64,000 nt of DNA, taken from an uncultured Rhodobiaceae bacterium. GTDB taxonomy: Bacteria; Pseudomonadota; Alphaproteobacteria; RS24. Within the stretch, counting starts at the first letter, position 1. Each line of letters begins with the position of its first letter. The translations under genes and the position numbers were made by a program. Of the stretch, positions 1-64,000 are shown piece after piece. The stretch is from contig CALCUM010000002.1 in the NCBI GenBank assembly GCA_937907245.1, positions 682,001 to 746,000 on the forward strand, read 5' to 3'. The notes beneath the pieces are model-generated. The model made no database searches, had not been told where the DNA came from, and was given only the letters and a program-made list of their open reading frames with translations.

Positions 1-344
1 CACTTTGTTTTGTTCGACGCGTGTTTTACCCCGCCCTGCCGTCCGATGCGGGCCACGCCTTATGGCAACGCGACTTCAGCGGCGCAGCGGGTCTTTTTTC
101 ATTTGAACTAGAGCCCTGCAGCGAAACCCAATTGGCCGCTATGTTGGACAATCTCAAGCTGTTTGGCATGGGCTATAGCTGGGGCGGATTTGAAAGCCTT
201 ATCGTGCCGTGCGAAACGCCGCGCACCGCCGTGCCGTTTGAAACCGACGGGCAAATGTTAAGGATATCTGTCGGCCTCGAGCATGTTGACGATTTAAAGG
301 CCGACCTAATGGCTGGCTTTGAACGGGCCGGCTATTCGGCTTAA
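1..344 (+). CDS. metC: Cystathionine beta-lyase, C-terminal end (partial)
   Basis: This is the C-terminal part of a Cys/Met-metabolism PLP enzyme. The frame is open from the left edge, so the start lies outside the window. The visible ~114 residues include a YPALPSD-GHALW segment, a GYSWGGFESL segment and an LRISVGLEH-DDL end, all typical of the MetC / cystathionine beta-lyase family. The family cleaves cystathionine to homocysteine, pyruvate and ammonia in the cytoplasm, in methionine synthesis. The catalytic lysine region is not in the window, so activity cannot be judged. The gene converges on the Sel1 gene, with a 4-bp overlap of the two stop regions. Other gamma-family enzymes such as cystathionine gamma-synthase are less likely by the wording of the C-terminus. 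Confidence 0.85.
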   Translation, partial: LCFVRRVFYPALPSDAGHALWQRDFSGAAGLFSFELEPCSETQLAAMLDNLKLFGMGYSWGGFESLIVPCETPRTAVPFETDGQMLRISVGLEHVDDLKADLMAGFERAGYSA

Positions 345-934
345 AACGTATCCGGAATAAAATTATCGGCGCGTTTTTCCCCTTCGGCGATTTGCTCGGC
401 TGTCATATTGGCCGAGATTTCTTCAATCGCTTTGGTCGCGAAAGGCGCAAAGCCTTGGTCTCGCGACAGCACATAATATTTATAGGCTTCGACTTTGTCT
501 TGCCCTAGTCCCTCGCCTGTCTCCAGCATGGAGGCGACGTTAAACATCGCCGCAGGCATACCCATACGCGCGGCCCGTAAATACAACTCTCCTGCCTTAT
601 TACGGTCTTCGCGAACGCCCGTGCCATAATCATACATCGATGCGAGGTCGGTAAGGGCGCGCGCATCATTGCCCTTAGAGGCTTGCTCTAAATATTTCAG
701 CGCCAACTTAATATCGCGGTCTACAATTTTGGCGTCGAAATATTCTTCACTCAGACGATACGCCGAGCCCGCATCGCCAGCTGCGGCGGCTTTTTTCCAA
801 TATTCAATCGCTTCTTGGTAAAGCCCGCGTTGATATATATCTAATCCCTCGCGTTCGCTAAGCGCTTGCGCGAAACCAACCAGGCTCATGGACAGAGCGA
901 GGATGGCTAACTTAATTTTGCCTATCGTTTTCAT
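341..934 (-). CDS. Secreted Sel1-repeat protein
   Basis: A 197-residue protein with an N-terminal signal peptide (basic start, hydrophobic residues 8-22, cleavage likely near AQA-L). The mature part consists of Sel1-like alpha-helical repeats, recognisable by A-x-x-G-x-x-x-A-x-x-x-L-x-x-x-Y-x-x-G units between about residues 45 and 165. Such repeats are protein-protein interaction scaffolds, usually periplasmic when exported. No catalytic motif is visible. It is a single gene, divergent from the amidotransferase-like gene at 1047 with about 110 bp of AT-rich DNA between them. The specific partner cannot be inferred. A second exported Sel1-like protein lies at 21800. Confidence 0.75.
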   Translation of the reverse strand: MKTIGKIKLAILALSMSLVGFAQALSEREGLDIYQRGLYQEAIEYWKKAAAAGDAGSAYRLSEEYFDAKIVDRDIKLALKYLEQASKGNDARALTDLASMYDYGTGVREDRNKAGELYLRAARMGMPAAMFNVASMLETGEGLGQDKVEAYKYYVLSRDQGFAPFATKAIEEISANMTAEQIAEGEKRADNFIPDTF

Positions 935-1046
935 ATTGCAATCTTGCTCGCTAATTATGACTAAAATTTGACGTATCCTATGCTACAAGTCTTATCGGTA
1001 TATCTGCGTTAAGTAAACTCAGCTTAAGTTTCAAAAGGACACGCGC

Positions 1047-1778
1047 GTGCTGCTCGGAATTATTTGTAACGAAAAAAACCAAGACCTAGACACGCTGCAA
1101 GCGGTCAACCATCTGTATTTGCGTGCCGTAGCGGAGCATATGGATGTACAGCCCTTGCTGATACCTGCCGCCATGCCAGGACAAAAATTTAATGCCGATC
1201 GACTGCTCGATACATTGGACGGGGTTTTGATAACTGGCAATCGTTCCAATATCCACCCATCGCATTATGGCGCCACGGCCACGCCGTCGCATGAACCTTT
1301 CGACAGAAACCGAGATGCCGCTGCCTTCTCCCTCATTCAAGGCGCCCTGCAACGCGACCTCCCCATGCTCACGGTGTGCCGAGGCATGCAGGAGCTGAAC
1401 ATTGTTTGCGGCGGCTCGCTGTCTACCGATATTCAAACGCAAACCGGCAAGCTCGACCATCGCACGCCAAATGCCGACACTTTGAAGGCACGCTATGTCG
1501 CCCGTCATTCTGCCCAGTTTTTAGAAAACGGGTATTTTCATAATTTGCTAGGGGTTCAACAGGCGCAAACCAACTCTCTGCATTGGCAAGCCATCGACAA
1601 ATTAGGCAATGATTTAATCGTCGAAGCCCAAGCCGAAGATGGCACCATCGAAGCGGTTCGCCATAGCCAAGTCAGCTATTGCATCGGCGTGCAATGGCAC
1701 CCTGAATATCAAACTGGCGAGAATATTATCTCGGCAAAACTTTTTGGCGATTTGGGTCGCGCCATGCAGGAACGCTAA
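1047..1778 (+). CDS. Gamma-glutamyl-gamma-aminobutyrate hydrolase-like class I amidotransferase (peptidase C26)
   Basis: A 243-residue class I glutamine-amidotransferase-fold hydrolase of the PuuD / peptidase C26 family. The nucleophile is Cys111 in TVCRGMQELN, and the catalytic pair is His218/Glu220 in GVQWHPEYQ. The GVLITGNRSNIHPSHY segment matches the family's substrate loop. Family members split gamma-glutamyl amides, for example gamma-glutamyl-GABA in putrescine degradation. No other polyamine gene is nearby, so the substrate is open. The start is GTG with a good Shine-Dalgarno (AAAAGGAC about 8 nt upstream). The next gene begins with ATG directly after the stop codon, so the two are almost certainly co-translated. 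Confidence 0.82.
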   Translation: MLLGIICNEKNQDLDTLQAVNHLYLRAVAEHMDVQPLLIPAAMPGQKFNADRLLDTLDGVLITGNRSNIHPSHYGATATPSHEPFDRNRDAAAFSLIQGALQRDLPMLTVCRGMQELNIVCGGSLSTDIQTQTGKLDHRTPNADTLKARYVARHSAQFLENGYFHNLLGVQQAQTNSLHWQAIDKLGNDLIVEAQAEDGTIEAVRHSQVSYCIGVQWHPEYQTGENIISAKLFGDLGRAMQER

Positions 1779-2873
1779 ATGGAAGCGCCATCTCAAGACT
1801 TGGTTATTGCTGCGGGCCCCTCGGCTTTGAAACATATTCGTGAAAACGGATTAAGCCCAAACGATATCAGCACAATTTTTGGCGCCTCAGGAGCCGCCAA
1901 ATGGTTGGCCATTGCTGGGCTTGACCATGCGGTTTTTTCCGAGTTTATGCCCAAACGCACCGACCCAAAGCCGGTCGATTTATTCGGCACCTCGGTCGGG
2001 GCGTTTAAACTCTCGGCCAGTGCGCGCAAAGACCCTGGCGCCGCGCTTTTGGCCACAGCAAAAGCCTATGTCGAGCAAAGCTATAAGAGCGCCACTAGTT
2101 TGGCCGCCATCGATGAACAGACAAGTATTGTGTTGGACAAGGTTTTTGCCCCACATACCCAAGGCTCCATTGACGAGATTTTGAGCAATGAGCGCTATCG
2201 ATTGCACATTGGTACCGTGCGCTGCCACGGCGGTTTAAACAGCACAAATCGGGCGCGCCAAGGCCTAGCGTTGGCGCGCGCTGGGCTTTTGGCTATCGCT
2301 ACCCAACGCCATTTACGTGGGCTGGCCGAGCGCGCCGTGTTCTCGGACCCGCGAAGCCAACTCACTTTCACCGCGCGCGACGGCTATGACGTGCGTCATG
2401 ACACTTTAACCCCCGAGAACTTCATGTTGGCTTTGCGCGCCTCTGGTTCCATTCCCATTTACATGTCATCCGTGCGCTTGCCCCAAGACCCCGAGCATAT
2501 TTATCATGATGGCGGCATGCTGGATTACCACCCCGTGCCCAGCACGTTTTGGCCGGCCACAGAGGGCCTGATTTTATATCCGCATTTCTACGATCATTTT
2601 AAAATGCGTTGGTTTGATAAATTTTACCCTTGGCGTAAAGCGCCGCAATCCCAGCTCGACAAAGTGGTGATGATTGCCCCATCGCGAGCCTGGGTAAAAG
2701 CTCTGCCGGACGGAAAAATACCGTCGCGGCAAGATTTCCCGAAATATCAAAAAAATGAGCTCGAGCGGTTCGACAAATGGAACGAAGTCGTAGCCCGCAG
2801 CCATAACCTCGGGGCGCAATTTATCGAAGCGTGCCGCAGCGGTAAAATTGCCGAATACATCGTGCCGATTTAG
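1779..2873 (+). CDS. Patatin-like phospholipase family protein
   Basis: A 364-residue patatin-fold hydrolase. It shows the glycine-rich oxyanion segment GASGAAKW (residues 35-42), the nucleophile elbow GTSVG with Ser72, and the dyad aspartate in D-G-G at residues 244-246. These are the three diagnostic elements of patatin-like lipid acyl hydrolases. There is no signal peptide, so it probably acts in the cytoplasm or at the inner membrane on phospholipids or lysophospholipids. It starts at the base after the stop of the C26 hydrolase and so forms a two-gene operon with it. Its 3' end overlaps the convergent ilvD gene by 4 bp. The physiological substrate is unknown. Confidence 0.78.
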
Positions 2874-4732
2874 CTTTTATCGACGCTATACTCTTGGTCT
2901 AAATCGCGCACGGCGCCTCTGTCTGCACTGGTAGCAAAAGCGGCATAGGCTTTTAAGGCCGTGGTGACTTTGCGCTCGCGTTTTTCGCTTGGGCGCCAGC
3001 CCTTGGCATCCATGGCTTTGCGGCGCTCGGCCAACTCAGCATCTGGAACCGCCAAATGGATGGAGCGATTGGGAATGGAAATTTCGATTTTATCGCCATC
3101 TTCCACCAAACCAATAAGCCCTCCGCTGGCCGCCTCTGGCGAAACATGGCCGATAGACAGACCCGATGTGCCGCCCGAGAAGCGACCATCGGTGACCAAC
3201 GCGCAAACTTTGTCGAGGCGTTTGGACTTCAAATAGCTAGTGGGATACAGCATTTCTTGCATGCCCGGCCCGCCTTTGGGCCCCTCGTAGCGAATAATAA
3301 CCACATCGCCAGCGTTCACTTGCCCGTTGGCCATAATTGCGGCCACGGCACTATCTTGGCTTTCAAACACGCGCGCCGTGCCAGTGAATTCCATGGTCTC
3401 TTCGGCCACGGCGGCGGTTTTTACGATGCAGCCTTTTTCCGCCAAATTGCCATAGAGAACCGCCAAGCCGCCATCCTTGCTGAACGCATGTTCGGTCGAG
3501 CGAATGATACCGTTCTCGCGGTCATTATCAAAACTATCGAAACGACGGCTTTGACTGAAAGCCACTTGCGTCGGAACCCCGCCCGGGGCCGCGCGGTAAA
3601 ACTCGCTTACCTCGTCTGACACATCGAGCGCGATATCATATTTGGCAATCGCCTCGCCCATAGTTTTACTATGCACGGTTGGCACATCGTTGTGCAGCAA
3701 GCCGCCACGAGACAGCGAGCCCAAAATCGACATCATACCGCCGGCGCGATGCACATCTTCCATATGCACATTCTGCACGGCTGGCGCCACTTTGCTGAGC
3801 ACGGGCACTTTGCGCGACAGCCGATCGATATCGGCCATGGTAAAATCAACTTCTGCTTCATGCGCTGCGGCCAATAAATGCAACACCGTATTGGTGGAGC
3901 CGCCCATGGCAATATCCAACATGATGGCGTTTTCAAACCCTTTGAAACTGGCCATCGCGCGCGGCAAGGCGGTTTCATCGTCGTCTTCGTAATAGCGTTT
4001 GCATAGCTCTACCGCCGTGCGACCGGCTTCTTTGAACAAAGCTTCGCGGTCGGCGTGGGTGGCCAGCACCGAGCCATTGCCCGGCAACGACAGACCAATG
4101 GCCTCGGTCAGGCAATTCATCGAATTGGCGGTAAACATGCCAGAGCAAGAGCCACACGTTGGGCAGGCCGAGCGCTCGATGGCATCGACTTGCTCGTCGG
4201 ACATGGTTTCATCGGCAGCGGCAACCATGGCATCGACCAAATCAATGGCGCGCTCTTCTTCATCTTCCCATTTCACTTTACCCGCTTCCATCGGCCCGCC
4301 AGAGACGAAGACCGCCGGAATATTGAGGCGCAAAGCCGCCATTAACATGCCGGGGGTAATTTTATCGCAATTGGAAATACATACCAAAGCATCGGCGCAA
4401 TGGGCATTGGCCATATATTCTACGCTATCGGCAATAATCTCGCGCGATGGCAACGAATACAACATGCCGTCATGGCCCATGGCGATACCATCATCGACCG
4501 CAATGGTGTTGAACTCTTTGGCAACGCCGCCAGCGGCTTCAATCTCGCGCGCGACCAATTGGCCTAAATCTTTCAGATGCACATGGCCCGGCACGAATTG
4601 CGTAAAGCTATTGGATACGGCGATAATCGGCTTGCCAAAATCGCTGTCGCCCATGCCTGTCGCCCGCCAAAGGCCACGCGCACCCGCCATGTTGCGTCCA
4701 TGTGTCGATGTTTTAGATCTCAATACTGGCAT
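2870..4732 (-). CDS. ilvD: Dihydroxy-acid dehydratase
   Basis: A 620-residue IlvD/Edd-family enzyme that dehydrates 2,3-dihydroxy-3-methylbutanoate (and the methylvalerate analogue) to the 2-keto acid, the third common step of valine and isoleucine synthesis. Cys122 (in [12 protein letters not shown]) and Cys190/193/196 (in [17 protein letters not shown]) are the Fe-S and active-site cysteines. Length and order match E. coli-type IlvD, so it is favoured over phosphogluconate dehydratase. The start [19 protein letters not shown] is the usual IlvD N-terminus. It is monocistronic here, with no other branched-chain biosynthetic gene in the window. Confidence 0.96.
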
Positions 4733-4816
4733 TGTTTCATCCGCTCTTTATCAAATTTTTAGCCGAAGCCTCTTGTCTGTTTGTCTTACCTAGTTTGGGG
4801 CGCAGCGTAAACCTAT

Positions 4817-5533
4817 TTAGCTGGCATTGAGTTGGCGCCGCTTGTCTTCCCAGTCTGGCAGATATCGATCCATCAACCCATAAAAGCGCGCATTATGGCC
4901 ACGCTCGAATAAATGCACCAATTCATGCACCAGCACATATTCCAGCATCGCCACAGGCTTGCGCGCTAGCTCTGAGTTTAATTTGATGGTGCGGCGGCTG
5001 ACATGACAGCTGCCCCAGCGGGAGGTCATTTTCTGCGCGCCCAAGCCTTGCGGCGTCAGGCCTTGCTCATCGAGGCGCATGGTTTTCGACCATTCTTGCA
5101 ATCGCGCCTCGGCTTCCTGCACCAAAATGTCGCGATAGGCGGCTTCCATCAGCTTGGCTTTTTTCTCATCCACCGCGTCTTGGCGCACGGCCATATGCCA
5201 TTGGCCATCGGCAAAATGAACCCCCTGCCCACGCGTTACATGGCGTAGCCGCAACGGATAGGCCTCGCCCCAAAGCGCGAATGGCGCGCCCTCTTCATAA
5301 ACCACGGGCGCTGGCGCAGGTCGCTTGGATAATTTGGCTTGTTGCTTGGTAATCCAATCGGCTTTGCTGCGCACGAACTCGGCGATGCGCGCTTCGGACA
5401 TACGCATGGGCGCGGAAATCATAATCGCGCCTTCGGGGTGTTCTGGTTGGCGCACCAGACGCAGGTTTAAATTCTTAATCCGCTTATAGCGAATGAACAC
5501 GGGTCGTCCGTCGATGATGAGTTCCGATTGCAT
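4817..5533 (-). CDS. YgjP-like zinc metallopeptidase (DUF45/SprT-like)
   Basis: A 238-residue protein of the YgjP / M48-like DUF45 family. The zinc motif is HELVH at residues 203-207 with a further His213 (HELVHLFERGHNARF). It is preceded by the family-typical SRWGSC segment (171-176) and followed by a YLPDW motif near the C-terminus. There is no signal peptide, so it is cytoplasmic. These proteins are predicted metal-dependent hydrolases often associated with restriction or stress loci, but the substrate is unknown. It is divergent from the small membrane protein gene at 5657. Confidence 0.8.
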   Translation of the reverse strand: MQSELIIDGRPVFIRYKRIKNLNLRLVRQPEHPEGAIMISAPMRMSEARIAEFVRSKADWITKQQAKLSKRPAPAPVVYEEGAPFALWGEAYPLRLRHVTRGQGVHFADGQWHMAVRQDAVDEKKAKLMEAAYRDILVQEAEARLQEWSKTMRLDEQGLTPQGLGAQKMTSRWGSCHVSRRTIKLNSELARKPVAMLEYVLVHELVHLFERGHNARFYGLMDRYLPDWEDKRRQLNAS

Positions 5534-5556
5534 ATTCCAGACATATCGGATTCCCT

Positions 5557-5589
5557 ATGGTTTGGCGATGGTTTGGCGATGGTTTGGGC
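5557..5589. repeat. 11-bp tandem repeat, three copies
   Basis: Three adjacent copies of ATGGTTTGGCG, the third with one change at the end, lie in the intergenic space between the divergent YgjP-like gene and the small membrane protein. They fall between the presumed promoters, about 24 bp upstream of the YgjP start codon. No coding role is apparent. Confidence 0.85.
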
Positions 5590-5656
5590 AAATGGGCTGG
5601 TATCTGGCGCCAAATCAGCTAAGCTGATTATAAAGCAATCAGACTGGAGACATATA

Positions 5657-6076
5657 ATGGAACTACCGGCAACCCTTGGCGAGGCAATTACGCTGCAACC
5701 CGCATGGCTTTTGAGCTACCTCTATATTCTGGTCGCCGCCAATTTAGGCGCTATTTTCTTTGTCGTACAACGCACGCCCGATGGATGGCGCCCCCGCTAT
5801 GAAGCCATTGCCATTGTGGTGGCTTTTTTGCTGGCCGGTGAATTTATGAATTATCTCTATAGCCAATATGGCTATGTTCGCCTGCTAGGCTTGGCGCATT
5901 TGGTTTTCTGGACGCCGGTATATATTTGGGTATTTACCCGCCGCAAGAAATTCACCAACTCGCCAATTTTCTCAAAATTCGTGCTGTTCTATTTGGTAAT
6001 GGCGGGCATCTCGCTAACCATCGACACGATTGATGTGGCGCGCTACTTGCTGGGCGAAACGGGGTCGATGCTTTAG
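5657..6076 (+). CDS. Hypothetical inner membrane protein
   Basis: A 139-residue hydrophobic protein with about four predicted membrane segments: residues ~18-38, 48-66, 75-95 and 108-126. I do not recognise a family. The start chosen is the ATG at 5657 because it has a Shine-Dalgarno-like CTGGAGA about 8 nt upstream. The open frame extends upstream to 5528 through repeat DNA, which looks non-coding. It is a single gene between the YgjP-like gene and the RTX cassette. No charged or catalytic motif is visible, so no function is proposed. Confidence 0.6.
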   Translation: MELPATLGEAITLQPAWLLSYLYILVAANLGAIFFVVQRTPDGWRPRYEAIAIVVAFLLAGEFMNYLYSQYGYVRLLGLAHLVFWTPVYIWVFTRRKKFTNSPIFSKFVLFYLVMAGISLTIDTIDVARYLLGETGSML

Positions 6077-6163
6077 CCTCTCATCGCTGCACAATTTGCT
6101 GAATTCCTGTCGCCTGCGCCATGCGTTTCCCGTCCTGCTCAAAGGAAACCTCGCAATGCAGTC

Positions 6164-6210
6164 GCAACAAAAAAGCCCCGCCATTTCTGACGGGGCTTTC
6201 TTACAATATA
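6164..6210. repeat. Copy 1 of a direct repeat containing a terminator, flanking the RTX gene
   Basis: The segment begins GCAACAAAAAA, contains the GCCCCG...CGGGGC hairpin, and ends ACAATATA. A near-identical segment in the same orientation lies at 7604-7655, on the other side of the RTX gene. Similarity covers the hairpin and both flanks, more than two independent terminators would be expected to share. Confidence 0.75.
6172..6199 (-). terminator. Rho-independent terminator after the RTX gene
   Basis: The stem is AAAGCCCCG / CGGGGCTTT with a 10-nt loop. Read on the minus strand it is followed by TTTTTTG. It lies about 50 bp beyond the stop codon of the RTX lipoprotein gene (6250), so it probably ends that transcript. 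It may also stop weak plus-strand readthrough from the gene ending at 6076. Confidence 0.85.
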
Positions 6211-6249
6211 TTCTAATCGTCGATGTTTCGTTTTTCGATGAGAGACGGC

Positions 6250-7461
6250 TTAAATGATATCGAAATGGCTTAATGTCAACGCGTCGGTGTAATCCGCTAG
6301 TACCATCAACTCAACGTCATCGCCACCGCCGAGAGCTCCGTCAGCGCCGAGCCAGTAGATCACCGTGTCATTTACTGCCAAATCATTTGAGGTAGAGCCG
6401 AATTGGTGTTTGGTGTTATTCGTCCAATCTATATTGAGATTGGTTTTAATATTCGCTAGTGACCCGTCATCACCACCCGAGCCATTGGCGCGAATCTGGT
6501 TTGCCCCAGCCTCAAAATCAGCGACCAAATCTAAATCCGTCGAGAGCTTATTTAAATTCAAAACGAATATGTCATCACCCGCACCGCCACTTAGAGTGTC
6601 ATTGCCTGCGCCACCAGTTAGAGTGTCATTGCCCCCATCGCCAGTTAGAGTGTCATTGCCTGCACCGCCACTTAGAGTGTCATTGCCCCCATCGCCATCA
6701 ATCACATCGCTGCCCGCGTCGCCAACTAGTGTGTCATTGCCCGCACCGCCGCCAAGAAAGTCATCGCCATCTCCGCCAATTATAGTATCATTGCCCAAAC
6801 CACCTATTAGAGTGTCATCGCCAGCGCCGCCTATCAGAGTGTTATCTTTTTCATCACCCGATAGAACGTCATCGTAACGAGAGCCGATGAGATTTTCGAT
6901 ACTTATGAGCGTATCTTTGCCCCCATCCCCATCACCCTGCGGACCTTTGTTTGTTAGGTAAATGGACACGCGCCCTGACGCGCCTGCATAACTTGCCGTG
7001 TCACTGCCATCTCCGCCATCTAGCGTATCATTACCCAAACCACCTATCAGCGTGTCATTGCCTGCACGACCTGTCAGCGTGTCATCGCCTGCACCACCTG
7101 TCAGCGTGCTATCACCATCAACGCCATCTGAAGTATCAACGCCCGATGAGCCAGTTTTAACAATAGTAGAGGGTGCAGGAGTAGAGGGTGCAGCAGTAGA
7201 GGGTGTAGGAGTAGAGGGCGTAGGAGTAGAGGGTGCAGCAGTAAAGGGCGCAGCAGTAGAGGGTGCAGCCGCCATGTCGTCTTTTTTACTACCGCCGCCA
7301 CAGGCTACTAACAAGCCAGCAATTAGCGGGCTTAGGGCTTGCGCCTCTTTGCGAAACTTAGAGAGCGGCTGCTTTTGCCCGAAAGATGCCGCCGTAAAAG
7401 AAGACGAAGTTTTTAGAAAACGAGTCAATGACGTACGCGACCGAAAAAGACGGTTCATCAT
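6250..7461 (-). CDS. RTX calcium-binding repeat lipoprotein
   Basis: A 403-residue protein. The N-terminus is long and basic, then hydrophobic, ending in a lipobox-like LLVAC with Cys54, followed by GGGSKKDD. Residues ~65-105 are a Pro-Ser/Thr-Ala linker encoded by short DNA repeats. Residues ~115-310 carry about a dozen RTX nonapeptides (GGAGNDTL / GGxGxD type), which bind calcium in a beta-roll. The C-terminus ([19 protein letters not shown] onward) resembles the end of serralysin/RTX proteins secreted by type I systems. There is no catalytic domain. It is probably a surface or secreted structural/adhesive protein. A lipobox combined with a type I secretion-like tail is contradictory, so localisation is uncertain. 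No secretion genes are nearby. Confidence 0.8.
7168..7272. repeat. 15-bp-type tandem repeat encoding the Pro/Thr/Ser/Ala linker
   Basis: On the plus strand, units of GTAGAGGGTGCAGCA and close variants repeat about seven times in frame. They encode the APST-P/A linker of the RTX protein. The unit length is a multiple of three, so copy-number changes would lengthen or shorten the linker without a frameshift. Confidence 0.8.
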
Positions 7462-7472
7462 GGGTTTGTTCC

Positions 7473-7562
7473 ATTGTTATTTTTGTTGAGATTGTTATTT
7501 TTGTTGAGATTGTTATTTTTGTTGAGATTGTTATTTTTGTTGCAATTGTTATTTTTGTTGAA
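7473..7562. repeat. 18-bp tandem repeat upstream of the RTX gene, five copies
   Basis: Five adjacent copies of ATTGTTATTTTTGTTGAG lie at 7473, 7491, 7509, 7527 and 7545. The first three are identical and the last two each differ at the final bases. The array ends 12 bp before the RTX start codon (7461), so it occupies the leader or promoter region of that gene. The distal part of a frame overlapping it encodes only an Asn/Lys-rich repeat and is not considered a gene. Confidence 0.9.
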
Positions 7563-7603
7563 GTTATTATTCGTTAGATAACTAGCTATCGCCGAGCAAA
7601 GAA

Positions 7604-7655
7604 GCAACAAAAAAAAGCCCCGCCATCTCTGGCGGGGCGATATATTCACAATATA
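7604..7655. repeat. Copy 2 of the terminator-containing direct repeat
   Basis: The segment begins GCAACAAAAAAAA, contains the GCCCCGCC...GGCGGGGC hairpin and ends CACAATATA, matching 6164-6210 in the same orientation about 1.44 kb away. The two copies bracket the RTX gene and its 18-bp repeat array. Confidence 0.75.
7617..7638 (-). terminator. Rho-independent terminator after tRNA-Arg
   Basis: A perfect 8-bp stem GCCCCGCC / GGCGGGGC with the loop ATCTCT. On the minus strand it is followed by eight Ts. It lies about 58 bp downstream of tRNA-Arg on the same strand. Confidence 0.88.
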
Positions 7656-7695
7656 ATTTACTAAAAATCAAAAGTGGCTGAAAAGTATACAAAAA

Positions 7696-7772
7696 TGGTG
7701 ACCCCGGCAGGACTTGAACCTGCAACCTCAAGATTAGAAGTCTCGCGCTCTATCCAGTTGAGCTACGGGGCC
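7696..7772 (-). tRNA. tRNA-Arg (anticodon TCT)
   Basis: A complete cloverleaf on the minus strand, 77 nt including an encoded CCA end. The acceptor GGCCCCG pairs with CGGGGTC (one G-T pair). The anticodon stem is CGAGA/TCTTG and the anticodon loop CTTCTAA contains TCT, which reads AGA/AGG arginine codons. The T-loop TTCAAGT is standard. It is followed by the terminator at 7617-7638 and preceded by the NDUFS4-like gene. Confidence 0.97.
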
Positions 7773-7807
7773 TGATATTGCGATCTGTCACGCCAAACAA
7801 TTGGCGA

Positions 7808-8107
7808 TTATATCTTCTCTACCCGATCGTGGCGGAAATTGTCGGAATAGGATTTGGCTCTGCGCTGGCGCGGATGCGGTTGGTCGACGCGGGCTGCGAT
7901 GTCTTTCGACGCGGCATAGCCTTGAGCCTCTTCTAACGTGGCAAACTTTAGCTTTACCTGATTGGCCGTGCCATCAATCGAGTTCCAGCCCGTCAACGCA
8001 TCTTTGCTGCGCGCGCCATCTGGCGCAAATTCCAACACCCATTCTTTGGTGTTGGCCATGCCCGACGACATAGCCGATTTTGCAGGTTGATAAATTCGCG
8101 CACTCAT
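7808..8107 (-). CDS. NADH:ubiquinone oxidoreductase NDUFS4-like accessory subunit
   Basis: A 99-residue protein of the 'ETC complex I subunit conserved region' family, the bacterial form of the mitochondrial 18-kDa NDUFS4 subunit. It begins MSARIYQPAKSAMSSG and has the family-typical K-W-VLEF and TGWNS segments. The central part (residues ~50-80) gives LKFATLEEAQGYAA. The C-terminus is basic (PRQRRAKSYSDNFRHDR). It is expected to sit on the peripheral arm of respiratory complex I. It stands away from any nuo operon in this window, as is common for this accessory gene in alphaproteobacteria. It is upstream of tRNA-Arg on the same strand. Confidence 0.88.
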   Translation of the reverse strand: MSARIYQPAKSAMSSGMANTKEWVLEFAPDGARSKDALTGWNSIDGTANQVKLKFATLEEAQGYAASKDIAARVDQPHPRQRRAKSYSDNFRHDRVEKI

Positions 8108-8216
8108 ATGGCTCTCCTTGGCACAAGGCTTCGTTTCAACGACGCCTCGTATAATTTAGGCTCTCTGTATCGCTAAATTTGCCAAGCTTTTCAAGCAAGC
8201 ATTGCGATACTGCGTG

Positions 8217-9176
8217 TTACCGAATAGCCAGCGGATTGATAATCGCTTGCACCGCGCCCTTTAGCTTCGGCACACCTAGCGAGAACATGAACTCTGTTGC
8301 GCCATCGGCCACCAAATCATGTGTCACCATATTCTCTAGAATATAAATGCCATATTTGCTGAGCAATAAACCATGCACGGGGAAAACCCGATTGGGGTCT
8401 TCGCTTGGCAAAACCTCAAGCGCCCATGTGTCTGCGCCGATGGCCACCACGCCCAATTTGGCCAAATAATGGGCGCCACTAATGCCCAGCCCCGGCTCGC
8501 CCGGCACCAAGTTTTTATTGCCCTCATTGGCCTTCATATAACCAGAATGCAATAGCACCACGTCGCCTTTGGTAATGCTAATGCCTTGCTTCTTGGCCGC
8601 TGCCTTAATGTCTTTTTCCGTATAGGCTGTGCCCATTGGTAGCGGGTTTTGGCCGAAATGTTTGGTCATATCCAACACCACGCCACGGGTAACAAAGCCT
8701 GGCAAAGCATGCGTGCCAAACTTCAAAAGCCCATCCGGAGACACCACTTCGGAGGCCGGCGTATCATTATAATAACGATGCTCTTTGCCAATATGGCCAA
8801 AGCCATCGAGTTGCGAGCCAATGCCGATGGAGGTCACCACCGTATCATCATTCGAAACCAATTTATCGGGGCCTAGCAGAGCGCCCGTGCCGTCGTTGAG
8901 TTGATGCACAATCATCTGGAATTTACGGGGGCCATAGGCCGGCGTGTCGGGGCCGGTTACCATGCCCAGCTGATAGACCTTGCCTTGCTTGACCAATTTG
9001 GCCGCCTGTTTGGCTTTCGCTTTGGTCAGATAATTGGCATGGCCCAAAGTGTCTGACTTGCCGAATTTCTTCACAAAATAGTCATCCGCCAAAGCTGGGG
9101 AAACCATAGCCGCGAAACCCAAACCGCCGATCAGCGCCATCGCCCGAATTTCTTTTTGAACCAAAGACAATTGCAT
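8217..9176 (-). CDS. Secreted cyclase-family (kynurenine formamidase-like) hydrolase
   Basis: A 319-residue protein with a signal peptide (cleavage likely after residue ~30, SPALA-DD). The mature part belongs to the cyclase / kynurenine formamidase fold. It has the metal-binding region GIGSQLDGFGHIG and downstream segments GDVVLLHSGY and GISGAHYLAKLGVVAIGADTWALE. In canonical members the motif is HxGTHxDxPxH. Here Ser-Gln replaces Thr-His before Leu-Asp, which may change metal binding. It probably acts in the periplasm on an amide or lactone, but the substrate is unknown. It is divergent from the acyltransferase pair, with 114 bp between. Confidence 0.78.
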   Translation of the reverse strand: MQLSLVQKEIRAMALIGGLGFAAMVSPALADDYFVKKFGKSDTLGHANYLTKAKAKQAAKLVKQGKVYQLGMVTGPDTPAYGPRKFQMIVHQLNDGTGALLGPDKLVSNDDTVVTSIGIGSQLDGFGHIGKEHRYYNDTPASEVVSPDGLLKFGTHALPGFVTRGVVLDMTKHFGQNPLPMGTAYTEKDIKAAAKKQGISITKGDVVLLHSGYMKANEGNKNLVPGEPGLGISGAHYLAKLGVVAIGADTWALEVLPSEDPNRVFPVHGLLLSKYGIYILENMVTHDLVADGATEFMFSLGVPKLKGAVQAIINPLAIR

Positions 9177-9290
9177 TCTTGAACTCCCTATTGGTTTATG
9201 GCCTAATTGGACATATACCTAATATCTAAAAAAAAAATCTCTCTAAACACTGACATAGTTTCAGCCTTGAGAGCAATAAGATAGGTTGAC

Positions 9291-10169
9291 ATGAAACTGA
9301 TAATCTCATTTTTACAAGCACTGGCAGCGAAAATATTATTCTTCATCTATCGGCTAGCGGGCTTGCGGCTTGGCTCCTATCTCGGTGGCGTATTGGGGCG
9401 TTTGGCCGGCAAAATAACCCCAGAAGTCGCGCGCGCGGCCAACAATTTGAGCCAAGCCATGCCGCACCTTTGCAAGGCCCAACAAAAACAAGTTCTGACA
9501 GATTGCTTTGAACAAATCGGACGTGTCTTCGGTGAAATGGCCCATCTGCCCAAACTGGCACGCGAGGCCGAAAGCCGCTTGATTATCGAGGGCGAGGAAC
9601 ATGTTCGCCAAGCCCTGCCGAATGGCGGATCTGCCGTTTTTATCAGCGGTCATTTCTCAAACTGGGAAATGATTATGATGGGCGTTTTGCGCGTCGCGGG
9701 CGAAACGGGCGCTTTATATCGCGAACCCAAGAATGTGTTTTTGCGAAAATGGCTGCTCAAACAACGCGGGGCATTTATGCCGATTAAAATTCCCGCGGGG
9801 CCCGAAGGTTCGCGCGAGTTACTTAACACCCTAAAATCCGGCAAGCCGGTTGCTATGCTCATCGACCAAAACCTATCGCAAGGCGACCCGATATCCTTTA
9901 TGGGGCGCCAAACGCGCGCGCCTTCGGCGGCCATTAAATTAGCTCGCCGGTTTGATATTCCCGTCATCCCCACGCTCGTTCGACGCCGCAACGATGGGCC
10001 CGATAAAGCTCATTTCGTACAGTATTTTTTTCCCGCTTTTCGCGTCGCCCAAACCGCGGATATGTCCGCCGACATCGAGGCGGCTATGCGCCAGTCCTAT
10101 GATTTGTTCGAGCAATGGATTGAAGAGCGCCCGTCCGAATGGCTTTGGCCTTACAATCGCTGGAAGTAA
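9291..10169 (+). CDS. LpxL/HtrB-type lipid acyltransferase (copy 1)
   Basis: A 292-residue protein of the lipid A late acyltransferase (lysophospholipid acyltransferase) family. It has an N-terminal membrane anchor (residues ~5-25) and the catalytic H-x4-E motif in SGHFSNWEM. Substrate-pocket segments include LIDQNLSQGDPISFMGR and an RFDIPVIPTLVRRR strand. The C-terminus WLWPYNRWK is typical. Family members move an acyl chain from acyl-ACP to a lipid A precursor or another lipid at the inner membrane. A paralogue of identical length follows 81 bp downstream. Which lipid each copy acylates cannot be told from sequence alone. Confidence 0.85.
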   Translation: MKLIISFLQALAAKILFFIYRLAGLRLGSYLGGVLGRLAGKITPEVARAANNLSQAMPHLCKAQQKQVLTDCFEQIGRVFGEMAHLPKLAREAESRLIIEGEEHVRQALPNGGSAVFISGHFSNWEMIMMGVLRVAGETGALYREPKNVFLRKWLLKQRGAFMPIKIPAGPEGSRELLNTLKSGKPVAMLIDQNLSQGDPISFMGRQTRAPSAAIKLARRFDIPVIPTLVRRRNDGPDKAHFVQYFFPAFRVAQTADMSADIEAAMRQSYDLFEQWIEERPSEWLWPYNRWK

Positions 10170-10250
10170 CCTTCATCTCTTATTTGGTTTTTAGGCGCAT
10201 CTGGCTTATACAAGGACAAACTAAGCGCCGAAGGACGGAGATACGTTTTC

Positions 10251-11129
10251 ATGCAGCCCGCCTATTTCATTCAAGCTCAACTGGTCAAATTTATTCTGGC
10301 GATTTACCGCTTGGCAGGCGTGCGCATTGGCTCGTATTTAGGCGGACTTTTAGGACGCGGGCTCGGCAAAATTGCCCGCGAAGGCTCACTGGCAGATGAT
10401 AATATCGCCCAAGCCATGCCGCATGTTTCTGCGGCGGAACGCAAACAAATCTTGCGCCAATTCTGGGAGCAATTAGGCCGTTTCGTCGGCGAGTTCCCCC
10501 ATATGGCAAAATTCTCTCGCGAGGCCGAAACCCGCGTTTTGATTGAAGGCGCAGAACATGTCAAAGCCGCCCTGCCCGATGGCGGGCCAGCGATTTTTGT
10601 TTCCGGACATTTTTCCAATTGGGAAATGGGCATGCTCGGCGTCCGCCAATTGGTTGGCCGCGCTGGCGCGCTCTATCGACATGCCAACAACCCCTATATG
10701 GACAAATGGATTATTCGCCAGCGCAGCGCCTTCATGCCGCTGCAAATCCCGAAGGGGTCTAAGGGCGCCCGCACGATGATTTCCGAGCTTCAAAAAGGCA
10801 CTTCCATGGTTTTACTGGTCGATCAAAAACTTGGGACAGGCGACCCGATTACCTTTATGGGCCGAGAAACCAAAGCCCCTTCGGCGGCTGTAAAAATAGC
10901 GCGGCGTTTCGATATTCCAGTTATTCCGACCGTGGTTCGCCGCCGCCAAGACGGCCCGGACAAAGCCCATTTCGTGCAGCATTTCTTCCCTGCCATTCAC
11001 GTTGCCAAAACAGATGACGCCAAAGCAGATGTCGATGCGGCAATGCGCGAGGTTTATGATGCGATTGAAGGTTGGATTGAAACCAGCCCCCATGAGTGGC
11101 TGTGGGCGCACAATCGCTGGAAAGAATAG
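10251..11129 (+). CDS. LpxL/HtrB-type lipid acyltransferase (copy 2)
   Basis: A 292-residue tandem paralogue of the preceding gene, by eye well over half identical. The same catalytic segment SGHFSNWEM, the RFDIPVIPT strand, and the C-terminus WLWAHNRWKE are kept. There is an N-terminal membrane segment at residues ~8-25. Differences cluster in the N-terminus and around residues 135-200, the likely acyl/acceptor pocket. The pair probably arose by tandem duplication and may add successive acyl chains. Its stop codon (TAG) is directly followed by the stop of the convergent GT10 gene, with no spacer. Confidence 0.85.
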   Translation: MQPAYFIQAQLVKFILAIYRLAGVRIGSYLGGLLGRGLGKIAREGSLADDNIAQAMPHVSAAERKQILRQFWEQLGRFVGEFPHMAKFSREAETRVLIEGAEHVKAALPDGGPAIFVSGHFSNWEMGMLGVRQLVGRAGALYRHANNPYMDKWIIRQRSAFMPLQIPKGSKGARTMISELQKGTSMVLLVDQKLGTGDPITFMGRETKAPSAAVKIARRFDIPVIPTVVRRRQDGPDKAHFVQHFFPAIHVAKTDDAKADVDAAMREVYDAIEGWIETSPHEWLWAHNRWKE

Positions 11130-12170
11130 CTAGCTGATTTTACCTTCTAGGTAGCTGCCATAGTGTTTTCTTCCCCGACGGCGGGCACTGGTTTTGCCCA
11201 CGGCATAGCGCAAAAAAGTTGGCAAATCGCGGCGCTGCATAGCATGACGACTTAAAATTTTACCTGGCGCCTTTGGCACCTTTACTTTTGGCGCCTGCAG
11301 AATATGCTTCGCCACCAAATTGCCCAGATTATAATCTTCCAAAACCCGTCGCCGCGCTTCTACAATGGCTGGCAGGCGTTTCTCATAAGCCTTATCGACG
11401 ATGGCTCTCTCAATCGTCGCCAAAGCCGCCGCCTTATCGAGAATATCGAGGCGGATAAAACTCTCTTCGGGAAAATAGGCTTCCAGATTAGAACATCCGA
11501 CATAAAACGGCAGGCTGTACCCGAGGAAAGCATCCGATAGTTTTTCCGTCCAATGGTGCGCGCCAATATGGTTCTCAACCGCGATATGATAGCGATAGGC
11601 GTCTATGCCCTCTGCCTTATGTTCGACAAATTGATAGCCTTTGCCATAAACATCCACCTGCTCGCCCAGCCCATTGGCCAGCTCCACGAGAAACTCGGCA
11701 CGGCGATGGTGCAGCGTATGTTTTTGCGCTTTTGGAGAGCCAAACATGGATACCAATCCGGTTTTCTCTGGTGCCTTAGGGTGCGCATTGGCTTGCTCTA
11801 GCCCGCCATAAAACCAAACCCCGATGGGGGGCATGTCTCGGCGATTTCGATGGCGCAAAGCCTCTGGCTCATGGCTGGTCAACACCATACCAAATTGATC
11901 CATATAATCTTGACCATAAAATTTTACAGAAGACGGCTCATAGGTCAAAAGCACCGTGTTTTCTTGTGGGCAAGACAGCGTCTCGACGCCTAGCGACAAA
12001 CGCTCATCGGCGCGACTTGGCAGGTCGTCATAGACCACCAACCAGTCGTAATCACGCGCTTCAGGGTCTAACACCCATTCAATTTCATCCGCATGCGCCT
12101 GCGGTAAACTCAGAAACTGAAACGCAAAAACGGTATTTTTCGAAACAAACTTTATTCGGGACTTCTTCAT
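11130..12170 (-). CDS. GT10 (alpha-1,3-fucosyltransferase-like) glycosyltransferase
   Basis: A 346-residue protein. Its middle and C-terminal half match the glycosyltransferase family 10 core: AYRYHIAVEN (191-200), then W-TEK (207-210), LSDAFLGYSLPFYVGCSN and the ESFIRLD segment. These are the nucleotide-sugar-binding features of alpha-1,3-fucosyltransferases. The N-terminal third (the acceptor domain) is divergent, so the transferred sugar could be fucose or a related deoxy-hexose. It is probably cytoplasmic and involved in surface glycan synthesis, consistent with the acyltransferase pair it faces. The start has a good Shine-Dalgarno (TAGGAG). Confidence 0.8.
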   Translation of the reverse strand: MKKSRIKFVSKNTVFAFQFLSLPQAHADEIEWVLDPEARDYDWLVVYDDLPSRADERLSLGVETLSCPQENTVLLTYEPSSVKFYGQDYMDQFGMVLTSHEPEALRHRNRRDMPPIGVWFYGGLEQANAHPKAPEKTGLVSMFGSPKAQKHTLHHRRAEFLVELANGLGEQVDVYGKGYQFVEHKAEGIDAYRYHIAVENHIGAHHWTEKLSDAFLGYSLPFYVGCSNLEAYFPEESFIRLDILDKAAALATIERAIVDKAYEKRLPAIVEARRRVLEDYNLGNLVAKHILQAPKVKVPKAPGKILSRHAMQRRDLPTFLRYAVGKTSARRRGRKHYGSYLEGKIS

Positions 12171-12224
12171 AGCTCACTCCTACCGATTATCAGAGGTCTG
12201 AGCAAGTTTTGAATTCACCCCGAG

Positions 12225-12728
12225 TTAGCGTCGTCTTTTTTGTAGCGCCCGAGGCTCCGGCTTCAACGAGTCCCAGCAAAGCCCGGCACTTGTTACGGGC
12301 CGGCTCAAGGGCGGCGTCATGGTGAACGTATATTTACCACCGGCCCCAATGGTCAACTCGCCGATGCGGCTCGGCTGATTATCGACTTCCAACTTCAAGC
12401 GATAAATGCGCTCGTCCCCCCGGGTTTCAAGGCTGGACGAATAATGCCCAACCATTTTCATCCATAAATGAGAATACTGGCGACGCTCGAAACTTGGATG
12501 CGGAATGCCAAGATAACTTATTAAAAAGTCGCCTGGCGCGCGCGTGAGAATAACGAAATCATACAGCGATTGCCCACTGTCCCAATCGAACTCACCGTCT
12601 GAGCAATACATGGTTTGCGTCGGGCGCCAGCCAGCATCCGCCTGATTGTTGTTTTCCTTAGTTTGCGCTTGCGTGACCATAGGCGACAGCAGCAGAGTAG
12701 CGATTATAGCTAAAAGTTTATTTTTCAT
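12225..12728 (-). CDS. Hypothetical exported protein
   Basis: A 167-residue protein with a clear signal peptide (MKNKLL..., cleavage near TQAQ at residue ~22). The mature part contains two cysteines (in MYCSDGEFDW and GLCWDSLKP) that could form a disulphide. Otherwise it has beta-rich, tryptophan- and tyrosine-containing segments. The C-terminus is basic (RALQKRRR). I do not recognise a family. It lies upstream of, and on the same strand as, the GT10 gene, with a 54-bp gap, so it may share a transcript. Confidence 0.6.
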   Translation of the reverse strand: MKNKLLAIIATLLLSPMVTQAQTKENNNQADAGWRPTQTMYCSDGEFDWDSGQSLYDFVILTRAPGDFLISYLGIPHPSFERRQYSHLWMKMVGHYSSSLETRGDERIYRLKLEVDNQPSRIGELTIGAGGKYTFTMTPPLSRPVTSAGLCWDSLKPEPRALQKRRR

Positions 12729-12881
12729 GACGTGTGTATAGCCTGTCTAACCAAAATATGCAGTAGCGAAATTGCCTCATCGCGCGCTTAGTCTAGCTTG
12801 AGGCTTTGCCCAAACAACCCTTCCGGCGACAGGCTTACCGCCCGAGCGATATCCTGCGCCGAAGCCCTAGATCGAGACCGT

Positions 12882-13271
12882 CTAGCTTTTGGACGTGCGA
12901 GCATAACTCGCCAGCACCAAACAACCTGCCAGAATACCGAGGTTTTTTACGAAGTTTTGCAGTTCATGGGCGCCTTCGATGCCCGTGTAATTCCAAAAAT
13001 CATGCAAGCAAAGATTGATGACCAGAATATAAGCGACACAACCATAGGCCGCCAACCAGACTTGTTTATTGGCCAACAGCAAGCCACCCAGAATGAGGTT
13101 AGCAAGACCTGCAATAAACAACAGCGGCTCGGCCAGCGGTATATTGTGTTTCACCATCATATCGACATGCATCTGCCAGGAGGCAAATTTGGCCAAACCC
13201 GGCAATACGAAATAAACCCCAAGTAAACTGCGCCCAACCGTGAGGGCCACTGTATCTAGTTTTTTGTTCAT
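12882..13271 (-). CDS. DoxX family membrane protein
   Basis: A 129-residue DoxX-like integral membrane protein with four hydrophobic segments and the family-typical GRSLLGVYFVLPGLAKF N-terminus and GLANLILGGLLL segment. The ATG at 13271 is chosen because GGAG lies 7 nt upstream; the open frame reaches 13307 but without a ribosome site. DoxX proteins are poorly characterised and have been linked to thiosulfate:quinone oxidoreductase subunits and to redox stress. It lies 47 bp downstream of the thiolase gene on the same strand. Confidence 0.82.
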   Translation of the reverse strand: MNKKLDTVALTVGRSLLGVYFVLPGLAKFASWQMHVDMMVKHNIPLAEPLLFIAGLANLILGGLLLANKQVWLAAYGCVAYILVINLCLHDFWNYTGIEGAHELQNFVKNLGILAGCLVLASYARTSKS

Positions 13272-13317
13272 TTTAATCTCCGTTTTTTTTTCAAAGTTTG
13301 AACGCAATTACGACTGG

Positions 13318-14505
13318 CTAACCAGCTTGATAAAGGGTCACCACGCAAGCGCCCCCTAGACCTAAATTATGCTGCAGTGCCGTCTTGGCGCCTTCCACTT
13401 GGCGCGCCCCTGCCGAGCCGCGCAATTGGTGGGTCAGCTCATAGCATTGCGCCAGACCGGTGGCGCCTAAAGGATGCCCTTTGGACAACAGCCCGCCCGA
13501 GGGATTGGTTACCACTTGGCCACCATAGGTGTTATCTCCATCGGCAATAAACTTTTGCGCTTGGCCTTCCCCACATAGCCCCAAGCCCTCATAGGTAATC
13601 AGCTCATTATGGGCAAAGCAGTCATGCAATTCCACGACATCGATATCTGTCGGGCCAAGGCCCGCCGTCTCATAGACCTGGCGCGCCGCCGCACCTGTCA
13701 TATCATAGCCCACAAGCTGCATCATATCATGCGCCTCGAATGTGCTTGGGGTGTCGGTAGTCATCGATTGCGCCACAATTTTAACGCCCGTCGACAGGCC
13801 ATGTTTTTTAGCGAAGCCTTCGGATACTAAAATAGCCGCCGCCGCTCCACACGTTGGAGGGCAAGCCATCAGGCGGGTCATCACACCAGGAATCATTTCC
13901 GGAGATTGCAAAACATCGCCTGCGCTTAACTCTGTGCGGAATAAAGCCTTCGGATTGTTTTTCGCGTGGCGGCTGGCCTTGGCCCGAATTTCTGCGAAGT
14001 CAGATAGCTCCGTGCCATATTTATCCATATGGCTTTTGCCCGCACCGCCGAAATATCGCAGCGCCAAAGGCGCCTCGCTATCGAAAAGCTCAGCACATTC
14101 GCTATCGAACGCATCAAAGGGGCTGGGGCGGTCTTCCCAAATATTACCCAAAGCGCCCGGTTGCATTTGCTCAAAGCCCACGGCGAGCGCGCATTCCACA
14201 AGGCCGCTTCGCACCGCTTGGCGGGCCATGAACAAAGCCGATGAGCCGGTGGAGCAATTATTATTCACGTTGAAAACAGGAATGCCGGTCATGCCGACTT
14301 TGTAAATTACTTTTTGGCCGCAAGTGCTATCGCCGTAAACATAGCCCGCATAGGCTTGTTCGATATGAGAGAAGTCCAATCCGCAATCGGCCAAAGCCTC
14401 GCGAATGGCTTTTTCGCCCATAACGTCATAATTTTCCGAGGCCCCTGGTTTGCCGAAAGCAATCATGCCGACACCGGCCACAATCGTTGGTTGCGTATTT
14501 GTCAT
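13318..14505 (-). CDS. SCP-x-type thiolase / acetyl-CoA acetyltransferase-like protein
   Basis: A 395-residue thiolase-superfamily protein of the sterol-carrier-protein-x / non-specific lipid-transfer type. The nucleophilic cysteine is in NNNCSTGSSALFMA. The second motif is HDCFAHNELITYEGLG, and the third is NPSGGLLSKGHPLGATG. These features separate it from the classic degradative thiolases. The family cleaves branched-chain or steroid-derived 3-ketoacyl-CoA. The start at 14505 is favoured by GGGAGCA just upstream. The frame opens at 14559, but that stretch lacks a ribosome site. It is the first gene of a possible transcript with the DoxX gene. Confidence 0.85.
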   Translation of the reverse strand: MTNTQPTIVAGVGMIAFGKPGASENYDVMGEKAIREALADCGLDFSHIEQAYAGYVYGDSTCGQKVIYKVGMTGIPVFNVNNNCSTGSSALFMARQAVRSGLVECALAVGFEQMQPGALGNIWEDRPSPFDAFDSECAELFDSEAPLALRYFGGAGKSHMDKYGTELSDFAEIRAKASRHAKNNPKALFRTELSAGDVLQSPEMIPGVMTRLMACPPTCGAAAAILVSEGFAKKHGLSTGVKIVAQSMTTDTPSTFEAHDMMQLVGYDMTGAAARQVYETAGLGPTDIDVVELHDCFAHNELITYEGLGLCGEGQAQKFIADGDNTYGGQVVTNPSGGLLSKGHPLGATGLAQCYELTHQLRGSAGARQVEGAKTALQHNLGLGGACVVTLYQAG

Positions 14506-14812
14506 TGCTTGCTCCCAAAATATTTGAAATAGCCTAGGCACAATTGCGATGAGAACCAAGCCCGTTTTGGTAAATTTTGCGCCTCAAGAAAAACGGGGGT
14601 AGACAGCCATATTTAATTTTCAGGGCGGCTATCCTTTAACCACAATAATCCTTGCTAATCGAGCTCTTACCTTTTTCCTTCATGCCTAATCCCTTGCATC
14701 TAAATTTCATTCGACTGTGAGATTATTTTTAAGTGGAGGCTGACCCAAACCTGCACTACCATTTGCTAAATGGCTCGCTGGTGCTTGCCGTGAGCAGGGG
14801 AGCAAAGAGACA
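14506..14812. other. Divergent intergenic region with hairpins before mtnP
   Basis: This 307-bp stretch separates the divergent thiolase and MTA-phosphorylase genes. I see no credible ORF. The 60 nt before mtnP contain two adjacent hairpins: CCATTT-GCT-AAATGG at 14759-14773, then CTCGC...GTGAG at 14774-14794 with an inner GG/CC pair. A GGGGAG ribosome site follows. No known riboswitch consensus was recognised. Confidence 0.5.
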
Positions 14813-15658
14813 ATGCTAGCAATTATTGGTGGGACAGGCCTGTATGAAATGGATGGCCTAGACGTAAAAGAAGAACTCAATGTCGCCACGCCTTTTGGGG
14901 CCCCTTCCGCTCCGGTGATAAAAGCCGAGTATGGCAATCGCGAAGTACTGTTTTTGCCGCGCCATGGTCGAGACCATGAGTTTTTGCCCCATGAAGTAAA
15001 TTACCGCGCCAATATTTTTGCACTCAAAAAACTAGGGGCCCGACAAGTGCTTGGCTTTTCGGCTGTCGGCAGCCTGCGCGAGGAAATTCACCCAGGAGAT
15101 TTTGCCATCCCCTCGCAATATTTTGACTTTGTAAAAGGCAATCGCGAACGCACTTTTTTTGGTGAGGGGGTCGCCGCCCATGTTTCCACCGCCGAGCCCG
15201 TCTGCCCAAACATGACGGCATGGATCGCCAGCAAAGCCGAACAGATGAACCTTCCCCTTCATATAAACAAAACCTATGCAGGGGTGGACGGCCCGCGCCT
15301 CGGCACCAAGGCTGAAAGCAATTTTTTGCGCGCCGCCGAGTGTGACCTTGTGGGCATGACAAATGTGCCAGAAGTCTTCTTGGCCCGCGAAGCCCAGCTT
15401 TGCTATGCGACCATTGGCATTGCCACAGATTATGATTGCTGGATGGATGACCCAAGCCAGCATGTCAGCGTCGCCGATGTTATTTCGCGCTTTGGCGAAA
15501 GCCTAAGCCAAGCCAAAGAATTATTACTGGCCTTGCTCGAAACCCCATTGCCCGAGGCCGAAGCAAGTTACCGCGAAACGCTTGCAACGGCTCTGCTTAC
15601 CCCGCCTGAAAACATCCCGGAGCCAAAGCGCGAACTATTGGAAGTGCTATGCGCGTAG
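14813..15658 (+). CDS. mtnP: 5'-methylthioadenosine phosphorylase-like protein
   Basis: A 281-residue purine nucleoside phosphorylase of the MTAP/PNP (family 2) type. It has the phosphate loop IIGGTGLY, PRHGRDHEFLPHEVNYRAN, SAVGSLREEIHPGDF, VGMTNVPEVFLAREA, and DYDCW with Asp206/Asp208. MTAP splits 5'-methylthioadenosine to adenine and 5-methylthioribose-1-phosphate. The usual EGPxFSxRAES segment here reads GVDGPRLGTKAES (157-169), altering positions that pack against the purine in human MTAP, so the substrate may differ. Its 3' end overlaps the next gene by 10 bp, implying translational coupling with two sugar/nucleotidyl transferase-like genes instead of methionine salvage genes. Confidence 0.82.
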   Translation: MLAIIGGTGLYEMDGLDVKEELNVATPFGAPSAPVIKAEYGNREVLFLPRHGRDHEFLPHEVNYRANIFALKKLGARQVLGFSAVGSLREEIHPGDFAIPSQYFDFVKGNRERTFFGEGVAAHVSTAEPVCPNMTAWIASKAEQMNLPLHINKTYAGVDGPRLGTKAESNFLRAAECDLVGMTNVPEVFLAREAQLCYATIGIATDYDCWMDDPSQHVSVADVISRFGESLSQAKELLLALLETPLPEAEASYRETLATALLTPPENIPEPKRELLEVLCA

Positions 15659-16245
15659 CCGTCTCGGTTTCAGTTATCATTCCCATGGCAGTGCAGGAGC
15701 CAGAGCCGACCGCCCTCCTCGACCAACTGCCGCCCGACATAGAAATCATTCTGTCGCAAGAGGCAGGCCGGGCGGCGAGCCTCAACGCGGGGGCTGCGAA
15801 AGCTAAGGGCGCTTACTTATGGTTTCTACATGCCGATTCTAGCCTGCCCGATGACGCCTGGCAAAAGCTCCAGCAAGCCATTGCCGATAAGCCAAAGGCT
15901 TTGCACTATTTTGATTTGGCCTTTGCGGGCGGCAGCTGGCTTATGAAAATAAACAGCTGGGGGGCCAATATGCGCTCACGGTTTTTTGGTTGCCCTTTTG
16001 GTGACCAAGCGTTTTGCATCGAAAAACAGCTATTTGAAGCCTTGGGTGGGTACCCTGAAACAGCACCTTATGGGGAAGACCATTTGTTTGTCTGGCAAGC
16101 TCATAAAGCCGACGTCAAACTCAACCGCATAGCGGCAAGACTGATCACCAGTGCGCGCAAATATCAGCAAAATGGCTGGCTCAAAACCACCCTGCTGCAT
16201 CAGTATTTATGGCTCAAACAATGGATGCATGTGAAATGCCAATAG
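15649..16245 (+). CDS. Glycosyltransferase, rSAM/selenodomain-associated transferase 2-like (TIGR04283 type)
   Basis: A 198-residue GT-A fold (family 2) glycosyltransferase. It opens with the nucleotide-binding strand VSVIIPMAV, has GRAASLNAGAAKAKG (40-54) and the metal-binding LHADSSLP (60-67). The later FGCPFGDQAFCI and ALGGYPE...GEDHLFVW segments are typical of TIGR04283 proteins. At 198 residues it is slightly short for that family, whose members are usually about 220; the region between residues 15 and 30 is compressed. It lies between mtnP (10-bp overlap) and the TIGR04282-type gene (overlap of 10-37 bp depending on start). TIGR04283 proteins are named for co-occurrence with a radical SAM/selenodomain enzyme. 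Confidence 0.8.
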   Translation: MRVAVSVSVIIPMAVQEPEPTALLDQLPPDIEIILSQEAGRAASLNAGAAKAKGAYLWFLHADSSLPDDAWQKLQQAIADKPKALHYFDLAFAGGSWLMKINSWGANMRSRFFGCPFGDQAFCIEKQLFEALGGYPETAPYGEDHLFVWQAHKADVKLNRIAARLITSARKYQQNGWLKTTLLHQYLWLKQWMHVKCQ

Positions 16246-16940
16246 CGCGAGACCCTCGCCCCGTGGAACAAATTGGTTTGGGAATTTTTGCCAAAACAGC
16301 CGCGCTTTCGCCCGTAAAAACACGCTTGGCCGCGAGCCTTGGTAAAGCGGAAGCCGAGCAGTTTTATCAGTTAAGTGTTCTGGCAATTGAGCAGCTGGCT
16401 CTGGCTTTACCCAAGGCCATCCGCCCGCATTGGGCCATCGCAGAAGCCGACGGACTTGACCAACCTCAATGGCAGAAGTTGCCGCGTTTTTGGACGGGCG
16501 ATGGCGATTTGGGCGCGCGCCTGCATCAGGTCTATACCAAATTACGCCAAAGCCATGGCGCAGCCATGTTGATGGGAACCGACAGCCCGCAATTGACGCC
16601 TAGCCTGCTCGAGGAAGCGCAAAAGCATCTCGTACAAGACCCCAACGCCATCGTGCTTGGCCCGTGTTCTGATGGCGGGTTTTATTTATTTGCTGGCGGC
16701 GTAGACATTCCGCAATCTTGCTGGACGAGCGTAACCTACAGCGAAAGCACGACGCGACAGCAATTGGTTGGCCAGCTCCGTCAACTGGACTTAGAAATTC
16801 ACTATCTGCCCGAGCAGCAAGATGTGGATGTGGCGGCAGATTTGGTTGAGCTGCGCGAAAGCTTGGCTGCTGAGGCGAGCTTACTCTCGGCTCAAAAACA
16901 ATTGCTAGACTGGTTAAGCCGAACAGCTACCGCCCCCTAA
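16209..16940 (+). CDS. DUF2064 / rSAM-associated transferase 1-like protein (TIGR04282 type)
   Basis: A 243-residue GT-A/nucleotidyltransferase-fold protein of the DUF2064 family, distantly CofC-like. It has LGIFAKTAALSPVKTRLA (24-41), GTDSPQLTP (123-131) and GPCSDGGFYLFA (151-162), the three hallmark segments. The start may be 16209 or the ATG at 16236; neither has a strong ribosome site, and both overlap the upstream gene. The 3' end overlaps the convergent radical SAM gene by 27 bp. By analogy with arsenosugar-type clusters, it may activate or transfer a ribose derivative, but this is inference. Confidence 0.8.
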   Translation: MAQTMDACEMPIARDPRPVEQIGLGIFAKTAALSPVKTRLAASLGKAEAEQFYQLSVLAIEQLALALPKAIRPHWAIAEADGLDQPQWQKLPRFWTGDGDLGARLHQVYTKLRQSHGAAMLMGTDSPQLTPSLLEEAQKHLVQDPNAIVLGPCSDGGFYLFAGGVDIPQSCWTSVTYSESTTRQQLVGQLRQLDLEIHYLPEQQDVDVAADLVELRESLAAEASLLSAQKQLLDWLSRTATAP

Positions 16941-17837
16941 AACGCAAAATTTTGCACAATGCGCATGGTTCAGTTTCACCCGCTCACTGGCTTGCTTCAG
17001 CGTAGTGCCAATTTCAAATTCTTCTTCATACGGCAGTAAGGTACAGGCCAGCACAGTGGGTTTTTCGGCACCTTTGCGCTTCACCACCATGCGCGAGGTA
17101 GCGCACATCATGTCGTTCGGGTCTACGTTCAAAATGCCCCAGCATTCGGTGGTGATTTCAGGCACTTCCGCGCCTTCATCCATTTCGGGAAACAGCATTA
17201 ATTCTTTTGGATTTTGGGCGTCTACGCTCACGCCTAATGATTTAAAAAGACGCGCAAACCCATGGCGCAAATCGTCTTCTTTATCGTTCCAGCGCGTGCG
17301 GCCCGCAACATCGATGGTAAAGCCGAACGCGGACAGCCATTGAAGCCCTTTCACCATAGGCTCCCATGTGTTTTCGCCGCGTTCTTCTTCATGCAGGGCT
17401 TGGCTAAAGTGATCGACCGAAATGCGCAGCACCATTTGGCTGCCATAGCGTGACAGCACGCTCAGGAGAGCTTCGCGTTTATGCTCCATGGGCTTCATGG
17501 CATTGGTTAACACCAGAAGCTCAAACCCGCGCTCTAAAATCAACTCGATGATTGGCATAATATCGGGGTTCATGAAAGGCTCCCCGCCGGTGATGCCAAT
17601 TTGTTGCGTACCTAAACCCTCTTCGGCAATTTCATCCAAATAGCTGCGCACATCTGCCAGCGTTAGATACACCAACCGATCATTCGTCGGGCTAGATTCG
17701 ATGTAACAATGCCCACACTGAATATTGCATAAAGTGCCTGTATTGAGCCAAAGGGTCTCGAGCTTGGTTAAATCGACCCAAGCGCGCGCCTCGCCATCGG
17801 CGGTAACATCCGGATTTACAAATTTCATCATAGCCAC
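16914..17837 (-). CDS. Radical SAM protein of unknown function with C-terminal Cys-rich region
   Basis: A 307-residue radical SAM enzyme. Cys37, Cys41 and Cys44 (TLCNIQCGHCY) form the CxxxCxxC site for the [4Fe-4S]-SAM cluster. GITGGEPF (81-88) is the SAM-binding GGE motif. Six more cysteines (232, 245, 265, 294, 298, 305) lie in the C-terminal third, ending HCAKFCVLGGGSCSA, and could hold an auxiliary Fe-S cluster of SPASM/twitch type. It is not the classic ArsS/selenodomain protein, whose C-terminal domain differs. The start could be GTG at 17837 or the ATGs at 17831/17828. It converges on, and overlaps by 27 bp, the TIGR04282-type gene. Substrate unknown. Confidence 0.82.
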   Translation of the reverse strand: MAMMKFVNPDVTADGEARAWVDLTKLETLWLNTGTLCNIQCGHCYIESSPTNDRLVYLTLADVRSYLDEIAEEGLGTQQIGITGGEPFMNPDIMPIIELILERGFELLVLTNAMKPMEHKREALLSVLSRYGSQMVLRISVDHFSQALHEEERGENTWEPMVKGLQWLSAFGFTIDVAGRTRWNDKEDDLRHGFARLFKSLGVSVDAQNPKELMLFPEMDEGAEVPEITTECWGILNVDPNDMMCATSRMVVKRKGAEKPTVLACTLLPYEEEFEIGTTLKQASERVKLNHAHCAKFCVLGGGSCSA

Positions 17838-17904
17838 TTGCGGTTATCTCAAAAGGAACTTTTATCTTAAAGTTTCAGGCTCTTATTTACCAGTTATGCT
17901 TTCA

Positions 17905-18000
17905 AGAAAGGCTGGGATGGCGACCCCATAACCTTGTTCCTTAAGGGCGCGCATTCAGCTTGCTTTTGGACAAGCGTCGCATGTGTCGTCACAGCCCTAT
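17905..18000 (-). other. Possible structured RNA or gene remnant downstream of tRNA-Pro
   Basis: On the minus strand this segment starts GGGCTGTGACGACACATGC and ends GGGTCGCCATCCCAGCC. The ends can pair (GGCTG/CAGCC and CGAC/GTCG), with an internal GCTTG/CAAGC hairpin. Parts recall the 3' half of 6S RNA (ACGACACAT, CCTTAAGGAACAAGG), but tRNA-Pro occupies the place where the 5' arm should be. One frame also encodes a 23-residue protein-like stretch (MRALKEQGYGVAIPAFLE...). I cannot decide between an RNA, a remnant and chance. Confidence 0.3.
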
Positions 18001-18030
18001 TCGGCAGCAGATTATTGTGATTTCGATAAA

Positions 18031-18107
18031 TGGTCGGGGCTGCAGGACTCGAACCTGCGACCCCCTGGTCCCAAACCAGGTGCGCTACCAGACTGCGCCA
18101 AGCCCCG
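18031..18107 (-). tRNA. tRNA-Pro (anticodon TGG)
   Basis: A complete 77-nt cloverleaf on the minus strand with encoded CCA. The acceptor is CGGGGCT / AGCCCCG. The anticodon stem CCTGG/CCAGG encloses the loop TTTGGGA with TGG, which reads CCA/CCG/CCU. The T-loop is TTCGAGT. A second tRNA-Pro (GGG) lies at 33090. Confidence 0.97.
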
Positions 18108-18154
18108 ACTGACACCTGCTTAATAGAAATGTCTCTGCGTTTCAAGCAAAACAG

Positions 18155-18610
18155 CTACCTATTTTCTAATAATCTAAAAATAGCTGAGCTACGGAAGATT
18201 AACGCGTCCATTGGCGGCTCTTGCGCTTCGCCAACCCAAGCATAAGCATCGACGAACGCGGTCTTGCCAGTGGCCCGCGTTACCCTTGCCGTGCCTTGCA
18301 GCCAATCGCCACTTTCGGCGCTGCGCAAAAACTCCGTGTTGAGCTTAATCGTTACAGAAGACCGCTTCACATCGCGAAACACCGACGTCGCCGCCAGACC
18401 GTCAGCGAAGGAAGACAGAAAACCGCCATGAACAATGCCACGGCTGTTGCAATGACGCTCAAGCAAACGAACGCCTTGGCGGAACGTATCGGGGCTGGCC
18501 CAATGAAACCAAGGCCCATTATGCGTCGTGAAAGGCCCCCGCCGCACACTTAAGCGAAACGGTTCGGGGGCTTGCAACGCCTCTAGGTCAATTTCCGCGA
18601 ATTCAGACAT
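18155..18610 (-). CDS. PaaI-like hotdog-fold thioesterase
   Basis: A 151-residue acyl-CoA thioesterase of the PaaI / 4HBT family. The core reads HCNSRGIVHGGFLSSFADGLAA, where the Asn/His-Gly-Gly and Asp positions match the hotdog active site. The strand SVTIKLNTEFLRSA and the C-terminal segment VTRATGKTAFVDAYAWVG follow. The ATG at 18610 is favoured, as the family's usual N-terminus begins shortly after it. The frame could begin at TTG 18658, inside a repeat, which is less likely. It is downstream of the cold shock gene on the same strand, separated by tandem hairpins. Confidence 0.8.
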   Translation of the reverse strand: MSEFAEIDLEALQAPEPFRLSVRRGPFTTHNGPWFHWASPDTFRQGVRLLERHCNSRGIVHGGFLSSFADGLAATSVFRDVKRSSVTIKLNTEFLRSAESGDWLQGTARVTRATGKTAFVDAYAWVGEAQEPPMDALIFRSSAIFRLLENR

Positions 18611-18636
18611 GTTTGTTTGGTGCCATATGCCTTTGT

Positions 18637-18724
18637 TGAGCGCAAGCTCAAACAACAAAGTAAACCGGTGAGCGCAAGCTCAAACAACAAAGTAAACAGG
18701 TGAGCGCAAGCGCAAACAACAAAG
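18637..18724. repeat. 32-bp tandem repeat carrying GCAA-loop hairpins
   Basis: Copies at 18637-18668 and 18669-18700 are identical but for one base. A third, partial copy runs 18701-18724. Each full copy contains TGAGC-GCAA-GCTCA, a perfect 5-bp stem. In the first copy the stem can extend by pairing TTGT-type and ACAA-type flanks. The array lies between the cold shock gene stop (18743) and the thioesterase start, so it is probably transcribed. Confidence 0.9.
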
Positions 18725-18742
18725 CGATAAGCAGCGAATTGA

Positions 18743-19417
18743 CTACTCGCCGCTCTCGGGCGTCAAAACACTCGGCTCCGGCTGATCTGTGAGTTCCGGT
18801 TGCTCTGTTGGTGCGGGGGCCTCTTGGGGGCTGTCCTCGTGCAAAACCATTTGGCTTTCGCTGGCATTTGATTGCAACCGAGCGCCACTATCAATGCGCT
18901 TCACATCCGTTGCCATCAGCCCCTTAGGGCCATTGCCATATTTAACCAGAATATATTGCCCAGGAACCAAAGCCTCAATTTCAGCCTTTCGCAGCACTTC
19001 CATATGCACGAAAATATCTTCGCCATCCGGCTCGACATTAACAAAGCCGAACCCGCGAATGCGGTTAAACCACTTTACGTGCGCTTGCTGAAATTCGCTA
19101 ATATTGGAAATGCCTGCCAGCACACTTGTCGGCCTTGGGTTGCCAATCGGTACTTGAGCATCCGTATTATCAATCGCCACAATTCGGTCAGCTTGAAGAC
19201 CTTGCGGGCGCTCCACCACAGTGCATTTGATGCGCGCCAGCGGATATAAAGTATCATAGCCGCCCCGACGCAAAGTCGAATGATGGACGAGAACGTCGAC
19301 CCCGCCTGCATCTGGTACTACAAAACCGTATCCTTTAACGGCATCAAACCACTTAACCGTGCCCTCAATGAGAACGGCCTCTTCCGCTGAACTCTCAGCG
19401 GTTTCTACAGGAAACAT
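18743..19417 (-). CDS. Double cold-shock-domain protein
   Basis: A 224-residue protein with two cold shock domains. The first is at ~16-80 (GTVKWFDAVKGYGFVVPD ... DVLVHHSTL) and the second at ~112-175 (VKWFNRIRGFGFVNVE ... DIFVHMEVL). Both keep the RNP1 and RNP2 aromatic residues that bind single-stranded nucleic acid. The C-terminus (~185-224) is a low-complexity Pro/Glu/Thr tail. Such two-domain forms are common in alphaproteobacteria and act as RNA chaperones or regulators. The 162-bp region upstream is AT-rich and probably carries its own promoter and leader. Confidence 0.9.
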   Translation of the reverse strand: MFPVETAESSAEEAVLIEGTVKWFDAVKGYGFVVPDAGGVDVLVHHSTLRRGGYDTLYPLARIKCTVVERPQGLQADRIVAIDNTDAQVPIGNPRPTSVLAGISNISEFQQAHVKWFNRIRGFGFVNVEPDGEDIFVHMEVLRKAEIEALVPGQYILVKYGNGPKGLMATDVKRIDSGARLQSNASESQMVLHEDSPQEAPAPTEQPELTDQPEPSVLTPESGE

Positions 19418-19579
19418 TGCAAAACCTCTATTATTCTTATTGTTTTTATTACTTTAGGTTTACGCCTTTACCGCCTAACGCTACCACAGTTTGAGACCTA
19501 TAAAAGGCAAAAAATATTTCGTCGGCACCCCTACTCTACCATGCTCATGCAGGCGCCTGAATAAGTCTTCAAATCTCGT

Positions 19580-20329
19580 TTAACTGTCTAGGCTTACTAG
19601 ATTATGCAGTGTCGGAGTTATTTCTTCGTTAATGACCAAAGAAGCAGAGCTGTCCAACTCCGTCGGCTCGCGGTTTAGAATAACCAAACGGGCGCCGTTA
19701 TGGCGCGCCAACACGGGAAACCCTGCCGCCGGATAAACCTGCAAAGAAGATCCAATCGCCAGAAATAAATCGCAAGCCAAGCTGGCCGCCTCGGCGCGTT
19801 GCATGGGCGTCTCTGGCATGGCTTGGCCGAACGAAATCGTCGCTGACTTTACAATACCACCACACGCAGAACACATCGGGGCGCGGGCCATTTGGCTCGC
19901 CTCAAAATCCGCGCGGATGGCTTGCATATCTTGGCGCGCATCGCAATCCAGACAGGTGGCGTAAGTGCCATTGCCGTGCAGCTCCACAATATGCTCATCC
20001 GCCACGCCGCTATCTTGATGCAAGTTATCAATGTTCTGGGTAATCAGCGTTTTCACTTTCCCGCTTTGCACTAATTTGGCAATCGCCTTGTGGCCATCAT
20101 TTGGAAAACTTTTGCCCAGCTCATCTGCCATAGCAAATTTGCGGCGCCAGGCTTCAATGCGGTTTTCTTCGCTGGCCATAAAGTCTTGAAACATAATCGG
20201 CGCCATGCGCGTCCATACCCCGCCCGGGCTCCTAAAGTCTGGGATGCCACTATCCGTGCTCATTCCAGCTCCCGTGAAGACAACGACATGCTTTGCCGCC
20301 TCCACCCATTGACGCAGAACTAAACTCAT
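19580..20329 (-). CDS. cobB: Sir2-family NAD-dependent protein deacylase
   Basis: A 249-residue sirtuin. The NAD-binding segment is GAGMSTDSGIPDFRSPGGVW (20-39) and TQNIDNLH is at 98-105. The catalytic His118 is in ELHGNGTYATC. Zinc cysteines are 126, 129, 153 and 156 (CLDC and CSAC). The family removes acetyl or other acyl groups from lysines using NAD+. It overlaps the upstream hydrolase by 4 bp, suggesting translational coupling. CobB-type naming is by family and the targets are unknown. Confidence 0.9.
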   Translation of the reverse strand: MSLVLRQWVEAAKHVVVFTGAGMSTDSGIPDFRSPGGVWTRMAPIMFQDFMASEENRIEAWRRKFAMADELGKSFPNDGHKAIAKLVQSGKVKTLITQNIDNLHQDSGVADEHIVELHGNGTYATCLDCDARQDMQAIRADFEASQMARAPMCSACGGIVKSATISFGQAMPETPMQRAEAASLACDLFLAIGSSLQVYPAAGFPVLARHNGARLVILNREPTELDSSASLVINEEITPTLHNLVSLDS

Positions 20330-21228
20330 AAAATAAGATTTGCCTTATAAAAAATAATTGCCTCATGGATCGCCGCGCGACGCAAATCATTGTCTTGCAA
20401 CAAAGTAAAATGATCGCCAGCATAGCTTGTCAGTCGAGCCAAGGGGCCACACCGTCGCGCAAAATTTTGGGCCGCTTCATTGGAAACCACTTTGTCATTT
20501 TCTCCGATTTGCAACAGCATAGGCACCGCCAAATCATCGGTCAATAAAGACGGATTATTACTCTGCATAGCGCCCTTCAAAAAGCTATCTGGATGCAACT
20601 CGTTCTTCCAAGTTGGCCCTGCCAAATCTGCATAGGTGCTGGCCTCAGCCGAGCCAAGCACAGCAGGCTTCGAGGCCACAACCGGCGCTATTTGCAACAT
20701 TTCTGCTTTGGCGCGCAACCAACCTGTTTTCGCGCGCTTGATAATAGCTTTCATCAGCGCTTGCGAATGGGCGGGCCCACGTTGATAATTTCCAACATTG
20801 GCGGTTAGCACAGGGTCTATCAACGGCACTTGCGCGACAACGGCACGAATTTTTAAATCATCCTTTGCCAAATGGATTACATGCCCACCCGAGAAAGACA
20901 TTCCCCACAGACCAATTCGTTCGGCATCTACATTGCCGTGGCTGCGCAGAAAGTGGATTGCATTGCGCCAATCTTCGCGTTGGCGCGGAACAGATATAAA
21001 TTGGCGCGGCGTTCCATCGCTTTCGCCAAAACCGCGATAATCAAAAACCAGGGCATGAAATCCCTCATCTGCAAAGGCTTGAGCGTAGTCGAACAACCCA
21101 CAGTCCATCGTGCCGCCAAGGCCATGTGCAAGGACAACGCCTGCGCCATTGGCCAGCTTTGCCTCCGGCTCATAAAGCCGTCCTCGGCATGTGTTTCGGG
21201 AAGATTTGAATTCAATTGGGGTGATCAT
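20326..21228 (-). CDS. Alpha/beta hydrolase
   Basis: A 300-residue alpha/beta hydrolase. The oxyanion segment is VVLAHGLGGTMD (31-42), followed by FDYRGFGESDG and the nucleophile elbow GLWGMSFSGGH with probable Ser111. The likely acid/histidine region is at the C-terminus (IGENDKVVSNEAAQNF ... YAGDHFTLL). There is no signal peptide. The overall layout resembles dienelactone-hydrolase/acetyl-xylan-esterase-like cytoplasmic hydrolases. It is the first gene of a two-gene unit with the sirtuin, with a 4-bp overlap. The substrate is not predictable. Confidence 0.82.
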   Translation of the reverse strand: MITPIEFKSSRNTCRGRLYEPEAKLANGAGVVLAHGLGGTMDCGLFDYAQAFADEGFHALVFDYRGFGESDGTPRQFISVPRQREDWRNAIHFLRSHGNVDAERIGLWGMSFSGGHVIHLAKDDLKIRAVVAQVPLIDPVLTANVGNYQRGPAHSQALMKAIIKRAKTGWLRAKAEMLQIAPVVASKPAVLGSAEASTYADLAGPTWKNELHPDSFLKGAMQSNNPSLLTDDLAVPMLLQIGENDKVVSNEAAQNFARRCGPLARLTSYAGDHFTLLQDNDLRRAAIHEAIIFYKANLIL

Positions 21229-21374
21229 GACTGACTCTTATTATTTGCCGTTTCGGGATTTTATTCAAACATGAAGCCAAGCCGAGCGCTACTGTTTTAC
21301 CAAAGGTGCGACGCTAAATAACGCGACAGATTGCCCTCACTGACCTAAAGTGCCTGAAACTTAAGGAGTGGCAG

Positions 21375-21794
21375 TTGAAATACTTACATACAATGGTCCG
21401 CGTGACCGACTTAGACGCATCGTTGGAATTCTATTGCACCCATATGGGGCTGGAAAACCTGGGTAGATATGACATTGAAGAAGGTCGTTTTTCGCTTGTC
21501 TTCTTGGCACCCCCTGGCCAACCCGAGGCGCAGATTGAGCTGACCCATAATTGGGATGAAAAAGAAGTCGATGAAGGCCGCAACTTTGGTCACTTGGCTT
21601 ATCAAGTCGACGATATTTATGCGACTTGCGAAAAACTCAAGCAAGCCGGCATTACAATTAATCGTCCGCCGCGCGATGGACGCATGGCCTTTGTGCGCTC
21701 GCCCGATAATGTGTCGATTGAGCTATTGCAAGCCGGCGATCCCCTGCCCGCGCAAGAGCCTTGGGCTTCGATGGAAAACATAGGCACTTGGTGA
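21375..21794 (+). CDS. gloA: Lactoylglutathione lyase (glyoxalase I)
   Basis: A 139-residue VOC-fold protein matching glyoxalase I: HTMVRVTDLDASLEFY at the N-terminus, ELTHNWDEKE in the middle, and GHLAYQVDDIY and VSIELLQ in the second beta-alpha module. It converts the methylglyoxal-glutathione hemithioacetal to S-lactoylglutathione. Metal ligands correspond to the His, Glu, His and Glu positions of the two modules. The start is TTG, supported by AAGGAG six bases upstream (21363-21368); the next ATG is six codons in and has no such site. The gene at 21800 follows directly. Confidence 0.9.
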   Translation: MKYLHTMVRVTDLDASLEFYCTHMGLENLGRYDIEEGRFSLVFLAPPGQPEAQIELTHNWDEKEVDEGRNFGHLAYQVDDIYATCEKLKQAGITINRPPRDGRMAFVRSPDNVSIELLQAGDPLPAQEPWASMENIGTW

Positions 21795-21799
21795 GGTAA

Positions 21800-22489
21800 T
21801 TGGTAAATTATCTATTCCCGCTGGTCGTGCTGTTGGTTTTGACGACCCTTGATTTCGCCGAAGCGCAATCTCGTCGCAATGACCCACAAGACGCTTTGCG
21901 TCGTCGCCAAATCGAGCGCAAAGCCCAACATAGTCCTTATTGGGACGGCTTCGTGCTGAAGCACCAAGGCAATTGTACGCAAGCCCTAGAGAAATTAGAA
22001 CCTTTGGCCAAACGAGGCTTTGGCTTTGAAGACGCCCAGACTGCGCTTGGCGAATGCCACCTCACGCTCGCTGGATTGCCGGCCGAAGGCGGCACCGCCC
22101 CGCCCCGTGAGGAAATGCTAGCAACGCCAAATTATACCCAAGGCCTCGACTGGTTAACCAAGGCCGCCTTAGCTGGGCATTTTGGCGCGCAAGGCGTCTT
22201 GGTCAGCCTTTATGCCGCCGGATTAGGCCCAACAACCGATGACATAGATGCCGCCGAATGGGCGCATCTTTACCTCACCAACCCGCAGCGTCTAAGCTTG
22301 GGCGCCCCTGTGTTGGTGGCTTTTGCTATTGAAGAATTAGAAAAGAGCATGGATCGCAATCTTTGGTTGCAAGGCAAAGAACGGGCTCGCAATTGGGCGC
22401 CCGTCTACGATCACCCAAGTGCCAATCCAAATGCCAATCCAAATACCAAGCTAAATGACCAAACGGGCGCGCCAAACAAGAACAAATAA
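21800..22489 (+). CDS. Exported Sel1-like repeat protein
   Basis: A 229-residue protein with a signal peptide (hydrophobic residues 3-17, cleavage near AEAQ). Helical repeat units with Sel1 spacing are visible at ~50-85 and ~108-145 (LDWLTKAALAGHFGAQGVLVSLYAAG). The C-terminus is a low-complexity Asn/Pro/Lys tail with NPNANPNTK repeats. The start used is TTG, with GAGG upstream, five bases after the gloA stop, suggesting co-transcription. There is no catalytic motif. It resembles the gene at 341 in type but not closely in sequence. Confidence 0.65.
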   Translation: MVNYLFPLVVLLVLTTLDFAEAQSRRNDPQDALRRRQIERKAQHSPYWDGFVLKHQGNCTQALEKLEPLAKRGFGFEDAQTALGECHLTLAGLPAEGGTAPPREEMLATPNYTQGLDWLTKAALAGHFGAQGVLVSLYAAGLGPTTDDIDAAEWAHLYLTNPQRLSLGAPVLVAFAIEELEKSMDRNLWLQGKERARNWAPVYDHPSANPNANPNTKLNDQTGAPNKNK

Positions 22490-22555
22490 AAGCCATAATC
22501 GAGTGACACTTTAGCCTAACGAAATTTAAGCCAATAAACCTTCAAAGGAAAAATT

Positions 22556-23164
22556 ATGTTTCGAATGGTCTTCCTCCTTAGTTTATTTAGCGCCCTAGCG
22601 GCCCCCGCTATGGCAGCGCAAAAAACCGCCTATTTCGCTGGCGGCTGTTTTTGGTGTACGGAAGCTGATTTTGAAAAAATCGATGGCGTTGGCGATGTGA
22701 TTTCAGGCTTTATGGGCGGCGAGCAAGCCAATCCATCTTATCAAGATGTCGCCTATGGGCGCACCACCCACCGCGAGACCGTAAAAGTGCCCTATGACGA
22801 CACCAAGGTCAGCTTCCAGCAGTTGCTCAGCGCGTTTTGGCGGATGCACGACCCATCCGACCCTAATGGCAGTTTCGTCGACCGTGGGCGCCATTACGGC
22901 AGCGCTATTTTTTATGCCGATAGCACCCAAAAGCGCCTCGCCGAAGGGGCGCTTCGCGCGCTCGACAAAGCCAATAAATTCAACCGCCCTATCGCTACGC
23001 AAATTGCCAAAGCAGGCGCGTTTTATCCAGCAGAAGACTACCATCAGGATTACTATAAAAAGGCGGGCTATAAATATACCTATTACCGCTTCCGCTCGGG
23101 CCGCGATAATTTCATCAAAAAATATTGGGCTAATGACGCAACGCTGTATCAGGCAGAAGAATAA
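22556..23164 (+). CDS. msrA: Peptide-methionine (S)-S-oxide reductase, exported form
   Basis: A 202-residue MsrA with a signal peptide (MFRMVFLLSLFSALAAPAMA, cleavage near residue 20), so it is probably periplasmic. The catalytic motif GGCFWCTEADF gives the nucleophilic cysteine and its partner. FMGGEQANPSYQDVAYG, THRETVKV and HDPSDPNGSFVDRGRHYGSAI are family hallmarks. It repairs oxidised methionine in proteins. The Shine-Dalgarno AAAGGAAAA lies just upstream of the ATG. It is a single gene before tRNA-Glu. Confidence 0.93.
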   Translation: MFRMVFLLSLFSALAAPAMAAQKTAYFAGGCFWCTEADFEKIDGVGDVISGFMGGEQANPSYQDVAYGRTTHRETVKVPYDDTKVSFQQLLSAFWRMHDPSDPNGSFVDRGRHYGSAIFYADSTQKRLAEGALRALDKANKFNRPIATQIAKAGAFYPAEDYHQDYYKKAGYKYTYYRFRSGRDNFIKKYWANDATLYQAEE

Positions 23165-23212
23165 TCTCTACCTTACGTTCAACAGATACGAAAATAAGAA
23201 AACACCAAGTCA

Positions 23213-23287
23213 TGGTACGCCCTAGGGGAATTGAACCCCTCTTTCCAGGTTGAAAACCTGGCGTCCTAACCGATAGACGAAGGGCGC
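23213..23287 (-). tRNA. tRNA-Glu (anticodon TTC)
   Basis: A complete 75-nt cloverleaf on the minus strand with encoded CCA. The acceptor is GCGCCCT / AGGGCGT. The anticodon stem CCAGG/CCTGG encloses TTTTCAA with TTC, which reads GAA/GAG. The T-loop is TTCAATT. It lies between convergent msrA and recJ. Confidence 0.96.
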
Positions 23288-23352
23288 TCCATGAGCTTGG
23301 TCGGCATGATATATCCTTAATCGAGATGCATTTCAAGCCCTTCTAAGCGGCT

Positions 23353-25152
23353 TTATGCAATTGCGACATCATGAACCATAAATTGCACATCGCGGCGCCC
23401 GTTCCAGTCGTCAGCCCGCAAAAATCCAGCCACATGAACAGGGCCGCGTGCAGTTTGCAAAACCATACGCACTTCTTCTGGCACGGAAGCAAAGGCCATT
23501 GCTTTTAAGCGCCCCCCGCCCTCACCCGAAAACGTGCAGCGCACATGGCCATCGCCCACCACCGCCTGATGCACAATGCGTACCGATGGCAAAACCACGC
23601 GCGGCTCATTATTGCCCGCACCAAATGGCCCTGCCCCTTGCATTTGCTCCCATAGCTCGCGCGTGGCGCCTTGCGGGGTCAATGTCGCGTCCAAGCGCAA
23701 TTGGCGCGGCGCATCCAAAGCCATACTGCCCAATTGCTCGGCCAAATAGGCTTCAAAGCCTGCCACTTGGCTTTCGTGCAAAGTAACGCCCGCCGCCATA
23801 GCATGGCCGCCACCGCCTTCAATCAGTTTCAAATCTACCGCACCCGCCACCAGACGACCGATGTCAATCGAGCTGACGGATCGCGCGGAACCTTTGCCCA
23901 TGCCATCTTCATCTATCGCAATGACGAAGCTTGGACGGTGATATTTATCTTTCAAGCGCCCCGCCACAATACCAATAACGCCCGGATGCCAGCCTTTGCC
24001 AGCCTGCAAGATAAACGGGCCCAAGGCGTTTTGCTTGGCCAGACCCAATTCCACTTGCCGCATGGCTTCTTCTTGCACATCGGCTTCTATGACGCGTCTT
24101 TGGGTGTTAAAATCGTCAAGCCGCTGCGCCAAGCCAATGGCTTCCTCCGGGTCGGCTGTCGAGAGCAATCGCACGCCTAAGTCAGACTGGCCGACGCGCC
24201 CACCTGCATTCACGCGTGGCCCCAATTGAAAACCCAATTGATAGGTGCCCCAAGTGCCTTCCGCGCGCGATACTTTGCCAAGTGCCTGCACGCCCACATT
24301 AGCTCCGGTCGCCATCACCTTAAGGCCTTGGCGCACAAAGGCGCGGTTCACGCCTTCTAGCGGCACCACATCGCAGACCGTGCCGAGGGCTACTAAATCT
24401 AATAATTGGGTTAAATCGGGCTCGCTCTTGCCCTCGAAAAAACCCTTTTGGCGCAATGCCCGATTAACCCCGACCAGCAGCAGGAAGGTCACCCCAACTG
24501 CCGCCAAATGACCCAAGCCGCTGGTATCATCGGCGCGACGTGGATTGATAAGCGCGAAACACTCCGGCAAGCCGCCGCCCGTTTGGTGATGGTCGGAAAC
24601 AATAACTTCTTGTCCGCGCGCCTTGGCTTTTTCGAGAACAGCATGCGCCATGGTTCCGCAATCTACGGTGATGAGCAGCTTATACCCCTCGCTATCGAGC
24701 TGCGCCAAAGCCTCATCATTAGGGCCATAGCCTTCTTTTTGGCGATCGGGAATATAGGCGCGCATCGTGTGTCCGCACATCTGCCAGTAGCGCAGCAAGA
24801 GCGCCGAGGACGTGGCGCCATCGACATCATAATCCCCAAATACTGCTATCGGCTCCGCCTCCATAATAGCCTGGGCTAAGCGTTCGGAGGCTTTATCCAT
24901 ATCGGCAAGACGAGAGGGGTCGGGCAATAAATCGCGTAGTTTAGGGTCTAGATAAGCAGGCGCCAAATCCGCGCCAATACCCCGCGCCACCAACATACGG
25001 CACACGATATCGGGGAGCCCATGCAACTGAGACAGCTGCAAGACTTGCCGATCGTCGGTTTCGCGCAAAGACCAAAACTGCCCCGCTGCCGAGCGAGCCA
25101 CCCCTAAGGCGGCGCGCTCTGGCGCAGCAGATGAGTCTGGGGTGCTAGTCAT
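23353..25152 (-). CDS. recJ: Single-stranded-DNA-specific exonuclease RecJ
   Basis: A 599-residue DHH-family 5'-3' exonuclease used in recombination and mismatch repair. The metal-binding motifs are FGDYDVDGATSSALLLRYW (residues ~107-125), TVDCGT, and VSDHHQ (DHH motif). A DHHA1 region follows with the GGGGHAMAAG motif (~450-460), then a C-terminal OB-fold part. Length and order match bacterial RecJ. The start overlaps glpX by 8 bp, so the two are probably translated together. Confidence 0.95.
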   Translation of the reverse strand: MTSTPDSSAAPERAALGVARSAAGQFWSLRETDDRQVLQLSQLHGLPDIVCRMLVARGIGADLAPAYLDPKLRDLLPDPSRLADMDKASERLAQAIMEAEPIAVFGDYDVDGATSSALLLRYWQMCGHTMRAYIPDRQKEGYGPNDEALAQLDSEGYKLLITVDCGTMAHAVLEKAKARGQEVIVSDHHQTGGGLPECFALINPRRADDTSGLGHLAAVGVTFLLLVGVNRALRQKGFFEGKSEPDLTQLLDLVALGTVCDVVPLEGVNRAFVRQGLKVMATGANVGVQALGKVSRAEGTWGTYQLGFQLGPRVNAGGRVGQSDLGVRLLSTADPEEAIGLAQRLDDFNTQRRVIEADVQEEAMRQVELGLAKQNALGPFILQAGKGWHPGVIGIVAGRLKDKYHRPSFVIAIDEDGMGKGSARSVSSIDIGRLVAGAVDLKLIEGGGGHAMAAGVTLHESQVAGFEAYLAEQLGSMALDAPRQLRLDATLTPQGATRELWEQMQGAGPFGAGNNEPRVVLPSVRIVHQAVVGDGHVRCTFSGEGGGRLKAMAFASVPEEVRMVLQTARGPVHVAGFLRADDWNGRRDVQFMVHDVAIA

Positions 25153-26122
25153 TGAGGTGGAATTTATCCGGGTCCGTATGGCGGGCTTTGATCCAACGAA
25201 TGGTGCCGGTCGAGGACCGCATCAACAAAGTATCCGTCCAAATCTCATTTCCCTGCTGAACGATACCGGTCAGCATAGAGCCTGTGGTCACACCGGTTGC
25301 CGATAGCACAACGTCGCCGCTGGCCATTTCTTCGGCAGTGTATTTACGGTCGAAATCTTCGATGCCCATTTTGCGAGCGCGTTCTTTTTGGCCCTCGTCT
25401 GTCGTTACCAAACGGCCTTGCATTTGGCCGCCTGTGCAGCGCAAAGCCGCCGCAGCCAAAACGCCCTCTGGCGCGCCGCCAATGCCCATATACATATCGA
25501 TGCCCGTGGAAGGGTCGGTGCAATGAATAACGCCAGCGATATCGCCATCGCTAATCAGCGTTACGCGGGCGCCCGCTGCGCGAACTTTACCAATCATCTC
25601 CGCATGGCGGGGGCGGTCGAGAATGCACACATTCACCAAGCCCACTTCCACACCTTTGGCTTTGGCAACGGCTTTAACATTATCGGCAGGGTCGGCATCC
25701 AAATCTACGGTATTGGCAGGATATCCGCCACCAATGGCAATCTTATCCATATACACATCCGGCGCGTTCAACAGGCTTCCGCCCTCTGCCATAGCCACCA
25801 CGGCGAGCGCATTGCCCATGCCTTTGGCGGTCAAGGTGGTGCCTTCTAGCGGATCGAGGGCGATGTCAACTTTTGGTCCATCGCCCGTACCAACCTTTTC
25901 GCCGATATAAAGCATTGGGGCTTCGTCGCGTTCGCCTTCCCCGATAACCACTTCGCCGTCAATATTCAATGCATTGAGCTCTCGGCGCATCGCGTCTACG
26001 GCGGCTTGGTCGGCTGCTTTTTCATCGCCACGACCAATTAGTTTTGCCGCAGCAACCGCGGCGCGTTCGGTAACTCGTGCGAGTTCCAGAGTTAGGGAAC
26101 GATCAATTTTCTTCGATGCCAT
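25145..26122 (-). CDS. glpX: Class II fructose-1,6-bisphosphatase
   Basis: A 325-residue GlpX-type phosphatase that removes the 1-phosphate from fructose-1,6-bisphosphate in gluconeogenesis. The metal and phosphate sites are GEGERDEAPMLYIGE, DIALDPLEGTT and the C-terminal TGVTTGSML region. The ATG at 26122 is chosen over the upstream one (26179) because TAGGAGAG lies 8 nt before it. It is located directly downstream of hom, with an 11-bp gap, and overlaps recJ. The hom-glpX-recJ order is common in alphaproteobacteria. Confidence 0.95.
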   Translation of the reverse strand: MASKKIDRSLTLELARVTERAAVAAAKLIGRGDEKAADQAAVDAMRRELNALNIDGEVVIGEGERDEAPMLYIGEKVGTGDGPKVDIALDPLEGTTLTAKGMGNALAVVAMAEGGSLLNAPDVYMDKIAIGGGYPANTVDLDADPADNVKAVAKAKGVEVGLVNVCILDRPRHAEMIGKVRAAGARVTLISDGDIAGVIHCTDPSTGIDMYMGIGGAPEGVLAAAALRCTGGQMQGRLVTTDEGQKERARKMGIEDFDRKYTAEEMASGDVVLSATGVTTGSMLTGIVQQGNEIWTDTLLMRSSTGTIRWIKARHTDPDKFHLND

Positions 26123-26133
26123 TATTTTCTCTC

Positions 26134-27414
26134 CTACATTTCTTCCGCGAAAACTGGCAGCGCCAGAACTTCGTTGCAAATATCTTGTTGTGATTCCAAC
26201 GCCTTCAAAGCAGCGCGCAAAGCAGACGGGTCACATTGATGCGTAATAAAGACTACCGGCAGAAAACTGTCACCTGCTTGCGACGACCTTTGCACAACTT
26301 CTTCAATAGAAACGCCGTTTTCTGCCAATATTTGCGTGGCTTTCGCCATGCTTCCTGGCTTATCCGCAAGGGCTAAACGCAGGTAATATTCGCTATCGGG
26401 CGCATTTTGCGTCGCTGATTCTTTCATCGCCGAGGTTGGCGCGCGAAACAACGCGCGTCCAAAGCCTTGCACGATGTCTGAAATATCGGCCAATACCGCT
26501 GAGGCGGTGGCGCCTCCGCCTGCGCCGGGGCCTTGCAAAAATATCGAGCCAACTGGCTCGGCTTCAATTTTTAGCGCGTTCAACTCATTGGAGACTTGCG
26601 CCAGTGTGGTGTTTTTCTTCACCAACATCGGCACCACTTGATGAAAAACGCCATCCGCGCCACGATGTTCTGCCATGGCCACCAAACGGATGACACTGTC
26701 AAAACTATCGGCAAAGGAAATATCTTGCGCGGTTATTTGCTCAATGCCCGTCAACGATACATGCGCCATATTGGGCGCGACATCAAAGCCAAGGGCCGAA
26801 AGTATCGTGAGCTTTTGCGCCGCATCGGTGCCGCTCACATCTAGAAACGGATCCGCTTCGGCAAAGCCTTTGTCTTGCGCTTCCTTCAGGGCTTCCTCGA
26901 AACCCAATTTCGCGACTTCCATCCGGCTCAAAATATAATTGCAAGTGCCGTTTAAAATACCCGACAGGCGGCTAATTTCATTGCCAGCCATGCCTTCGCG
27001 CACCGCTTTAATGACGGGAATACCGCCAGCCACCGCCGCTTCAAAAGCCAAAGGCACAGGCGGCGATACGCAGGATAAATCGGACAGGCTGTCGGCATGG
27101 GCTGCCAGCATCGCCTTATTGGCGGTCACGACAGGTTTGCCCGCTTTCAGCGCCGCTTGCACCAAATCTAGGGCCACGCCGCCCTCGCCGCCCATCAGCT
27201 CAACCACAACGTCTACATCGTCAGCCGAAGCCAACGCCAATGGGTCTGCGACAAAGCGTTGGGCCGATAAATCGACACCGCGATCCCGGCTCGCATCGCG
27301 CGCGCTTACTGCCGTTACCACGGCCCCTGGCACAGCGCCCGACAAAAGCCGTGCGGCGACTTGCGCCCCGACGGTGCCAAGCCCTGCGATACCTATGCGT
27401 TTATCTGTGCTCAT
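26134..27414 (-). CDS. hom: Homoserine dehydrogenase
   Basis: A 426-residue enzyme reducing aspartate-4-semialdehyde to homoserine, the branch to threonine and methionine. An N-terminal Rossmann segment IGIAGLGTVGAQVA (8-21) binds NAD(P). The catalytic region includes VANKAMLA and GILNGTCNYILSRM. The C-terminal ACT domain (~345-426, beginning YYLRLALADKPGSMAKA) is the usual feedback-regulation domain for threonine. It overlaps the upstream aminotransferase by 4 bp. Confidence 0.95.
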   Translation of the reverse strand: MSTDKRIGIAGLGTVGAQVAARLLSGAVPGAVVTAVSARDASRDRGVDLSAQRFVADPLALASADDVDVVVELMGGEGGVALDLVQAALKAGKPVVTANKAMLAAHADSLSDLSCVSPPVPLAFEAAVAGGIPVIKAVREGMAGNEISRLSGILNGTCNYILSRMEVAKLGFEEALKEAQDKGFAEADPFLDVSGTDAAQKLTILSALGFDVAPNMAHVSLTGIEQITAQDISFADSFDSVIRLVAMAEHRGADGVFHQVVPMLVKKNTTLAQVSNELNALKIEAEPVGSIFLQGPGAGGGATASAVLADISDIVQGFGRALFRAPTSAMKESATQNAPDSEYYLRLALADKPGSMAKATQILAENGVSIEEVVQRSSQAGDSFLPVVFITHQCDPSALRAALKALESQQDICNEVLALPVFAEEM

Positions 27415-28610
27415 TTCTTGGCCGCAGCTTTATGCGCATCCATGAAGCGCTTCAAATTACGACCTGCTTGGCGAATGCGCTGCTCGTTTTCAACCAAAGC
27501 AATGCGAACGTAATCATCGCCATATTCACCAAAGCCAATGCCTGGCGAGACGGCAATATCGGCCTCTTGCAGCAGCAAGGTCGAGAACTCGAGCGACTTC
27601 ATATGCGTGAAAGGCTCTGGGATTTTAGCCCAAGCAAACATCGTCGCTTGCGGGGCCGGCACATCCCAGCCCGAGCGATGAAACACGTCTACCAACACAT
27701 CGCGGCGTTCTTTATAGACCTGGCGAATTTCTTGGATAACTTCTTCTGGGCTCTCCAGAGCAGCAGCCGCAGCCACCTGAATAGGCGTAAAAGCGCCATA
27801 GTCGAGATATGACTTAATCCGTGTCAGCGCGCCGATGAGGCGCTCGTTGCCAACCGCAAATCCCATACGCCAACCTGGCATAGAGAAAGTTTTCGACAAA
27901 GACGTAAACTCAACCGCCACATCTTTGGCACCATCAATTTGCAAAATCGACGGCGGCGGATTGTTCTCATCAAAGTAAATCTCAGCATAAGCCAAATCCG
28001 ACAGCAAAATAATGTCGTGCTTTTTGGCATAGGCGACGACTTCTTTATAGAAATCGAGATCGACGACTTGCGCGGTTGGGTTGCCCGGATAGTTCAACAC
28101 CAAAGCCTTGGGCTTTGGATGGCTATGCACGACGGCTTGGTCTAGCACTTCGAAAAAATCTGTGTCTGTCTCATTCGGCAAATGGCGAATGGTCGCGCCC
28201 GAGATGATGAAGCCGAAGGCGTGAATTGGATACGTGGGATTGGGCACAAGAATAACATCGCCTGGGTCGGTCATGGCCTGCGCCATATTGGCAAAGCCCT
28301 CTTTCGAACCGAGCGTCGCGATAATTTCTGTATCTGGGTTGAGCTTCACCCCAAACCGGCGCTCATAATATTTGGCTTGGGCTTTCCGCAGCCCCGGAAT
28401 GCCCTTCGACGCCGAATAGCGATGGGTGCGCGGGTTGCGAACTGTCTCAACCAGCTTCTCGACAATATGCTTTGGTGTCGGCAAATCGGGGTTGCCCATG
28501 CCGAAATCGATAATGTCTTTACCTTGCGCGCGCGCCTCTGCCTTTAGCTTGTTAACGCTCTCGAACACATAGGGTGGCAGTCGTTGAATGCGGTGAAATT
28601 CGTTTTCCAT
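27411..28610 (-). CDS. Class I/II PLP-dependent aminotransferase (AlaC / LL-DAP-aminotransferase-like)
   Basis: A 399-residue fold-type I aminotransferase. FGMGNPDLPTP (~29-39), NYPGNPTAQVVD (~170), and the PLP lysine in SLSKTFSMPGWRMGF (~235) are visible. Alphaproteobacterial genes of this kind next to hom are annotated as LL-diaminopimelate aminotransferase or as alanine/glutamate transaminase. The ATG at 28610 gives the usual start MENEFHRIQRLPPYVF; the open frame runs to 28724 but without homology-like sequence. The 4-bp overlap with hom suggests a role in aspartate-family or alanine metabolism. Confidence 0.88.
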   Translation of the reverse strand: MENEFHRIQRLPPYVFESVNKLKAEARAQGKDIIDFGMGNPDLPTPKHIVEKLVETVRNPRTHRYSASKGIPGLRKAQAKYYERRFGVKLNPDTEIIATLGSKEGFANMAQAMTDPGDVILVPNPTYPIHAFGFIISGATIRHLPNETDTDFFEVLDQAVVHSHPKPKALVLNYPGNPTAQVVDLDFYKEVVAYAKKHDIILLSDLAYAEIYFDENNPPPSILQIDGAKDVAVEFTSLSKTFSMPGWRMGFAVGNERLIGALTRIKSYLDYGAFTPIQVAAAAALESPEEVIQEIRQVYKERRDVLVDVFHRSGWDVPAPQATMFAWAKIPEPFTHMKSLEFSTLLLQEADIAVSPGIGFGEYGDDYVRIALVENEQRIRQAGRNLKRFMDAHKAAAKK

Positions 28611-28674
28611 CGTCGTCCCATTACTTAGTTGAAAGTCTTCTTTTGACCGCGAAATACGGCGAGAGAATGACCTT

Positions 28675-29718
28675 TTACGGATAAAGCGGCTGTTGCAGTA
28701 ACCCTGCGGTTTCGTCAAAGCCAAACATTAAGTTTAAATTCTGCACGGCCTGCCCGCTGGAGCCTTTGACCAGATTATCTAAGGTCGAGAATAAGATAAC
28801 CCGCCCATCAATCCGGTCGTCAAAAGCCGACAGCAAACAATAATTCGAGCCCCGCACATGGCGCGTCGCTGGCGTATCCTCGACCACGCGAACAAAAGGC
28901 TTATCGGCATAAAACGTATTCCATGCCGCTTTCATATCCGACGCTGTGGCGCCTGACGCGACCTTAGCGTAAATCGATACATATTCCCCACGGTTCATCG
29001 GCACAAGGTGCGGCGTAAAATTAACCCGCACATCTTGTTGCCCTGCGGCTAGGCCCAGCTCTTGCTCAATTTCTGGCGCATGCCGATGGGCCCCCACGGC
29101 ATAGGCGTTCATGCCTTCGGCTACTTCCGAGAAAAGGTTTTGTTCCTTCAAGCTGCGTCCGGCACCAGTGACGCCAGATTTCGCATCGATAATCAAATCT
29201 TGAGTTGTCACCAAACCAGCCTTCATTAAAGGCAATAGCGCGCTAAGGGCCGCCGTGGGGTAGCACCCAGGACAAGCCACCAAACGCGCGGGTTTAATCT
29301 CATCACGATAATGCTCGCTCAGACCATACACCGCCTCGCTCAACAGCGCGACTTGGTCGTGCGAGCGGCCATACCATTGCGAATAGGTTTTGGCATCCCG
29401 CAACCGGAAATCTGCCGACATATCGATGACCCGCACATGGGCTGGAATATTGGCAATCACATCTTGCGCGGTCGAGTGGGGAAGCCCACAAATCACCGCA
29501 TCCATATGGCTCCAATCCGCATCCTCGGCTTTCACCAAGTCTGGCATCGAAAGCCCACCGAACTGGGGGTAAATTTCGGCTAATGATTTACCCGCATGAG
29601 CATTGCCTGTTAGCAGCGTAATCTCGACATTTGGATGAGCGGCAAGCAAGCGCACAGCATCGGCGCCGGTGTAACCCGACGCGCCTAAAATGCCGACGTT
29701 GATTTTTGCTTTACTCAT
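28675..29718 (-). CDS. argC: N-acetyl-gamma-glutamyl-phosphate reductase
   Basis: A 347-residue ArgC, the third enzyme of arginine synthesis. The Rossmann segment is VGILGASGYTGADAVRLLAAHP (residues ~8-29). The catalytic cysteine is in ACPGCYPTAA (~147-156). The histidine region is GAHRHAPEIEQE, followed by FTPHLVPMNRGE. It is separated by 64 bp from the aminotransferase and by 11 bp from fabZ, so fabZ and argC may be co-transcribed. Confidence 0.95.
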   Translation of the reverse strand: MSKAKINVGILGASGYTGADAVRLLAAHPNVEITLLTGNAHAGKSLAEIYPQFGGLSMPDLVKAEDADWSHMDAVICGLPHSTAQDVIANIPAHVRVIDMSADFRLRDAKTYSQWYGRSHDQVALLSEAVYGLSEHYRDEIKPARLVACPGCYPTAALSALLPLMKAGLVTTQDLIIDAKSGVTGAGRSLKEQNLFSEVAEGMNAYAVGAHRHAPEIEQELGLAAGQQDVRVNFTPHLVPMNRGEYVSIYAKVASGATASDMKAAWNTFYADKPFVRVVEDTPATRHVRGSNYCLLSAFDDRIDGRVILFSTLDNLVKGSSGQAVQNLNLMFGFDETAGLLQQPLYP

Positions 29719-29729
29719 CTTCGTATTCC

Positions 29730-30200
29730 TTACGCGTCAGGGTCGTGATTAATGGCCATAATTTCGCCTTCGGCCATTAATTTGCCATCGACGAAAACCT
29801 CGCCTTTGAATTTATAGGCCATGCCGCGACGACGAATTTGCGTCACGTGAATGCGCATCTGATCGCCCGGCGTTACTGGATTGCGGAAGCGCACTTTATC
29901 GACCGTCATGAAATAAATCGTCTTGGTGACCATCGGATTGCCTTCGTCCTTGGCATTTTGCATAACCAAAATAGCCGAAACTTGAGCAATAGCCTCGATA
30001 ATCAAGACGCCTGGAAACACTGGATTGTCTGGGAAATGCCCCGTAAACCAAGGCTCCGACGCGGTCACATTCTTAATGCCAACGCCTGACTTCTCGCCAT
30101 CCATCTCCACCACGCGGTCGACCAATAAAAATGGGTACCGATGCGGCAGAAACTCCATAATTTCTGTTATCGTTACGCTACTTCCGGGAATTTTATCCAT
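29730..30200 (-). CDS. fabZ: 3-hydroxyacyl-ACP dehydratase FabZ
   Basis: A 156-residue hotdog-fold dehydratase of fatty acid synthesis. LPHRYPFLLVDRV carries the catalytic histidine (residue ~16). GHFPDNPVFPGVLIIEAIAQ contains the catalytic glutamate on the central helix. It dehydrates 3-hydroxyacyl-ACP. In many proteobacteria fabZ lies in the lpxD-fabZ-lpxA cluster. Here it stands next to argC, so either it has moved or it is a second copy; the window cannot tell. Confidence 0.94.
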   Translation of the reverse strand: MDKIPGSSVTITEIMEFLPHRYPFLLVDRVVEMDGEKSGVGIKNVTASEPWFTGHFPDNPVFPGVLIIEAIAQVSAILVMQNAKDEGNPMVTKTIYFMTVDKVRFRNPVTPGDQMRIHVTQIRRRGMAYKFKGEVFVDGKLMAEGEIMAINHDPDA

Positions 30201-30240
30201 CTTCGAATCTCTCTTTTCTTAGGCTCTTTCTACATAACAA

Positions 30241-30266
30241 AAAAAGGGACCAAAAGGTCCCTTTTT
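30241..30266. terminator. Rho-independent terminator, usable in both directions
   Basis: An 11-bp perfect stem AAAAAGGGACC / GGTCCCTTTTT with an AAAA loop. It lies 23 bp after the rpsI stop on the minus strand, followed there by Ts, so it ends the rplM-rpsI transcript before fabZ. Confidence 0.9.
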
Positions 30267-30288
30267 CTTTTCGTAAAAGGCAAAAGAC

Positions 30289-30819
30289 CTAGCGTTTAGA
30301 GAACTGGAAGCTACGACGCGCTTTGGCACGACCATATTTCTTACGTTCTACAACACGGCTATCGCGTGTCAGGAAGCCACCGCTTTTGAGAACACCGCGA
30401 AGACCGGGCTCATAATACGTTAGCGACTTGGAAATACCATGACGCACCGCGCCAGCTTGACCCGACAGACCGCCACCACTTACCGTCGCGACCACATCAA
30501 ATTGGCCATTGCGTTCCGCAGCGATGAGAGGTTGACGCAAAATCATGCGCAACACAGGACGGGCGAAGAAAACTTCTTCGGTTTTTCCATTTACCGTAAT
30601 CAGTCCGGTGCCTGGCTTAATCCAAACCCGAGCAATGGCATTCTTACGTTTGCCAGTTGCATAGGCACGGCCTTGCTCGTCGATTTGTGGCTCGACAGGC
30701 GCGGCAGGCGCGGCAACGGTTTCGGCAGTTACTGTGCCATCTACGCTGGCTGCGCCTTCAAGGGCGGAGCTGAGCGCTGTGTCGGTGTTTTCTACCGGTG
30801 TTTCTATTGTATCCGACAT
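30289..30819 (-). CDS. rpsI: 30S ribosomal protein S9 with N-terminal extension
   Basis: A 176-residue S9. The conserved core begins near residue 54 ([18 protein letters not shown]) and ends in the universal SFQFSKR-type tail ([17 protein letters not shown]). The usual bacterial length is about 130. The first ~50 residues are an extra acidic, Ala/Thr/Val-rich stretch without clear structure. Such extensions are known in some alphaproteobacterial S9 proteins. It is translated 2 bp after rplM, in the standard rplM-rpsI operon, and followed by a strong terminator. Confidence 0.97.
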
Positions 30820-30821
30820 AC

Positions 30822-31283
30822 CTATGCCCTCACATTCTTAGTGTTCATCGATGCGACGTCCAGAACTTCTGGAGACTGAGCAACATGGGGATGCTCAGGG
30901 CCTGCATAGACTTTCAAATTGCTGAACTGCTGACGGGCCATTGGGCCACGTGGCAACATGCGCTTCACGGCCATCTCAACAAGGCGCTCTGGGAACTTGC
31001 CTTCCAGCACTTTCTCCGGCGTGGTCTCTTTAATACCGCCGGGATATCCCGTGTGGCGATAATATTTCTTGTCAGACAATTTTTTACCCGTGAATTTCAC
31101 TTTTTCGGCATTGATAACAATGACGTGATCGCCCGTATCCATATGCGGCGTGAAAGTCGGAAGATGTTTGCCACGCAAGCGCGACGCAATGACAGCTGCC
31201 AGACGGCCAACAACCAAGTTTTCGGCGTCAATGAGAATCCACTTTTTCTCAATATCAGACGGTTTCGCAGAATAAGTCTTCAT
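30822..31283 (-). CDS. rplM: 50S ribosomal protein L13
   Basis: A 153-residue L13, with [15 protein letters not shown] at the start, [34 protein letters not shown] and the GMLPRG-type segment ([14 protein letters not shown]). It is the first gene of the two-gene ribosomal operon with rpsI. The ~150 bp upstream to ctaA should hold its promoter and leader. A short GTTTTT...AAAAAC inverted repeat is present there near 31380-31400. Confidence 0.97.
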
Positions 31284-31434
31284 AACTATTTCCTATCCAA
31301 AAGCCCAACATTAGGCCCCTTATTAGATGTTGAACGTGTTTTACGTGGGTCTAGCCCCGAAAGCAAGTGCGTTTTGAGTGTTTTTACACTGCAAAAACAA
31401 TGACTTATTATTTTGGTATTTATTTACCGTATCG

Positions 31435-32493
31435 CTAAGCGTTGTTTTCGCGAGGTTTAAAGCGTAGCAGGTGCAAATGCGTGACAGCGGCCCCCAACAC
31501 AGCCACAGCCCCAATTTGGTGCGCTGCCGCTAGCCCCATTGGCACAGCCCACATGAGCGCGGTAATGCCAAGAATGATTTGCACGCTCACAGCCCCGCCA
31601 AGCACCACCACGCTGAGGCGCACCTGCGGGTTCGAGTTGGTTTTAAGAACCTTGTAAATATGCCAACCGACCAAAGCCGTGATGGCATAGGCCGCCATAC
31701 GGTGGTCAAATTGAACGGTCAGAATATTCTCAAAGAAATTGCGCCAAACTGGCTGTTGCGACAACAGACCCGACGGAATGAACTCGCCATCCATCAGCGG
31801 CCAATCGGTGTAGGTTCTGCCAGCATGAATACCAGCCACCAAGGCGCCCAGCAAAGACTGCATCAACACTACCACAACAATACCCGCCGCCACCAAAATA
31901 GAGGCCGATCGTGGGCTCACAGTTTGCGCTCCGCGCCAATAGCCCAAGGCCAACCAAACGCTGCAACAGAAAATAATCAATGCTAATCCTAAGTGCATTG
32001 CCAATCGGTATTGGCTCACGTCCACTCGTTCTGACAGGCCACTGGCCACCATATACCAGCCCATAAACCCTTGCAGGCCGCCCAAGACGAAAAGCCCCAT
32101 CAAGGCGGGCAAGCGGGCGCGGCTGATTTTGCCTTGCACGAGAAACACCAAGAACGGCAGCAAAAACACCAAGCCGACCACACGACCCAAGAATCGATGT
32201 CCCCACTCCCACCAATAGATGAACTGAAACTCAGCCAGCGACATGCCGGCATTGACCAGAAGATACTCTGGGATTTGTCGGTATTTATTAAACTCGCTCA
32301 TCCAATCGGCATGAGAGAGCGGCGGAATGGCGCCGCGAATAGGCGCCCATTCGGTAATCGATAGGCCGCTATCGGTCAGGCGCGTTAGCCCCCCCACCAG
32401 CACCATGAGAACCACGAAGCCAGCGACCGTGAATAGCCACATGGCGATTTGCCGGTCGGCCGAAGAGATATTGATTTGCGCTTTGCTTGTCAT
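31435..32493 (-). CDS. ctaA: Heme A synthase (COX15/CtaA, type 2)
   Basis: A 352-residue membrane protein with about eight transmembrane helices. It converts heme O to heme A for cytochrome aa3 oxidase. Conserved features are GGLTRLTDSGLSITEWAPI in the first loop, an FIYWWEWGHRFLGR motif with the axial histidine, and QFDHRMAAY and AAHQIGAV in the second half. The ATG at 32493 (MTSKAQINISS) is chosen; the frame is open to 32832, but the extra 113 residues run through the DUF2842 gene on the other strand and look non-coding. It is divergent from the DUF2842 gene. Confidence 0.94.
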   Translation of the reverse strand: MTSKAQINISSADRQIAMWLFTVAGFVVLMVLVGGLTRLTDSGLSITEWAPIRGAIPPLSHADWMSEFNKYRQIPEYLLVNAGMSLAEFQFIYWWEWGHRFLGRVVGLVFLLPFLVFLVQGKISRARLPALMGLFVLGGLQGFMGWYMVASGLSERVDVSQYRLAMHLGLALIIFCCSVWLALGYWRGAQTVSPRSASILVAAGIVVVVLMQSLLGALVAGIHAGRTYTDWPLMDGEFIPSGLLSQQPVWRNFFENILTVQFDHRMAAYAITALVGWHIYKVLKTNSNPQVRLSVVVLGGAVSVQIILGITALMWAVPMGLAAAHQIGAVAVLGAAVTHLHLLRFKPRENNA

Positions 32494-32595
32494 GCGAGCC
32501 TTATACCGCGTTTTCATTCCCTCGCCTTGCGACCAAACATCGCGAGAGCGCTTTACGCTTTGGAAGCCGTAGCGCTTTCGTGCTACCCCTTCGCC

Positions 32596-32853
32596 ATGAC
32601 AGATATTCAAAACTCCAAAAAACCGTTTCGCAAACCTTGGCTGCCTATGCGCTTGCGCAAACTTATTGGCCTTATTGCCATGCTTGTCCTGATTGTAGTT
32701 TACGCCCTCTTGGTAATGACCGTGGCGGTGACGACAAGTGTGCCAGACAATAAGGCAATTGAGTTTGTCTTTTATCTGATTACCGGCATTGCTTGGGTGC
32801 TTCCGGCGGGCGCGATTATTTATTGGATGCAACGTCCTGACGAGGAAGAATGA
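32596..32853 (+). CDS. DUF2842 domain protein
   Basis: An 85-residue protein with two transmembrane helices (residues ~22-42 and ~54-74). The layout matches the small alphaproteobacterial DUF2842 family: MRLRKLIGLIAMLVLIVVYAL, then VFYLITGIAWVLPAGAIIYWMQRPD. The function is unknown. Its position beside heme A synthase is recurrent in alphaproteobacteria and hints at a respiratory role. The frame is open upstream to 32449, but those codons overlap ctaA. Its last codons and stop form the first copy of a 20-bp tandem repeat. Confidence 0.8.
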   Translation: MTDIQNSKKPFRKPWLPMRLRKLIGLIAMLVLIVVYALLVMTVAVTTSVPDNKAIEFVFYLITGIAWVLPAGAIIYWMQRPDEEE

Positions 32854-32893
32854 GTCCCGACGAGGAAGAATAAGTCCCGACGAGGAAGAATAA
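32834..32893. repeat. 20-bp tandem repeat, three copies, duplicating the DUF2842 gene end
   Basis: The unit GTCCCGACGAGGAAGAATAA occurs at 32834-32853, 32854-32873 and 32874-32893; the first copy has two differences. Copy 1 encodes the final Asp-Glu-Glu-Glu and the stop codon. Copies 2 and 3 therefore repeat coding end and stop in downstream untranslated DNA. Confidence 0.95.
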
Positions 32894-32903
32894 GTTCAAA
32901 ATA

Positions 32904-32933
32904 AAAAGCCGCTCCCAAAGGGAAGCGGCTTTT
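32904..32933. terminator. Bidirectional rho-independent terminator
   Basis: A 10-bp stem AAAAGCCGCT / AGCGGCTTTT continues as CCC/GGG with one bulged A and an AAA loop. T-runs follow in both directions. It serves the DUF2842 gene on the plus strand and the 26-residue ORF (and tRNA-Pro readthrough) on the minus strand. Confidence 0.88.
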
Positions 32934-32964
32934 ATTCGGTCTCCATAAACGAGAGACGATAGGC

Positions 32965-33045
32965 TTAGTCTGGGCGGCCGAACTGAATAATGTTTAAAAC
33001 AAACATAGCCGCAATAAAAATTACGATAGGTAAAATAGAAGTCAT
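32965..33045 (-). CDS. Very small single-span membrane protein (26 aa)
   Basis: The frame starts ATG at 33045 and stops TAA at 32965. The product, about [20 protein letters not shown] then QFGRPD, is one hydrophobic helix with a short polar tail. A strong Shine-Dalgarno, GGAGAGAG, lies 6 nt upstream of the ATG, and a terminator follows 32 bp after the stop. Together these give a complete expression unit. I recall short alphaproteobacterial proteins ending in similar EFGR-D-type tails, but cannot name a family. The function is unknown. Confidence 0.6.
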
Positions 33046-33089
33046 TGTTCTCTCTCCAAAATAAGCGGGGGCCACTTATGGTATCGAAT

Positions 33090-33166
33090 TGGTCGGAGCG
33101 GCGGGATTCGAACCCACGACCCCTTGTCCCCCAGACAAGTGCGCTACCGGGCTGCGCTACGCTCCG
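33090..33166 (-). tRNA. tRNA-Pro (anticodon GGG)
   Basis: A complete 77-nt cloverleaf on the minus strand with encoded CCA. The acceptor is CGGAGCG / CGCTCCG. The anticodon stem CTTGT/ACAAG encloses CTGGGGG with GGG, which reads CCC/CCU. The T-loop is TTCGAAT. Confidence 0.96.
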
Positions 33167-33222
33167 ACGTGAGGAATTTCTAAAAGCTTTCGAGCCAAAA
33201 GGCAAGCCAGCTTAAGCTGTGA

Positions 33223-33615
33223 CTAGGTGTCTTTATCTGTGAGCAAAAGTCGCGCTTGCAGGAGGCTTTGGCGCGCGGCCTCTAATTGCCCCCGTTGCCC
33301 TGGCGTCAACGACGTGCCTTGGGTCGATTTTTGCTGACTGGCCTGGCGCTGCGCACGAATGCTGGCAATGCCTTCATCTTTAATCAGTTTTTGCACGCCC
33401 TTAATGGTCATGCCCTGCTCATACAATAAATGCTGGATGCCAGAAATCAGCGCGACATCTTCAGGCCGATAATAGCGCCGTCCATTGGCGCGCTTCATCG
33501 GTTGGATTTGGTCAAATTTGCTTTCCCAAAAGCGCAGTACATGTGGCTTTAGCGTTAGGGCTTGCGCAACTTCGCTAATGGTTCGAAAGGCGGTTTCTGA
33601 TTTTGTGTCGCTCAT
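33223..33615 (-). CDS. MerR-family transcriptional regulator
   Basis: A 130-residue protein with an N-terminal winged helix-turn-helix of MerR type ([33 protein letters not shown], then [11 protein letters not shown]). A short coiled helix follows, and the C-terminal third is Gln/Arg-rich. No cysteine-based metal site is visible. It lies 9 bp downstream of ihfA, the standard alphaproteobacterial order plsX-fabH-ihfA-merR. Its regulon is unknown. It may instead be a small DNA-binding protein without an effector domain. Confidence 0.87.
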
Positions 33616-33624
33616 GCAATCGAC

Positions 33625-33927
33625 CTAGTCGAGGCCGGCCATTTTGTTAATTTTACTTTTGAGGACATGACTAGCGCGAAAGCTGAGGACGCGGCGCGGG
33701 TCGATCGGCACTTCTTCGCCGGTTTTAGGGTTGCGCCCCACGCGGCCATTTTTATGACGCACGAGAAACGAACCAAAAGAGGAGAGCTTCACATCATCGC
33801 CACGAACCAAAGCATCCGAGACAAGATCGAGAACGGTTTCAACAATCTGGGCCGACTCGCTTCGCGAAAGACCAACGGTATTGTAAACAACCTCACTTAA
33901 ATCAGCGCGCGTAATCGTTTTTCCCAC
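33625..33927 (-). CDS. ihfA: Integration host factor subunit alpha
   Basis: A 100-residue HU/IHF-family DNA-bending protein. [26 protein letters not shown] carries the beta-arm with the conserved RNPKTGE and proline that intercalates into DNA. The [12 protein letters not shown] start and [13 protein letters not shown] end fit IhfA. It pairs with IhfB elsewhere in the genome. It lies between fabH (85 bp upstream) and the MerR gene. Confidence 0.95.
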
Positions 33928-34011
33928 CGTGAAACTCCTCTTAATCTAGATGAATATAAGCACATGAGATTTAAATCATGCAAGCAAAAACAAAACCTTA
34001 ACGCACGGTTA

Positions 34012-34992
34012 TTACCAGCGGATAAGGTTGGCGCCCCAGGTCAGGCCCCCGCCCATCGCCTCCAACATTAGGATGTCGCCTGGCTTTACTTTGCCCTGCC
34101 TAACGATTTGGCATAGCGCCAAAGGAATAGAGGCTGCCGATGTATTGGCATGTTGGTGAATGGTGACCACCGTCTTTTCAATTGGCAGGCCAATTTTTTT
34201 GGCGACCCCGTCGATGATGCGCTTATTGGCTTGATGCGGCACAAACCAATCGACATCGGCGATGGTCATTTTTGTGCGCTCTAATAGCGTGTTGATAGCA
34301 TCTGAAATATTGCCGACCGCATGGCGATAGACCTCCCGCCCTTGCATACGAAGATGCCCCGTTGTGCCGGTCGTGGAAGGCCCACCATCGACATAAAGAA
34401 TGTCCGACAATGCCCCATCCGATCGCAAATAAGAGCCCATCACATAACTAGCTGTGTCTAGCTCGTCCGGCGCTACCTCATAGGCCTCCAGCACAACAGC
34501 CCCTGCGCCATCGCCGAATAAAACGGCCGTGCCTCGGTCGTCCATATCTAACAAGCGGGTCATGGTTTCGGCACCAATGAGCAAGGCGCGTTTCGCTTGC
34601 CCTGTTTCGAGCATGGCGCTGGCCACACTCAAACCATAAACAAAGCCAGAGCATACTGCCTGCACATCAAAAGCTGCGCCATGTCGCATCCCCAGTTTTT
34701 TCTGCACCAGGGCTGCGGTGGCCGGAAACGTCAAATCCGGAGTTGTCGTGGCAACAATAATTAAGTCTATGTCGTCGACGCTGCACTTGGCATTTGCCAG
34801 AGCATCTTGCGCGGCCTGAACGGCCAAATCTGAGGTGGTCTCATTTTCAGCTGCCTGATGGCGCTGCTGAATGCCCGAGCGACTTTGTATCCATTCGTCA
34901 CTTGTATCTAGAATTTTTGTTAGGTCCTCATTACTGACAATCTTTTCGGGTAGGTAGGATCCTATACCGATAATTTTTGTTTTTTGGCTCAT
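34012..34992 (-). CDS. fabH: Beta-ketoacyl-ACP synthase III
   Basis: A 326-residue condensing enzyme that starts fatty acid synthesis from acetyl-CoA and malonyl-ACP. The catalytic Cys is in DVQAVCSGFVYGLS (~112). The histidine is in DWFVPHQANKRIID and the asparagine in HQHANTSAASIPLAL. The N-terminal IIGIGSYLPEKIVSNEDL is standard. It is downstream of plsX, with a 25-bp gap, and together they form the plsX-fabH fatty acid/phospholipid unit. Confidence 0.96.
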   Translation of the reverse strand: MSQKTKIIGIGSYLPEKIVSNEDLTKILDTSDEWIQSRSGIQQRHQAAENETTSDLAVQAAQDALANAKCSVDDIDLIIVATTTPDLTFPATAALVQKKLGMRHGAAFDVQAVCSGFVYGLSVASAMLETGQAKRALLIGAETMTRLLDMDDRGTAVLFGDGAGAVVLEAYEVAPDELDTASYVMGSYLRSDGALSDILYVDGGPSTTGTTGHLRMQGREVYRHAVGNISDAINTLLERTKMTIADVDWFVPHQANKRIIDGVAKKIGLPIEKTVVTIHQHANTSAASIPLALCQIVRQGKVKPGDILMLEAMGGGLTWGANLIRW

Positions 34993-35017
34993 GAAAACCT
35001 CGCTCGTTATTCAAGAG

Positions 35018-36061
35018 TTAAGTTAAAGACTGTGCCCACGCGTCATCTAGCAAGGCCTGCATTGCCTCAATATCCGAACTGATGGCCCCCAGAATATCTG
35101 CCTCAGCCGCTTCAATAGCCACCTCGACAGCCGTGGCAAAGCCATCTGCATCGGCGCCACCATGGCTCTTTACCACTATACCATTTAACCCCAGCAACAT
35201 GCCGCCATTAGCAGCGTTGGGGTCCATACGCTTACGCAAAGCTTTAAAGGCACCCATGGCGAAAACATAGCCAATTTTGGATAGGATGGAGCTGCCCATG
35301 GCTTGGCGCAAATATTCGCCAATTTGGCGGGCCGTGCCTTCAGCTGTTTTCAGCGCAATATTGCCCGTGAACCCATCGGTCACCACAACATCTACATCCC
35401 CACGGCCGATGCCATCGCCTTCTACAAACCCTTTGAAGTTCAAATTCGACAGCGTCAATAACTCAGCCGCGTCCTTAACTTCATCCGTGCCTTTTACTTC
35501 TTCCACACCAATATTCAACAAGCCGATTTCAGGCTCGGAAAGGCCAAACACCGTGCTCGCATAAGCTGCGCCCATAACCGCAAATTGCGCATAATGCGCC
35601 GCCGTGCCGCCAATATTCGCGCCCACATCCAGCACCACGCTTTCGCCGCGCACGGTTGGCCAAATCGCTGCCATGGCCGGGCGTTCGATGCCCGGTAGCG
35701 TGCGCAAAACCACTTTTCCCATAGCCATTAAAGCGCCGGTATTGCCGGCCGACACGCAAGCCTGTGCTTCGCCTTGTTTTACCGCATCAATGGCCCGCCA
35801 CATGCCCGACACTTTGCGCCCTTGGCGCAGCGCCACGGATGGCTTGGCATCCATAGATACATCTTTTTCACAATGGACAACCGTGCAGACCTGTTGCAAC
35901 TTTTTGTGCTGGCTCAATACGGCATTTATTTTTTCGGCATCGCCAAACAGTAGGAACGACGTATTTGGGCGTTCGAGGTTGGTTTGAACCAGCCCCCGAA
36001 TAGTGACCTCTGGCCCCACATCGCCACCCATGGCATCAATCGCTATAATCGTTTTTTGCAC
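35018..36061 (-). CDS. plsX: Phosphate acyltransferase PlsX
   Basis: A 347-residue enzyme making acyl-phosphate from acyl-ACP, for phospholipid synthesis. [14 protein letters not shown] at the start, [15 protein letters not shown], the [18 protein letters not shown] region and [13 protein letters not shown] are family hallmarks. It acts at the inner membrane surface. It lies directly upstream of fabH and 75 bp downstream of the DUF177 gene. There is no rpmF between DUF177 and plsX here, unlike in many bacteria. Confidence 0.95.
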
Positions 36062-36136
36062 GAGAGCCCCTAATTTTTTTGGCTTTCACCATGTCTCACT
36101 TATTAGCGCCCTATATGCGCCAATTCGTTAAAAACT

Positions 36137-36736
36137 TCAAGTTTCCTCGCCATCGTCTTGCAAGCTGGACTTCAAGCCAGCAAGAGCTGCAAAAGGCGAT
36201 GGCCGTTTATCTTCGGCCTCAATCTCGGCTTCACTTTGCCCATACCCATCAAACGAAACGCCCGGCGCGCGCGGATAAACTGGCACTTCCATAGCAAAAA
36301 CTTGCGTAATCGCCTCACCAACATCCGCCTCGCCATTTTGCATGGCCTCTGGCAAATCTGTATCAAAATCATCTTCGGGGACCATATATTTAGCCACCCG
36401 TTCGGCGGGCTGAAACTCAAGTGTGAAGCTTTGCTCAATATCCGTCCACAAGGGCTCAAGCGTCACGCCACAAAGTTGGCGCAACCGCCCTCGCACTTTG
36501 CCGGTCGCCAATAAACAAGATTTGTCGAGCGGTGTCAGCAGAGCTTCAAAGCTTAACGCCGCCACTTCTTCGACCTGTAAGCGCGTGGCCAGCGCCAGCA
36601 ACACATCGTCGTCGGCTGTATGTTTCAAGGTCTTGCCAGATGGTGGCACGCCGTCTTGGCGCACCAAAACACTCATCTCGCCTTCCCCAAAGGGAAGCTC
36701 TAAATCTGTTTCATCATCATGTGGGAGATGCGTCAT
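36137..36736 (-). CDS. DUF177 (YceD) family protein
   Basis: A 199-residue acidic protein of the DUF177 family. The recognisable core is CGVTLEPLWTDIEQSFTLEF (~88-107), the CxVTLEP...F-type segment of YceD proteins, followed by the D-x-x-E/D-rich region (DDFDTDLPEAMQNGEADVGEAITQVFAMEVPVYPR). YceD has been linked to rRNA (23S) maturation, with rpmF as the usual neighbour. Here the neighbours are plsX and the bc1 chaperone gene. The C-terminus is low complexity. Confidence 0.85.
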   Translation of the reverse strand: MTHLPHDDETDLELPFGEGEMSVLVRQDGVPPSGKTLKHTADDDVLLALATRLQVEEVAALSFEALLTPLDKSCLLATGKVRGRLRQLCGVTLEPLWTDIEQSFTLEFQPAERVAKYMVPEDDFDTDLPEAMQNGEADVGEAITQVFAMEVPVYPRAPGVSFDGYGQSEAEIEAEDKRPSPFAALAGLKSSLQDDGEET

Positions 36737-36753
36737 TGCTTTACCTCGAAACC

Positions 36754-37311
36754 TTAACCTTCAAAAACTTGGCCAGCCAAAATGTCCTCAAGGGACCGCT
36801 TTGCCAATTGCTTTTCTAACCCTAACAAATAATCTCCAAGCGCTGTCATCTTCTCAGCATCGGCTAAGTCTGGCGTATCTGGATATAGATTGCGGGTCAG
36901 CACTTCAGCTAGGCGGGCCTTGGCCGCCTTGGTCGCCCGCGCAGGCGCGGCTTTGCCCAAGGCTTCGTCATAGGCGGCGGCACGGCCATAAAAAGCCTGC
37001 GCCATTTTGCGAATTCTTTTGCCGACGCCCAAATCACCGACGCCAGATTCGCGCATCGCTTGATCCATATCGCGGAAGAACACATCAAACAGAGCCTGCC
37101 CCACTTCATCGCGAGCCACCCCGTCTGTGCGTAAGCGACGAAGCACCAAATGCACATGCGCGGCAAGAAAATCAAACCGGCCGTCAAAACTATCCGGCAC
37201 TTGTCCCGCGCCATAATAATCAGGACGGCGCGCCTGTGCCATAATCGCTGTATAGGCGGGCAACACATCAGGTGCTTTGCGGCGCAACGATAGAAAATCT
37301 AATATTCCCAT
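36754..37311 (-). CDS. Ubiquinol-cytochrome c chaperone (CBP3/UQCC1-like)
   Basis: A 185-residue protein of the ubiquinol-cytochrome c chaperone family, the bacterial form of mitochondrial Cbp3/UQCC1. The segments are YTAIMAQARRPDYYGAGQVPDSFDGRFDF near the N-terminus, HLVLRRLRTDG, and QALFDVFFRDMDQAMRESGVGDLGVGKRIRKM. The mitochondrial protein aids cytochrome b assembly into complex III. It is 17 bp upstream of the DUF177 gene on the same strand and divergent from bamE. Confidence 0.9.
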   Translation of the reverse strand: MGILDFLSLRRKAPDVLPAYTAIMAQARRPDYYGAGQVPDSFDGRFDFLAAHVHLVLRRLRTDGVARDEVGQALFDVFFRDMDQAMRESGVGDLGVGKRIRKMAQAFYGRAAAYDEALGKAAPARATKAAKARLAEVLTRNLYPDTPDLADAEKMTALGDYLLGLEKQLAKRSLEDILAGQVFEG

Positions 37312-37435
37312 AATACTCTCCTCGCCCGAGCGGGCGGAAACTCTGGTGGTTTTTCATATTTTAGGTTGCCAGCAGCCGTTGGATTGGCTACCCAATTCAT
37401 TGCTCCTTCGAGCCATCTGAGATAGGTTATAAATC

Positions 37436-37939
37436 ATGCGATTGATTGAACAAGCAAAGATTAGACAGACAGTGTCACACCCCATTCGGCGCGCCAGTCA
37501 GGCCGCCGTGGTTCTCGCTGCCCTACTCGCGCCTTTGCAGGCTTGCGCCCCGGTAATTGATAACCGCGGCTATGTTTTCGATGAGCGCCAAATCGACAGT
37601 TTGAAAAAAGGCCGCACAAATATGCAAGCCGTTCAAGATAGTTTTGGCTCCCCGTCCACGGTAACCAAGCTAAATGGCAATGCCTTTTATTATGTAAACT
37701 CTCGTTTTGTGACGGAAAGCTATCGCGCCCCAAAAGAAGTCGAGCGCAAAGTCTTGGCGATTTATTTCGCGGCCGATAATACAGTGAAAGATTTCGCGGT
37801 CTACGGACTGGACGATGGTATTATTGTGCCCATCATCCAGCGCACCACGCAAACCCAAGGTCAGGAATTATCGATTCTGGGTCAGATATTTGGCAACCTA
37901 GGTCGCTTTGGCGACAATGCGCCAGGCAGTGACTTTTAA
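37436..37939 (+). CDS. bamE: Outer membrane assembly lipoprotein BamE (SmpA/OmlA)
   Basis: A 167-residue lipoprotein with the lipobox APLQAC (Cys37) after a basic, then hydrophobic, leader. The BamE core follows, with IDSLKKGRTNMQAVQDSFGSPS and YYVNSRFVTESYRAP. BamE is a small accessory of the BAM complex that inserts beta-barrel proteins in the outer membrane. The C-terminus is longer than in E. coli BamE (113 aa), with an extension from residue ~125, as is usual in alphaproteobacteria. Confidence 0.9.
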   Translation: MRLIEQAKIRQTVSHPIRRASQAAVVLAALLAPLQACAPVIDNRGYVFDERQIDSLKKGRTNMQAVQDSFGSPSTVTKLNGNAFYYVNSRFVTESYRAPKEVERKVLAIYFAADNTVKDFAVYGLDDGIIVPIIQRTTQTQGQELSILGQIFGNLGRFGDNAPGSDF

Positions 37940-37956
37940 AACACCGCGATAGGCCT

Positions 37957-38487
37957 TTAAGAAACGCGGTTCTGCCAGCGTGTATGGATGGCTTGCAGCG
38001 CCGCAAAAGCGAGCACAATCAAGGTCATTAACATCGACAATCTGGAAAACACCCATTTGGTTAACGTAAACCGATTGGCCCATTCCACTTGCCCGATGGA
38101 AATATCTGGATATTGCAAAAGCATCGCAACAATCTGCGCGTTCTCTGCCAAATCGATAAGCCCACCAATGATTGGGATATAGACCAGCCCCTTTAGCTGC
38201 TCCATAGGCGCAAAGCGGTAAAGAATACCCACGTAAAAGGTTACATAGATAACCGGAAACAGCGTATCCAGCGTCGGGCTAATCCACGCATAGCGCAAGC
38301 GTCCGGCTTCGCCATAGCCTGTCAGAGCGACCATAACTTCTGAAAAATCATAGCCATCTTGTCGAAGGTCAAGACTGGCTATATCGCCAGCAAAATACGG
38401 AAAAATGACCAAAATAAATAAATAAGTAAAAACGAAAGTGAAAATTAGGGTGCTCGTTTTAGATGCGTATTCCAAATAGGCTTTCAT
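37957..38487 (-). CDS. Hypothetical integral membrane protein
   Basis: A 176-residue protein with about four membrane segments (residues ~12-32, 75-93, 100-118 and 145-165). It is rich in Tyr, Phe and Ile. I do not recognise a family. The start has a strong Shine-Dalgarno (AAGGAGAG). It is located between convergent bamE and the hppA terminator, and appears to be transcribed alone. No function is proposed. Confidence 0.65.
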   Translation of the reverse strand: MKAYLEYASKTSTLIFTFVFTYLFILVIFPYFAGDIASLDLRQDGYDFSEVMVALTGYGEAGRLRYAWISPTLDTLFPVIYVTFYVGILYRFAPMEQLKGLVYIPIIGGLIDLAENAQIVAMLLQYPDISIGQVEWANRFTLTKWVFSRLSMLMTLIVLAFAALQAIHTRWQNRVS

Positions 38488-38558
38488 GGCGGCTCTCCTT
38501 TTTTTCTTATTACCTACCTAAACATAAAAGATTCGTTAACCAAACAGGCAAACAAAAA

Positions 38559-38587
38559 CCCCGCGGCCATCTTGGATGGCCGCGGGG
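38559..38587 (-). terminator. Rho-independent terminator of hppA
   Basis: A 13-bp perfect stem CCCCGCGGCCATC / GATGGCCGCGGGG with a 3-nt loop. On the minus strand it is followed by TTTTTGTTTG. It lies 28 bp beyond the hppA stop codon. It is among the strongest hairpins in the window. Confidence 0.95.
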
Positions 38588-38614
38588 CTAATTGACGAAC
38601 TTGTCCGTCGCTAC

Positions 38615-40726
38615 TTAGTGAGCCAGAACGGCCAACAGCAGAAGCGCAACAATGTTTGTGATTTTAATCATTGGGTTCACTGCAGGGCCAGCCGTATCTT
38701 TATACGGGTCGCCTACGGTGTCACCAGTTACAGCAGCTTTGTGGGCTTCAGAGCCCTTGCCACCGTGATTGCCATCTTCGATGTATTTCTTGGCGTTATC
38801 CCAAGCACCGCCACCTGCTGTCATGGACAAAGCCACGAACAAGCCGGTTACGATGACACCGAGCAACATAGCACCCAGTGCAGAGAACGCTGCCGAACGG
38901 CCCGCGACTTGCTCAATGATGAAGTAGAAAGCAATCGGGGAGAGAACTGGCAACATCGACGGTACGATCATTTCTTTAATCGCAGCGCGAGTTAGCAGGT
39001 CAACCGCAGCCGTGTAATCTGGCTTCTCGGTGCCCTTCATAATGCCAGGCTTCTCTTTGAACTGACGACGGACTTCTTCCACAATGGAACCCGCCGCACG
39101 GCCAACCGCCATCATGCCCATTGAGCCGAATAGGAACGGCAATAGACCGCCAATAAACAGTCCCGAAACCACATATGGGTTGGACAAGGAGAAGTCGACA
39201 GAAACACCCGCAAAGTATGGATATTTGTCAGAGTTCTCAGCGAAGAAACGCAAGTCTTGCGTGTAAGCTGCAAACAATACCAAAGCCCCCAGACCCGCAG
39301 ACCCAATGGCGTAGCCTTTGGTAACCGCTTTCGTGGTGTTACCCACGGCGTCTAGAGCATCGGTTGTATTGCGAACGCTTTCTGGCAGTTCAGCCATTTC
39401 AGCAATGCCGCCCGCGTTATCGGTCACAGGACCGAAAGCATCGAGCGCCACAACCATACCAGCCAGCGCCAACATGGTGCTAACGGCAATGGCAATACCA
39501 AACAGACCCGCGATGTTATGCGTGGCGATAATGCCGACAACAATCACAATCGCTGGCAGAGCGGTTGATTCCATAGAAACAGCCAGACCCTGAATAACGT
39601 TGGTACCGTGACCCGTTTCAGAAGCCGCAGCCACTGATTTAACCGGACGGTAATCTACGCCTGTATAATATTCGGTAATCCAAATAATCAGACCCGTAAT
39701 AATCAGGCCCAATACGCCACAGATATATAGATCCATGCCAGTAATGGTAATGCCTTCATAAATACGCTGTGTATCAAGACCGATGGTTGCATCCGTTACA
39801 AAATACAAAGCAATGAGGCTGAGCACGGCAGAGGCGACAAAGCCTTTATACAAAGCACCCATGATCGAGTTGCTTTTGCCCAGACGGACAAAGAACGTAC
39901 CGATGATGGAGGTCACAATGCATGTGCCGCCAATAGCCAGCGGGTACATCATCATCGTCAAAGCATCATTGGTGAAGAAGATGGCGCTCAATACCATGGT
40001 GGCCACAATCGTTACCGCATAGGTTTCAAACAAATCAGCCGCCATGCCTGCGCAATCGCCTACGTTGTCGCCAACGTTATCGGCAATCGTCGCTGGGTTG
40101 CGAGGATCATCTTCTGGAATGCCAGCTTCTACTTTACCGACCAAGTCACCGCCAACATCTGCACCTTTGGTGAAGATACCGCCGCCGAGACGCGCGAAGA
40201 TAGAAATAAGCGAGGCACCAAAGCCTAGGGCTACCAGCGCGTCAATAACTTCGCGACCATCTGGGGCCAGACCAAAGCCGTTCACCAGAATTGCGAAATA
40301 AACCGCAACTGACAAGAGAGCCAGACCCGCCACCAACATGCCTGTCACCGCGCCCGAACGGAACGCGAGAGAGAGGCCAGCGGCAAGGCTTTCAGAAGCA
40401 GCTTGCGTGGTACGCACATTGGCGCGAACCGAAACCAGCATGCCGACATAGCCAGCAGCACCTGACAAAGTCGCACCGACGATAAAGCCGATGGACACTT
40501 TTGCGCCAAGTAGGAAGTAAACCAAAATCGCAATCACGACACCTACCATGGCGATCGTGCGATATTGACGGTTCAAATAGGCACCAGCGCCTTCTTGAAT
40601 AGCCGATGCAATTTCTTGCATCCGCTCGTTGCCGGCATCTGCCTGCATAATGCTTCGGGCTGTCCAAATACCATATACAATGGCAAGCAGACCAGAACCG
40701 ATGATAAGCCACATCAAGTTGCTCAT
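38615..40726 (-). CDS. hppA: K+-independent membrane H+-pyrophosphatase
   Basis: A 703-residue proton-pumping pyrophosphatase with about 16 transmembrane helices. The pyrophosphate-binding loop [20 protein letters not shown] (190-209) is followed by [29 protein letters not shown] (462-471) carries Lys466 and Thr469. At these positions K+-dependent enzymes have alanine, so this copy should be K+-independent. It couples hydrolysis of pyrophosphate to H+ export, saving energy under low ATP. It is monocistronic with its own terminator, and ~150 bp separate it from thiL upstream. Confidence 0.96.
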
Positions 40727-40876
40727 ATTATAACCTCTTCGTTTATGGGAATAAGCCGCGCGAAATGCACCTGAACCTCCCCCTGATTAAGTGCGGCGAA
40801 CATGCCAAATATCGACCCGTAACGCAAGAAAAAGCATAAAGATTCGACTATTTAGACCGATTATTTCGTAAAAACC

Positions 40877-41890
40877 CTAAAAATGACGGTAACCACGCGT
40901 CTCCAGAGCTATCTCTGTGCCGCTTTGTGAGCGCAAAACAGCCCGACTCATTTGCGAATCCCCCTGCGTGACATCGCCCGTAACCCGCCCTATTTTCGTG
41001 AGCTGGGTTTGCGTTGCCTGCGCCAAGGCGCGTAACGCGGCCTCTTTGGCGGGAGACGCGGTGAAACCGATTTGTAAATCATCCCCACCGCCCAGCAGCA
41101 TCTCAAGCGCGCCGCCTGCGTTCAAATATGCCTGCCCTGCCCCAGAATAAGGAATATCCGCCCCCTGAATATCCATACGCACGGCGCTGGCGTGGCACAA
41201 ATGATCTAAATCAGCCATTAATCCATCCGAAATATCCAACGAACTGGTCGCTATATCGATGAGTTTTTGGCCAAAAGCCAACGGCGGCTGCGGGTCGCTA
41301 TAGGCTTTGCGAACATCGTCCAAGTGGTTTTGCTCACCTAATTCCTGTTGTAACCCAAGCCAGCCATCGCCGATGACGCCCGTTACATATACATCGTCGC
41401 CATTTTGCGCGCCCGAGCGTTGCACCATTTTGCCATGCGGTACCAAGCCATGCACCGTCAGAGACAAAAAGCCCGTGGGCGTGCGAACCGTATCGCCGCC
41501 CCACAGCTCTAGCCCCCAAGTTTTTAAGCCGGCGCCAAAAGCAGAAATAAGCTCGCGCATATAAAGGTCATCCCACTCGGAACTGAGACCGAGGTTTAGC
41601 GTGCAGCCCGCAAGGCTTGCGCCTTTGGCAGCCAGGTCTGAGATATTGCAGGCCAAGGCTCGATTGGCCACGAGGCTGGCTTTTGTTTGGGCGGGAAAAT
41701 GCACACCGGACACCAAAGCATCGGTGCTAACCACCAAGTCATAGCCCTTGGGGGCTGAGAAAACCGCTGCATCATCGCGCAAGCCCAAGGCACTTGGATT
41801 TTGCGCCAGTGGAGCCAAAAGATCGCGTATCAGCCCAAACTCGCCTCCCATGTTTTTGGAAATCGAATTGGGTGTGGGCTTTTTGCTCAT
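40877..41890 (-). CDS. thiL: Thiamine-monophosphate kinase
   Basis: A 337-residue ThiL of the PurM/ThiL ATP-binding fold. GLIRDLLAPLA at the N-terminus, DDAAVF, VSTDALVSGVHFP, NISDLAAKGA and SLDISDGLMADLDHL are the diagnostic segments. It makes thiamine diphosphate from the monophosphate. It lies 13 bp downstream of nusB on the minus strand, in the common ribH-nusB-thiL order. Confidence 0.94.
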   Translation of the reverse strand: MSKKPTPNSISKNMGGEFGLIRDLLAPLAQNPSALGLRDDAAVFSAPKGYDLVVSTDALVSGVHFPAQTKASLVANRALACNISDLAAKGASLAGCTLNLGLSSEWDDLYMRELISAFGAGLKTWGLELWGGDTVRTPTGFLSLTVHGLVPHGKMVQRSGAQNGDDVYVTGVIGDGWLGLQQELGEQNHLDDVRKAYSDPQPPLAFGQKLIDIATSSLDISDGLMADLDHLCHASAVRMDIQGADIPYSGAGQAYLNAGGALEMLLGGGDDLQIGFTASPAKEAALRALAQATQTQLTKIGRVTGDVTQGDSQMSRAVLRSQSGTEIALETRGYRHF

Positions 41891-41903
41891 TCGAAAATCG
41901 ACG

Positions 41904-42371
41904 CTAGAATTTACTTATTTCGCCGCTTGCGACGTCTTTACCCACTCGGTCGAGCAGCGCATTGGCCATGCCGCCCTCGGCGCTATCGAAAAACGAATGG
42001 GCGATATCGGCATATTGCGACACGGCAACTTTGGCGGGCACGTGGTCTGCATTGATGAGCTCTTGCACACCGCAACGTAAAATGGCGCGCAAAGTGCTGT
42101 CCAAACGGCCCAAGCGCCAGTTTTCGGCGAGGCGTTTGTCGATGGTACGGTCGATTAAAGTTTGATGATCCATCACGCCGCGCAGCAAAAATTCGAAATG
42201 CACGGGGTCTGCCGCTGGCAATTCCACATCGTCCAACTTCGCTTCTAGGCGATGTTCGCTAAACTCGCGGATGATAACTTCCAAGGGCGTGCGGGCGATA
42301 TCCATTTGATACAAAGCCTGCACGGCCAGAAGTCGGGCGCTCGATCGCGCGTCATGTGTGTCACCATTCAT
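41904..42371 (-). CDS. nusB: Transcription antitermination protein NusB
   Basis: A 155-residue all-helical NusB, seen in ARLLAVQALYQMDIA at the N-terminus and the LDSTLRAILRCGVQEL and AKVAVSQYADIAHSFFDSAEGGMANALLDRV segments. It works with NusE (S10) in rRNA antitermination. It is located between ribH (15-bp gap) and thiL, the standard arrangement. A C-terminal extension of a few residues is unremarkable. Confidence 0.94.
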   Translation of the reverse strand: MNGDTHDARSSARLLAVQALYQMDIARTPLEVIIREFSEHRLEAKLDDVELPAADPVHFEFLLRGVMDHQTLIDRTIDKRLAENWRLGRLDSTLRAILRCGVQELINADHVPAKVAVSQYADIAHSFFDSAEGGMANALLDRVGKDVASGEISKF

Positions 42372-42386
42372 AGACAGGGTTTACTC

Positions 42387-42812
42387 TTAAAGCCACTGAC
42401 GACGCAAGTCCCGTAAAGCCAACATCGCTTTTGCCGCACCGCCGCCTTTATCTTTATCGGAAATTTTGCACCGCGCCCAAGCCTGATCCGCGTCTTCTAC
42501 GGTCTGAATACCATTGCCAATCGGCAAATCATTTTTAATGCCCAGCTCCATCAGCCCGCGCGCACTCTCGCCGCAAACGATATCGTAATGGCTGGTCTCG
42601 CCGCGAATAACCACGCCCAAAGCGACATAGCCATCATATTTGCCCGAGGCCGCCGCATATTTAATCGCCACAGGCACTTCCAAAACACCCGGCACCGCCA
42701 CGCGCTCATAAGCCAGACCCGCAGCGTCCAAGACCGCAATCGCGCCTTCCGCTAGCGCATCGGCCATGTCTTCGTAAAAGCGGGCTTCGACAATCAGAAT
42801 TTTCTTCGACAT
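42387..42812 (-). CDS. ribH: 6,7-dimethyl-8-ribityllumazine synthase
   Basis: A 141-residue lumazine synthase. VEARFYEDMADALAEGA at the start replaces the more usual V-x-R-FN segment. VPGVLEVPVAIK and the catalytic GVVIRGETSHYDIVC with the histidine are clear. It condenses the ribityl-uracil amine with dihydroxybutanone phosphate. It is 14 bp downstream of ribB; the operon continues to nusB. Confidence 0.93.
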   Translation of the reverse strand: MSKKILIVEARFYEDMADALAEGAIAVLDAAGLAYERVAVPGVLEVPVAIKYAAASGKYDGYVALGVVIRGETSHYDIVCGESARGLMELGIKNDLPIGNGIQTVEDADQAWARCKISDKDKGGGAAKAMLALRDLRRQWL

Positions 42813-42826
42813 ATCTTTTCCTCTGC

Positions 42827-43933
42827 TCAGGCGTTAATCGCGCGTTGGCCGACGATTTTCAAATCATACCCTTCCAAAGCCACTACAGTGCGCGGCGTAT
42901 CGGAGAGCAGCTCAATTTCATGCAAGCCCAAATCGGCAACAATTTGCGCGCCAATGCCATAGTCGAGAAGTCGAGTTGGCATCGGGTCGCCGCTGGTTTG
43001 CGGGTTCATACTATCGGTGAACGGGGTTGGCGACGTATTGCGAATGATAACGACAACGCCGCGCCCTTCGGCATCAATGGCATTGAGCGCAGATTCGAAA
43101 ACGCCTGCGCGTGGCATACCACTGCCCGCAATATCGGCCACCAAGTTCTCCGCATGGAAGCGCGTTAGCACTGGAGCTGGGCCCGTGATATCGCCTTTGA
43201 CCAAAGCAATATGCTCTTCATTGGTCACCGTGTTGAGATACACATGCGCGGCCATTTCGCTGCCATTGGCTAGTTTAAATACATCTTCATGGATGCGTTT
43301 CATCAGCGTATCTTTTTTGCGACGATAGGCGATGAGGTCGGCAATCGTGCCGAGCTTGAGGCCGTGGAGTTGGGCAAATTGCACCAAGTCTGGCAGTCGC
43401 GCCATCGTGCCGTCATCGTTCATAATTTCGCAAATCACGCCAGCTGGATATAGCCCCGCCAAACGCGATAAATCGACGGAAGCTTCGGTATGGCCCGCGC
43501 GCATCAGCACGCCGCCATCGCGCGCAACCAGTGGAAACACATGGCCTGGCGAAACAATATCCGTCATGCCTTTGGTTGGGTCGATAGCCACGGAAATGGT
43601 TTGCGACCGGTCATGCGCCGAAATACCCGTAGTAATACCCTCGCGCGCTTCGATGGACACAGTAAAGGCGGTTTGATGCTGCGAGCGATTGTTCTGCGAC
43701 ATGAACTCGAGGCCCAGCTGGTCGGAGCGTTCGCTGGTCATGGTTAGGCAAATCAGACCACGGCCAAACTTGGCCATGAAGTTGACCGCATCTGGCGTAG
43801 CCATTTGCGCAGGAATAATAAGGTCGCCCTCGTTCTCGCGGTCTTCGGCATCCACCAGAACAATCATTTTGCCGTTGCGGGCATCTTCGATAATTTCTTC
43901 TGGGGTTGAGATATATTGGCTGAATTCGCTCAT
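42827..43933 (-). CDS. ribB: 3,4-dihydroxy-2-butanone-4-phosphate synthase fused to a decayed GTP cyclohydrolase II domain
   Basis: A 368-residue RibBA-type protein. Residues 1-205 are an intact DHBP synthase (DAEDRENEGDLI, then SQHQTAFTVSIEAREGITTGISAHDR and RAGHTEASVDL). Residues ~206-368 align with GTP cyclohydrolase II, but the zinc cysteines are all missing: the usual HSEC and RCDCG positions read HAEN (260-263) and MPRAG (273-277). The RibA half is therefore probably inactive for GTP opening, so a separate RibA or equivalent is needed. It lies in the ribE-ribB-ribH operon, with a 4-bp overlap to ribE. Confidence 0.92.
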   Translation of the reverse strand: MSEFSQYISTPEEIIEDARNGKMIVLVDAEDRENEGDLIIPAQMATPDAVNFMAKFGRGLICLTMTSERSDQLGLEFMSQNNRSQHQTAFTVSIEAREGITTGISAHDRSQTISVAIDPTKGMTDIVSPGHVFPLVARDGGVLMRAGHTEASVDLSRLAGLYPAGVICEIMNDDGTMARLPDLVQFAQLHGLKLGTIADLIAYRRKKDTLMKRIHEDVFKLANGSEMAAHVYLNTVTNEEHIALVKGDITGPAPVLTRFHAENLVADIAGSGMPRAGVFESALNAIDAEGRGVVVIIRNTSPTPFTDSMNPQTSGDPMPTRLLDYGIGAQIVADLGLHEIELLSDTPRTVVALEGYDLKIVGQRAINA

Positions 43934-44550
43934 GACGAAGCTCCTAATTCCTGTTCTGCTTGCTTCAGGCGAGCAACATAGCGCGCCAAAACATCAATCT
44001 CTAGATTGATAATATCCCCCACTTTAGATAGTCCCCATGTGGTGACTTGTTGGGTGTGGGAGATAAGATTAATGCCAAAGGTAAGCCCTTCGACTTCATT
44101 TACTGTCAACGATGTGCCATCCAAGGTTACCGACCCTTTGGGCGCGATAAATGGCATAATCTCTGGTGTGGTTTTAAACGTATAGCGTTGGCTGTCGCCC
44201 TCTGGCGTAATGGATACAATGCTCGCCAAACCATCGACATGGCCCGATACAATGTGCCCGCCCAGCTCGTCGCCCATTTTTAAGGCGCGTTCCAAATTAA
44301 GTTTCGTGCCCTCACGCCAAGCCCCCGCCGAGGTAACATCCAGCGTTTCTTTCGAGGCTTCAACATCGAACCAATTGCCCTGCGCATCGCTGCCTTTTTC
44401 AATAACCGTCAGGCAAACACCGGAATGGGCAATCGAGGCCCCCAGCGCAATATCATCTGGCGCATAGACAGTTTGAACCCGAAAGCGCGTGTCGCCAGCC
44501 TGGGTAATTTTCGTAATGGTGCCAATATCCGTGACAATTCCAGTAAACAT
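43930..44550 (-). CDS. ribE: Riboflavin synthase alpha subunit
   Basis: A 206-residue riboflavin synthase with two lumazine-binding barrels. MFTGIVTDIG at the start is diagnostic. The first domain ends near NLERALKMGDELGGHIVSGHVDG; the second includes VTLDGTSLTVNEVE and NLISHTQQVTTWG. It dismutates two lumazines to riboflavin. The ATG at 44550 is chosen because it gives the universal MFTGI start; it overlaps the ribD stop. It also overlaps ribB by 4 bp. Confidence 0.94.
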   Translation of the reverse strand: MFTGIVTDIGTITKITQAGDTRFRVQTVYAPDDIALGASIAHSGVCLTVIEKGSDAQGNWFDVEASKETLDVTSAGAWREGTKLNLERALKMGDELGGHIVSGHVDGLASIVSITPEGDSQRYTFKTTPEIMPFIAPKGSVTLDGTSLTVNEVEGLTFGINLISHTQQVTTWGLSKVGDIINLEIDVLARYVARLKQAEQELGASS

Positions 44551-45635
44551 TAGGCGGCTCCTTTTTGCCAAGTCGTATGGCGGGTGTAATGGGTATAAAT
44601 ATCGGGCCCAAGGTGTTGGGTGTCGCCTTCGGTAAACAAGGTTAAGTTCAGCCCTTCGGGAGACATAAGGCGTGATATATCGCTTTTTCCGCCTAAGTCG
44701 ACCTTTTTAGGCGCGATAAATACAGCCACCTCATCGATGCACTGCGCTTGCGCGAAAGCCATGGCCAGCTTAGGCCCACATTCCAGCAACACGCGGGTGA
44801 TGCCGCGCGAAGCTAAATCAGCCAAAGTGGCCTCTGGCGTTACCTGTTTCAAAACCATCGTCTCGCCGGCAAAGTCGCTTTCGCTTTCGGTGTAAAGCAA
44901 AACGGTTTCTTGTTTGGCGCGTTGTGCCAATTTGCACGTCGGAGAAACAGTGCCGCCACGGCTCATAATCACCGGCATCGGCGAGGCGTCCGCCAGACCC
45001 GGCAAACGACAATCCAACGAGGGATTATCAGCCAATAATGTGCCTGCGCCCGTGAGTATCGCATCATGTTGGGCGCGCATCATATGCCCTTTTTGGCGCG
45101 CCAACTCGCCCGTAATCCATGGCGATTGGCCTTCGGGCGTGCGCATAAACCCATCGGCGCTCATCGCAATCTTTAGGGTCACGAGGGGGCGATGGTTGGT
45201 TTGGGTTAACAAAAATCCGCGCTGGTCGCGCTCTGCCATCTCGGCGCAAAGCCCGATTTCCACTTCAATTCCTGCCGCTTTCAGCATGGCCGCGCCCGCG
45301 CCATTTACCCGCGCATCAGGGTCGCCAATAGCAAACACCACGCGCGCAAGCCCTGCCTCAATGAGGGCTTGGGCACAAGGCGGCGTTTTTCCAGTATGCG
45401 CGCAAGGCTCTAGTGTTACATAAGCGGTGCCGCCGCGCGCGCCCTCGCCGGCTTCGGCTAAAGCAACCGTCTCGGCATGGGGACGGCCCGACTTTTGCGT
45501 CCAGCCCGTGCCGACCACATGGCCTTGCGGATTAACCACCACACAGCCTACGGCTGGATTGGGCGCCACTTGGCCCCAACCGAACTGAGCTAGGCTAAGC
45601 GCCTGCTGCATAAAATGAGTATCTTGTGTCGTCAC
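44550..45635 (-). CDS. ribD: Bifunctional diaminohydroxyphosphoribosylaminopyrimidine deaminase / reductase
   Basis: A 361-residue RibD. The deaminase domain has the zinc motif HAETVAL ... TLEPCAHTGKTPPCAQALIEAG (residues ~50-95). The reductase domain starts near residue 145 (RPLVTLKIAMSADGFM), with DAILTGAGTLLADNPSL. It carries out the second and third steps of riboflavin synthesis. It is 23 bp downstream of nrdR and overlaps ribE by a base, so nrdR-ribD-ribE-ribB-ribH-nusB-thiL may be one transcript. Confidence 0.94.
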   Translation of the reverse strand: MTTQDTHFMQQALSLAQFGWGQVAPNPAVGCVVVNPQGHVVGTGWTQKSGRPHAETVALAEAGEGARGGTAYVTLEPCAHTGKTPPCAQALIEAGLARVVFAIGDPDARVNGAGAAMLKAAGIEVEIGLCAEMAERDQRGFLLTQTNHRPLVTLKIAMSADGFMRTPEGQSPWITGELARQKGHMMRAQHDAILTGAGTLLADNPSLDCRLPGLADASPMPVIMSRGGTVSPTCKLAQRAKQETVLLYTESESDFAGETMVLKQVTPEATLADLASRGITRVLLECGPKLAMAFAQAQCIDEVAVFIAPKKVDLGGKSDISRLMSPEGLNLTLFTEGDTQHLGPDIYTHYTRHTTWQKGAA

Positions 45636-45658
45636 CGCTTGCCTCTTGGTCGAGGAAG

Positions 45659-46126
45659 CTAGAGATCGCCATCCGGCAGGCCCGACATTTCCCCGAGGAA
45701 TTCCTCAAAATCTTTGGCTTCGCGGAAGTTTCGGTAAACCGAAGCGAACCGCACATAAGCCACTTGATCGAGCGCAAACAGACCTTCCATGACTAATTCG
45801 CCAACCATTTTGGCAGGAATTTCTGTCTCGCCTAGGTTTTCCAGACGACGCACAATCCCGGAAACCATACGCTCAATTCGTTCGGCCTCAACGGGGCGTT
45901 TTCGCAGAGCGATTTGCACAGACCGCATAAGCTTGTCCCGCTCGAAAGGCACTTTTCGGCCGGTATTTTTAACGATGGTCAGCTCGCGCAATTGAATGCG
46001 CTCAAAAGTGGTAAACCGCCCGCCGCAATCGGCACAGACACGACGCCGCCGAATGACAGAATTATCTTCCGTCGGACGGCTGTCTTTCACTTGTGTGTCT
46101 GAGTTCATGCAATAGGGACAGCGCAT
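45659..46126 (-). CDS. nrdR: Transcriptional repressor NrdR
   Basis: A 155-residue NrdR. The zinc ribbon is [17 protein letters not shown] ... [15 protein letters not shown], with Cys at positions 3, 6, 31 and 34. The ATP-cone domain follows ([19 protein letters not shown] ... FASVYRNF). It represses ribonucleotide reductase genes in response to dATP. It sits 12 bp downstream of glyA. The glyA-nrdR-ribD order is widely conserved in alphaproteobacteria. Confidence 0.95.
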
Positions 46127-46138
46127 TGGAAGGAACCT

Positions 46139-47437
46139 TTAGTAAATTGGGAAGCGTGCGCAAAGCGCTTCGACTTCGGCACGAACGGCTTGCTCTTCTT
46201 CCGGCGCCGGCTCGCCGCCATTGGCCGCCACAGCTTCCAAGACACGCGCGATAAGATCGCCCACCAGTCGAAATTCAGCTACACCAAAGCCACGCGTTGT
46301 GCCAGCCGGTGTGCCTAGGCGAACGCCAGAGGTAATCGCAGGTGGCTGCGGGTCAAACGGAATGCCGTTTTTATTGCAAGTAATGAAAGCCCGCTCCATG
46401 GCTTCTTCTGCCACATTGCCCGTCAGACCTTTGGGACGCAAATCAACCAAAACAAGGTGATTGTCGGTGCCGCCAGACACAATATCAAAGCCATGGCCCA
46501 TCAAGCTATCGGCCAGCGCTTTTGCATTGGCGACCACTTGTTGAATGTAGAGTTTATAATCCGGCTGCAGCGCTTCGCCAAAAGCCACCGCTTTGGCCGC
46601 GATGACATGCATCAAAGGCCCACCTTGGATGCCTGGGAAAATAGCCGAGTTGAACTTTTTGCCCAGCGCTTCATCATTCGACAAAATAAGACCGCCACGA
46701 GGCCCACGCAATGTTTTATGCGTGGTTGTGGTGACGGCATGCGCGTAAGCCAATGGGCTCGGGTGCGCGCCGCCCGCAACAAGGCCAGAGATATGCGCCA
46801 TGTCGACCAGCAAATAAGCGCCAACGCTATCGGCAATCTCGCGGAAGCGTTTAAAATCAATCACCCGCGGATAGGCGGAACCGCCCGCAATAATGAGTTG
46901 GGGTTTATGCTCTTCGGCCAAAGCCGCGACTTCATCATAATCGATAAGGTGGTTGTCTTCGCGCACGCCATATTGAACGGCGTTAAACCATTTGCCAGAC
47001 TGGTTGGGTTTTGCACCATGCGTCAGGTGACCGCCAGCGGCTAGGCTCATGCCCAAAATTGTGTCGCCTGGTTTAATTAAAGCTAACATGACCGCTTGGT
47101 TGGCTTGCGAACCCGAGTTCGGTTGCACATTAGCATAGGCGCAATCATAGAGTTTTTTAACCCGCTCAATCGCCAGCTCTTCGGCAATATCCACATGCTC
47201 GCAGCCTCCATAATAACGACGGCCAGGATAGCCCTCGGCATATTTATTGGTTAGGACAGAGCCTTGCGTTTCCAGCACCGCCTTAGAGGCAATGTTCTCA
47301 GAGGCAATCAGTTCGATTTGCGCTCGCTGGCGGTTCGCCTCAAGGCCAATGACCTTGGCAATGGCTGGATCGCGCGTCGCGACATCTTCCGAGAAAAAGG
47401 GATTGTCTGTGGCTTCGATTTTACTGGATTCCGACAT
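46139..47437 (-). CDS. glyA: Serine hydroxymethyltransferase
   Basis: A 432-residue PLP enzyme making glycine and methylene-THF from serine. [36 protein letters not shown] is present, and the PLP lysine is in [14 protein letters not shown] (~228-241). The ATG at 47437 ([17 protein letters not shown]) gives a normal length; the frame is open to 47521, but the added residues do not resemble SHMT. It is the first gene of the probable glyA-nrdR-rib transcript. Confidence 0.96.
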
Positions 47438-47570
47438 CTGTCTTCCTATTGCTACAACACATTTGATTTGCACTGGATGTAGCACAATCAGCAAGTCGAA
47501 CCAACACGCGAGAGCGGCCATCTCGCCGCAGTCTTATTTCATTCACAAGTTCGTCTCGAAAATCAGATGC

Positions 47571-48347
47571 TTAGTGCCCTGATGCCCAGAGATTGCGCGC
47601 CACCAAAACACGTTTTAACAGCGCACAGTCATCGGTCATTAATCCATCCACGCCCATATCGAGCAATTTATGCATGGTTGATTCGCAATTGATCGTCCAA
47701 ACATGCACCTGCAGTCCGCACTTATGCGCATAAGCCACCGAGGCTTTGGTGACCATGGGCATACCAGCTTGGCGAACCGGCAATTGCGCCGCACCTTGGG
47801 TAAAGGAAACCGGAATTCGCGTGAGCGCTGCCAACCGAAACCGCGCCGCCGCCAGTGGCCCATGGCTATGGCAAACGTCACCAAGCTGCTTGCGCACGGC
47901 CTGAATACGAGCATCGGAAAACGACCCGACGCATATTCGCTCTTGGGTCTTGGTGTTTTGCACCAAATCACATAGTGGCTGGACCACTGGCCAAGCTTTC
48001 GCATCAATATTAAAACGCGCCTCTGGAAAAGCCTCAAACAAATCGGCCATGCGCGGAATAGCGTGGCCGCCTTCTAGGCGAAGCGCATCTATTTGTTCGG
48101 CGTTGAGTGTGCTGATAGCCACGGGCTCGCCGACCATGCGTTGTAAGTCGTCATCGTGAAACGCATAGACGACGCCGTCGGCGGAGGCATGGACATCGGT
48201 TTCTAAATATCGGTAGCCCTGGTCGACGGCATCTTGAAAGGCGGCCAGTGTATTTTCCGGCGCCACTCTGTCTCCGCCGCGATGGGCGAAGGCCAAAACG
48301 CCGTCATGGTCTAAATAGGCATATTCCGCTTTGGGTCGTATCGTCAT
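47571..48347 (-). CDS. ugpQ: Glycerophosphodiester phosphodiesterase
   Basis: A 258-residue GDPD-family protein (TIM barrel). FAHRGGDRVAPENTLAAF (~15-32) has the catalytic His-Arg, YLETDVHASADGVVYAFHDDDLQRM the metal-binding Glu/Asp and second His. There is no signal peptide, so the cytoplasmic UgpQ type is likely: it frees sn-glycerol-3-phosphate from diesters. The ugp transporter genes are not adjacent. The symbol is by type only. Confidence 0.86.
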   Translation of the reverse strand: MTIRPKAEYAYLDHDGVLAFAHRGGDRVAPENTLAAFQDAVDQGYRYLETDVHASADGVVYAFHDDDLQRMVGEPVAISTLNAEQIDALRLEGGHAIPRMADLFEAFPEARFNIDAKAWPVVQPLCDLVQNTKTQERICVGSFSDARIQAVRKQLGDVCHSHGPLAAARFRLAALTRIPVSFTQGAAQLPVRQAGMPMVTKASVAYAHKCGLQVHVWTINCESTMHKLLDMGVDGLMTDDCALLKRVLVARNLWASGH

Positions 48348-48371
48348 ATCGCTGTCATATCTCTCACAAAA

Positions 48372-48431
48372 TTACTGACTTAATTTGCTGACTTATTTGC
48401 TGACTTATTTACTGACATATTTACTGACATA
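48372..48431. repeat. 12-bp tandem repeat, about five copies
   Basis: The unit is TTTRCTGACWTA. The copies read TTACTGACTTAA, TTTGCTGACTTA (twice) and TTTACTGACATA (twice), end to end. The array occupies most of the 111-bp gap between the divergent glycerophosphodiesterase and DUF1295 genes, so it lies within their promoter region. Confidence 0.9.
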
Positions 48432-48458
48432 GAAACAAAATCAAACTAGCTTTGCAGC

Positions 48459-49250
48459 ATGATGATTGAAATGATAACTGCAAGTCCCTTTTTGATGGGC
48501 GCCGCTACGATAGTTGTAATGCTAACGTGCGTTTGGGTGGCTAGTGTCGTGCTTCGCGATGCTGGTATTATTGATATGTTTTGGGGCTTGGGCTACGCGC
48601 TCATTGCCCTAACCACGCTGCTGAGCAGTGAGGCCTTAAGCCCGCTGGCCATAGCTACGGGCCTGGCGGTTATCGCTTGGGGCGTGCGTTTGTTTCTTCA
48701 TTTGCTTATTCGGTGGCGCAAGGAAGCAGAAGAAGATTACCGGTATCAAGCGATGCGGAAAAAACACGGCAGCTCTTTTTGGTGGCGCAGCATCTACATC
48801 GTATTTCTATTCCAAGGCCTGCTGATGTGGCTGGTCTCTATGCCATTTATGGCCGCGTTTTATTTTGGGGGCCCTGCCGCTTTGCCGGGTCTAACGATAG
48901 TATTTCTGGTGGTCGCTTTGGGCGGACTTTACATGGAAAGCATGGCCGATATTCAACTCACTAAATTTCGCGCGAATGCCAAAAAAGGCGAGCTGCTAGA
49001 CAGCGGTTGGTGGAAACGCACCCGCCATCCAAATTACTTTGGCGACGCGTTATTTTGGTGGGGCATTTATGCGGCCGTCGTCGCGGCCACGCCCGAAGCA
49101 ATTTGGACGATTTTTGCCCCGCTGACGATGAACTATCTTTTGGTCAAAGTCTCGGGCGCAGACTTGCTTGAGTATCGTTTGAAAAAGAAGCCTGGCTATA
49201 CCGAATATATGCAACGCACCAATCGGTTCGTGCCTAAAATCTTCGGCTAA
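48459..49250 (+). CDS. DUF1295 / steroid 5-alpha-reductase-like membrane protein
   Basis: A 263-residue protein with about six membrane helices. The C-terminal motif region is LLDSGWWKRTRHPNYFGDALFWWGIYA (~182-208), the H-P-N-Y-F signature of DUF1295 and the steroid reductase/ICMT-like superfamily. YRLKKKPGYTEYMQRTNRFVP closes the protein. Members are probable NADPH-dependent reductases or methyltransferases; the substrate is unknown. It is transcribed alone, convergent with the 3-hydroxyisobutyrate dehydrogenase gene (4-bp overlap). Confidence 0.84.
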   Translation: MMIEMITASPFLMGAATIVVMLTCVWVASVVLRDAGIIDMFWGLGYALIALTTLLSSEALSPLAIATGLAVIAWGVRLFLHLLIRWRKEAEEDYRYQAMRKKHGSSFWWRSIYIVFLFQGLLMWLVSMPFMAAFYFGGPAALPGLTIVFLVVALGGLYMESMADIQLTKFRANAKKGELLDSGWWKRTRHPNYFGDALFWWGIYAAVVAATPEAIWTIFAPLTMNYLLVKVSGADLLEYRLKKKPGYTEYMQRTNRFVPKIFG

Positions 49251-50134
49251 AAGTCACCCCGCAGCATTTTAATAATGCCAGAGAAGTCGAGCTCGCCCTC
49301 GCCTTTCTCTGCCATTTGCGTGTAAAGCTGCATGGCGCGTTGGCCCATCGGCGTCTCACAATCGGCACTGCTGGAGGCCTCTTGCGCCAGTCCTAAATCT
49401 TTCAACATCATGGCCGCAGCAAATCCCGCCTGATAGTCATTATTGGCTGGGCTCGTCGGCACAGGGCCAGGCACGGGGCAATAGCTGGTCATCGACCAGC
49501 ATTGGCCAGACGCCGTGGCTGAAATATCAAATAATGTTTGCGCATCGAGACCCAGCTTTTCGCCCAACATGAAGGCCTCGGCCGTGCCAACCATGGAAAT
49601 GCCAAGCAGCATATTATTGCAAATTTTAGCCACTTGCCCATTGCCTGCCCCGCCTGCGTGAAAAATATTCTTACCCATAATATCTAAGTAAGGCTTGGCC
49701 GCCGCAAAGCCCTCTGGCGAGCCGCCGACCATGAAAGTTAGCGTGCCACCCCTAGCACCGCCGACGCCGCCAGATACCGGTGCATCCACCATCGAGAACC
49801 CAGCCGCTTGCGCGGCAGCAGAAACCTTGCGCGCTGTATCGACATCAATGGTCGAGCTGTCGATCAGCAAAGTGCCGGCTTTCGCGTGGGCAAGAACACC
49901 GGTGTCTTCTAAGTACACGCTCTCGACATGCTTGCCTGCGGGCAGCATAGAGACCACTACATCGGCTTGTGCAACCGCTTGCTCAATCGTCTCGGCCGCC
50001 GCTCCTCCAGCCGCCGCTAAAGCAGCTTTTGCGTCGGGCGATAAATCAAAGCCGATGACGTCATGGTCTGCGGCTAGGTTGATGGCCATGGGAAGCCCCA
50101 TATTGCCCAATCCAATAAATCCAATGCGGCTCAT
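49247..50134 (-). CDS. mmsB: 3-hydroxyisobutyrate dehydrogenase
   Basis: A 295-residue beta-hydroxyacid dehydrogenase. IGFIGLGNMGLPMAINL (4-20) is the NAD site. The substrate loop is DAPVSGGVGGARGGTLTFM, and the catalytic lysine is in GNGQVAKICNNMLLG (~170). The C-terminal KDLGLAQE region completes it. It oxidises 3-hydroxyisobutyrate to methylmalonate semialdehyde in valine degradation. It directly follows the hydrolase and acyl-CoA dehydrogenase genes, which supports the assignment. A paralogue lies at 55683. Confidence 0.92.
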   Translation of the reverse strand: MSRIGFIGLGNMGLPMAINLAADHDVIGFDLSPDAKAALAAAGGAAAETIEQAVAQADVVVSMLPAGKHVESVYLEDTGVLAHAKAGTLLIDSSTIDVDTARKVSAAAQAAGFSMVDAPVSGGVGGARGGTLTFMVGGSPEGFAAAKPYLDIMGKNIFHAGGAGNGQVAKICNNMLLGISMVGTAEAFMLGEKLGLDAQTLFDISATASGQCWSMTSYCPVPGPVPTSPANNDYQAGFAAAMMLKDLGLAQEASSSADCETPMGQRAMQLYTQMAEKGEGELDFSGIIKMLRGDF

Positions 50135-50148
50135 AATTTTATCCCCTT

Positions 50149-51180
50149 TTAAAACTGCAATTCAGCGTCGCCCAGAGGCGCGAAAATGTCATCTATTTGC
50201 TGGCGTGTAACCGCCTCATGCGTGGCAGGCGACCAGACGGGGGCACCATCTTTCTCGATAATCGTCGCCCGCACGCCTTCATAAAAATCGCCAAGGGCCA
50301 TAATTCGGGTAACCGCACGCATCTCGATACGAAGGCAGTCGTCGAAATCAGCGTGTATTCCCTCGCGCATTTGGCGCAAGGCCACGGCCGCACTGGTAGG
50401 CGATTTAGAGCGCACGGCCTTGGCTTGTTTCTGGGCCCATTCGCTCGCATCCGCGTCTAGCGCAGCCAGAATTTCCAGCACGCTTTGGCCTTGGAACAAG
50501 CGGTCGATATCGCCTTGTTGGTCTGGCAACGTAACCCCGTCTGGCGCTTGATGATGAGCGTCCAAAATAGCTTCTACATCGCCGCCTTCGGCCAAATCAG
50601 CTTTCAGGTTTTCCAACGCTTCCGACGCCATATAATGCGACGCCACGCCAGCGGCAAAAGCATCGCCGGCTTTTAGTCGCGCGCCCGTTAGCACCAACCA
50701 AGCACCGGTTTCCCCTGCCAAGCGAGGCAAAAAATACGTGCCGCCAACATCTGGCAAAAGCCCAATGCCGCTTTCGGGCATGGCAAACAAGGTGCGTGGG
50801 CTGGCCACACGATAGCGACCATGCACAGATACCCCTACACCGCCGCCCATGGTGATGCCATCGATGAGCGCGATATAAGGTTTGGGGAAATGCTTAATCA
50901 TATGATTGAGCTGATATTCTTCGCGGTAAAATCCGGTTGCCTCGGGCGCGCCAGATTTGCCCCAATCATGCAAAGCACGAATATCGCCGCCGGCGCAAAA
51001 GCCCTTCTCGCCAGCGCCCTCAATGACAATATTTTCAATATCGTCGTCTTGTGCCCATTGCGCCAAAACAGGCTTGATGAGCCGCACCATATTCAGCGTT
51101 AAAGCGTTTAGGGCTTCGGGCCGATTGAGGGTAATGACGCCGCTTTTTCCGCGCGTTTCAAAAATTACTTCAGAGGTCAT
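50149..51180 (-). CDS. 3-hydroxyisobutyryl-CoA hydrolase
   Basis: A 343-residue crotonase-fold protein. VITLNRPEALNALTLNMV at the start, EGAGEKGFCAGGDIRALHDWG (oxyanion loop), and PYIALIDGITMGGGVGVSVHGRYRVASPRTLFAMPESGIGL are the hallmarks of the HIBCH subgroup. The length over 340 residues and the conserved C-terminal region separate it from plain enoyl-CoA hydratases. It releases CoA from 3-hydroxyisobutyryl-CoA in valine breakdown. It lies 4 bp from the acyl-CoA dehydrogenase and 14 bp from mmsB. Confidence 0.92.
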   Translation of the reverse strand: MTSEVIFETRGKSGVITLNRPEALNALTLNMVRLIKPVLAQWAQDDDIENIVIEGAGEKGFCAGGDIRALHDWGKSGAPEATGFYREEYQLNHMIKHFPKPYIALIDGITMGGGVGVSVHGRYRVASPRTLFAMPESGIGLLPDVGGTYFLPRLAGETGAWLVLTGARLKAGDAFAAGVASHYMASEALENLKADLAEGGDVEAILDAHHQAPDGVTLPDQQGDIDRLFQGQSVLEILAALDADASEWAQKQAKAVRSKSPTSAAVALRQMREGIHADFDDCLRIEMRAVTRIMALGDFYEGVRATIIEKDGAPVWSPATHEAVTRQQIDDIFAPLGDAELQF

Positions 51181-51184
51181 GGAT

Positions 51185-52312
51185 CTACTTTAAAATATCG
51201 CGCGCAATGATAACGCGCATAATTTCATTGGTGCCTTCAAGAATTTGATGGACGCGCAAATCTCGTACCATGCGTTCAATCTCATAATCCGCCAGATAGC
51301 CATAGCCGCCATGAATTTGCAGCGCTTCATTGGCCACCTGAAAACAACTATCCGTAACAAAGCGCTTGGCCATGGCCGATTTTCGCGTTTTGCTCGGGTC
51401 GCCCGCATCGAGGTTTTTGGCCGCGTGATAAAGCATCAGGCGAGCTGCTTCCAAGTCGGTAGCCATATCGGCTAATTTAAATTGAATGGCTTGAAATTCA
51501 GCAATCGAATGGCCGAATTGTTCGCGGTCTTTGGCATAATCGACGGCCTTTTCATAGGCGCTTTGGGCCGTGCCCAACGAGCAGGCGGCAATGTTGAGGC
51601 GTCCGCCATCTAGCCCCATCATGGCGAATTTAAAACCTTCGCCCTCTTCGCCAATACGGTTTTCCACCGGCACGCGGCAGTCTTCGAAAATCACTTGCGC
51701 GGTTGGCTGACTGTGCCAGCCCATTTTCTTTTCATTGGCCCCGAAAGACAGCCCCGGCGTATCTTTTTCAATGATAAAGCACGACACCCCTTTGGGGCCA
51801 TCGTCGCCTGTGCGAACCATCGCCACATAAATATCCGAAACACCTGCGCCCGAGATAAACGCCTTGGAGCCGTTCAAAACATAATGGTCGCCATCGCGCA
51901 CGGCGCGGCTGCGCATGGCGCCCGCATCTGAGCCCGAGCCCGGCTCGGTCAAACAATAGCTGGCAATTTTTTCCATGGAAGTTAGTTGCGGCACATATTT
52001 GGCGCGCTGTTCAGCCGTGCCGAAACTATCGACCATCCAGCTCGCCATATTGTGAATGGTCATGAAGGCCGCGGTCGAGGTGCAGCCGCCCGAAAGCGCT
52101 TCAAAAATCAGCGCGGCTTCAAACCGCGATAGACCCGAGCCGCCATGTTCTTCTTGGAGATAAATACCCGCAAAACCAAGCTGTGCCATTTCCCGTAGCG
52201 TATCGACCGGAAAATACTTTTCCTCGTCCCATTGTTTTGCAAAGGGCGCTAATTGCTCGGCGGCAAAGCCACGCGCCATATCTTGAATGGCAACTTGGTG
52301 TTCATCTAACAT
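51185..52312 (-). CDS. Acyl-CoA dehydrogenase (probably isobutyryl-CoA dehydrogenase)
   Basis: A 375-residue flavoprotein of the acyl-CoA dehydrogenase family. CLTEPGSGSDAGAMRSRA (~127-145) and the C-terminal QIHGGYGYLADYEIERMVRDLRVHQILEGTNEIMR are clear; the catalytic glutamate lies in the last segment (EGTNE). With the downstream HIBCH and mmsB genes, the likely substrate is isobutyryl-CoA, i.e. valine degradation. The ATG at 52312 with GGGGG upstream is favoured over the ATG at 52378. Divergent from hemB. Confidence 0.9.
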   Translation of the reverse strand: MLDEHQVAIQDMARGFAAEQLAPFAKQWDEEKYFPVDTLREMAQLGFAGIYLQEEHGGSGLSRFEAALIFEALSGGCTSTAAFMTIHNMASWMVDSFGTAEQRAKYVPQLTSMEKIASYCLTEPGSGSDAGAMRSRAVRDGDHYVLNGSKAFISGAGVSDIYVAMVRTGDDGPKGVSCFIIEKDTPGLSFGANEKKMGWHSQPTAQVIFEDCRVPVENRIGEEGEGFKFAMMGLDGGRLNIAACSLGTAQSAYEKAVDYAKDREQFGHSIAEFQAIQFKLADMATDLEAARLMLYHAAKNLDAGDPSKTRKSAMAKRFVTDSCFQVANEALQIHGGYGYLADYEIERMVRDLRVHQILEGTNEIMRVIIARDILK

Positions 52313-52431
52313 GGTAATCCCCCTAAACTTGAGCCTCTTTATGCCGCGCTTTCGCATGCCATACAAGATTTGACGCAAGATAACGCCAATCTTGCCCCAA
52401 GGCTATAGTCACGCTATGTAGGGAGACATAA

Positions 52432-53442
52432 ATGAGAGAGAGTTTTGAGATGATGCAACGCCAGTTCCCCGCGACCCGAATGCGCCGTTTGCGCCAAGCC
52501 GATTGGTCGCGCCGTTTGGTCGGCGAAACAAGCCTCAGCGTAGCAGATTTAATTTGGCCGATTTTTCTCATCGAAGGCGAAAATGAGACGCAAAGCGTGG
52601 CCTCCATGCCGGGCGTTTTGCGCATGAGTATCGACCTTGCCGTGGCCGCTGCCAAACAGGCCGCCAGCCTTGGCATTCCCGTTATTGCTTTATTTCCCAA
52701 CACGCCCGCCCACGCGCGCACCGACGACGGGCACGAAGCCTTAAATCCCGATAACCTCGTTTGCCGCGCCACCCGCGCCATAAAAGACGCGGTGCCTGAG
52801 ATTGGCATTCTATGCGACGTCGCCCTCGACCCCTATACCGACCACGGCCATGACGGCCTGTTGGACGGCGAGACAATTTTAAACGATGCCACGGTCGATA
52901 TTTTGGTCGGGCAAACGCTGAACCAAGTGGCAGCCGGCTGCGATATTATCGCCCCTTCCGATATGATGGATGGGCGTATTGGGGCCATCCGCAAGGAATT
53001 GGAATCTAGCGGCAATCACGACACGTTAATCATGGCCTATAGCGCCAAATACGCCTCGGCGTTCTACGGGCCTTTTCGCGAAGCCGTAGGTTCAGGCGAC
53101 CGTTTGAAAGGCGATAAGAAAACCTATCAAATGAACCCCGCCAATACAGATGAAGCGATGCAAGAAATTGCGCTAGATATTTCTGAGGGCGCCGACATGG
53201 TGATGGTCAAACCAGGAATGCCGTATCTCGACATCGTGGCGGCGTGTAAAAAACAATTCAGCGTGCCGACTTTCGCGTATCAAGTATCTGGCGAATACGC
53301 CATGTTGGCCGGCGCCATTGAGCAAAACTGGCTCGACCGCGATCGGGTTATTTTGGAAAGCCTAATGTCGTTTAAACGCGCCGGAGCCGATGGCGTGTTG
53401 AGCTATTTTGCTTTGGACGCTGCCAAACTATTGAACGATTAA
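52432..53442 (+). CDS. hemB: Delta-aminolevulinic acid dehydratase (porphobilinogen synthase)
   Basis: A 336-residue enzyme condensing two 5-aminolevulinates to porphobilinogen. The Schiff-base lysines lie in YSAKYASAFYGPFREA and MVMVKPGMPYLD. The region used by zinc enzymes for a cysteine triad reads NTPAHARTDDGHEAL, with Asp instead, indicating the Mg2+-type common in alphaproteobacteria. GVLRMSIDLAVAAAKQ precedes this. It is divergent from the acyl-CoA dehydrogenase and converges on the subtilase gene (4-bp overlap). Confidence 0.95.
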   Translation: MRESFEMMQRQFPATRMRRLRQADWSRRLVGETSLSVADLIWPIFLIEGENETQSVASMPGVLRMSIDLAVAAAKQAASLGIPVIALFPNTPAHARTDDGHEALNPDNLVCRATRAIKDAVPEIGILCDVALDPYTDHGHDGLLDGETILNDATVDILVGQTLNQVAAGCDIIAPSDMMDGRIGAIRKELESSGNHDTLIMAYSAKYASAFYGPFREAVGSGDRLKGDKKTYQMNPANTDEAMQEIALDISEGADMVMVKPGMPYLDIVAACKKQFSVPTFAYQVSGEYAMLAGAIEQNWLDRDRVILESLMSFKRAGADGVLSYFALDAAKLLND

Positions 53443-55568
53443 AATCGTTTCACAAACCCAAGCTTTACCTCGCGGCCAAGCCCGGCTTGCTTCTCCAGCT
53501 TGAGGCCAAATTGATAGCTTTGCGACATGCGCATGACCGCCATCTCCAGCGGGCGTTGGGTGGCCTGCATGGGAAACTTTTCACGCCGAAATAAAACACC
53601 CCCGCCCGCCATTCTTCGGTAAGGCAAGGACAGGTTTAACGCTCCCGCCTCAAAATAGGTTGGTTGGCGAACCGAGAACCGCAATCGATCATAATTCCAA
53701 GCCAAGCCCCAAGAGGTGGCTACCGCTCGTGTGCTGCCCAACACTAAGCTATCTCCCCCGCCGTGCATTTGGCTGAGGCTGAGATGGGCATCAAAGTGAA
53801 GCACATGTTGGCCAAACTGCACCTGCCGACGCAGCGAGACCAAACCACTATAGGCGGGGCCAAACTTTAATCCCCCTTCCCCGGCCGAAGCCATCAGACT
53901 TTCTTGTTCGGCGACGAGCCCCAACTCAAGATACCCCGTTTGATTTAGCAGGGCCCGACGCGCCGCAAACCCAACCCCTGAATAGACGGGTGTGGTTCGG
54001 CTTTGGCGGGGCTGTTGCAATCGTAACCCCAAAACATTCCACGTGCCGGCTTGGGATTGGGCCGACGGTTTTTTGACGCCAACAAAGCTAGCCAAAAAAG
54101 GATGTGCCGATGGAACCGTGCCAGAAGTTTGAGAGGCTTCAGAGTGGAGCCATTTAGCTGGCGCAACGTCTTTTAGTTTTACTTCAGGACGCAGCAGTGA
54201 CGTTTCAAAGGGCGTGTCCAACGCGTCGAGAACGATAATTTTTTCTTGTTTTAATCGTTCCCAAAGCTCTCTCGGCAACTCGCCATCGGTAATTCTCGTA
54301 TCCGATGGCCCTGCCACACCGCCAGCCGGTAAAGGAATATGCGTGTCTCCATAGGGCGCCAAGGCCGCTTCCACATCAACTAAGCCTTGGCCGTAAATAG
54401 ACGCATCCGCATAGATGCCAGACTTATTGGCCGTGCCCAAAAGCCGAGCCGTATACTCGCGCAAAGTCAGCTGCTCGCCGTAGGCCTGCATCATTAAGGC
54501 CAACACACCCGACACAAAAGGGGCGGCATAACTGGTGCCATATCCAGAGCGGTATCCGCCGCCGGCTTGCGCTAAAACAGTATATGCGCTTTTGCCAGCG
54601 GCGACCCCGCCCGGGGCTGTAAGACAGTGATCGCGGGCCGCGCCGCAATGATTGGTTTGGCGCCCTATCGTGCCATTGGCATCTAGGGCTGCTACAGCGA
54701 TGGCGTAGCCTGCCAGCTCTGGAAATATAATCGGCCAAGCTGCCGATACGGAAACTTGCGCTTCGCCATCATTGCCCGCTGCCCAAACATGTATGGCTTT
54801 GCCACCGCGCATTTGGGCTAAGAAACCACCATAGCTGTGGCTCAAAAAACTATTTTGACTAGCGATAAGGTCTGGGTCGAGGGTGGAATTATAGCCCCAA
54901 CTTTGATTGATAATTCGCGCGCCAGCCCCTTCTAGCGCGCGTGTCGCTGCGCTCAAAATTGTGTCGTTCACCGTCAAATACCCGCCGTCTAGCTGTAAGC
55001 TCCACATGGCAGGGTTGGCGTTAAAGGCCACCCCATGCATGGCGCCACCTCGCCCCCGCGCGCCCAATGCAATGGAGGCAACGCCAGTTCCGTGTTTCAA
55101 TTGCGTATTGTTAAGGCTGCTTAAGCCCGAGCGGTCATTTAAGGCGATGGTCTTGCCGCTAAACTCAGAATGCGAGGTATTTAACCCTGTATCGATAAAG
55201 CCGATGGTAATCCCCTGGCCCGTAATGGCCTTGGCATAAGCGTAATCTGCGTGGATGGTGGCAAGCCCGGCTTGCCCCTGAAACTCAGACGAAGCCGCCC
55301 AAACTTTGCGGTTCGTTTGCCATCCGGCAGGCACTGGCGGCAGATGCACCTCAACCGTAGCGGAAGCTTTTGGCGGCACTGGAGGGCTAGGGCTTGATTT
55401 TGACTTGCCGCCCCCGCAAGCCGCCAAGGCCAAAACCAAAGGAACCGCCCCGGCCAACAAAAGCCCGCGAAAACATAGCTCTGCTTTTTGCAAACCGTTA
55501 GGCAAAGCGCGAAAAAAAGCTGCCAATTTTATATATTTAGAGCCTACATAGGCTTTGCTACTACGCAC
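53439..55568 (-). CDS. Subtilisin-like (S8) serine protease with autotransporter-like C-terminus and lipobox
   Basis: A 709-residue exported protease. The leader ends in VLALAAC (Cys51) followed by GGGKSKSSPSPPVPP, a lipoprotein-type processing site with a Pro/Ser linker. The S8 triad is Asp126 (IGFIDTGLNTSHSEF), His159 (KHGTGVASIALG) and Ser346 (GYGTSYAAPFVSG), with Asn266 (AAGNDGEA) stabilising. Residues ~420-709 are rich in alternating hydrophobic strands and end in phenylalanine (LGFVKRF), like a small outer-membrane barrel. A lipobox plus barrel is unusual. It is similar in leader style to the RTX lipoprotein at 6250. Confidence 0.8.
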   Translation of the reverse strand: MRSSKAYVGSKYIKLAAFFRALPNGLQKAELCFRGLLLAGAVPLVLALAACGGGKSKSSPSPPVPPKASATVEVHLPPVPAGWQTNRKVWAASSEFQGQAGLATIHADYAYAKAITGQGITIGFIDTGLNTSHSEFSGKTIALNDRSGLSSLNNTQLKHGTGVASIALGARGRGGAMHGVAFNANPAMWSLQLDGGYLTVNDTILSAATRALEGAGARIINQSWGYNSTLDPDLIASQNSFLSHSYGGFLAQMRGGKAIHVWAAGNDGEAQVSVSAAWPIIFPELAGYAIAVAALDANGTIGRQTNHCGAARDHCLTAPGGVAAGKSAYTVLAQAGGGYRSGYGTSYAAPFVSGVLALMMQAYGEQLTLREYTARLLGTANKSGIYADASIYGQGLVDVEAALAPYGDTHIPLPAGGVAGPSDTRITDGELPRELWERLKQEKIIVLDALDTPFETSLLRPEVKLKDVAPAKWLHSEASQTSGTVPSAHPFLASFVGVKKPSAQSQAGTWNVLGLRLQQPRQSRTTPVYSGVGFAARRALLNQTGYLELGLVAEQESLMASAGEGGLKFGPAYSGLVSLRRQVQFGQHVLHFDAHLSLSQMHGGGDSLVLGSTRAVATSWGLAWNYDRLRFSVRQPTYFEAGALNLSLPYRRMAGGGVLFRREKFPMQATQRPLEMAVMRMSQSYQFGLKLEKQAGLGREVKLGFVKRF

Positions 55569-55682
55569 AAATATTTCTAACTTCTATCCAGAAGTCATAG
55601 TCCCAACGCTTAACTTAACGATGAGAAGGACACACAAAAACTGTTTTGTTAGAAATTATCTATTTTTATTTAACTTATTTAT

Positions 55683-56552
55683 CTAAAGAGATTGCAATCT
55701 CTTTAATAAGCTTGAGGTATCCCAGCGCCCACCGCCCATAGTTTGCACCTCTTCATAGTACCCTTTCACCAGCTCCGTGACTGGCAAAGGCGCCCCATTT
55801 CGAGCCGCTTCTTCTAGGCAGATACCCAAGTCCTTGACCATCCAATCGACGGCGAAACCAAAATCAAACGCGCCGTCTATCATGGTTTCGAAGCGGTTCT
55901 CCATCTGCCAGCTTTGCGCTGCCCCTTTGGAAATTGTATCGATGACGGCACGGCCATCGAGGCCCGCTTTCTCGGCAAAGTTTAACCCTTCCGCCAGCCC
56001 TTGCACCAATCCGCCAATGCAAATTTGATTGACCATTTTGGTTAATTGCCCAGCGCCAGCCGGCCCTAGCAATTTACTGGCGCGCGCGAAATGAGCAAGG
56101 ATGGGTTCGGCTTGAGCATAAACCTCAGGCTCACCGCCTACCATAATCGTCAGGGCCGCGTTCACCGCGCCCGCCTCGCCGCCAGATACGGGAGCATCCA
56201 ACATGGCGACATTTTGCGCCTCACAAGCGGCAGCCAATTCGCGGGCCACCTCGGCTGATGTCGTGGTGTGGTCAATTAAAATTGCGCCCGCTTTCATGCC
56301 TGCCAAGACACCGTCTTCGCCCAGCACCACGGCCCGCAAATCATCATCATTGCCAACACAGGTGAACACAAAGTCTGCGTCTTGCGCGGCAACACGAGGG
56401 GTCGCGGCTTTCTGGCCGTCATAAGTCTGACACCAGCTATTGGCTTTCGCGCCATTGCGATTAAAAACCGTGACGGATAAGCCCGCCTTGGCTAAATGAC
56501 CGGCCATGGGAAACCCCATGACGCCCAAACCGATAAAAGCGCATTTGCTCAT
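55683..56552 (-). CDS. NAD(P)-dependent beta-hydroxyacid dehydrogenase
   Basis: A 289-residue relative of 3-hydroxyisobutyrate and tartronate-semialdehyde reductases. AFIGLGVMGFPMAGHL is the nucleotide site, DAPVSGGEAGA the substrate loop, and GAGQLTKMVNQICIGG holds the catalytic lysine. The exact substrate is undetermined; it could be 2-hydroxy-3-oxopropionate, succinic semialdehyde or another semialdehyde. It directly abuts the flavin reductase gene (0-bp gap). It is more divergent than a recent copy of the mmsB at 49247. Confidence 0.88.
   Translation of the reverse strand: MSKCAFIGLGVMGFPMAGHLAKAGLSVTVFNRNGAKANSWCQTYDGQKAATPRVAAQDADFVFTCVGNDDDLRAVVLGEDGVLAGMKAGAILIDHTTTSAEVARELAAACEAQNVAMLDAPVSGGEAGAVNAALTIMVGGEPEVYAQAEPILAHFARASKLLGPAGAGQLTKMVNQICIGGLVQGLAEGLNFAEKAGLDGRAVIDTISKGAAQSWQMENRFETMIDGAFDFGFAVDWMVKDLGICLEEAARNGAPLPVTELVKGYYEEVQTMGGGRWDTSSLLKRLQSL
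55684..55705. repeat. 22-bp perfect palindrome over a gene end
   Basis: TAAAGAGATTG / CAATCTCTTTA is a perfect inverted repeat without a loop, covering the stop and last codons of the dehydrogenase gene. Beyond it the minus strand is AT-rich but lacks a T-run. It could be a weak terminator or a binding site. Confidence 0.8.
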
Positions 56553-57062
56553 TTAGTCGTCTCCCAATAACTGTCGATAGCCACCGCGGAAATAAACCAA
56601 AGGGGCGCGAGAGTGAGAACACGCCCAGGCTTCTTCAATAGCGCCCAAGAAAACCACATGGTCGCCAGCCTCGATGGTTTGGTGTGGGCGGCAATCAAAT
56701 TTTGCCAAAGCGTCGTTCACAAAAACGCCGCCCTTGGCACTTGCCGTCCACTCTGTGTCATCAAAGCGGTGGTCCCCCGGCATAGCCATTCGGTTAGACA
56801 GCTCCGTTTGGGTGGCCGCCAGAATATTCACGCTAAACCGATCGGCGCGGGTGATGGCGTCAAACAATTGGCTATCTTTGGCCAAGCACCAAGATAAAAG
56901 AGCCGGCTCTAAAGAAACGGAGGCGAAACTATTAATCGTCAGCCCAACGGCCTTATCTTGCGCGTCGAGTACGCCAATAAGCGCGACGCCCGTTCCAAAA
57001 TTACCAAAAGCATTGCGTAAAGCTTTTGGCTGCAACAGGTCTGGCGACATATCTGACGACAT
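56553..57062 (-). CDS. Flavin reductase family protein (FMN-binding)
   Basis: A 169-residue flavin reductase-like (split beta-barrel) protein. LRNAFGNFGTGVALIGVLD near the N-terminus, then GLTINSFASVSLEPALLSWCLAKDS and RFSVNILA are the FMN-binding segments of the family. It probably uses NADH to supply reduced FMN to a monooxygenase, though no monooxygenase gene is adjacent. The start is either 57062 or the second ATG four codons in. It is the first gene of a unit with the hydroxyacid dehydrogenase. Confidence 0.85.
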   Translation of the reverse strand: MSSDMSPDLLQPKALRNAFGNFGTGVALIGVLDAQDKAVGLTINSFASVSLEPALLSWCLAKDSQLFDAITRADRFSVNILAATQTELSNRMAMPGDHRFDDTEWTASAKGGVFVNDALAKFDCRPHQTIEAGDHVVFLGAIEEAWACSHSRAPLVYFRGGYRQLLGDD

Positions 57063-57209
57063 AAAAACTCCAAATAAAAGGCCCGCGACGGGCTGGGCAC
57101 CCCACCTTGGCGAAACCCGTTCAATTTCATTTCTTATGCCCGATTAGGTCGTGCAAATCTATAGTCTGTAGCCTAGAGAAAAAGGCAAATAAGCGCTAGG
57201 GTATCTCAA

Positions 57210-59036
57210 ATGATAGATCAATTTCACATGTGGGCCAGTTTTCTGGTCATTTTCCTCGCGATGGCAGCCTATGCCACCGAACGAATTTCCATAGAGATTA
57301 CCTCTCTATTGGTCATCGTGGTGCTTTTGCTATTGTTCAGTTTGGTGCCCCTACTCGATGCCGACGGCGTGCGCCTTATTGGCAGTAGCGATATTCTGGC
57401 CGGTTTTGGCAATCCGGCGCTAATTACCATCATGGCGCTTTTGGTTATGGCCCAAGGGTTGTTTCAGTCGGGCGCGCTAGAAAAAATTATCGAACAGGCT
57501 TCGAGGAAAGCGTCTCGGCGGGCAGATATCGCCATTATCGTCGTTCTTTTGGGCGCCATGATATCTTCGGCTTTTCTCAACAATACGCCGGTCGTGCTCA
57601 TGACCATTCCTATTTTGGTGGCCATGGCGGCGCGCGCCAATATTAAGGCAGGGCCTTATATGATGAGCTTGAGCTTCATCACCATATTGGGCGGCATGTT
57701 GACCCTCATCGGCTCGTCGACCAATTTGCTGGTTGCCGATACGGCCGCGCGTTTGGGCATGCAGCAGCTAAAGTTTTTCGATCAAACCCTACCGGGTCTG
57801 GTGATGATGGGCGTCGGCGGCCTTTACGTATTATTCGTCATGCCCCGCATTTTGGGCGTGCGCGAAGATGGCGAGGCCAAGCCGGATACCGACTCGGGGC
57901 GCCAATTCATCATCGAGCTTCGCTTGCGCCACGGCGACCCTTTGGTGGGTGCCGAGATGGCGGCTGGCTTTTTGCCTGCACTGTCAGGCATGACCTTGCA
58001 AATCGTCGAAACGGGGAGCCAAAAACTGCTGCCGCCTTTTGACGACCACACGCTAAAGGCTGGCGACAAATTGTTTATTGCCGCGACACGGCGCGAAATT
58101 GGCGACTCCTTGGCGCTGAAAGACCACCCTCTTAGACAGCATTTATTGCGCCAAGTGCCAGGCGCTGAGGATGGCGATGAAGATTTAATGCTGGCTGAAT
58201 TGGTCATCGCCCCTGGCTCTCGTATCGCCGATCGGGCTATTGGCCAAACTGGTTTTACCCATACAACGGATTGCCTCATCATCGGCTTGCAACGCCGCTC
58301 GCGCATGTTGCGCCATGAAATGAGCGATGTGCGCCTTGTAGCAGGCGATGTTTTATTGGTTATGGGGCAACAAAGCGCTGTCGAAGGCTTGCGTCATAAT
58401 CGCGATACGCTGTTGTTGCAATGGTCGGCGCGTGAATTACCCCGCTTCGAGAAAGCGGGTCTCGCGCGGTTGATATTTATCGCCACGGTTTTAGCAGCCG
58501 TGTTCAACCTCGTGCCCATTGTCGTCGCGGCTCTGGTGGGTGCTGTGGCTATGGTCATCAGCGGCGTGTTGAATGTGCGCCAAGCCACACGCGGGTTTGA
58601 CTTGCGTATTTATGTTGTGGTTACGGCTGCGCTGGCCATGGCCCAAGCCATGTTGATAACCGGAGGGGCAGGTTTTGTTGCTGGCAATTTCTTGGCTTTA
58701 TTTGAGGGCGCGGCACCGGCTATTATTTTGTCGGCCTTCTTTTTGCTGTGCGCCATCATCACCAATATTCTTTCCAATAATGCCACGGCGGTTTTGTTTA
58801 CGCCCCTAGCCATCAGCTTATCCACCGCCCTTAATGTCGACCCGATGGCGTTTATTTTGGCGGTTATTTTTGCGGCTAATTGTAGTTTTGCGACCCCCAT
58901 TGCCTATCAAACCAATCTCTTGGTGATGACGCCTGGCAACTTCCGCTTCACCGATTTCATGCGAGCGGGCATTCCGCTTATTGTGCTTTTGTGGCTTACT
59001 TACTCTTTGTTTGCCCCTTGGTATTTTGGTCTTTAG
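57210..59036 (+). CDS. SLC13-family anion permease with TrkA-C domains
   Basis: A 608-residue membrane protein. The first ~205 residues and the last ~200 residues are hydrophobic transport halves. Between them (~225-405) are two TrkA-C-like regulatory domains (RHGDPLVGAEMAAGFLPALSGM and PGSRIADRAIGQTGF). NTPVVLMTIPILVAMA and NNATAVLFTPLAISLSTAL are the paired N-T-P/N-N-A motifs of the Na+/anion symporter (SLC13) fold. Substrates in the family include sulfate, dicarboxylates and citrate; the substrate here is not clear. The neighbouring bpt gene starts 9 bp later. Confidence 0.88.
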   Translation: MIDQFHMWASFLVIFLAMAAYATERISIEITSLLVIVVLLLLFSLVPLLDADGVRLIGSSDILAGFGNPALITIMALLVMAQGLFQSGALEKIIEQASRKASRRADIAIIVVLLGAMISSAFLNNTPVVLMTIPILVAMAARANIKAGPYMMSLSFITILGGMLTLIGSSTNLLVADTAARLGMQQLKFFDQTLPGLVMMGVGGLYVLFVMPRILGVREDGEAKPDTDSGRQFIIELRLRHGDPLVGAEMAAGFLPALSGMTLQIVETGSQKLLPPFDDHTLKAGDKLFIAATRREIGDSLALKDHPLRQHLLRQVPGAEDGDEDLMLAELVIAPGSRIADRAIGQTGFTHTTDCLIIGLQRRSRMLRHEMSDVRLVAGDVLLVMGQQSAVEGLRHNRDTLLLQWSARELPRFEKAGLARLIFIATVLAAVFNLVPIVVAALVGAVAMVISGVLNVRQATRGFDLRIYVVVTAALAMAQAMLITGGAGFVAGNFLALFEGAAPAIILSAFFLLCAIITNILSNNATAVLFTPLAISLSTALNVDPMAFILAVIFAANCSFATPIAYQTNLLVMTPGNFRFTDFMRAGIPLIVLLWLTYSLFAPWYFGL

Positions 59037-59045
59037 GGCGGCGAG

Positions 59046-59777
59046 ATGAAGCAATCTAGCAACCTTCCCTCGTTTTTCATTACGGAGCCAGCGCCCTGCC
59101 CTTATTTGGATGGGCTATTTGAGCGCAAGCTATTTACGCATTTGGCTGGCGATGCCGCCGATGAGATAAACAATAATCTTACGCACGCAGGCTTTCGTCG
59201 TAGCCAGAGCATCGCCTATCGGCCAGCCTGCGATGGCTGCTCAGCGTGTCGCTCGGTTCGTGTGAAGGTAGATGGGTTTCACCCCTCCAAAAGCTTTCGC
59301 CGCACGCGCAATCGCAATGCTGATTTGGTGGCGCAAACCACAGCCCCCGATGCCACTCGCGAACAATATGATTTACTGAGGCGTTACCTCGAGAGCCGCC
59401 ATGCCGATGGCGGCATGAGCGACATGACGCCGATGGATTACATGGCCATGGTAGAGGAGACGTGTGTTGACACCCAAGTGGTCGAATACCGCGATGCGCA
59501 AGGCACCCTCATCGCCTGTCTGCTGCGCGATACGATGAGCGACGGCTTATCCTTGGTCTATTCGTTTTTCGATCCGCAAGTCGATCGTCCGAGTTTGGGC
59601 AGCTTCATCATCCTCGACCAAATCGCGACGGCACGCGCGCGCGGATTGCCTTATGTTTACCTCGGCTATTTAATAGAAAATTGTTCTAAAATGTCATACA
59701 AGAAGCGCTTCAGCCCGTTACAAGCTCTAGGCTCGGCTGGGTGGCAAGATTACACGGGAACGGTGGAGGAAACGTAA
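59046..59777 (+). CDS. bpt: Aspartate/glutamate leucyltransferase (Bpt)
   Basis: A 243-residue member of the arginyltransferase (ATE) fold in its bacterial Bpt form. PCPYLDGLFERKLFTHL is the N-terminal conserved part. ACDGCSACRSVRVKVDGF has the conserved cysteine cluster, and YVYLGYLIENCSKMSYKKRFSPLQAL is the C-terminal core. Bpt moves leucine from Leu-tRNA to N-terminal Asp/Glu, marking proteins for ClpAP via the N-end rule. It is co-oriented with the SLC13 gene and immediately precedes the TRAP operon. Confidence 0.93.
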   Translation: MKQSSNLPSFFITEPAPCPYLDGLFERKLFTHLAGDAADEINNNLTHAGFRRSQSIAYRPACDGCSACRSVRVKVDGFHPSKSFRRTRNRNADLVAQTTAPDATREQYDLLRRYLESRHADGGMSDMTPMDYMAMVEETCVDTQVVEYRDAQGTLIACLLRDTMSDGLSLVYSFFDPQVDRPSLGSFIILDQIATARARGLPYVYLGYLIENCSKMSYKKRFSPLQALGSAGWQDYTGTVEET

Positions 59778-59778
59778 C

Positions 59779-60861
59779 ATGTCGAAATTAGGTCGTCGTA
59801 AATTACTGGGTGGATTGCTAACGGGCACCGCCGCCGCCACGGTTGCGGCTCCCGCTTACGCAAAAGGCAAACGCCGTTTGAAAATGGTCACCACATGGCC
59901 AAAAAACTTCCCCGGCCTCGGCACCGCGCCAGAAAACATCGCCAAACGAGTGCGCGAAATGACCGACGGCGAAATTGATATTAAAATTTATGCAGCCGGT
60001 GAATTGGTCGGCGCATTTGATAGTTTCGATGCGGTCTCCACCGGCACGGCAGACATGTATAATGGCGCCGAATATTATTGGCAGGGCAAATCAACCGCCT
60101 TTAACTTTTTCACCGCCGTGCCCTTTGGCATGACCGCGCAAGAGCTGAACGCTTGGATCAACTTCGGCGGCGGTCAACAGTTATGGGAACAGCTATCGGC
60201 CAAGTTTAACGTCATCGCCTTTCAATCGGCCAATACGGGCGTGCAAATGGGTGGCTGGTTTAACAAAGAAATTAACTCGCTCGACGATTTTAAAGGGCTT
60301 AAAATTCGCATGCCAGGCCTAGGCGGCGAAGTGATGCGCCGGCTTGGCGCGGCCGCTGTTTCTTTGCCCGGCGGCGAGATTTTTCCATCGATGAAAAGCG
60401 GCGCCATTGACGCCAGCGAATGGGTTGGCCCATGGAACGATATGGCCTTTGGCTTCCATCAAGTGGCTAAATTTTATTACTGCCCTGGCTTCCACGAGCC
60501 CGGCGCGGGCCTCTCGACAGGCATTAATCTCGATGTTTGGAACTCGCTCACCAAGCCGCAGCAAGCCATCCTGCGCTCAGCTTTCGCGGCAGAGAATAAT
60601 TTTACGATGAGCGAGTATAATTACAAAAATGCCGCCGCGCTCGACACGCTAACCAAGAAACACAAAGTGCAAGTGCGCAGCTTCTCACCGGAGATTATGA
60701 AGGCCGTGAAAATCACCTCCACCAAAGTGCTGGAAGATGCCGCCGCCAAAGATGCTTTCACCGCTAAAGTTTACAAAAGCTTCAAGGCCTCACTCGACAA
60801 CTCCATGCGTTGGGGCGAGCTGAGCGAAGAAGCCTATATGAAATCGCGCCGCAGCGTTTAA
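59779..60861 (+). CDS. dctP: TRAP transporter substrate-binding protein (DctP)
   Basis: A 360-residue periplasmic binding protein. The leader has a twin-arginine motif GRRKLLGG (4-11) and ends near PAYA-KG, so export via Tat is likely. The mature part begins LKMVTTWPKNFPGLG. The ligand arginine region is GLKIRMPGLGGEVMRRLG, followed by WVGPWNDMAFGFHQVAKFYYCPG. This subgroup is close to mannonate/keto-acid-type TRAP binding proteins, but the ligand is unknown. It starts one base after the bpt stop codon. Confidence 0.9.
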   Translation: MSKLGRRKLLGGLLTGTAAATVAAPAYAKGKRRLKMVTTWPKNFPGLGTAPENIAKRVREMTDGEIDIKIYAAGELVGAFDSFDAVSTGTADMYNGAEYYWQGKSTAFNFFTAVPFGMTAQELNAWINFGGGQQLWEQLSAKFNVIAFQSANTGVQMGGWFNKEINSLDDFKGLKIRMPGLGGEVMRRLGAAAVSLPGGEIFPSMKSGAIDASEWVGPWNDMAFGFHQVAKFYYCPGFHEPGAGLSTGINLDVWNSLTKPQQAILRSAFAAENNFTMSEYNYKNAAALDTLTKKHKVQVRSFSPEIMKAVKITSTKVLEDAAAKDAFTAKVYKSFKASLDNSMRWGELSEEAYMKSRRSV

Positions 60862-60873
60862 TCCGAGGAAACC

Positions 60874-61413
60874 ATGACTGCCAAATTAGGGCCCGCACTG
60901 GCGCAACTCAGCGCTTGGATTGATATCCTCAATCATAAAATCGGGCGCACCGCCGCTTGGTTGGCACTAGCTATGGTGTTGGTGCAGTTCAGCGTCGTGG
61001 TGTTGCGCTATGTGTTTGGCATTGGCTCTATCCTGCTGCAAGAATCTATCATCTATATGCACGGCGTCTTATTTATGATGGCCGCGGCCGATACATTGCT
61101 GCAAGACGAACATGTGCGCGTAGATATTTTTTACGCGCAAGCCTCCAAAACCCGAAAAGCCCTGATCGATATGCTGGGCTGTTTATTTTTGGTTCTGCCA
61201 TTTTGCGTTTTGCTGTTCACAGTTTCTTTTGATTACGTCTCCCTTTCTTGGTCTGTGCGAGAGGGCTCGCGCGAGACCAGCGGCATTCAAGGCGTCTATC
61301 TTTTGAAGTCCGTGATTTTAGTCTTTGCTGTGCAACTTGGTTTGCAGGCGGTTTCCGGCGTGATTAAAAACGCAACGCTTGTTTTTAGCCAACCGAAAGA
61401 GGCCAGCCAATGA
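60874..61413 (+). CDS. dctQ: TRAP transporter small permease (DctQ)
   Basis: A 179-residue protein with four membrane helices (~25-45, 55-75, 97-117 and 140-160). The QESIIYMHGVLFMMAAADTLLQDEHVRVDIFY segment, with conserved E-x-x-x-Y and HVRVD, is typical of DctQ. It joins the large subunit to the binding protein. It is 12 bp downstream of dctP and overlaps dctM by 4 bp. Confidence 0.92.
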   Translation: MTAKLGPALAQLSAWIDILNHKIGRTAAWLALAMVLVQFSVVVLRYVFGIGSILLQESIIYMHGVLFMMAAADTLLQDEHVRVDIFYAQASKTRKALIDMLGCLFLVLPFCVLLFTVSFDYVSLSWSVREGSRETSGIQGVYLLKSVILVFAVQLGLQAVSGVIKNATLVFSQPKEASQ

Positions 61414-62963
61414 TCCATGCGCTTGACCTGATTATGTTCGCCACCACATGTGCGTTGCTGATGGCTGGCTTTCCTGTCGCCTTTACTTTGGCAGGCGTCG
61501 CTTTGATGTTTGGTTTCATCGGTCACTCTTTTGATATTTTCGATGTTAGTTTTTTCTACGCCCTGCCCCAGCGCATTTTCGGGACCATGACCAATGAAGT
61601 GCTGATGGCGGTGCCGCTATTCGTATTTATGGGCACCATGTTGGAGCGGGCGCGCATTGCCGAAGACTTACTGGAAAATATGAGCCGCTTGTTCGGCACT
61701 TTGCGCGGCGGCTTGGGCATTTCGGTTTCCATCGTTGGCGCGCTATTGGCGGCCTCTACGGGCATTGTTGGCGCGACCGTGGTGACGATGGGCTTGCTGT
61801 CCTTGCCCACCATGTTAAAGCGCGGCTATGACCCCGCCTTGGCGGCAGGCTCCATTGCGGCTGCGGGTACTTTGGGACAAATCATTCCGCCTTCCATCGT
61901 GCTGGTGCTATTGGGCGATGTGATAGCCAATGCCTATCAAAAGGCGCAACTCGAACAAGGCATTTTCTCGCCGGATACTGTTTCGGTTGGCGAACTATTT
62001 GCCGGCTCCTTGCTGCCGGGTCTGGTTTTAGTGGGCTTGTACATCGCCTATCAAATTGGCGTCGCCTATTTGCAACCCCATAAAGCCCCACGCGCCGAGC
62101 CAGAAGGCGACATCGAATGGGGCGCTTTGTTGCAAGCGCTACTTCCGCCTATCTTTCTCATCATCGGCGTTTTGGGCTCAATTTTGGGCGGCATCGCCAC
62201 CCCTACCGAAGCGGCGGCCGTGGGCGCGATTGGCACTATCTTGCTGGCTGGCGAACGCCTCAGCGGCGGCCATACCCTCATTCGGCTGGGCGCTTTGGCC
62301 CTGGCAGCCTTGGTTTTGCAGACCAGCTATATGGATTTGCGGCTCGCGCGCGACACACTCAGCACGCTTGACTATCTCGCCATGGGCGTGGCCCTAAGCT
62401 TATGTGGCTTGCTAGCTGCCGCTGTTTTGGCCAGTTTAGTGCAAAGCTGGCGCGGCGATGTGCTGGGCAGTGTGGTGCGCTCCACCACGCATACGACTTC
62501 CATGGTGTTCATTATTCTTATCGGCGCCGCTCTTTTCTCTCTGGTGTTTCGCGGCCTTGGCGGCGATCAGGCAATTCAAGCCTTGCTAGAAGACCTGCCG
62601 GGCGGTGTTTGGACTGCCGTCGCCGTGGTCATGCTAATTATGTTCCTACTTGGCTTTTTCCTAGATTTTATCGAGATTATTTTTGTCGTCGTGCCGATTG
62701 TTGGGCCTATTCTTTTGTCCATGGGCGTGGATCCGGTTTGGCTGGGCGTGATGATGGCGATTAATTTGCAAACCAGCTTCTTAACGCCGCCGTTTGGATT
62801 TGCGCTATTTTACTTGCGCGGAGTGGCCCCTGCCAGCATTCGCACTAGCCAAATCTACAAAGGCGCTCTGCCCTTTGTGGCCATTCAAATAACTATGTTG
62901 GCGCTTTTGGCGCTATTCCCTCAATTGGCAACTTGGTTGCCTGAAGTCGTGTTTGGAGACTAA
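61410..62963 (+). CDS. dctM: TRAP transporter large permease (DctM)
   Basis: A 517-residue membrane protein with about 12-14 helices. FVFMGTMLERARIAEDLLE, GIVGATVVTMGLLSLPTMLKRGYDPALAAG and GTLGQIIPPSIVLVLLGDV are the ion/substrate-pore signatures of DctM. It takes up the ligand with a Na+ or H+ gradient. It contains an unusually long middle loop (~225-340), where a pair of extra hydrophobic segments occurs, making it longer than the ~430-residue norm. Confidence 0.92.
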   Translation: MIHALDLIMFATTCALLMAGFPVAFTLAGVALMFGFIGHSFDIFDVSFFYALPQRIFGTMTNEVLMAVPLFVFMGTMLERARIAEDLLENMSRLFGTLRGGLGISVSIVGALLAASTGIVGATVVTMGLLSLPTMLKRGYDPALAAGSIAAAGTLGQIIPPSIVLVLLGDVIANAYQKAQLEQGIFSPDTVSVGELFAGSLLPGLVLVGLYIAYQIGVAYLQPHKAPRAEPEGDIEWGALLQALLPPIFLIIGVLGSILGGIATPTEAAAVGAIGTILLAGERLSGGHTLIRLGALALAALVLQTSYMDLRLARDTLSTLDYLAMGVALSLCGLLAAAVLASLVQSWRGDVLGSVVRSTTHTTSMVFIILIGAALFSLVFRGLGGDQAIQALLEDLPGGVWTAVAVVMLIMFLLGFFLDFIEIIFVVVPIVGPILLSMGVDPVWLGVMMAINLQTSFLTPPFGFALFYLRGVAPASIRTSQIYKGALPFVAIQITMLALLALFPQLATWLPEVVFGD

Positions 62964-62966
62964 CCC

Positions 62967-63428
62967 ATGAGAATGCCCAATATGATGGTGACTACTTTTG
63001 CAATTATCCTTGTCGTCGGCTTGCTAGGGTTTTACTGGCGAGACGACAATAGCGTCGGGGATGGCGAGATTGGATTGCAAGTTGGCGTGCCTATTCAGCA
63101 TGCGCTGCAAGCCAGTAAAATTACCCCCATGCCGATTGTTCTGCGCTTGGTTAACAATACCGATGGCGTGGCTAGCTTGGTTGCGGATGGGCCGTGCAAA
63201 TTATTTCGCTATGTCATCACCACAGCCGATGGCGGCTTTGTTCAAGCCGTGCGAAGCCCTGAGGTTTGTGAGGAGACCATCACACGCGGCGCCATTGCCG
63301 AGCGCGATGTGGTGGAAGAAATTCGCCAAGTGCCGCTCGACACCGCGCGCTACCAACCAGGTGCGTATAAAATTCAGGTTAAGTTTTGGAACTACCAAGG
63401 CCAAGCCGAATTTCAGCTGACCGAATAA
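62967..63428 (+). CDS. Hypothetical membrane-anchored protein, possibly BsuPI-like
   Basis: A 153-residue protein with one N-terminal membrane helix (residues ~7-24), then a soluble beta-rich domain. Segments such as MPIVLRLVNNTDGVASLV, YVITTADGGFVQ and GAYKIQVKFWNYQGQAEFQLT loosely recall the BsuPI / intracellular proteinase inhibitor domain. There are two cysteines. I am not confident of the family. It begins 3 bp after dctM and so is probably part of the TRAP operon transcript, but it need not be a transporter component. It converges on parC. Confidence 0.6.
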   Translation: MRMPNMMVTTFAIILVVGLLGFYWRDDNSVGDGEIGLQVGVPIQHALQASKITPMPIVLRLVNNTDGVASLVADGPCKLFRYVITTADGGFVQAVRSPEVCEETITRGAIAERDVVEEIRQVPLDTARYQPGAYKIQVKFWNYQGQAEFQLTE

Positions 63429-63431
63429 GCG

Positions 63432-64000
63432 CTAAAGCCGATTAGCAAAAGCCAGCCCTAGAAGGCCATCGACGGGGAAGCCTTTCGGGCGAACCCGCCC
63501 CGCTTGCGCGCGCAAGCCTTGCCATTCTTCTAGGTCTTCGAACACCCGCTCGCGGCCTGCTTTATCGGTAATTTTCAGACCCTCGGCCGCCACATAGCAG
63601 CGCGCATCGGCCATATGACCGTCGCCATGGCGTTGCAAACGAACGCCCTTGCCGCGTGCCATTTCTGGCACTTCTTCGAGGGCGAAACACAATAGTTTTT
63701 TGTTTTCGCCCAGAACCGCAATGCGGTCCCCAAAGGCTGGCACGCAAATAGCGGCTTCATCAGGGGCTTTCACATTCAAGATTTGCTTGCCCGCCTTACG
63801 GGTCGAAATCAGCTCCGTTTCCGGCACCACAAAGCCATTGCCGACGCGCGAAGCGACCAGCAATTTACGGGCAGGATCGTGGACGAACATCTCAACGATT
63901 TCTTCGGAAGGCTCAATGTCGAGCATTAAGCGCACCGGGTCGCCATTGCCGCGCCCGCCGGGAAGTTTGGAAACCTCTAAAGCATAGGCGCGCCCATTGG
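63432..64000 (-). CDS. parC: DNA topoisomerase IV subunit A, C-terminal part (partial)
   Basis: This is the C-terminal beta-pinwheel region of a type IIA topoisomerase A subunit; the start lies beyond the right edge. The reading frame runs to the window end (GRAYALEVSKLPGGRGNGDPV...). Repeats with RVGNGFVVPETEL and PAFGDRIAVLGENKKLLCF blades are visible. The GRGNGDPVRLMLDIE segment and the closing RPKGFPVDGLLGLA favour ParC over GyrA, as the GyrA-box is absent. The catalytic tyrosine is not in the window. Confidence 0.88.
   Translation of the reverse strand, partial: NGRAYALEVSKLPGGRGNGDPVRLMLDIEPSEEIVEMFVHDPARKLLVASRVGNGFVVPETELISTRKAGKQILNVKAPDEAAICVPAFGDRIAVLGENKKLLCFALEEVPEMARGKGVRLQRHGDGHMADARCYVAAEGLKITDKAGRERVFEDLEEWQGLRAQAGRVRPKGFPVDGLLGLAFANRL

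Follow-up and report, generated by a model that had tools for sequence, protein, structure and literature searches.

Clusters for arsenosugar synthesis combine the radical S-adenosylmethionine (SAM) enzyme ArsS (TIGR04167) with the methyltransferase ArsM and transferases of the TIGR04282 and TIGR04283 families, and ArsS is reported, in work cited in PMC12159101, to adenosylate arsenic. A related logic operates in the hopanoid side-chain pathway of HpnH and HpnG, where radical adenosylation is followed by removal of adenine by a phosphorylase (PMC12583986). Methylthioadenosine (MTA) phosphorylases are also able to use 5'-deoxyadenosine, and 5-deoxyribose salvage clusters are known (PMC6079011).

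Here we describe a four-gene cassette in a 64,000-nucleotide stretch (hereafter the window) of the genome of an uncultured Rhodobiaceae bacterium. The cassette probably makes a modified ribose from part of SAM and transfers it to a further molecule. Loci of this kind resemble ArsS clusters in their MtnP, glycosyltransferase (GT), DUF2064, flavoprotein and phosphoesterase genes, and in a radical SAM enzyme with apparent core homology to ArsS and a similar C-terminal cysteine order. They differ in that this enzyme, which belongs to an unnamed family that we call rSAM2, reaches 70 of the 300 bits set for ArsS; the window genome also lacks ArsM, and ArsS proper is absent. Like HpnG, the cassette phosphorylase would remove adenine from a radically adenosylated product, but rSAM2 relatives score only ~29–34 bits against the HpnH model (cut-off 225), the phosphorylase is MTAP-type and no hopanoid genes were seen beside the cassette. 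With 5-deoxyribose salvage clusters it would share a phosphorylase whose substrate is a nucleoside derived from radical SAM chemistry, whereas the kinase, isomerase and aldolase of those clusters are missing and putative activating and transferring enzymes stand in their place.

A compact cassette headed by an unnamed radical SAM family

Three of the genes lie on the forward strand and one on the reverse. An MtnP-like nucleoside phosphorylase (14813–15658, +; 281 aa; PF01048) is followed by a GT2-fold, TIGR04283-like glycosyltransferase (15649–16245, +; 198 aa) and a TIGR04282-like DUF2064 protein with a CofC-related nucleotidyltransferase fold (16209–16940, +; 243 aa), which converges on rSAM2 (16914–17837, −; 307 aa). 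The overlaps claimed in the original prediction are borne out by the open reading frames: 10 bp between mtnP and the GT gene (15649–15658), 37 bp between the GT and DUF2064 genes with an ATG at 16209 (10 bp with the alternative ATG at 16236), and 27 bp at the convergent junction (16914–16940). The start listed for rSAM2 is a GTG at 17837; an ATG at 17831 or 17828 is likelier because relatives start with MKF. The G+C content of the block (0.50–0.55) does not differ from its surroundings. The genome spans 1.80 Mb in three contigs, is reported as 100% complete, and contains no MtnP that we could find other than that of the cassette.

Family models place three of the four proteins close to known groups. 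MtnP passes the MTAP model TIGR01694 (280.2 bits, cut-off 274.85). The GT narrowly misses TIGR04283 (171.5 bits, cut-off 182) and the DUF2064 protein narrowly misses TIGR04282 (124.8 bits, cut-off 134), each of which is still the nearest family; the latter protein passes the Pfam gathering score for DUF2064 (PF09837, 62 bits). The arrangement that marks arsenosugar pathways, TIGR04283- and TIGR04282-type transferases with a nucleoside phosphorylase beside a radical SAM gene, is present here with both transferases just under their cut-offs. The sole domain model that rSAM2 passes is Pfam Radical_SAM (PF04055, 71.7 bits). It reaches no NCBIfam cut-off, its best matches being the Rv1681-type model NF049973 (92.5 of 380 bits) and ArsS. 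HpnH (TIGR03470) is absent among the 25 matches listed for the window's rSAM2, and an ortholog at another locus (L131) scores 28.9 bits against it. We know of no function for Rv1681-type radical SAM proteins, and our literature search returned nothing on the rSAM2 family or on the function of DUF2064.

The four genes travel together

All four genes are adjacent in five of the 28 genomes of the window's family (G000, the window genome, and G001, G004, G005 and G018). The other 23 contain no detectable rSAM2, GT, DUF2064 or MtnP, although several are incomplete and some absences may be false. In G018, which belongs to another genus, blastn matches the window only across 14671–17827, at 83–87% identity and between unrelated flanks, and this 3.2-kb stretch delimits the conserved cassette. 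In G005, of the same genus, the common stretch runs from 14734 to 17923 at 87.7% identity, with a common left flank and an unrelated right one. The block is thus kept at 83–88% DNA identity in both relatives. An apparent disruption of the DUF2064 gene in G018 proved to be a 310-N assembly gap rather than a mutation.

Co-occurrence extends the pattern beyond the family. Our search covered 144 genomes, in which most families other than the window's own were represented by a single genome, and found rSAM2 orthologs in 38 (38–96% identity, E<1e-49). DUF2064 is present in 36 of these 38 genomes versus 8 of the 106 others (Fisher p 7e-19), the GT in 37 versus 9 (p 1e-19; matches weaker than ~1e-7 left out) and MtnP in 37 versus 24 (p 1e-12). 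The p values were computed with one genome per family and serve only as a guide because families are not independent draws. Pairs of GT and DUF2064 genes are also frequent in this set elsewhere in the genome, away from rSAM2.

At least 582 rSAM2 loci emerged from a scan of genome contigs. They come from alpha- and gammaproteobacteria, and also from MAGs or isolates that carry the labels SAR324, Latescibacterota, Gemmatimonadetes and Enemella, where the MAG labels may reflect misbinning. Of the 80 loci retained from other genomes, 20 have a GT within 10 kb of rSAM2, 18 have DUF2064 and 15 have MtnP, and all four genes cluster in 11, spread over alpha- and gammaproteobacteria. The window's convergent order is found again in Cocleimonas flava, Aliidiomarina iranensis and a Porticoccaceae MAG, among others (L165, L209, L237, L168, L172, L175), and three loci (L171, L173, L178) have the codirectional order rSAM2-MtnP-GT-DUF2064. 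None of the scored partner families appears in the available sequence of 43 of the 80 loci, many of which end at contig ends. Conservation of the block in two relatives, together with the recurrence of this gene set as a cluster elsewhere in alpha- and gammaproteobacteria, shows that the linkage exceeds chance. The four genes probably form a horizontally moving unit.

Further partners and gene fusions tie the components together. A metallophosphoesterase gene (Metallophos_2) is present in 12 loci and adjoins or overlaps rSAM2 in nine of them. At L231 a single 603-aa open frame encodes a fusion of the two, and in G121 both matches fall in a single 718-aa frame inferred from coordinates. This gene is absent from the window genome and occurs in 12 of the 144 genomes: ten rSAM2 carriers, G079, and G041, which carries a genuine ArsS. 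A second kind of fusion joins GT and DUF2064 (G124, 441 aa). A mercuric-reductase-like flavoprotein neighbours rSAM2 in 9 of 80 loci, and about half of 20 ArsS loci have one close by. Flavoprotein and metallophosphoesterase are neighbours common to rSAM2 and ArsS systems. Some rSAM2 loci also have a transporter-like gene (cluster C13), ApaG, a PLP enzyme or enoyl-CoA hydratases in the vicinity; these were rejected as partners and resemble lineage gene order. The original prediction had been open to the objection that the four genes might rarely be neighbours elsewhere; it survived on co-occurrence, clustering, the two kinds of fusion and the dedicated MtnP clade described below.

A downstream module shared with ArsS

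The cassette MtnP is distinct from its methionine-salvage counterpart. In a tree of 46 proteins, 15 cluster MtnPs and the MtnP of the G041 ArsS cluster form one group (support 100/100, branch 1.15), and 24 unlinked housekeeping MtnPs fall outside it; the window's protein does not join the unlinked alphaproteobacterial housekeeping enzymes. Three other ArsS-linked MtnPs fall between the two groups, and three clusters (L187, L193, L198) have a housekeeping-type MtnP instead.

The fold and catalytic motifs of methionine-salvage MTAPs are shared, the general motifs R50, H51, M182, D206 and D208 being retained in cluster MtnPs, but two sites set the clade apart. Within the GPRLG motif (residues 160–164; 15290–15304, +), R162, L163 and G164 are present in 16 of 16 clade members, where 27 of 27 housekeeping-type proteins have Q-F-S. 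Just after the conserved DYDCW, a one-residue insertion, P214 (15452–15454, +), is found in 15 of 16 cluster-clade MtnPs versus a gap in all 27. We mapped the pocket at motif level through alignments to archaeal MTAPs and others; going by MTAP structures in general, both sites should be close to the purine and to the 5' side. The substrate of the cluster-specific MtnP is therefore probably not MTA, judging from these residues.

The glycosyltransferase shows a parallel pattern. In a quick tree with several long branches, the window GT groups with those of MtnP-linked clusters and with the GT of the G041 ArsS cluster (support 100). That cluster comprises DUF2064, a flavoprotein, ArsS, MtnP, GT and a phosphoesterase, and its MtnP and GT share 56% and 48% identity, respectively, with those of the window. 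Since the MtnP and GT clades each include its member, the same downstream module stands beside both ArsS and rSAM2.

Apparent sequence kinship of rSAM2 and ArsS

The rSAM2 protein carries two cysteine clusters that are invariant in 22 sequences: the CxxxCxxC iron–sulphur motif (C37, C41, C44; 17706–17729, −) and a cysteine-rich C-terminal tail (C245, C265, C294, C298, C305; 16923–17105, −) comparable to that of ArsS. Profile alignment with ArsS covers residues 9–206 (probability 98.8, E 5.7e-17) and stops short of the tail, by which measure rSAM2 appears distantly homologous to ArsS over the core. The tail cysteines follow a similar order in the two proteins, MC..C..HC..C..SC; aligned alone with hhalign, the tails give E 4e-4 over 16 columns and a reversed control gives 0.21, a result that is no more than suggestive. 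The view that the radical SAM protein is not ArsS-like thus holds as far as the ArsS cut-off goes and appears to give way for the core and the tail.

The structure, although predicted with confidence (pLDDT 90.9), is less telling. Among solved structures BlsE, SuiB and SkfB come nearest to it, and since these reach TM-scores of only 0.53–0.59 with large rmsd, the fold is not decisive for function. ArsS itself passes its cut-off in one of the 144 relatives, G041.

Arsenic as a candidate substrate

The original prediction took the absence of ArsM to indicate a different product. No ArsM was found in the window genome at E<=1e-15, so the observation stands; as an argument for a different product it is weak, because four relatives (L172, L187, L193, G142) have ArsM within the cluster or next to it and the ArsS genome G041 also has no ArsM that we could find. 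A missing ArsM therefore does not exclude arsenic, and the low rate in rSAM2 genomes is nonetheless real. ArsM was found using the 270-aa NCBIfam model together with a second profile, the first alone having missed the 350-aa and ~390-aa types. ArsM-like genes are enriched among rSAM2 carriers (8 of 38 versus 3 of 106 others, p 0.001), leaving 30 of the 38 in which none was found. One ArsM subtype occurs in G036, G043, G085 and G123, all of them rSAM2 carriers. At E<=1e-20, ArsM-like genes are present in 14 of 21 ArsS genomes versus 8 of 16 chosen rSAM2 genomes; for strong matches alone the counts are 7 of 21 and 6 of 16. Import of methylated arsenic from outside could, speculatively, reconcile the low rate. 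Arsenic is the leading candidate substrate of rSAM2.

Proposed pathway and competing explanations

We propose, with about even confidence, that the cassette moves horizontally and encodes a pathway of ArsS type in which SAM is the source of a 5-substituted ribose, most likely with arsenic as the substituent. On the best reading of the sequences, rSAM2 would be a non-orthologous radical SAM enzyme in place of ArsS. It would cleave SAM and join the resulting 5'-deoxyadenosyl radical to a soft acceptor, of which trivalent (methylated) arsenic is the likeliest, to yield a 5'-substituted adenosine. The cluster-specific MtnP would free adenine to leave a 5-substituted ribose 1-phosphate, the DUF2064 protein could convert this sugar phosphate to a nucleotide sugar, and the GT would move the sugar onto an acceptor, for instance glycerol or a phospholipid. 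Several observations sit uneasily with this scheme: the window genome has no ArsM, rSAM2 is far under the ArsS cut-off and both transferases narrowly miss theirs. There are also the 43 of 80 loci with no scored partner, and the higher frequency of ArsM-like genes in ArsS genomes.

The same pathway logic could serve a 5' substituent other than arsenic, another nucleophile or an organic radical acceptor yielding a different ribosyl lipid or small molecule, and we regard this as possible although rather unlikely. The lack of ArsM in most rSAM2 genomes, the window's included, speaks for it, as do the separateness of the rSAM2 family from ArsS and the remodelling of the base- and 5'-side motifs across the whole MtnP clade; yet genuine ArsS-cluster members fall inside the MtnP and GT clades, several rSAM2 clusters contain ArsM, and the cysteine tail is ArsS-like. 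We think it improbable that rSAM2 instead modifies an unrelated target such as a peptide, in the manner of SPASM/twitch enzymes with a similar fold, with MtnP clearing by-product 5'-deoxyadenosine and the transferases making a cell-surface glycan. The SPASM/twitch enzymes BlsE, SuiB and SkfB among its best structural neighbours would suit such a role, and so would the known action of MTA phosphorylases on 5'-deoxyadenosine and the existence of 5-deoxyribose salvage clusters (PMC6079011). Against it, the cassette lacks the kinase, isomerase and aldolase used in such salvage, a casual look noticed no precursor peptide gene, MtnP follows rSAM2 less closely than GT and DUF2064 do, and the same partners accompany ArsS, an adenosyl-transfer enzyme.

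It is very improbable that a housekeeping methionine-salvage mtnP has simply come to lie beside unrelated transferases and a radical SAM gene, and the tree and distribution led us to reject this. The window MtnP does pass the MTAP cut-off and, as the sole MtnP found in its genome, may also remove MTA. All-or-none inheritance, recurrent clusters in two classes, the co-occurrence statistics and the separate MtnP clade nevertheless count against chance, as does the failure to detect any MtnP at all in 23 family members.

Significance

With at least 582 loci, the rSAM2 family still reaches no curated family model, and in alphaproteobacteria it accompanies the "arsenosugar" transferases much more frequently than ArsS (38 versus 1 of 144 genomes). 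Both transferases carry NCBI names that refer to arsenosugar biosynthesis, so many annotations would mislead if the rSAM2 product differs. In that event, which we consider a minority prospect, rSAM2 would head an undescribed, widespread pathway that places a non-arsenic 5-substituted ribose on lipids or metabolites, a new class of SAM-derived glycoconjugates in alpha- and gammaproteobacteria. The small size of the cassette, four genes in 3.2 kb, makes these proposals directly testable. If rSAM2 is a true second arsenosugar route, biological synthesis of arsenic sugars would be much wider than ArsS suggests.

A tRNA-Pro gene (18031-18107) lies immediately past the radical SAM side of the cassette, and synteny between the window and G005, a genome of the same genus, ends close to it. 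Because synteny ends there, the site may be an exchange point. Upstream of the cassette, two lysophospholipid-acyltransferase-like genes of 292 aa each sit side by side (9291-11129), a tandem duplication that G005 shares; they are followed by a minus-strand gene resembling GT10 fucosyltransferases (11133-12170), whose Pfam match is weak (37.9 bits).

Within the cassette, mtnP carries long antisense open reading frames (15024-15463) that are still open in relatives with 71-76% identity, and codon usage is their likeliest explanation. In G018, from another genus of the family, a run of 310 N (L140:8977-9286), whose edges carry a 22-bp repeat, interrupts the DUF2064 gene. We rejected the apparent insertion as an assembly gap.

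Four alphaproteobacteria that each carry rSAM2, the radical SAM family of the cassette, also encode ArsM-like methyltransferases (L294, L295, L296 and L297) close to the NCBIfam model NF040538 (328-380 bits; cut-off 500), in genes not linked to the cassette. Elsewhere, a metallophosphoesterase and rSAM2 occupy a single open frame of 603 aa (L231:9104-10915), and coordinates point to a comparable 718-aa frame in related genome G121 (C26). This metallophosphoesterase family has no name and turned up nearly exclusively in genomes with rSAM2 or ArsS, the arsenosugar radical SAM enzyme.
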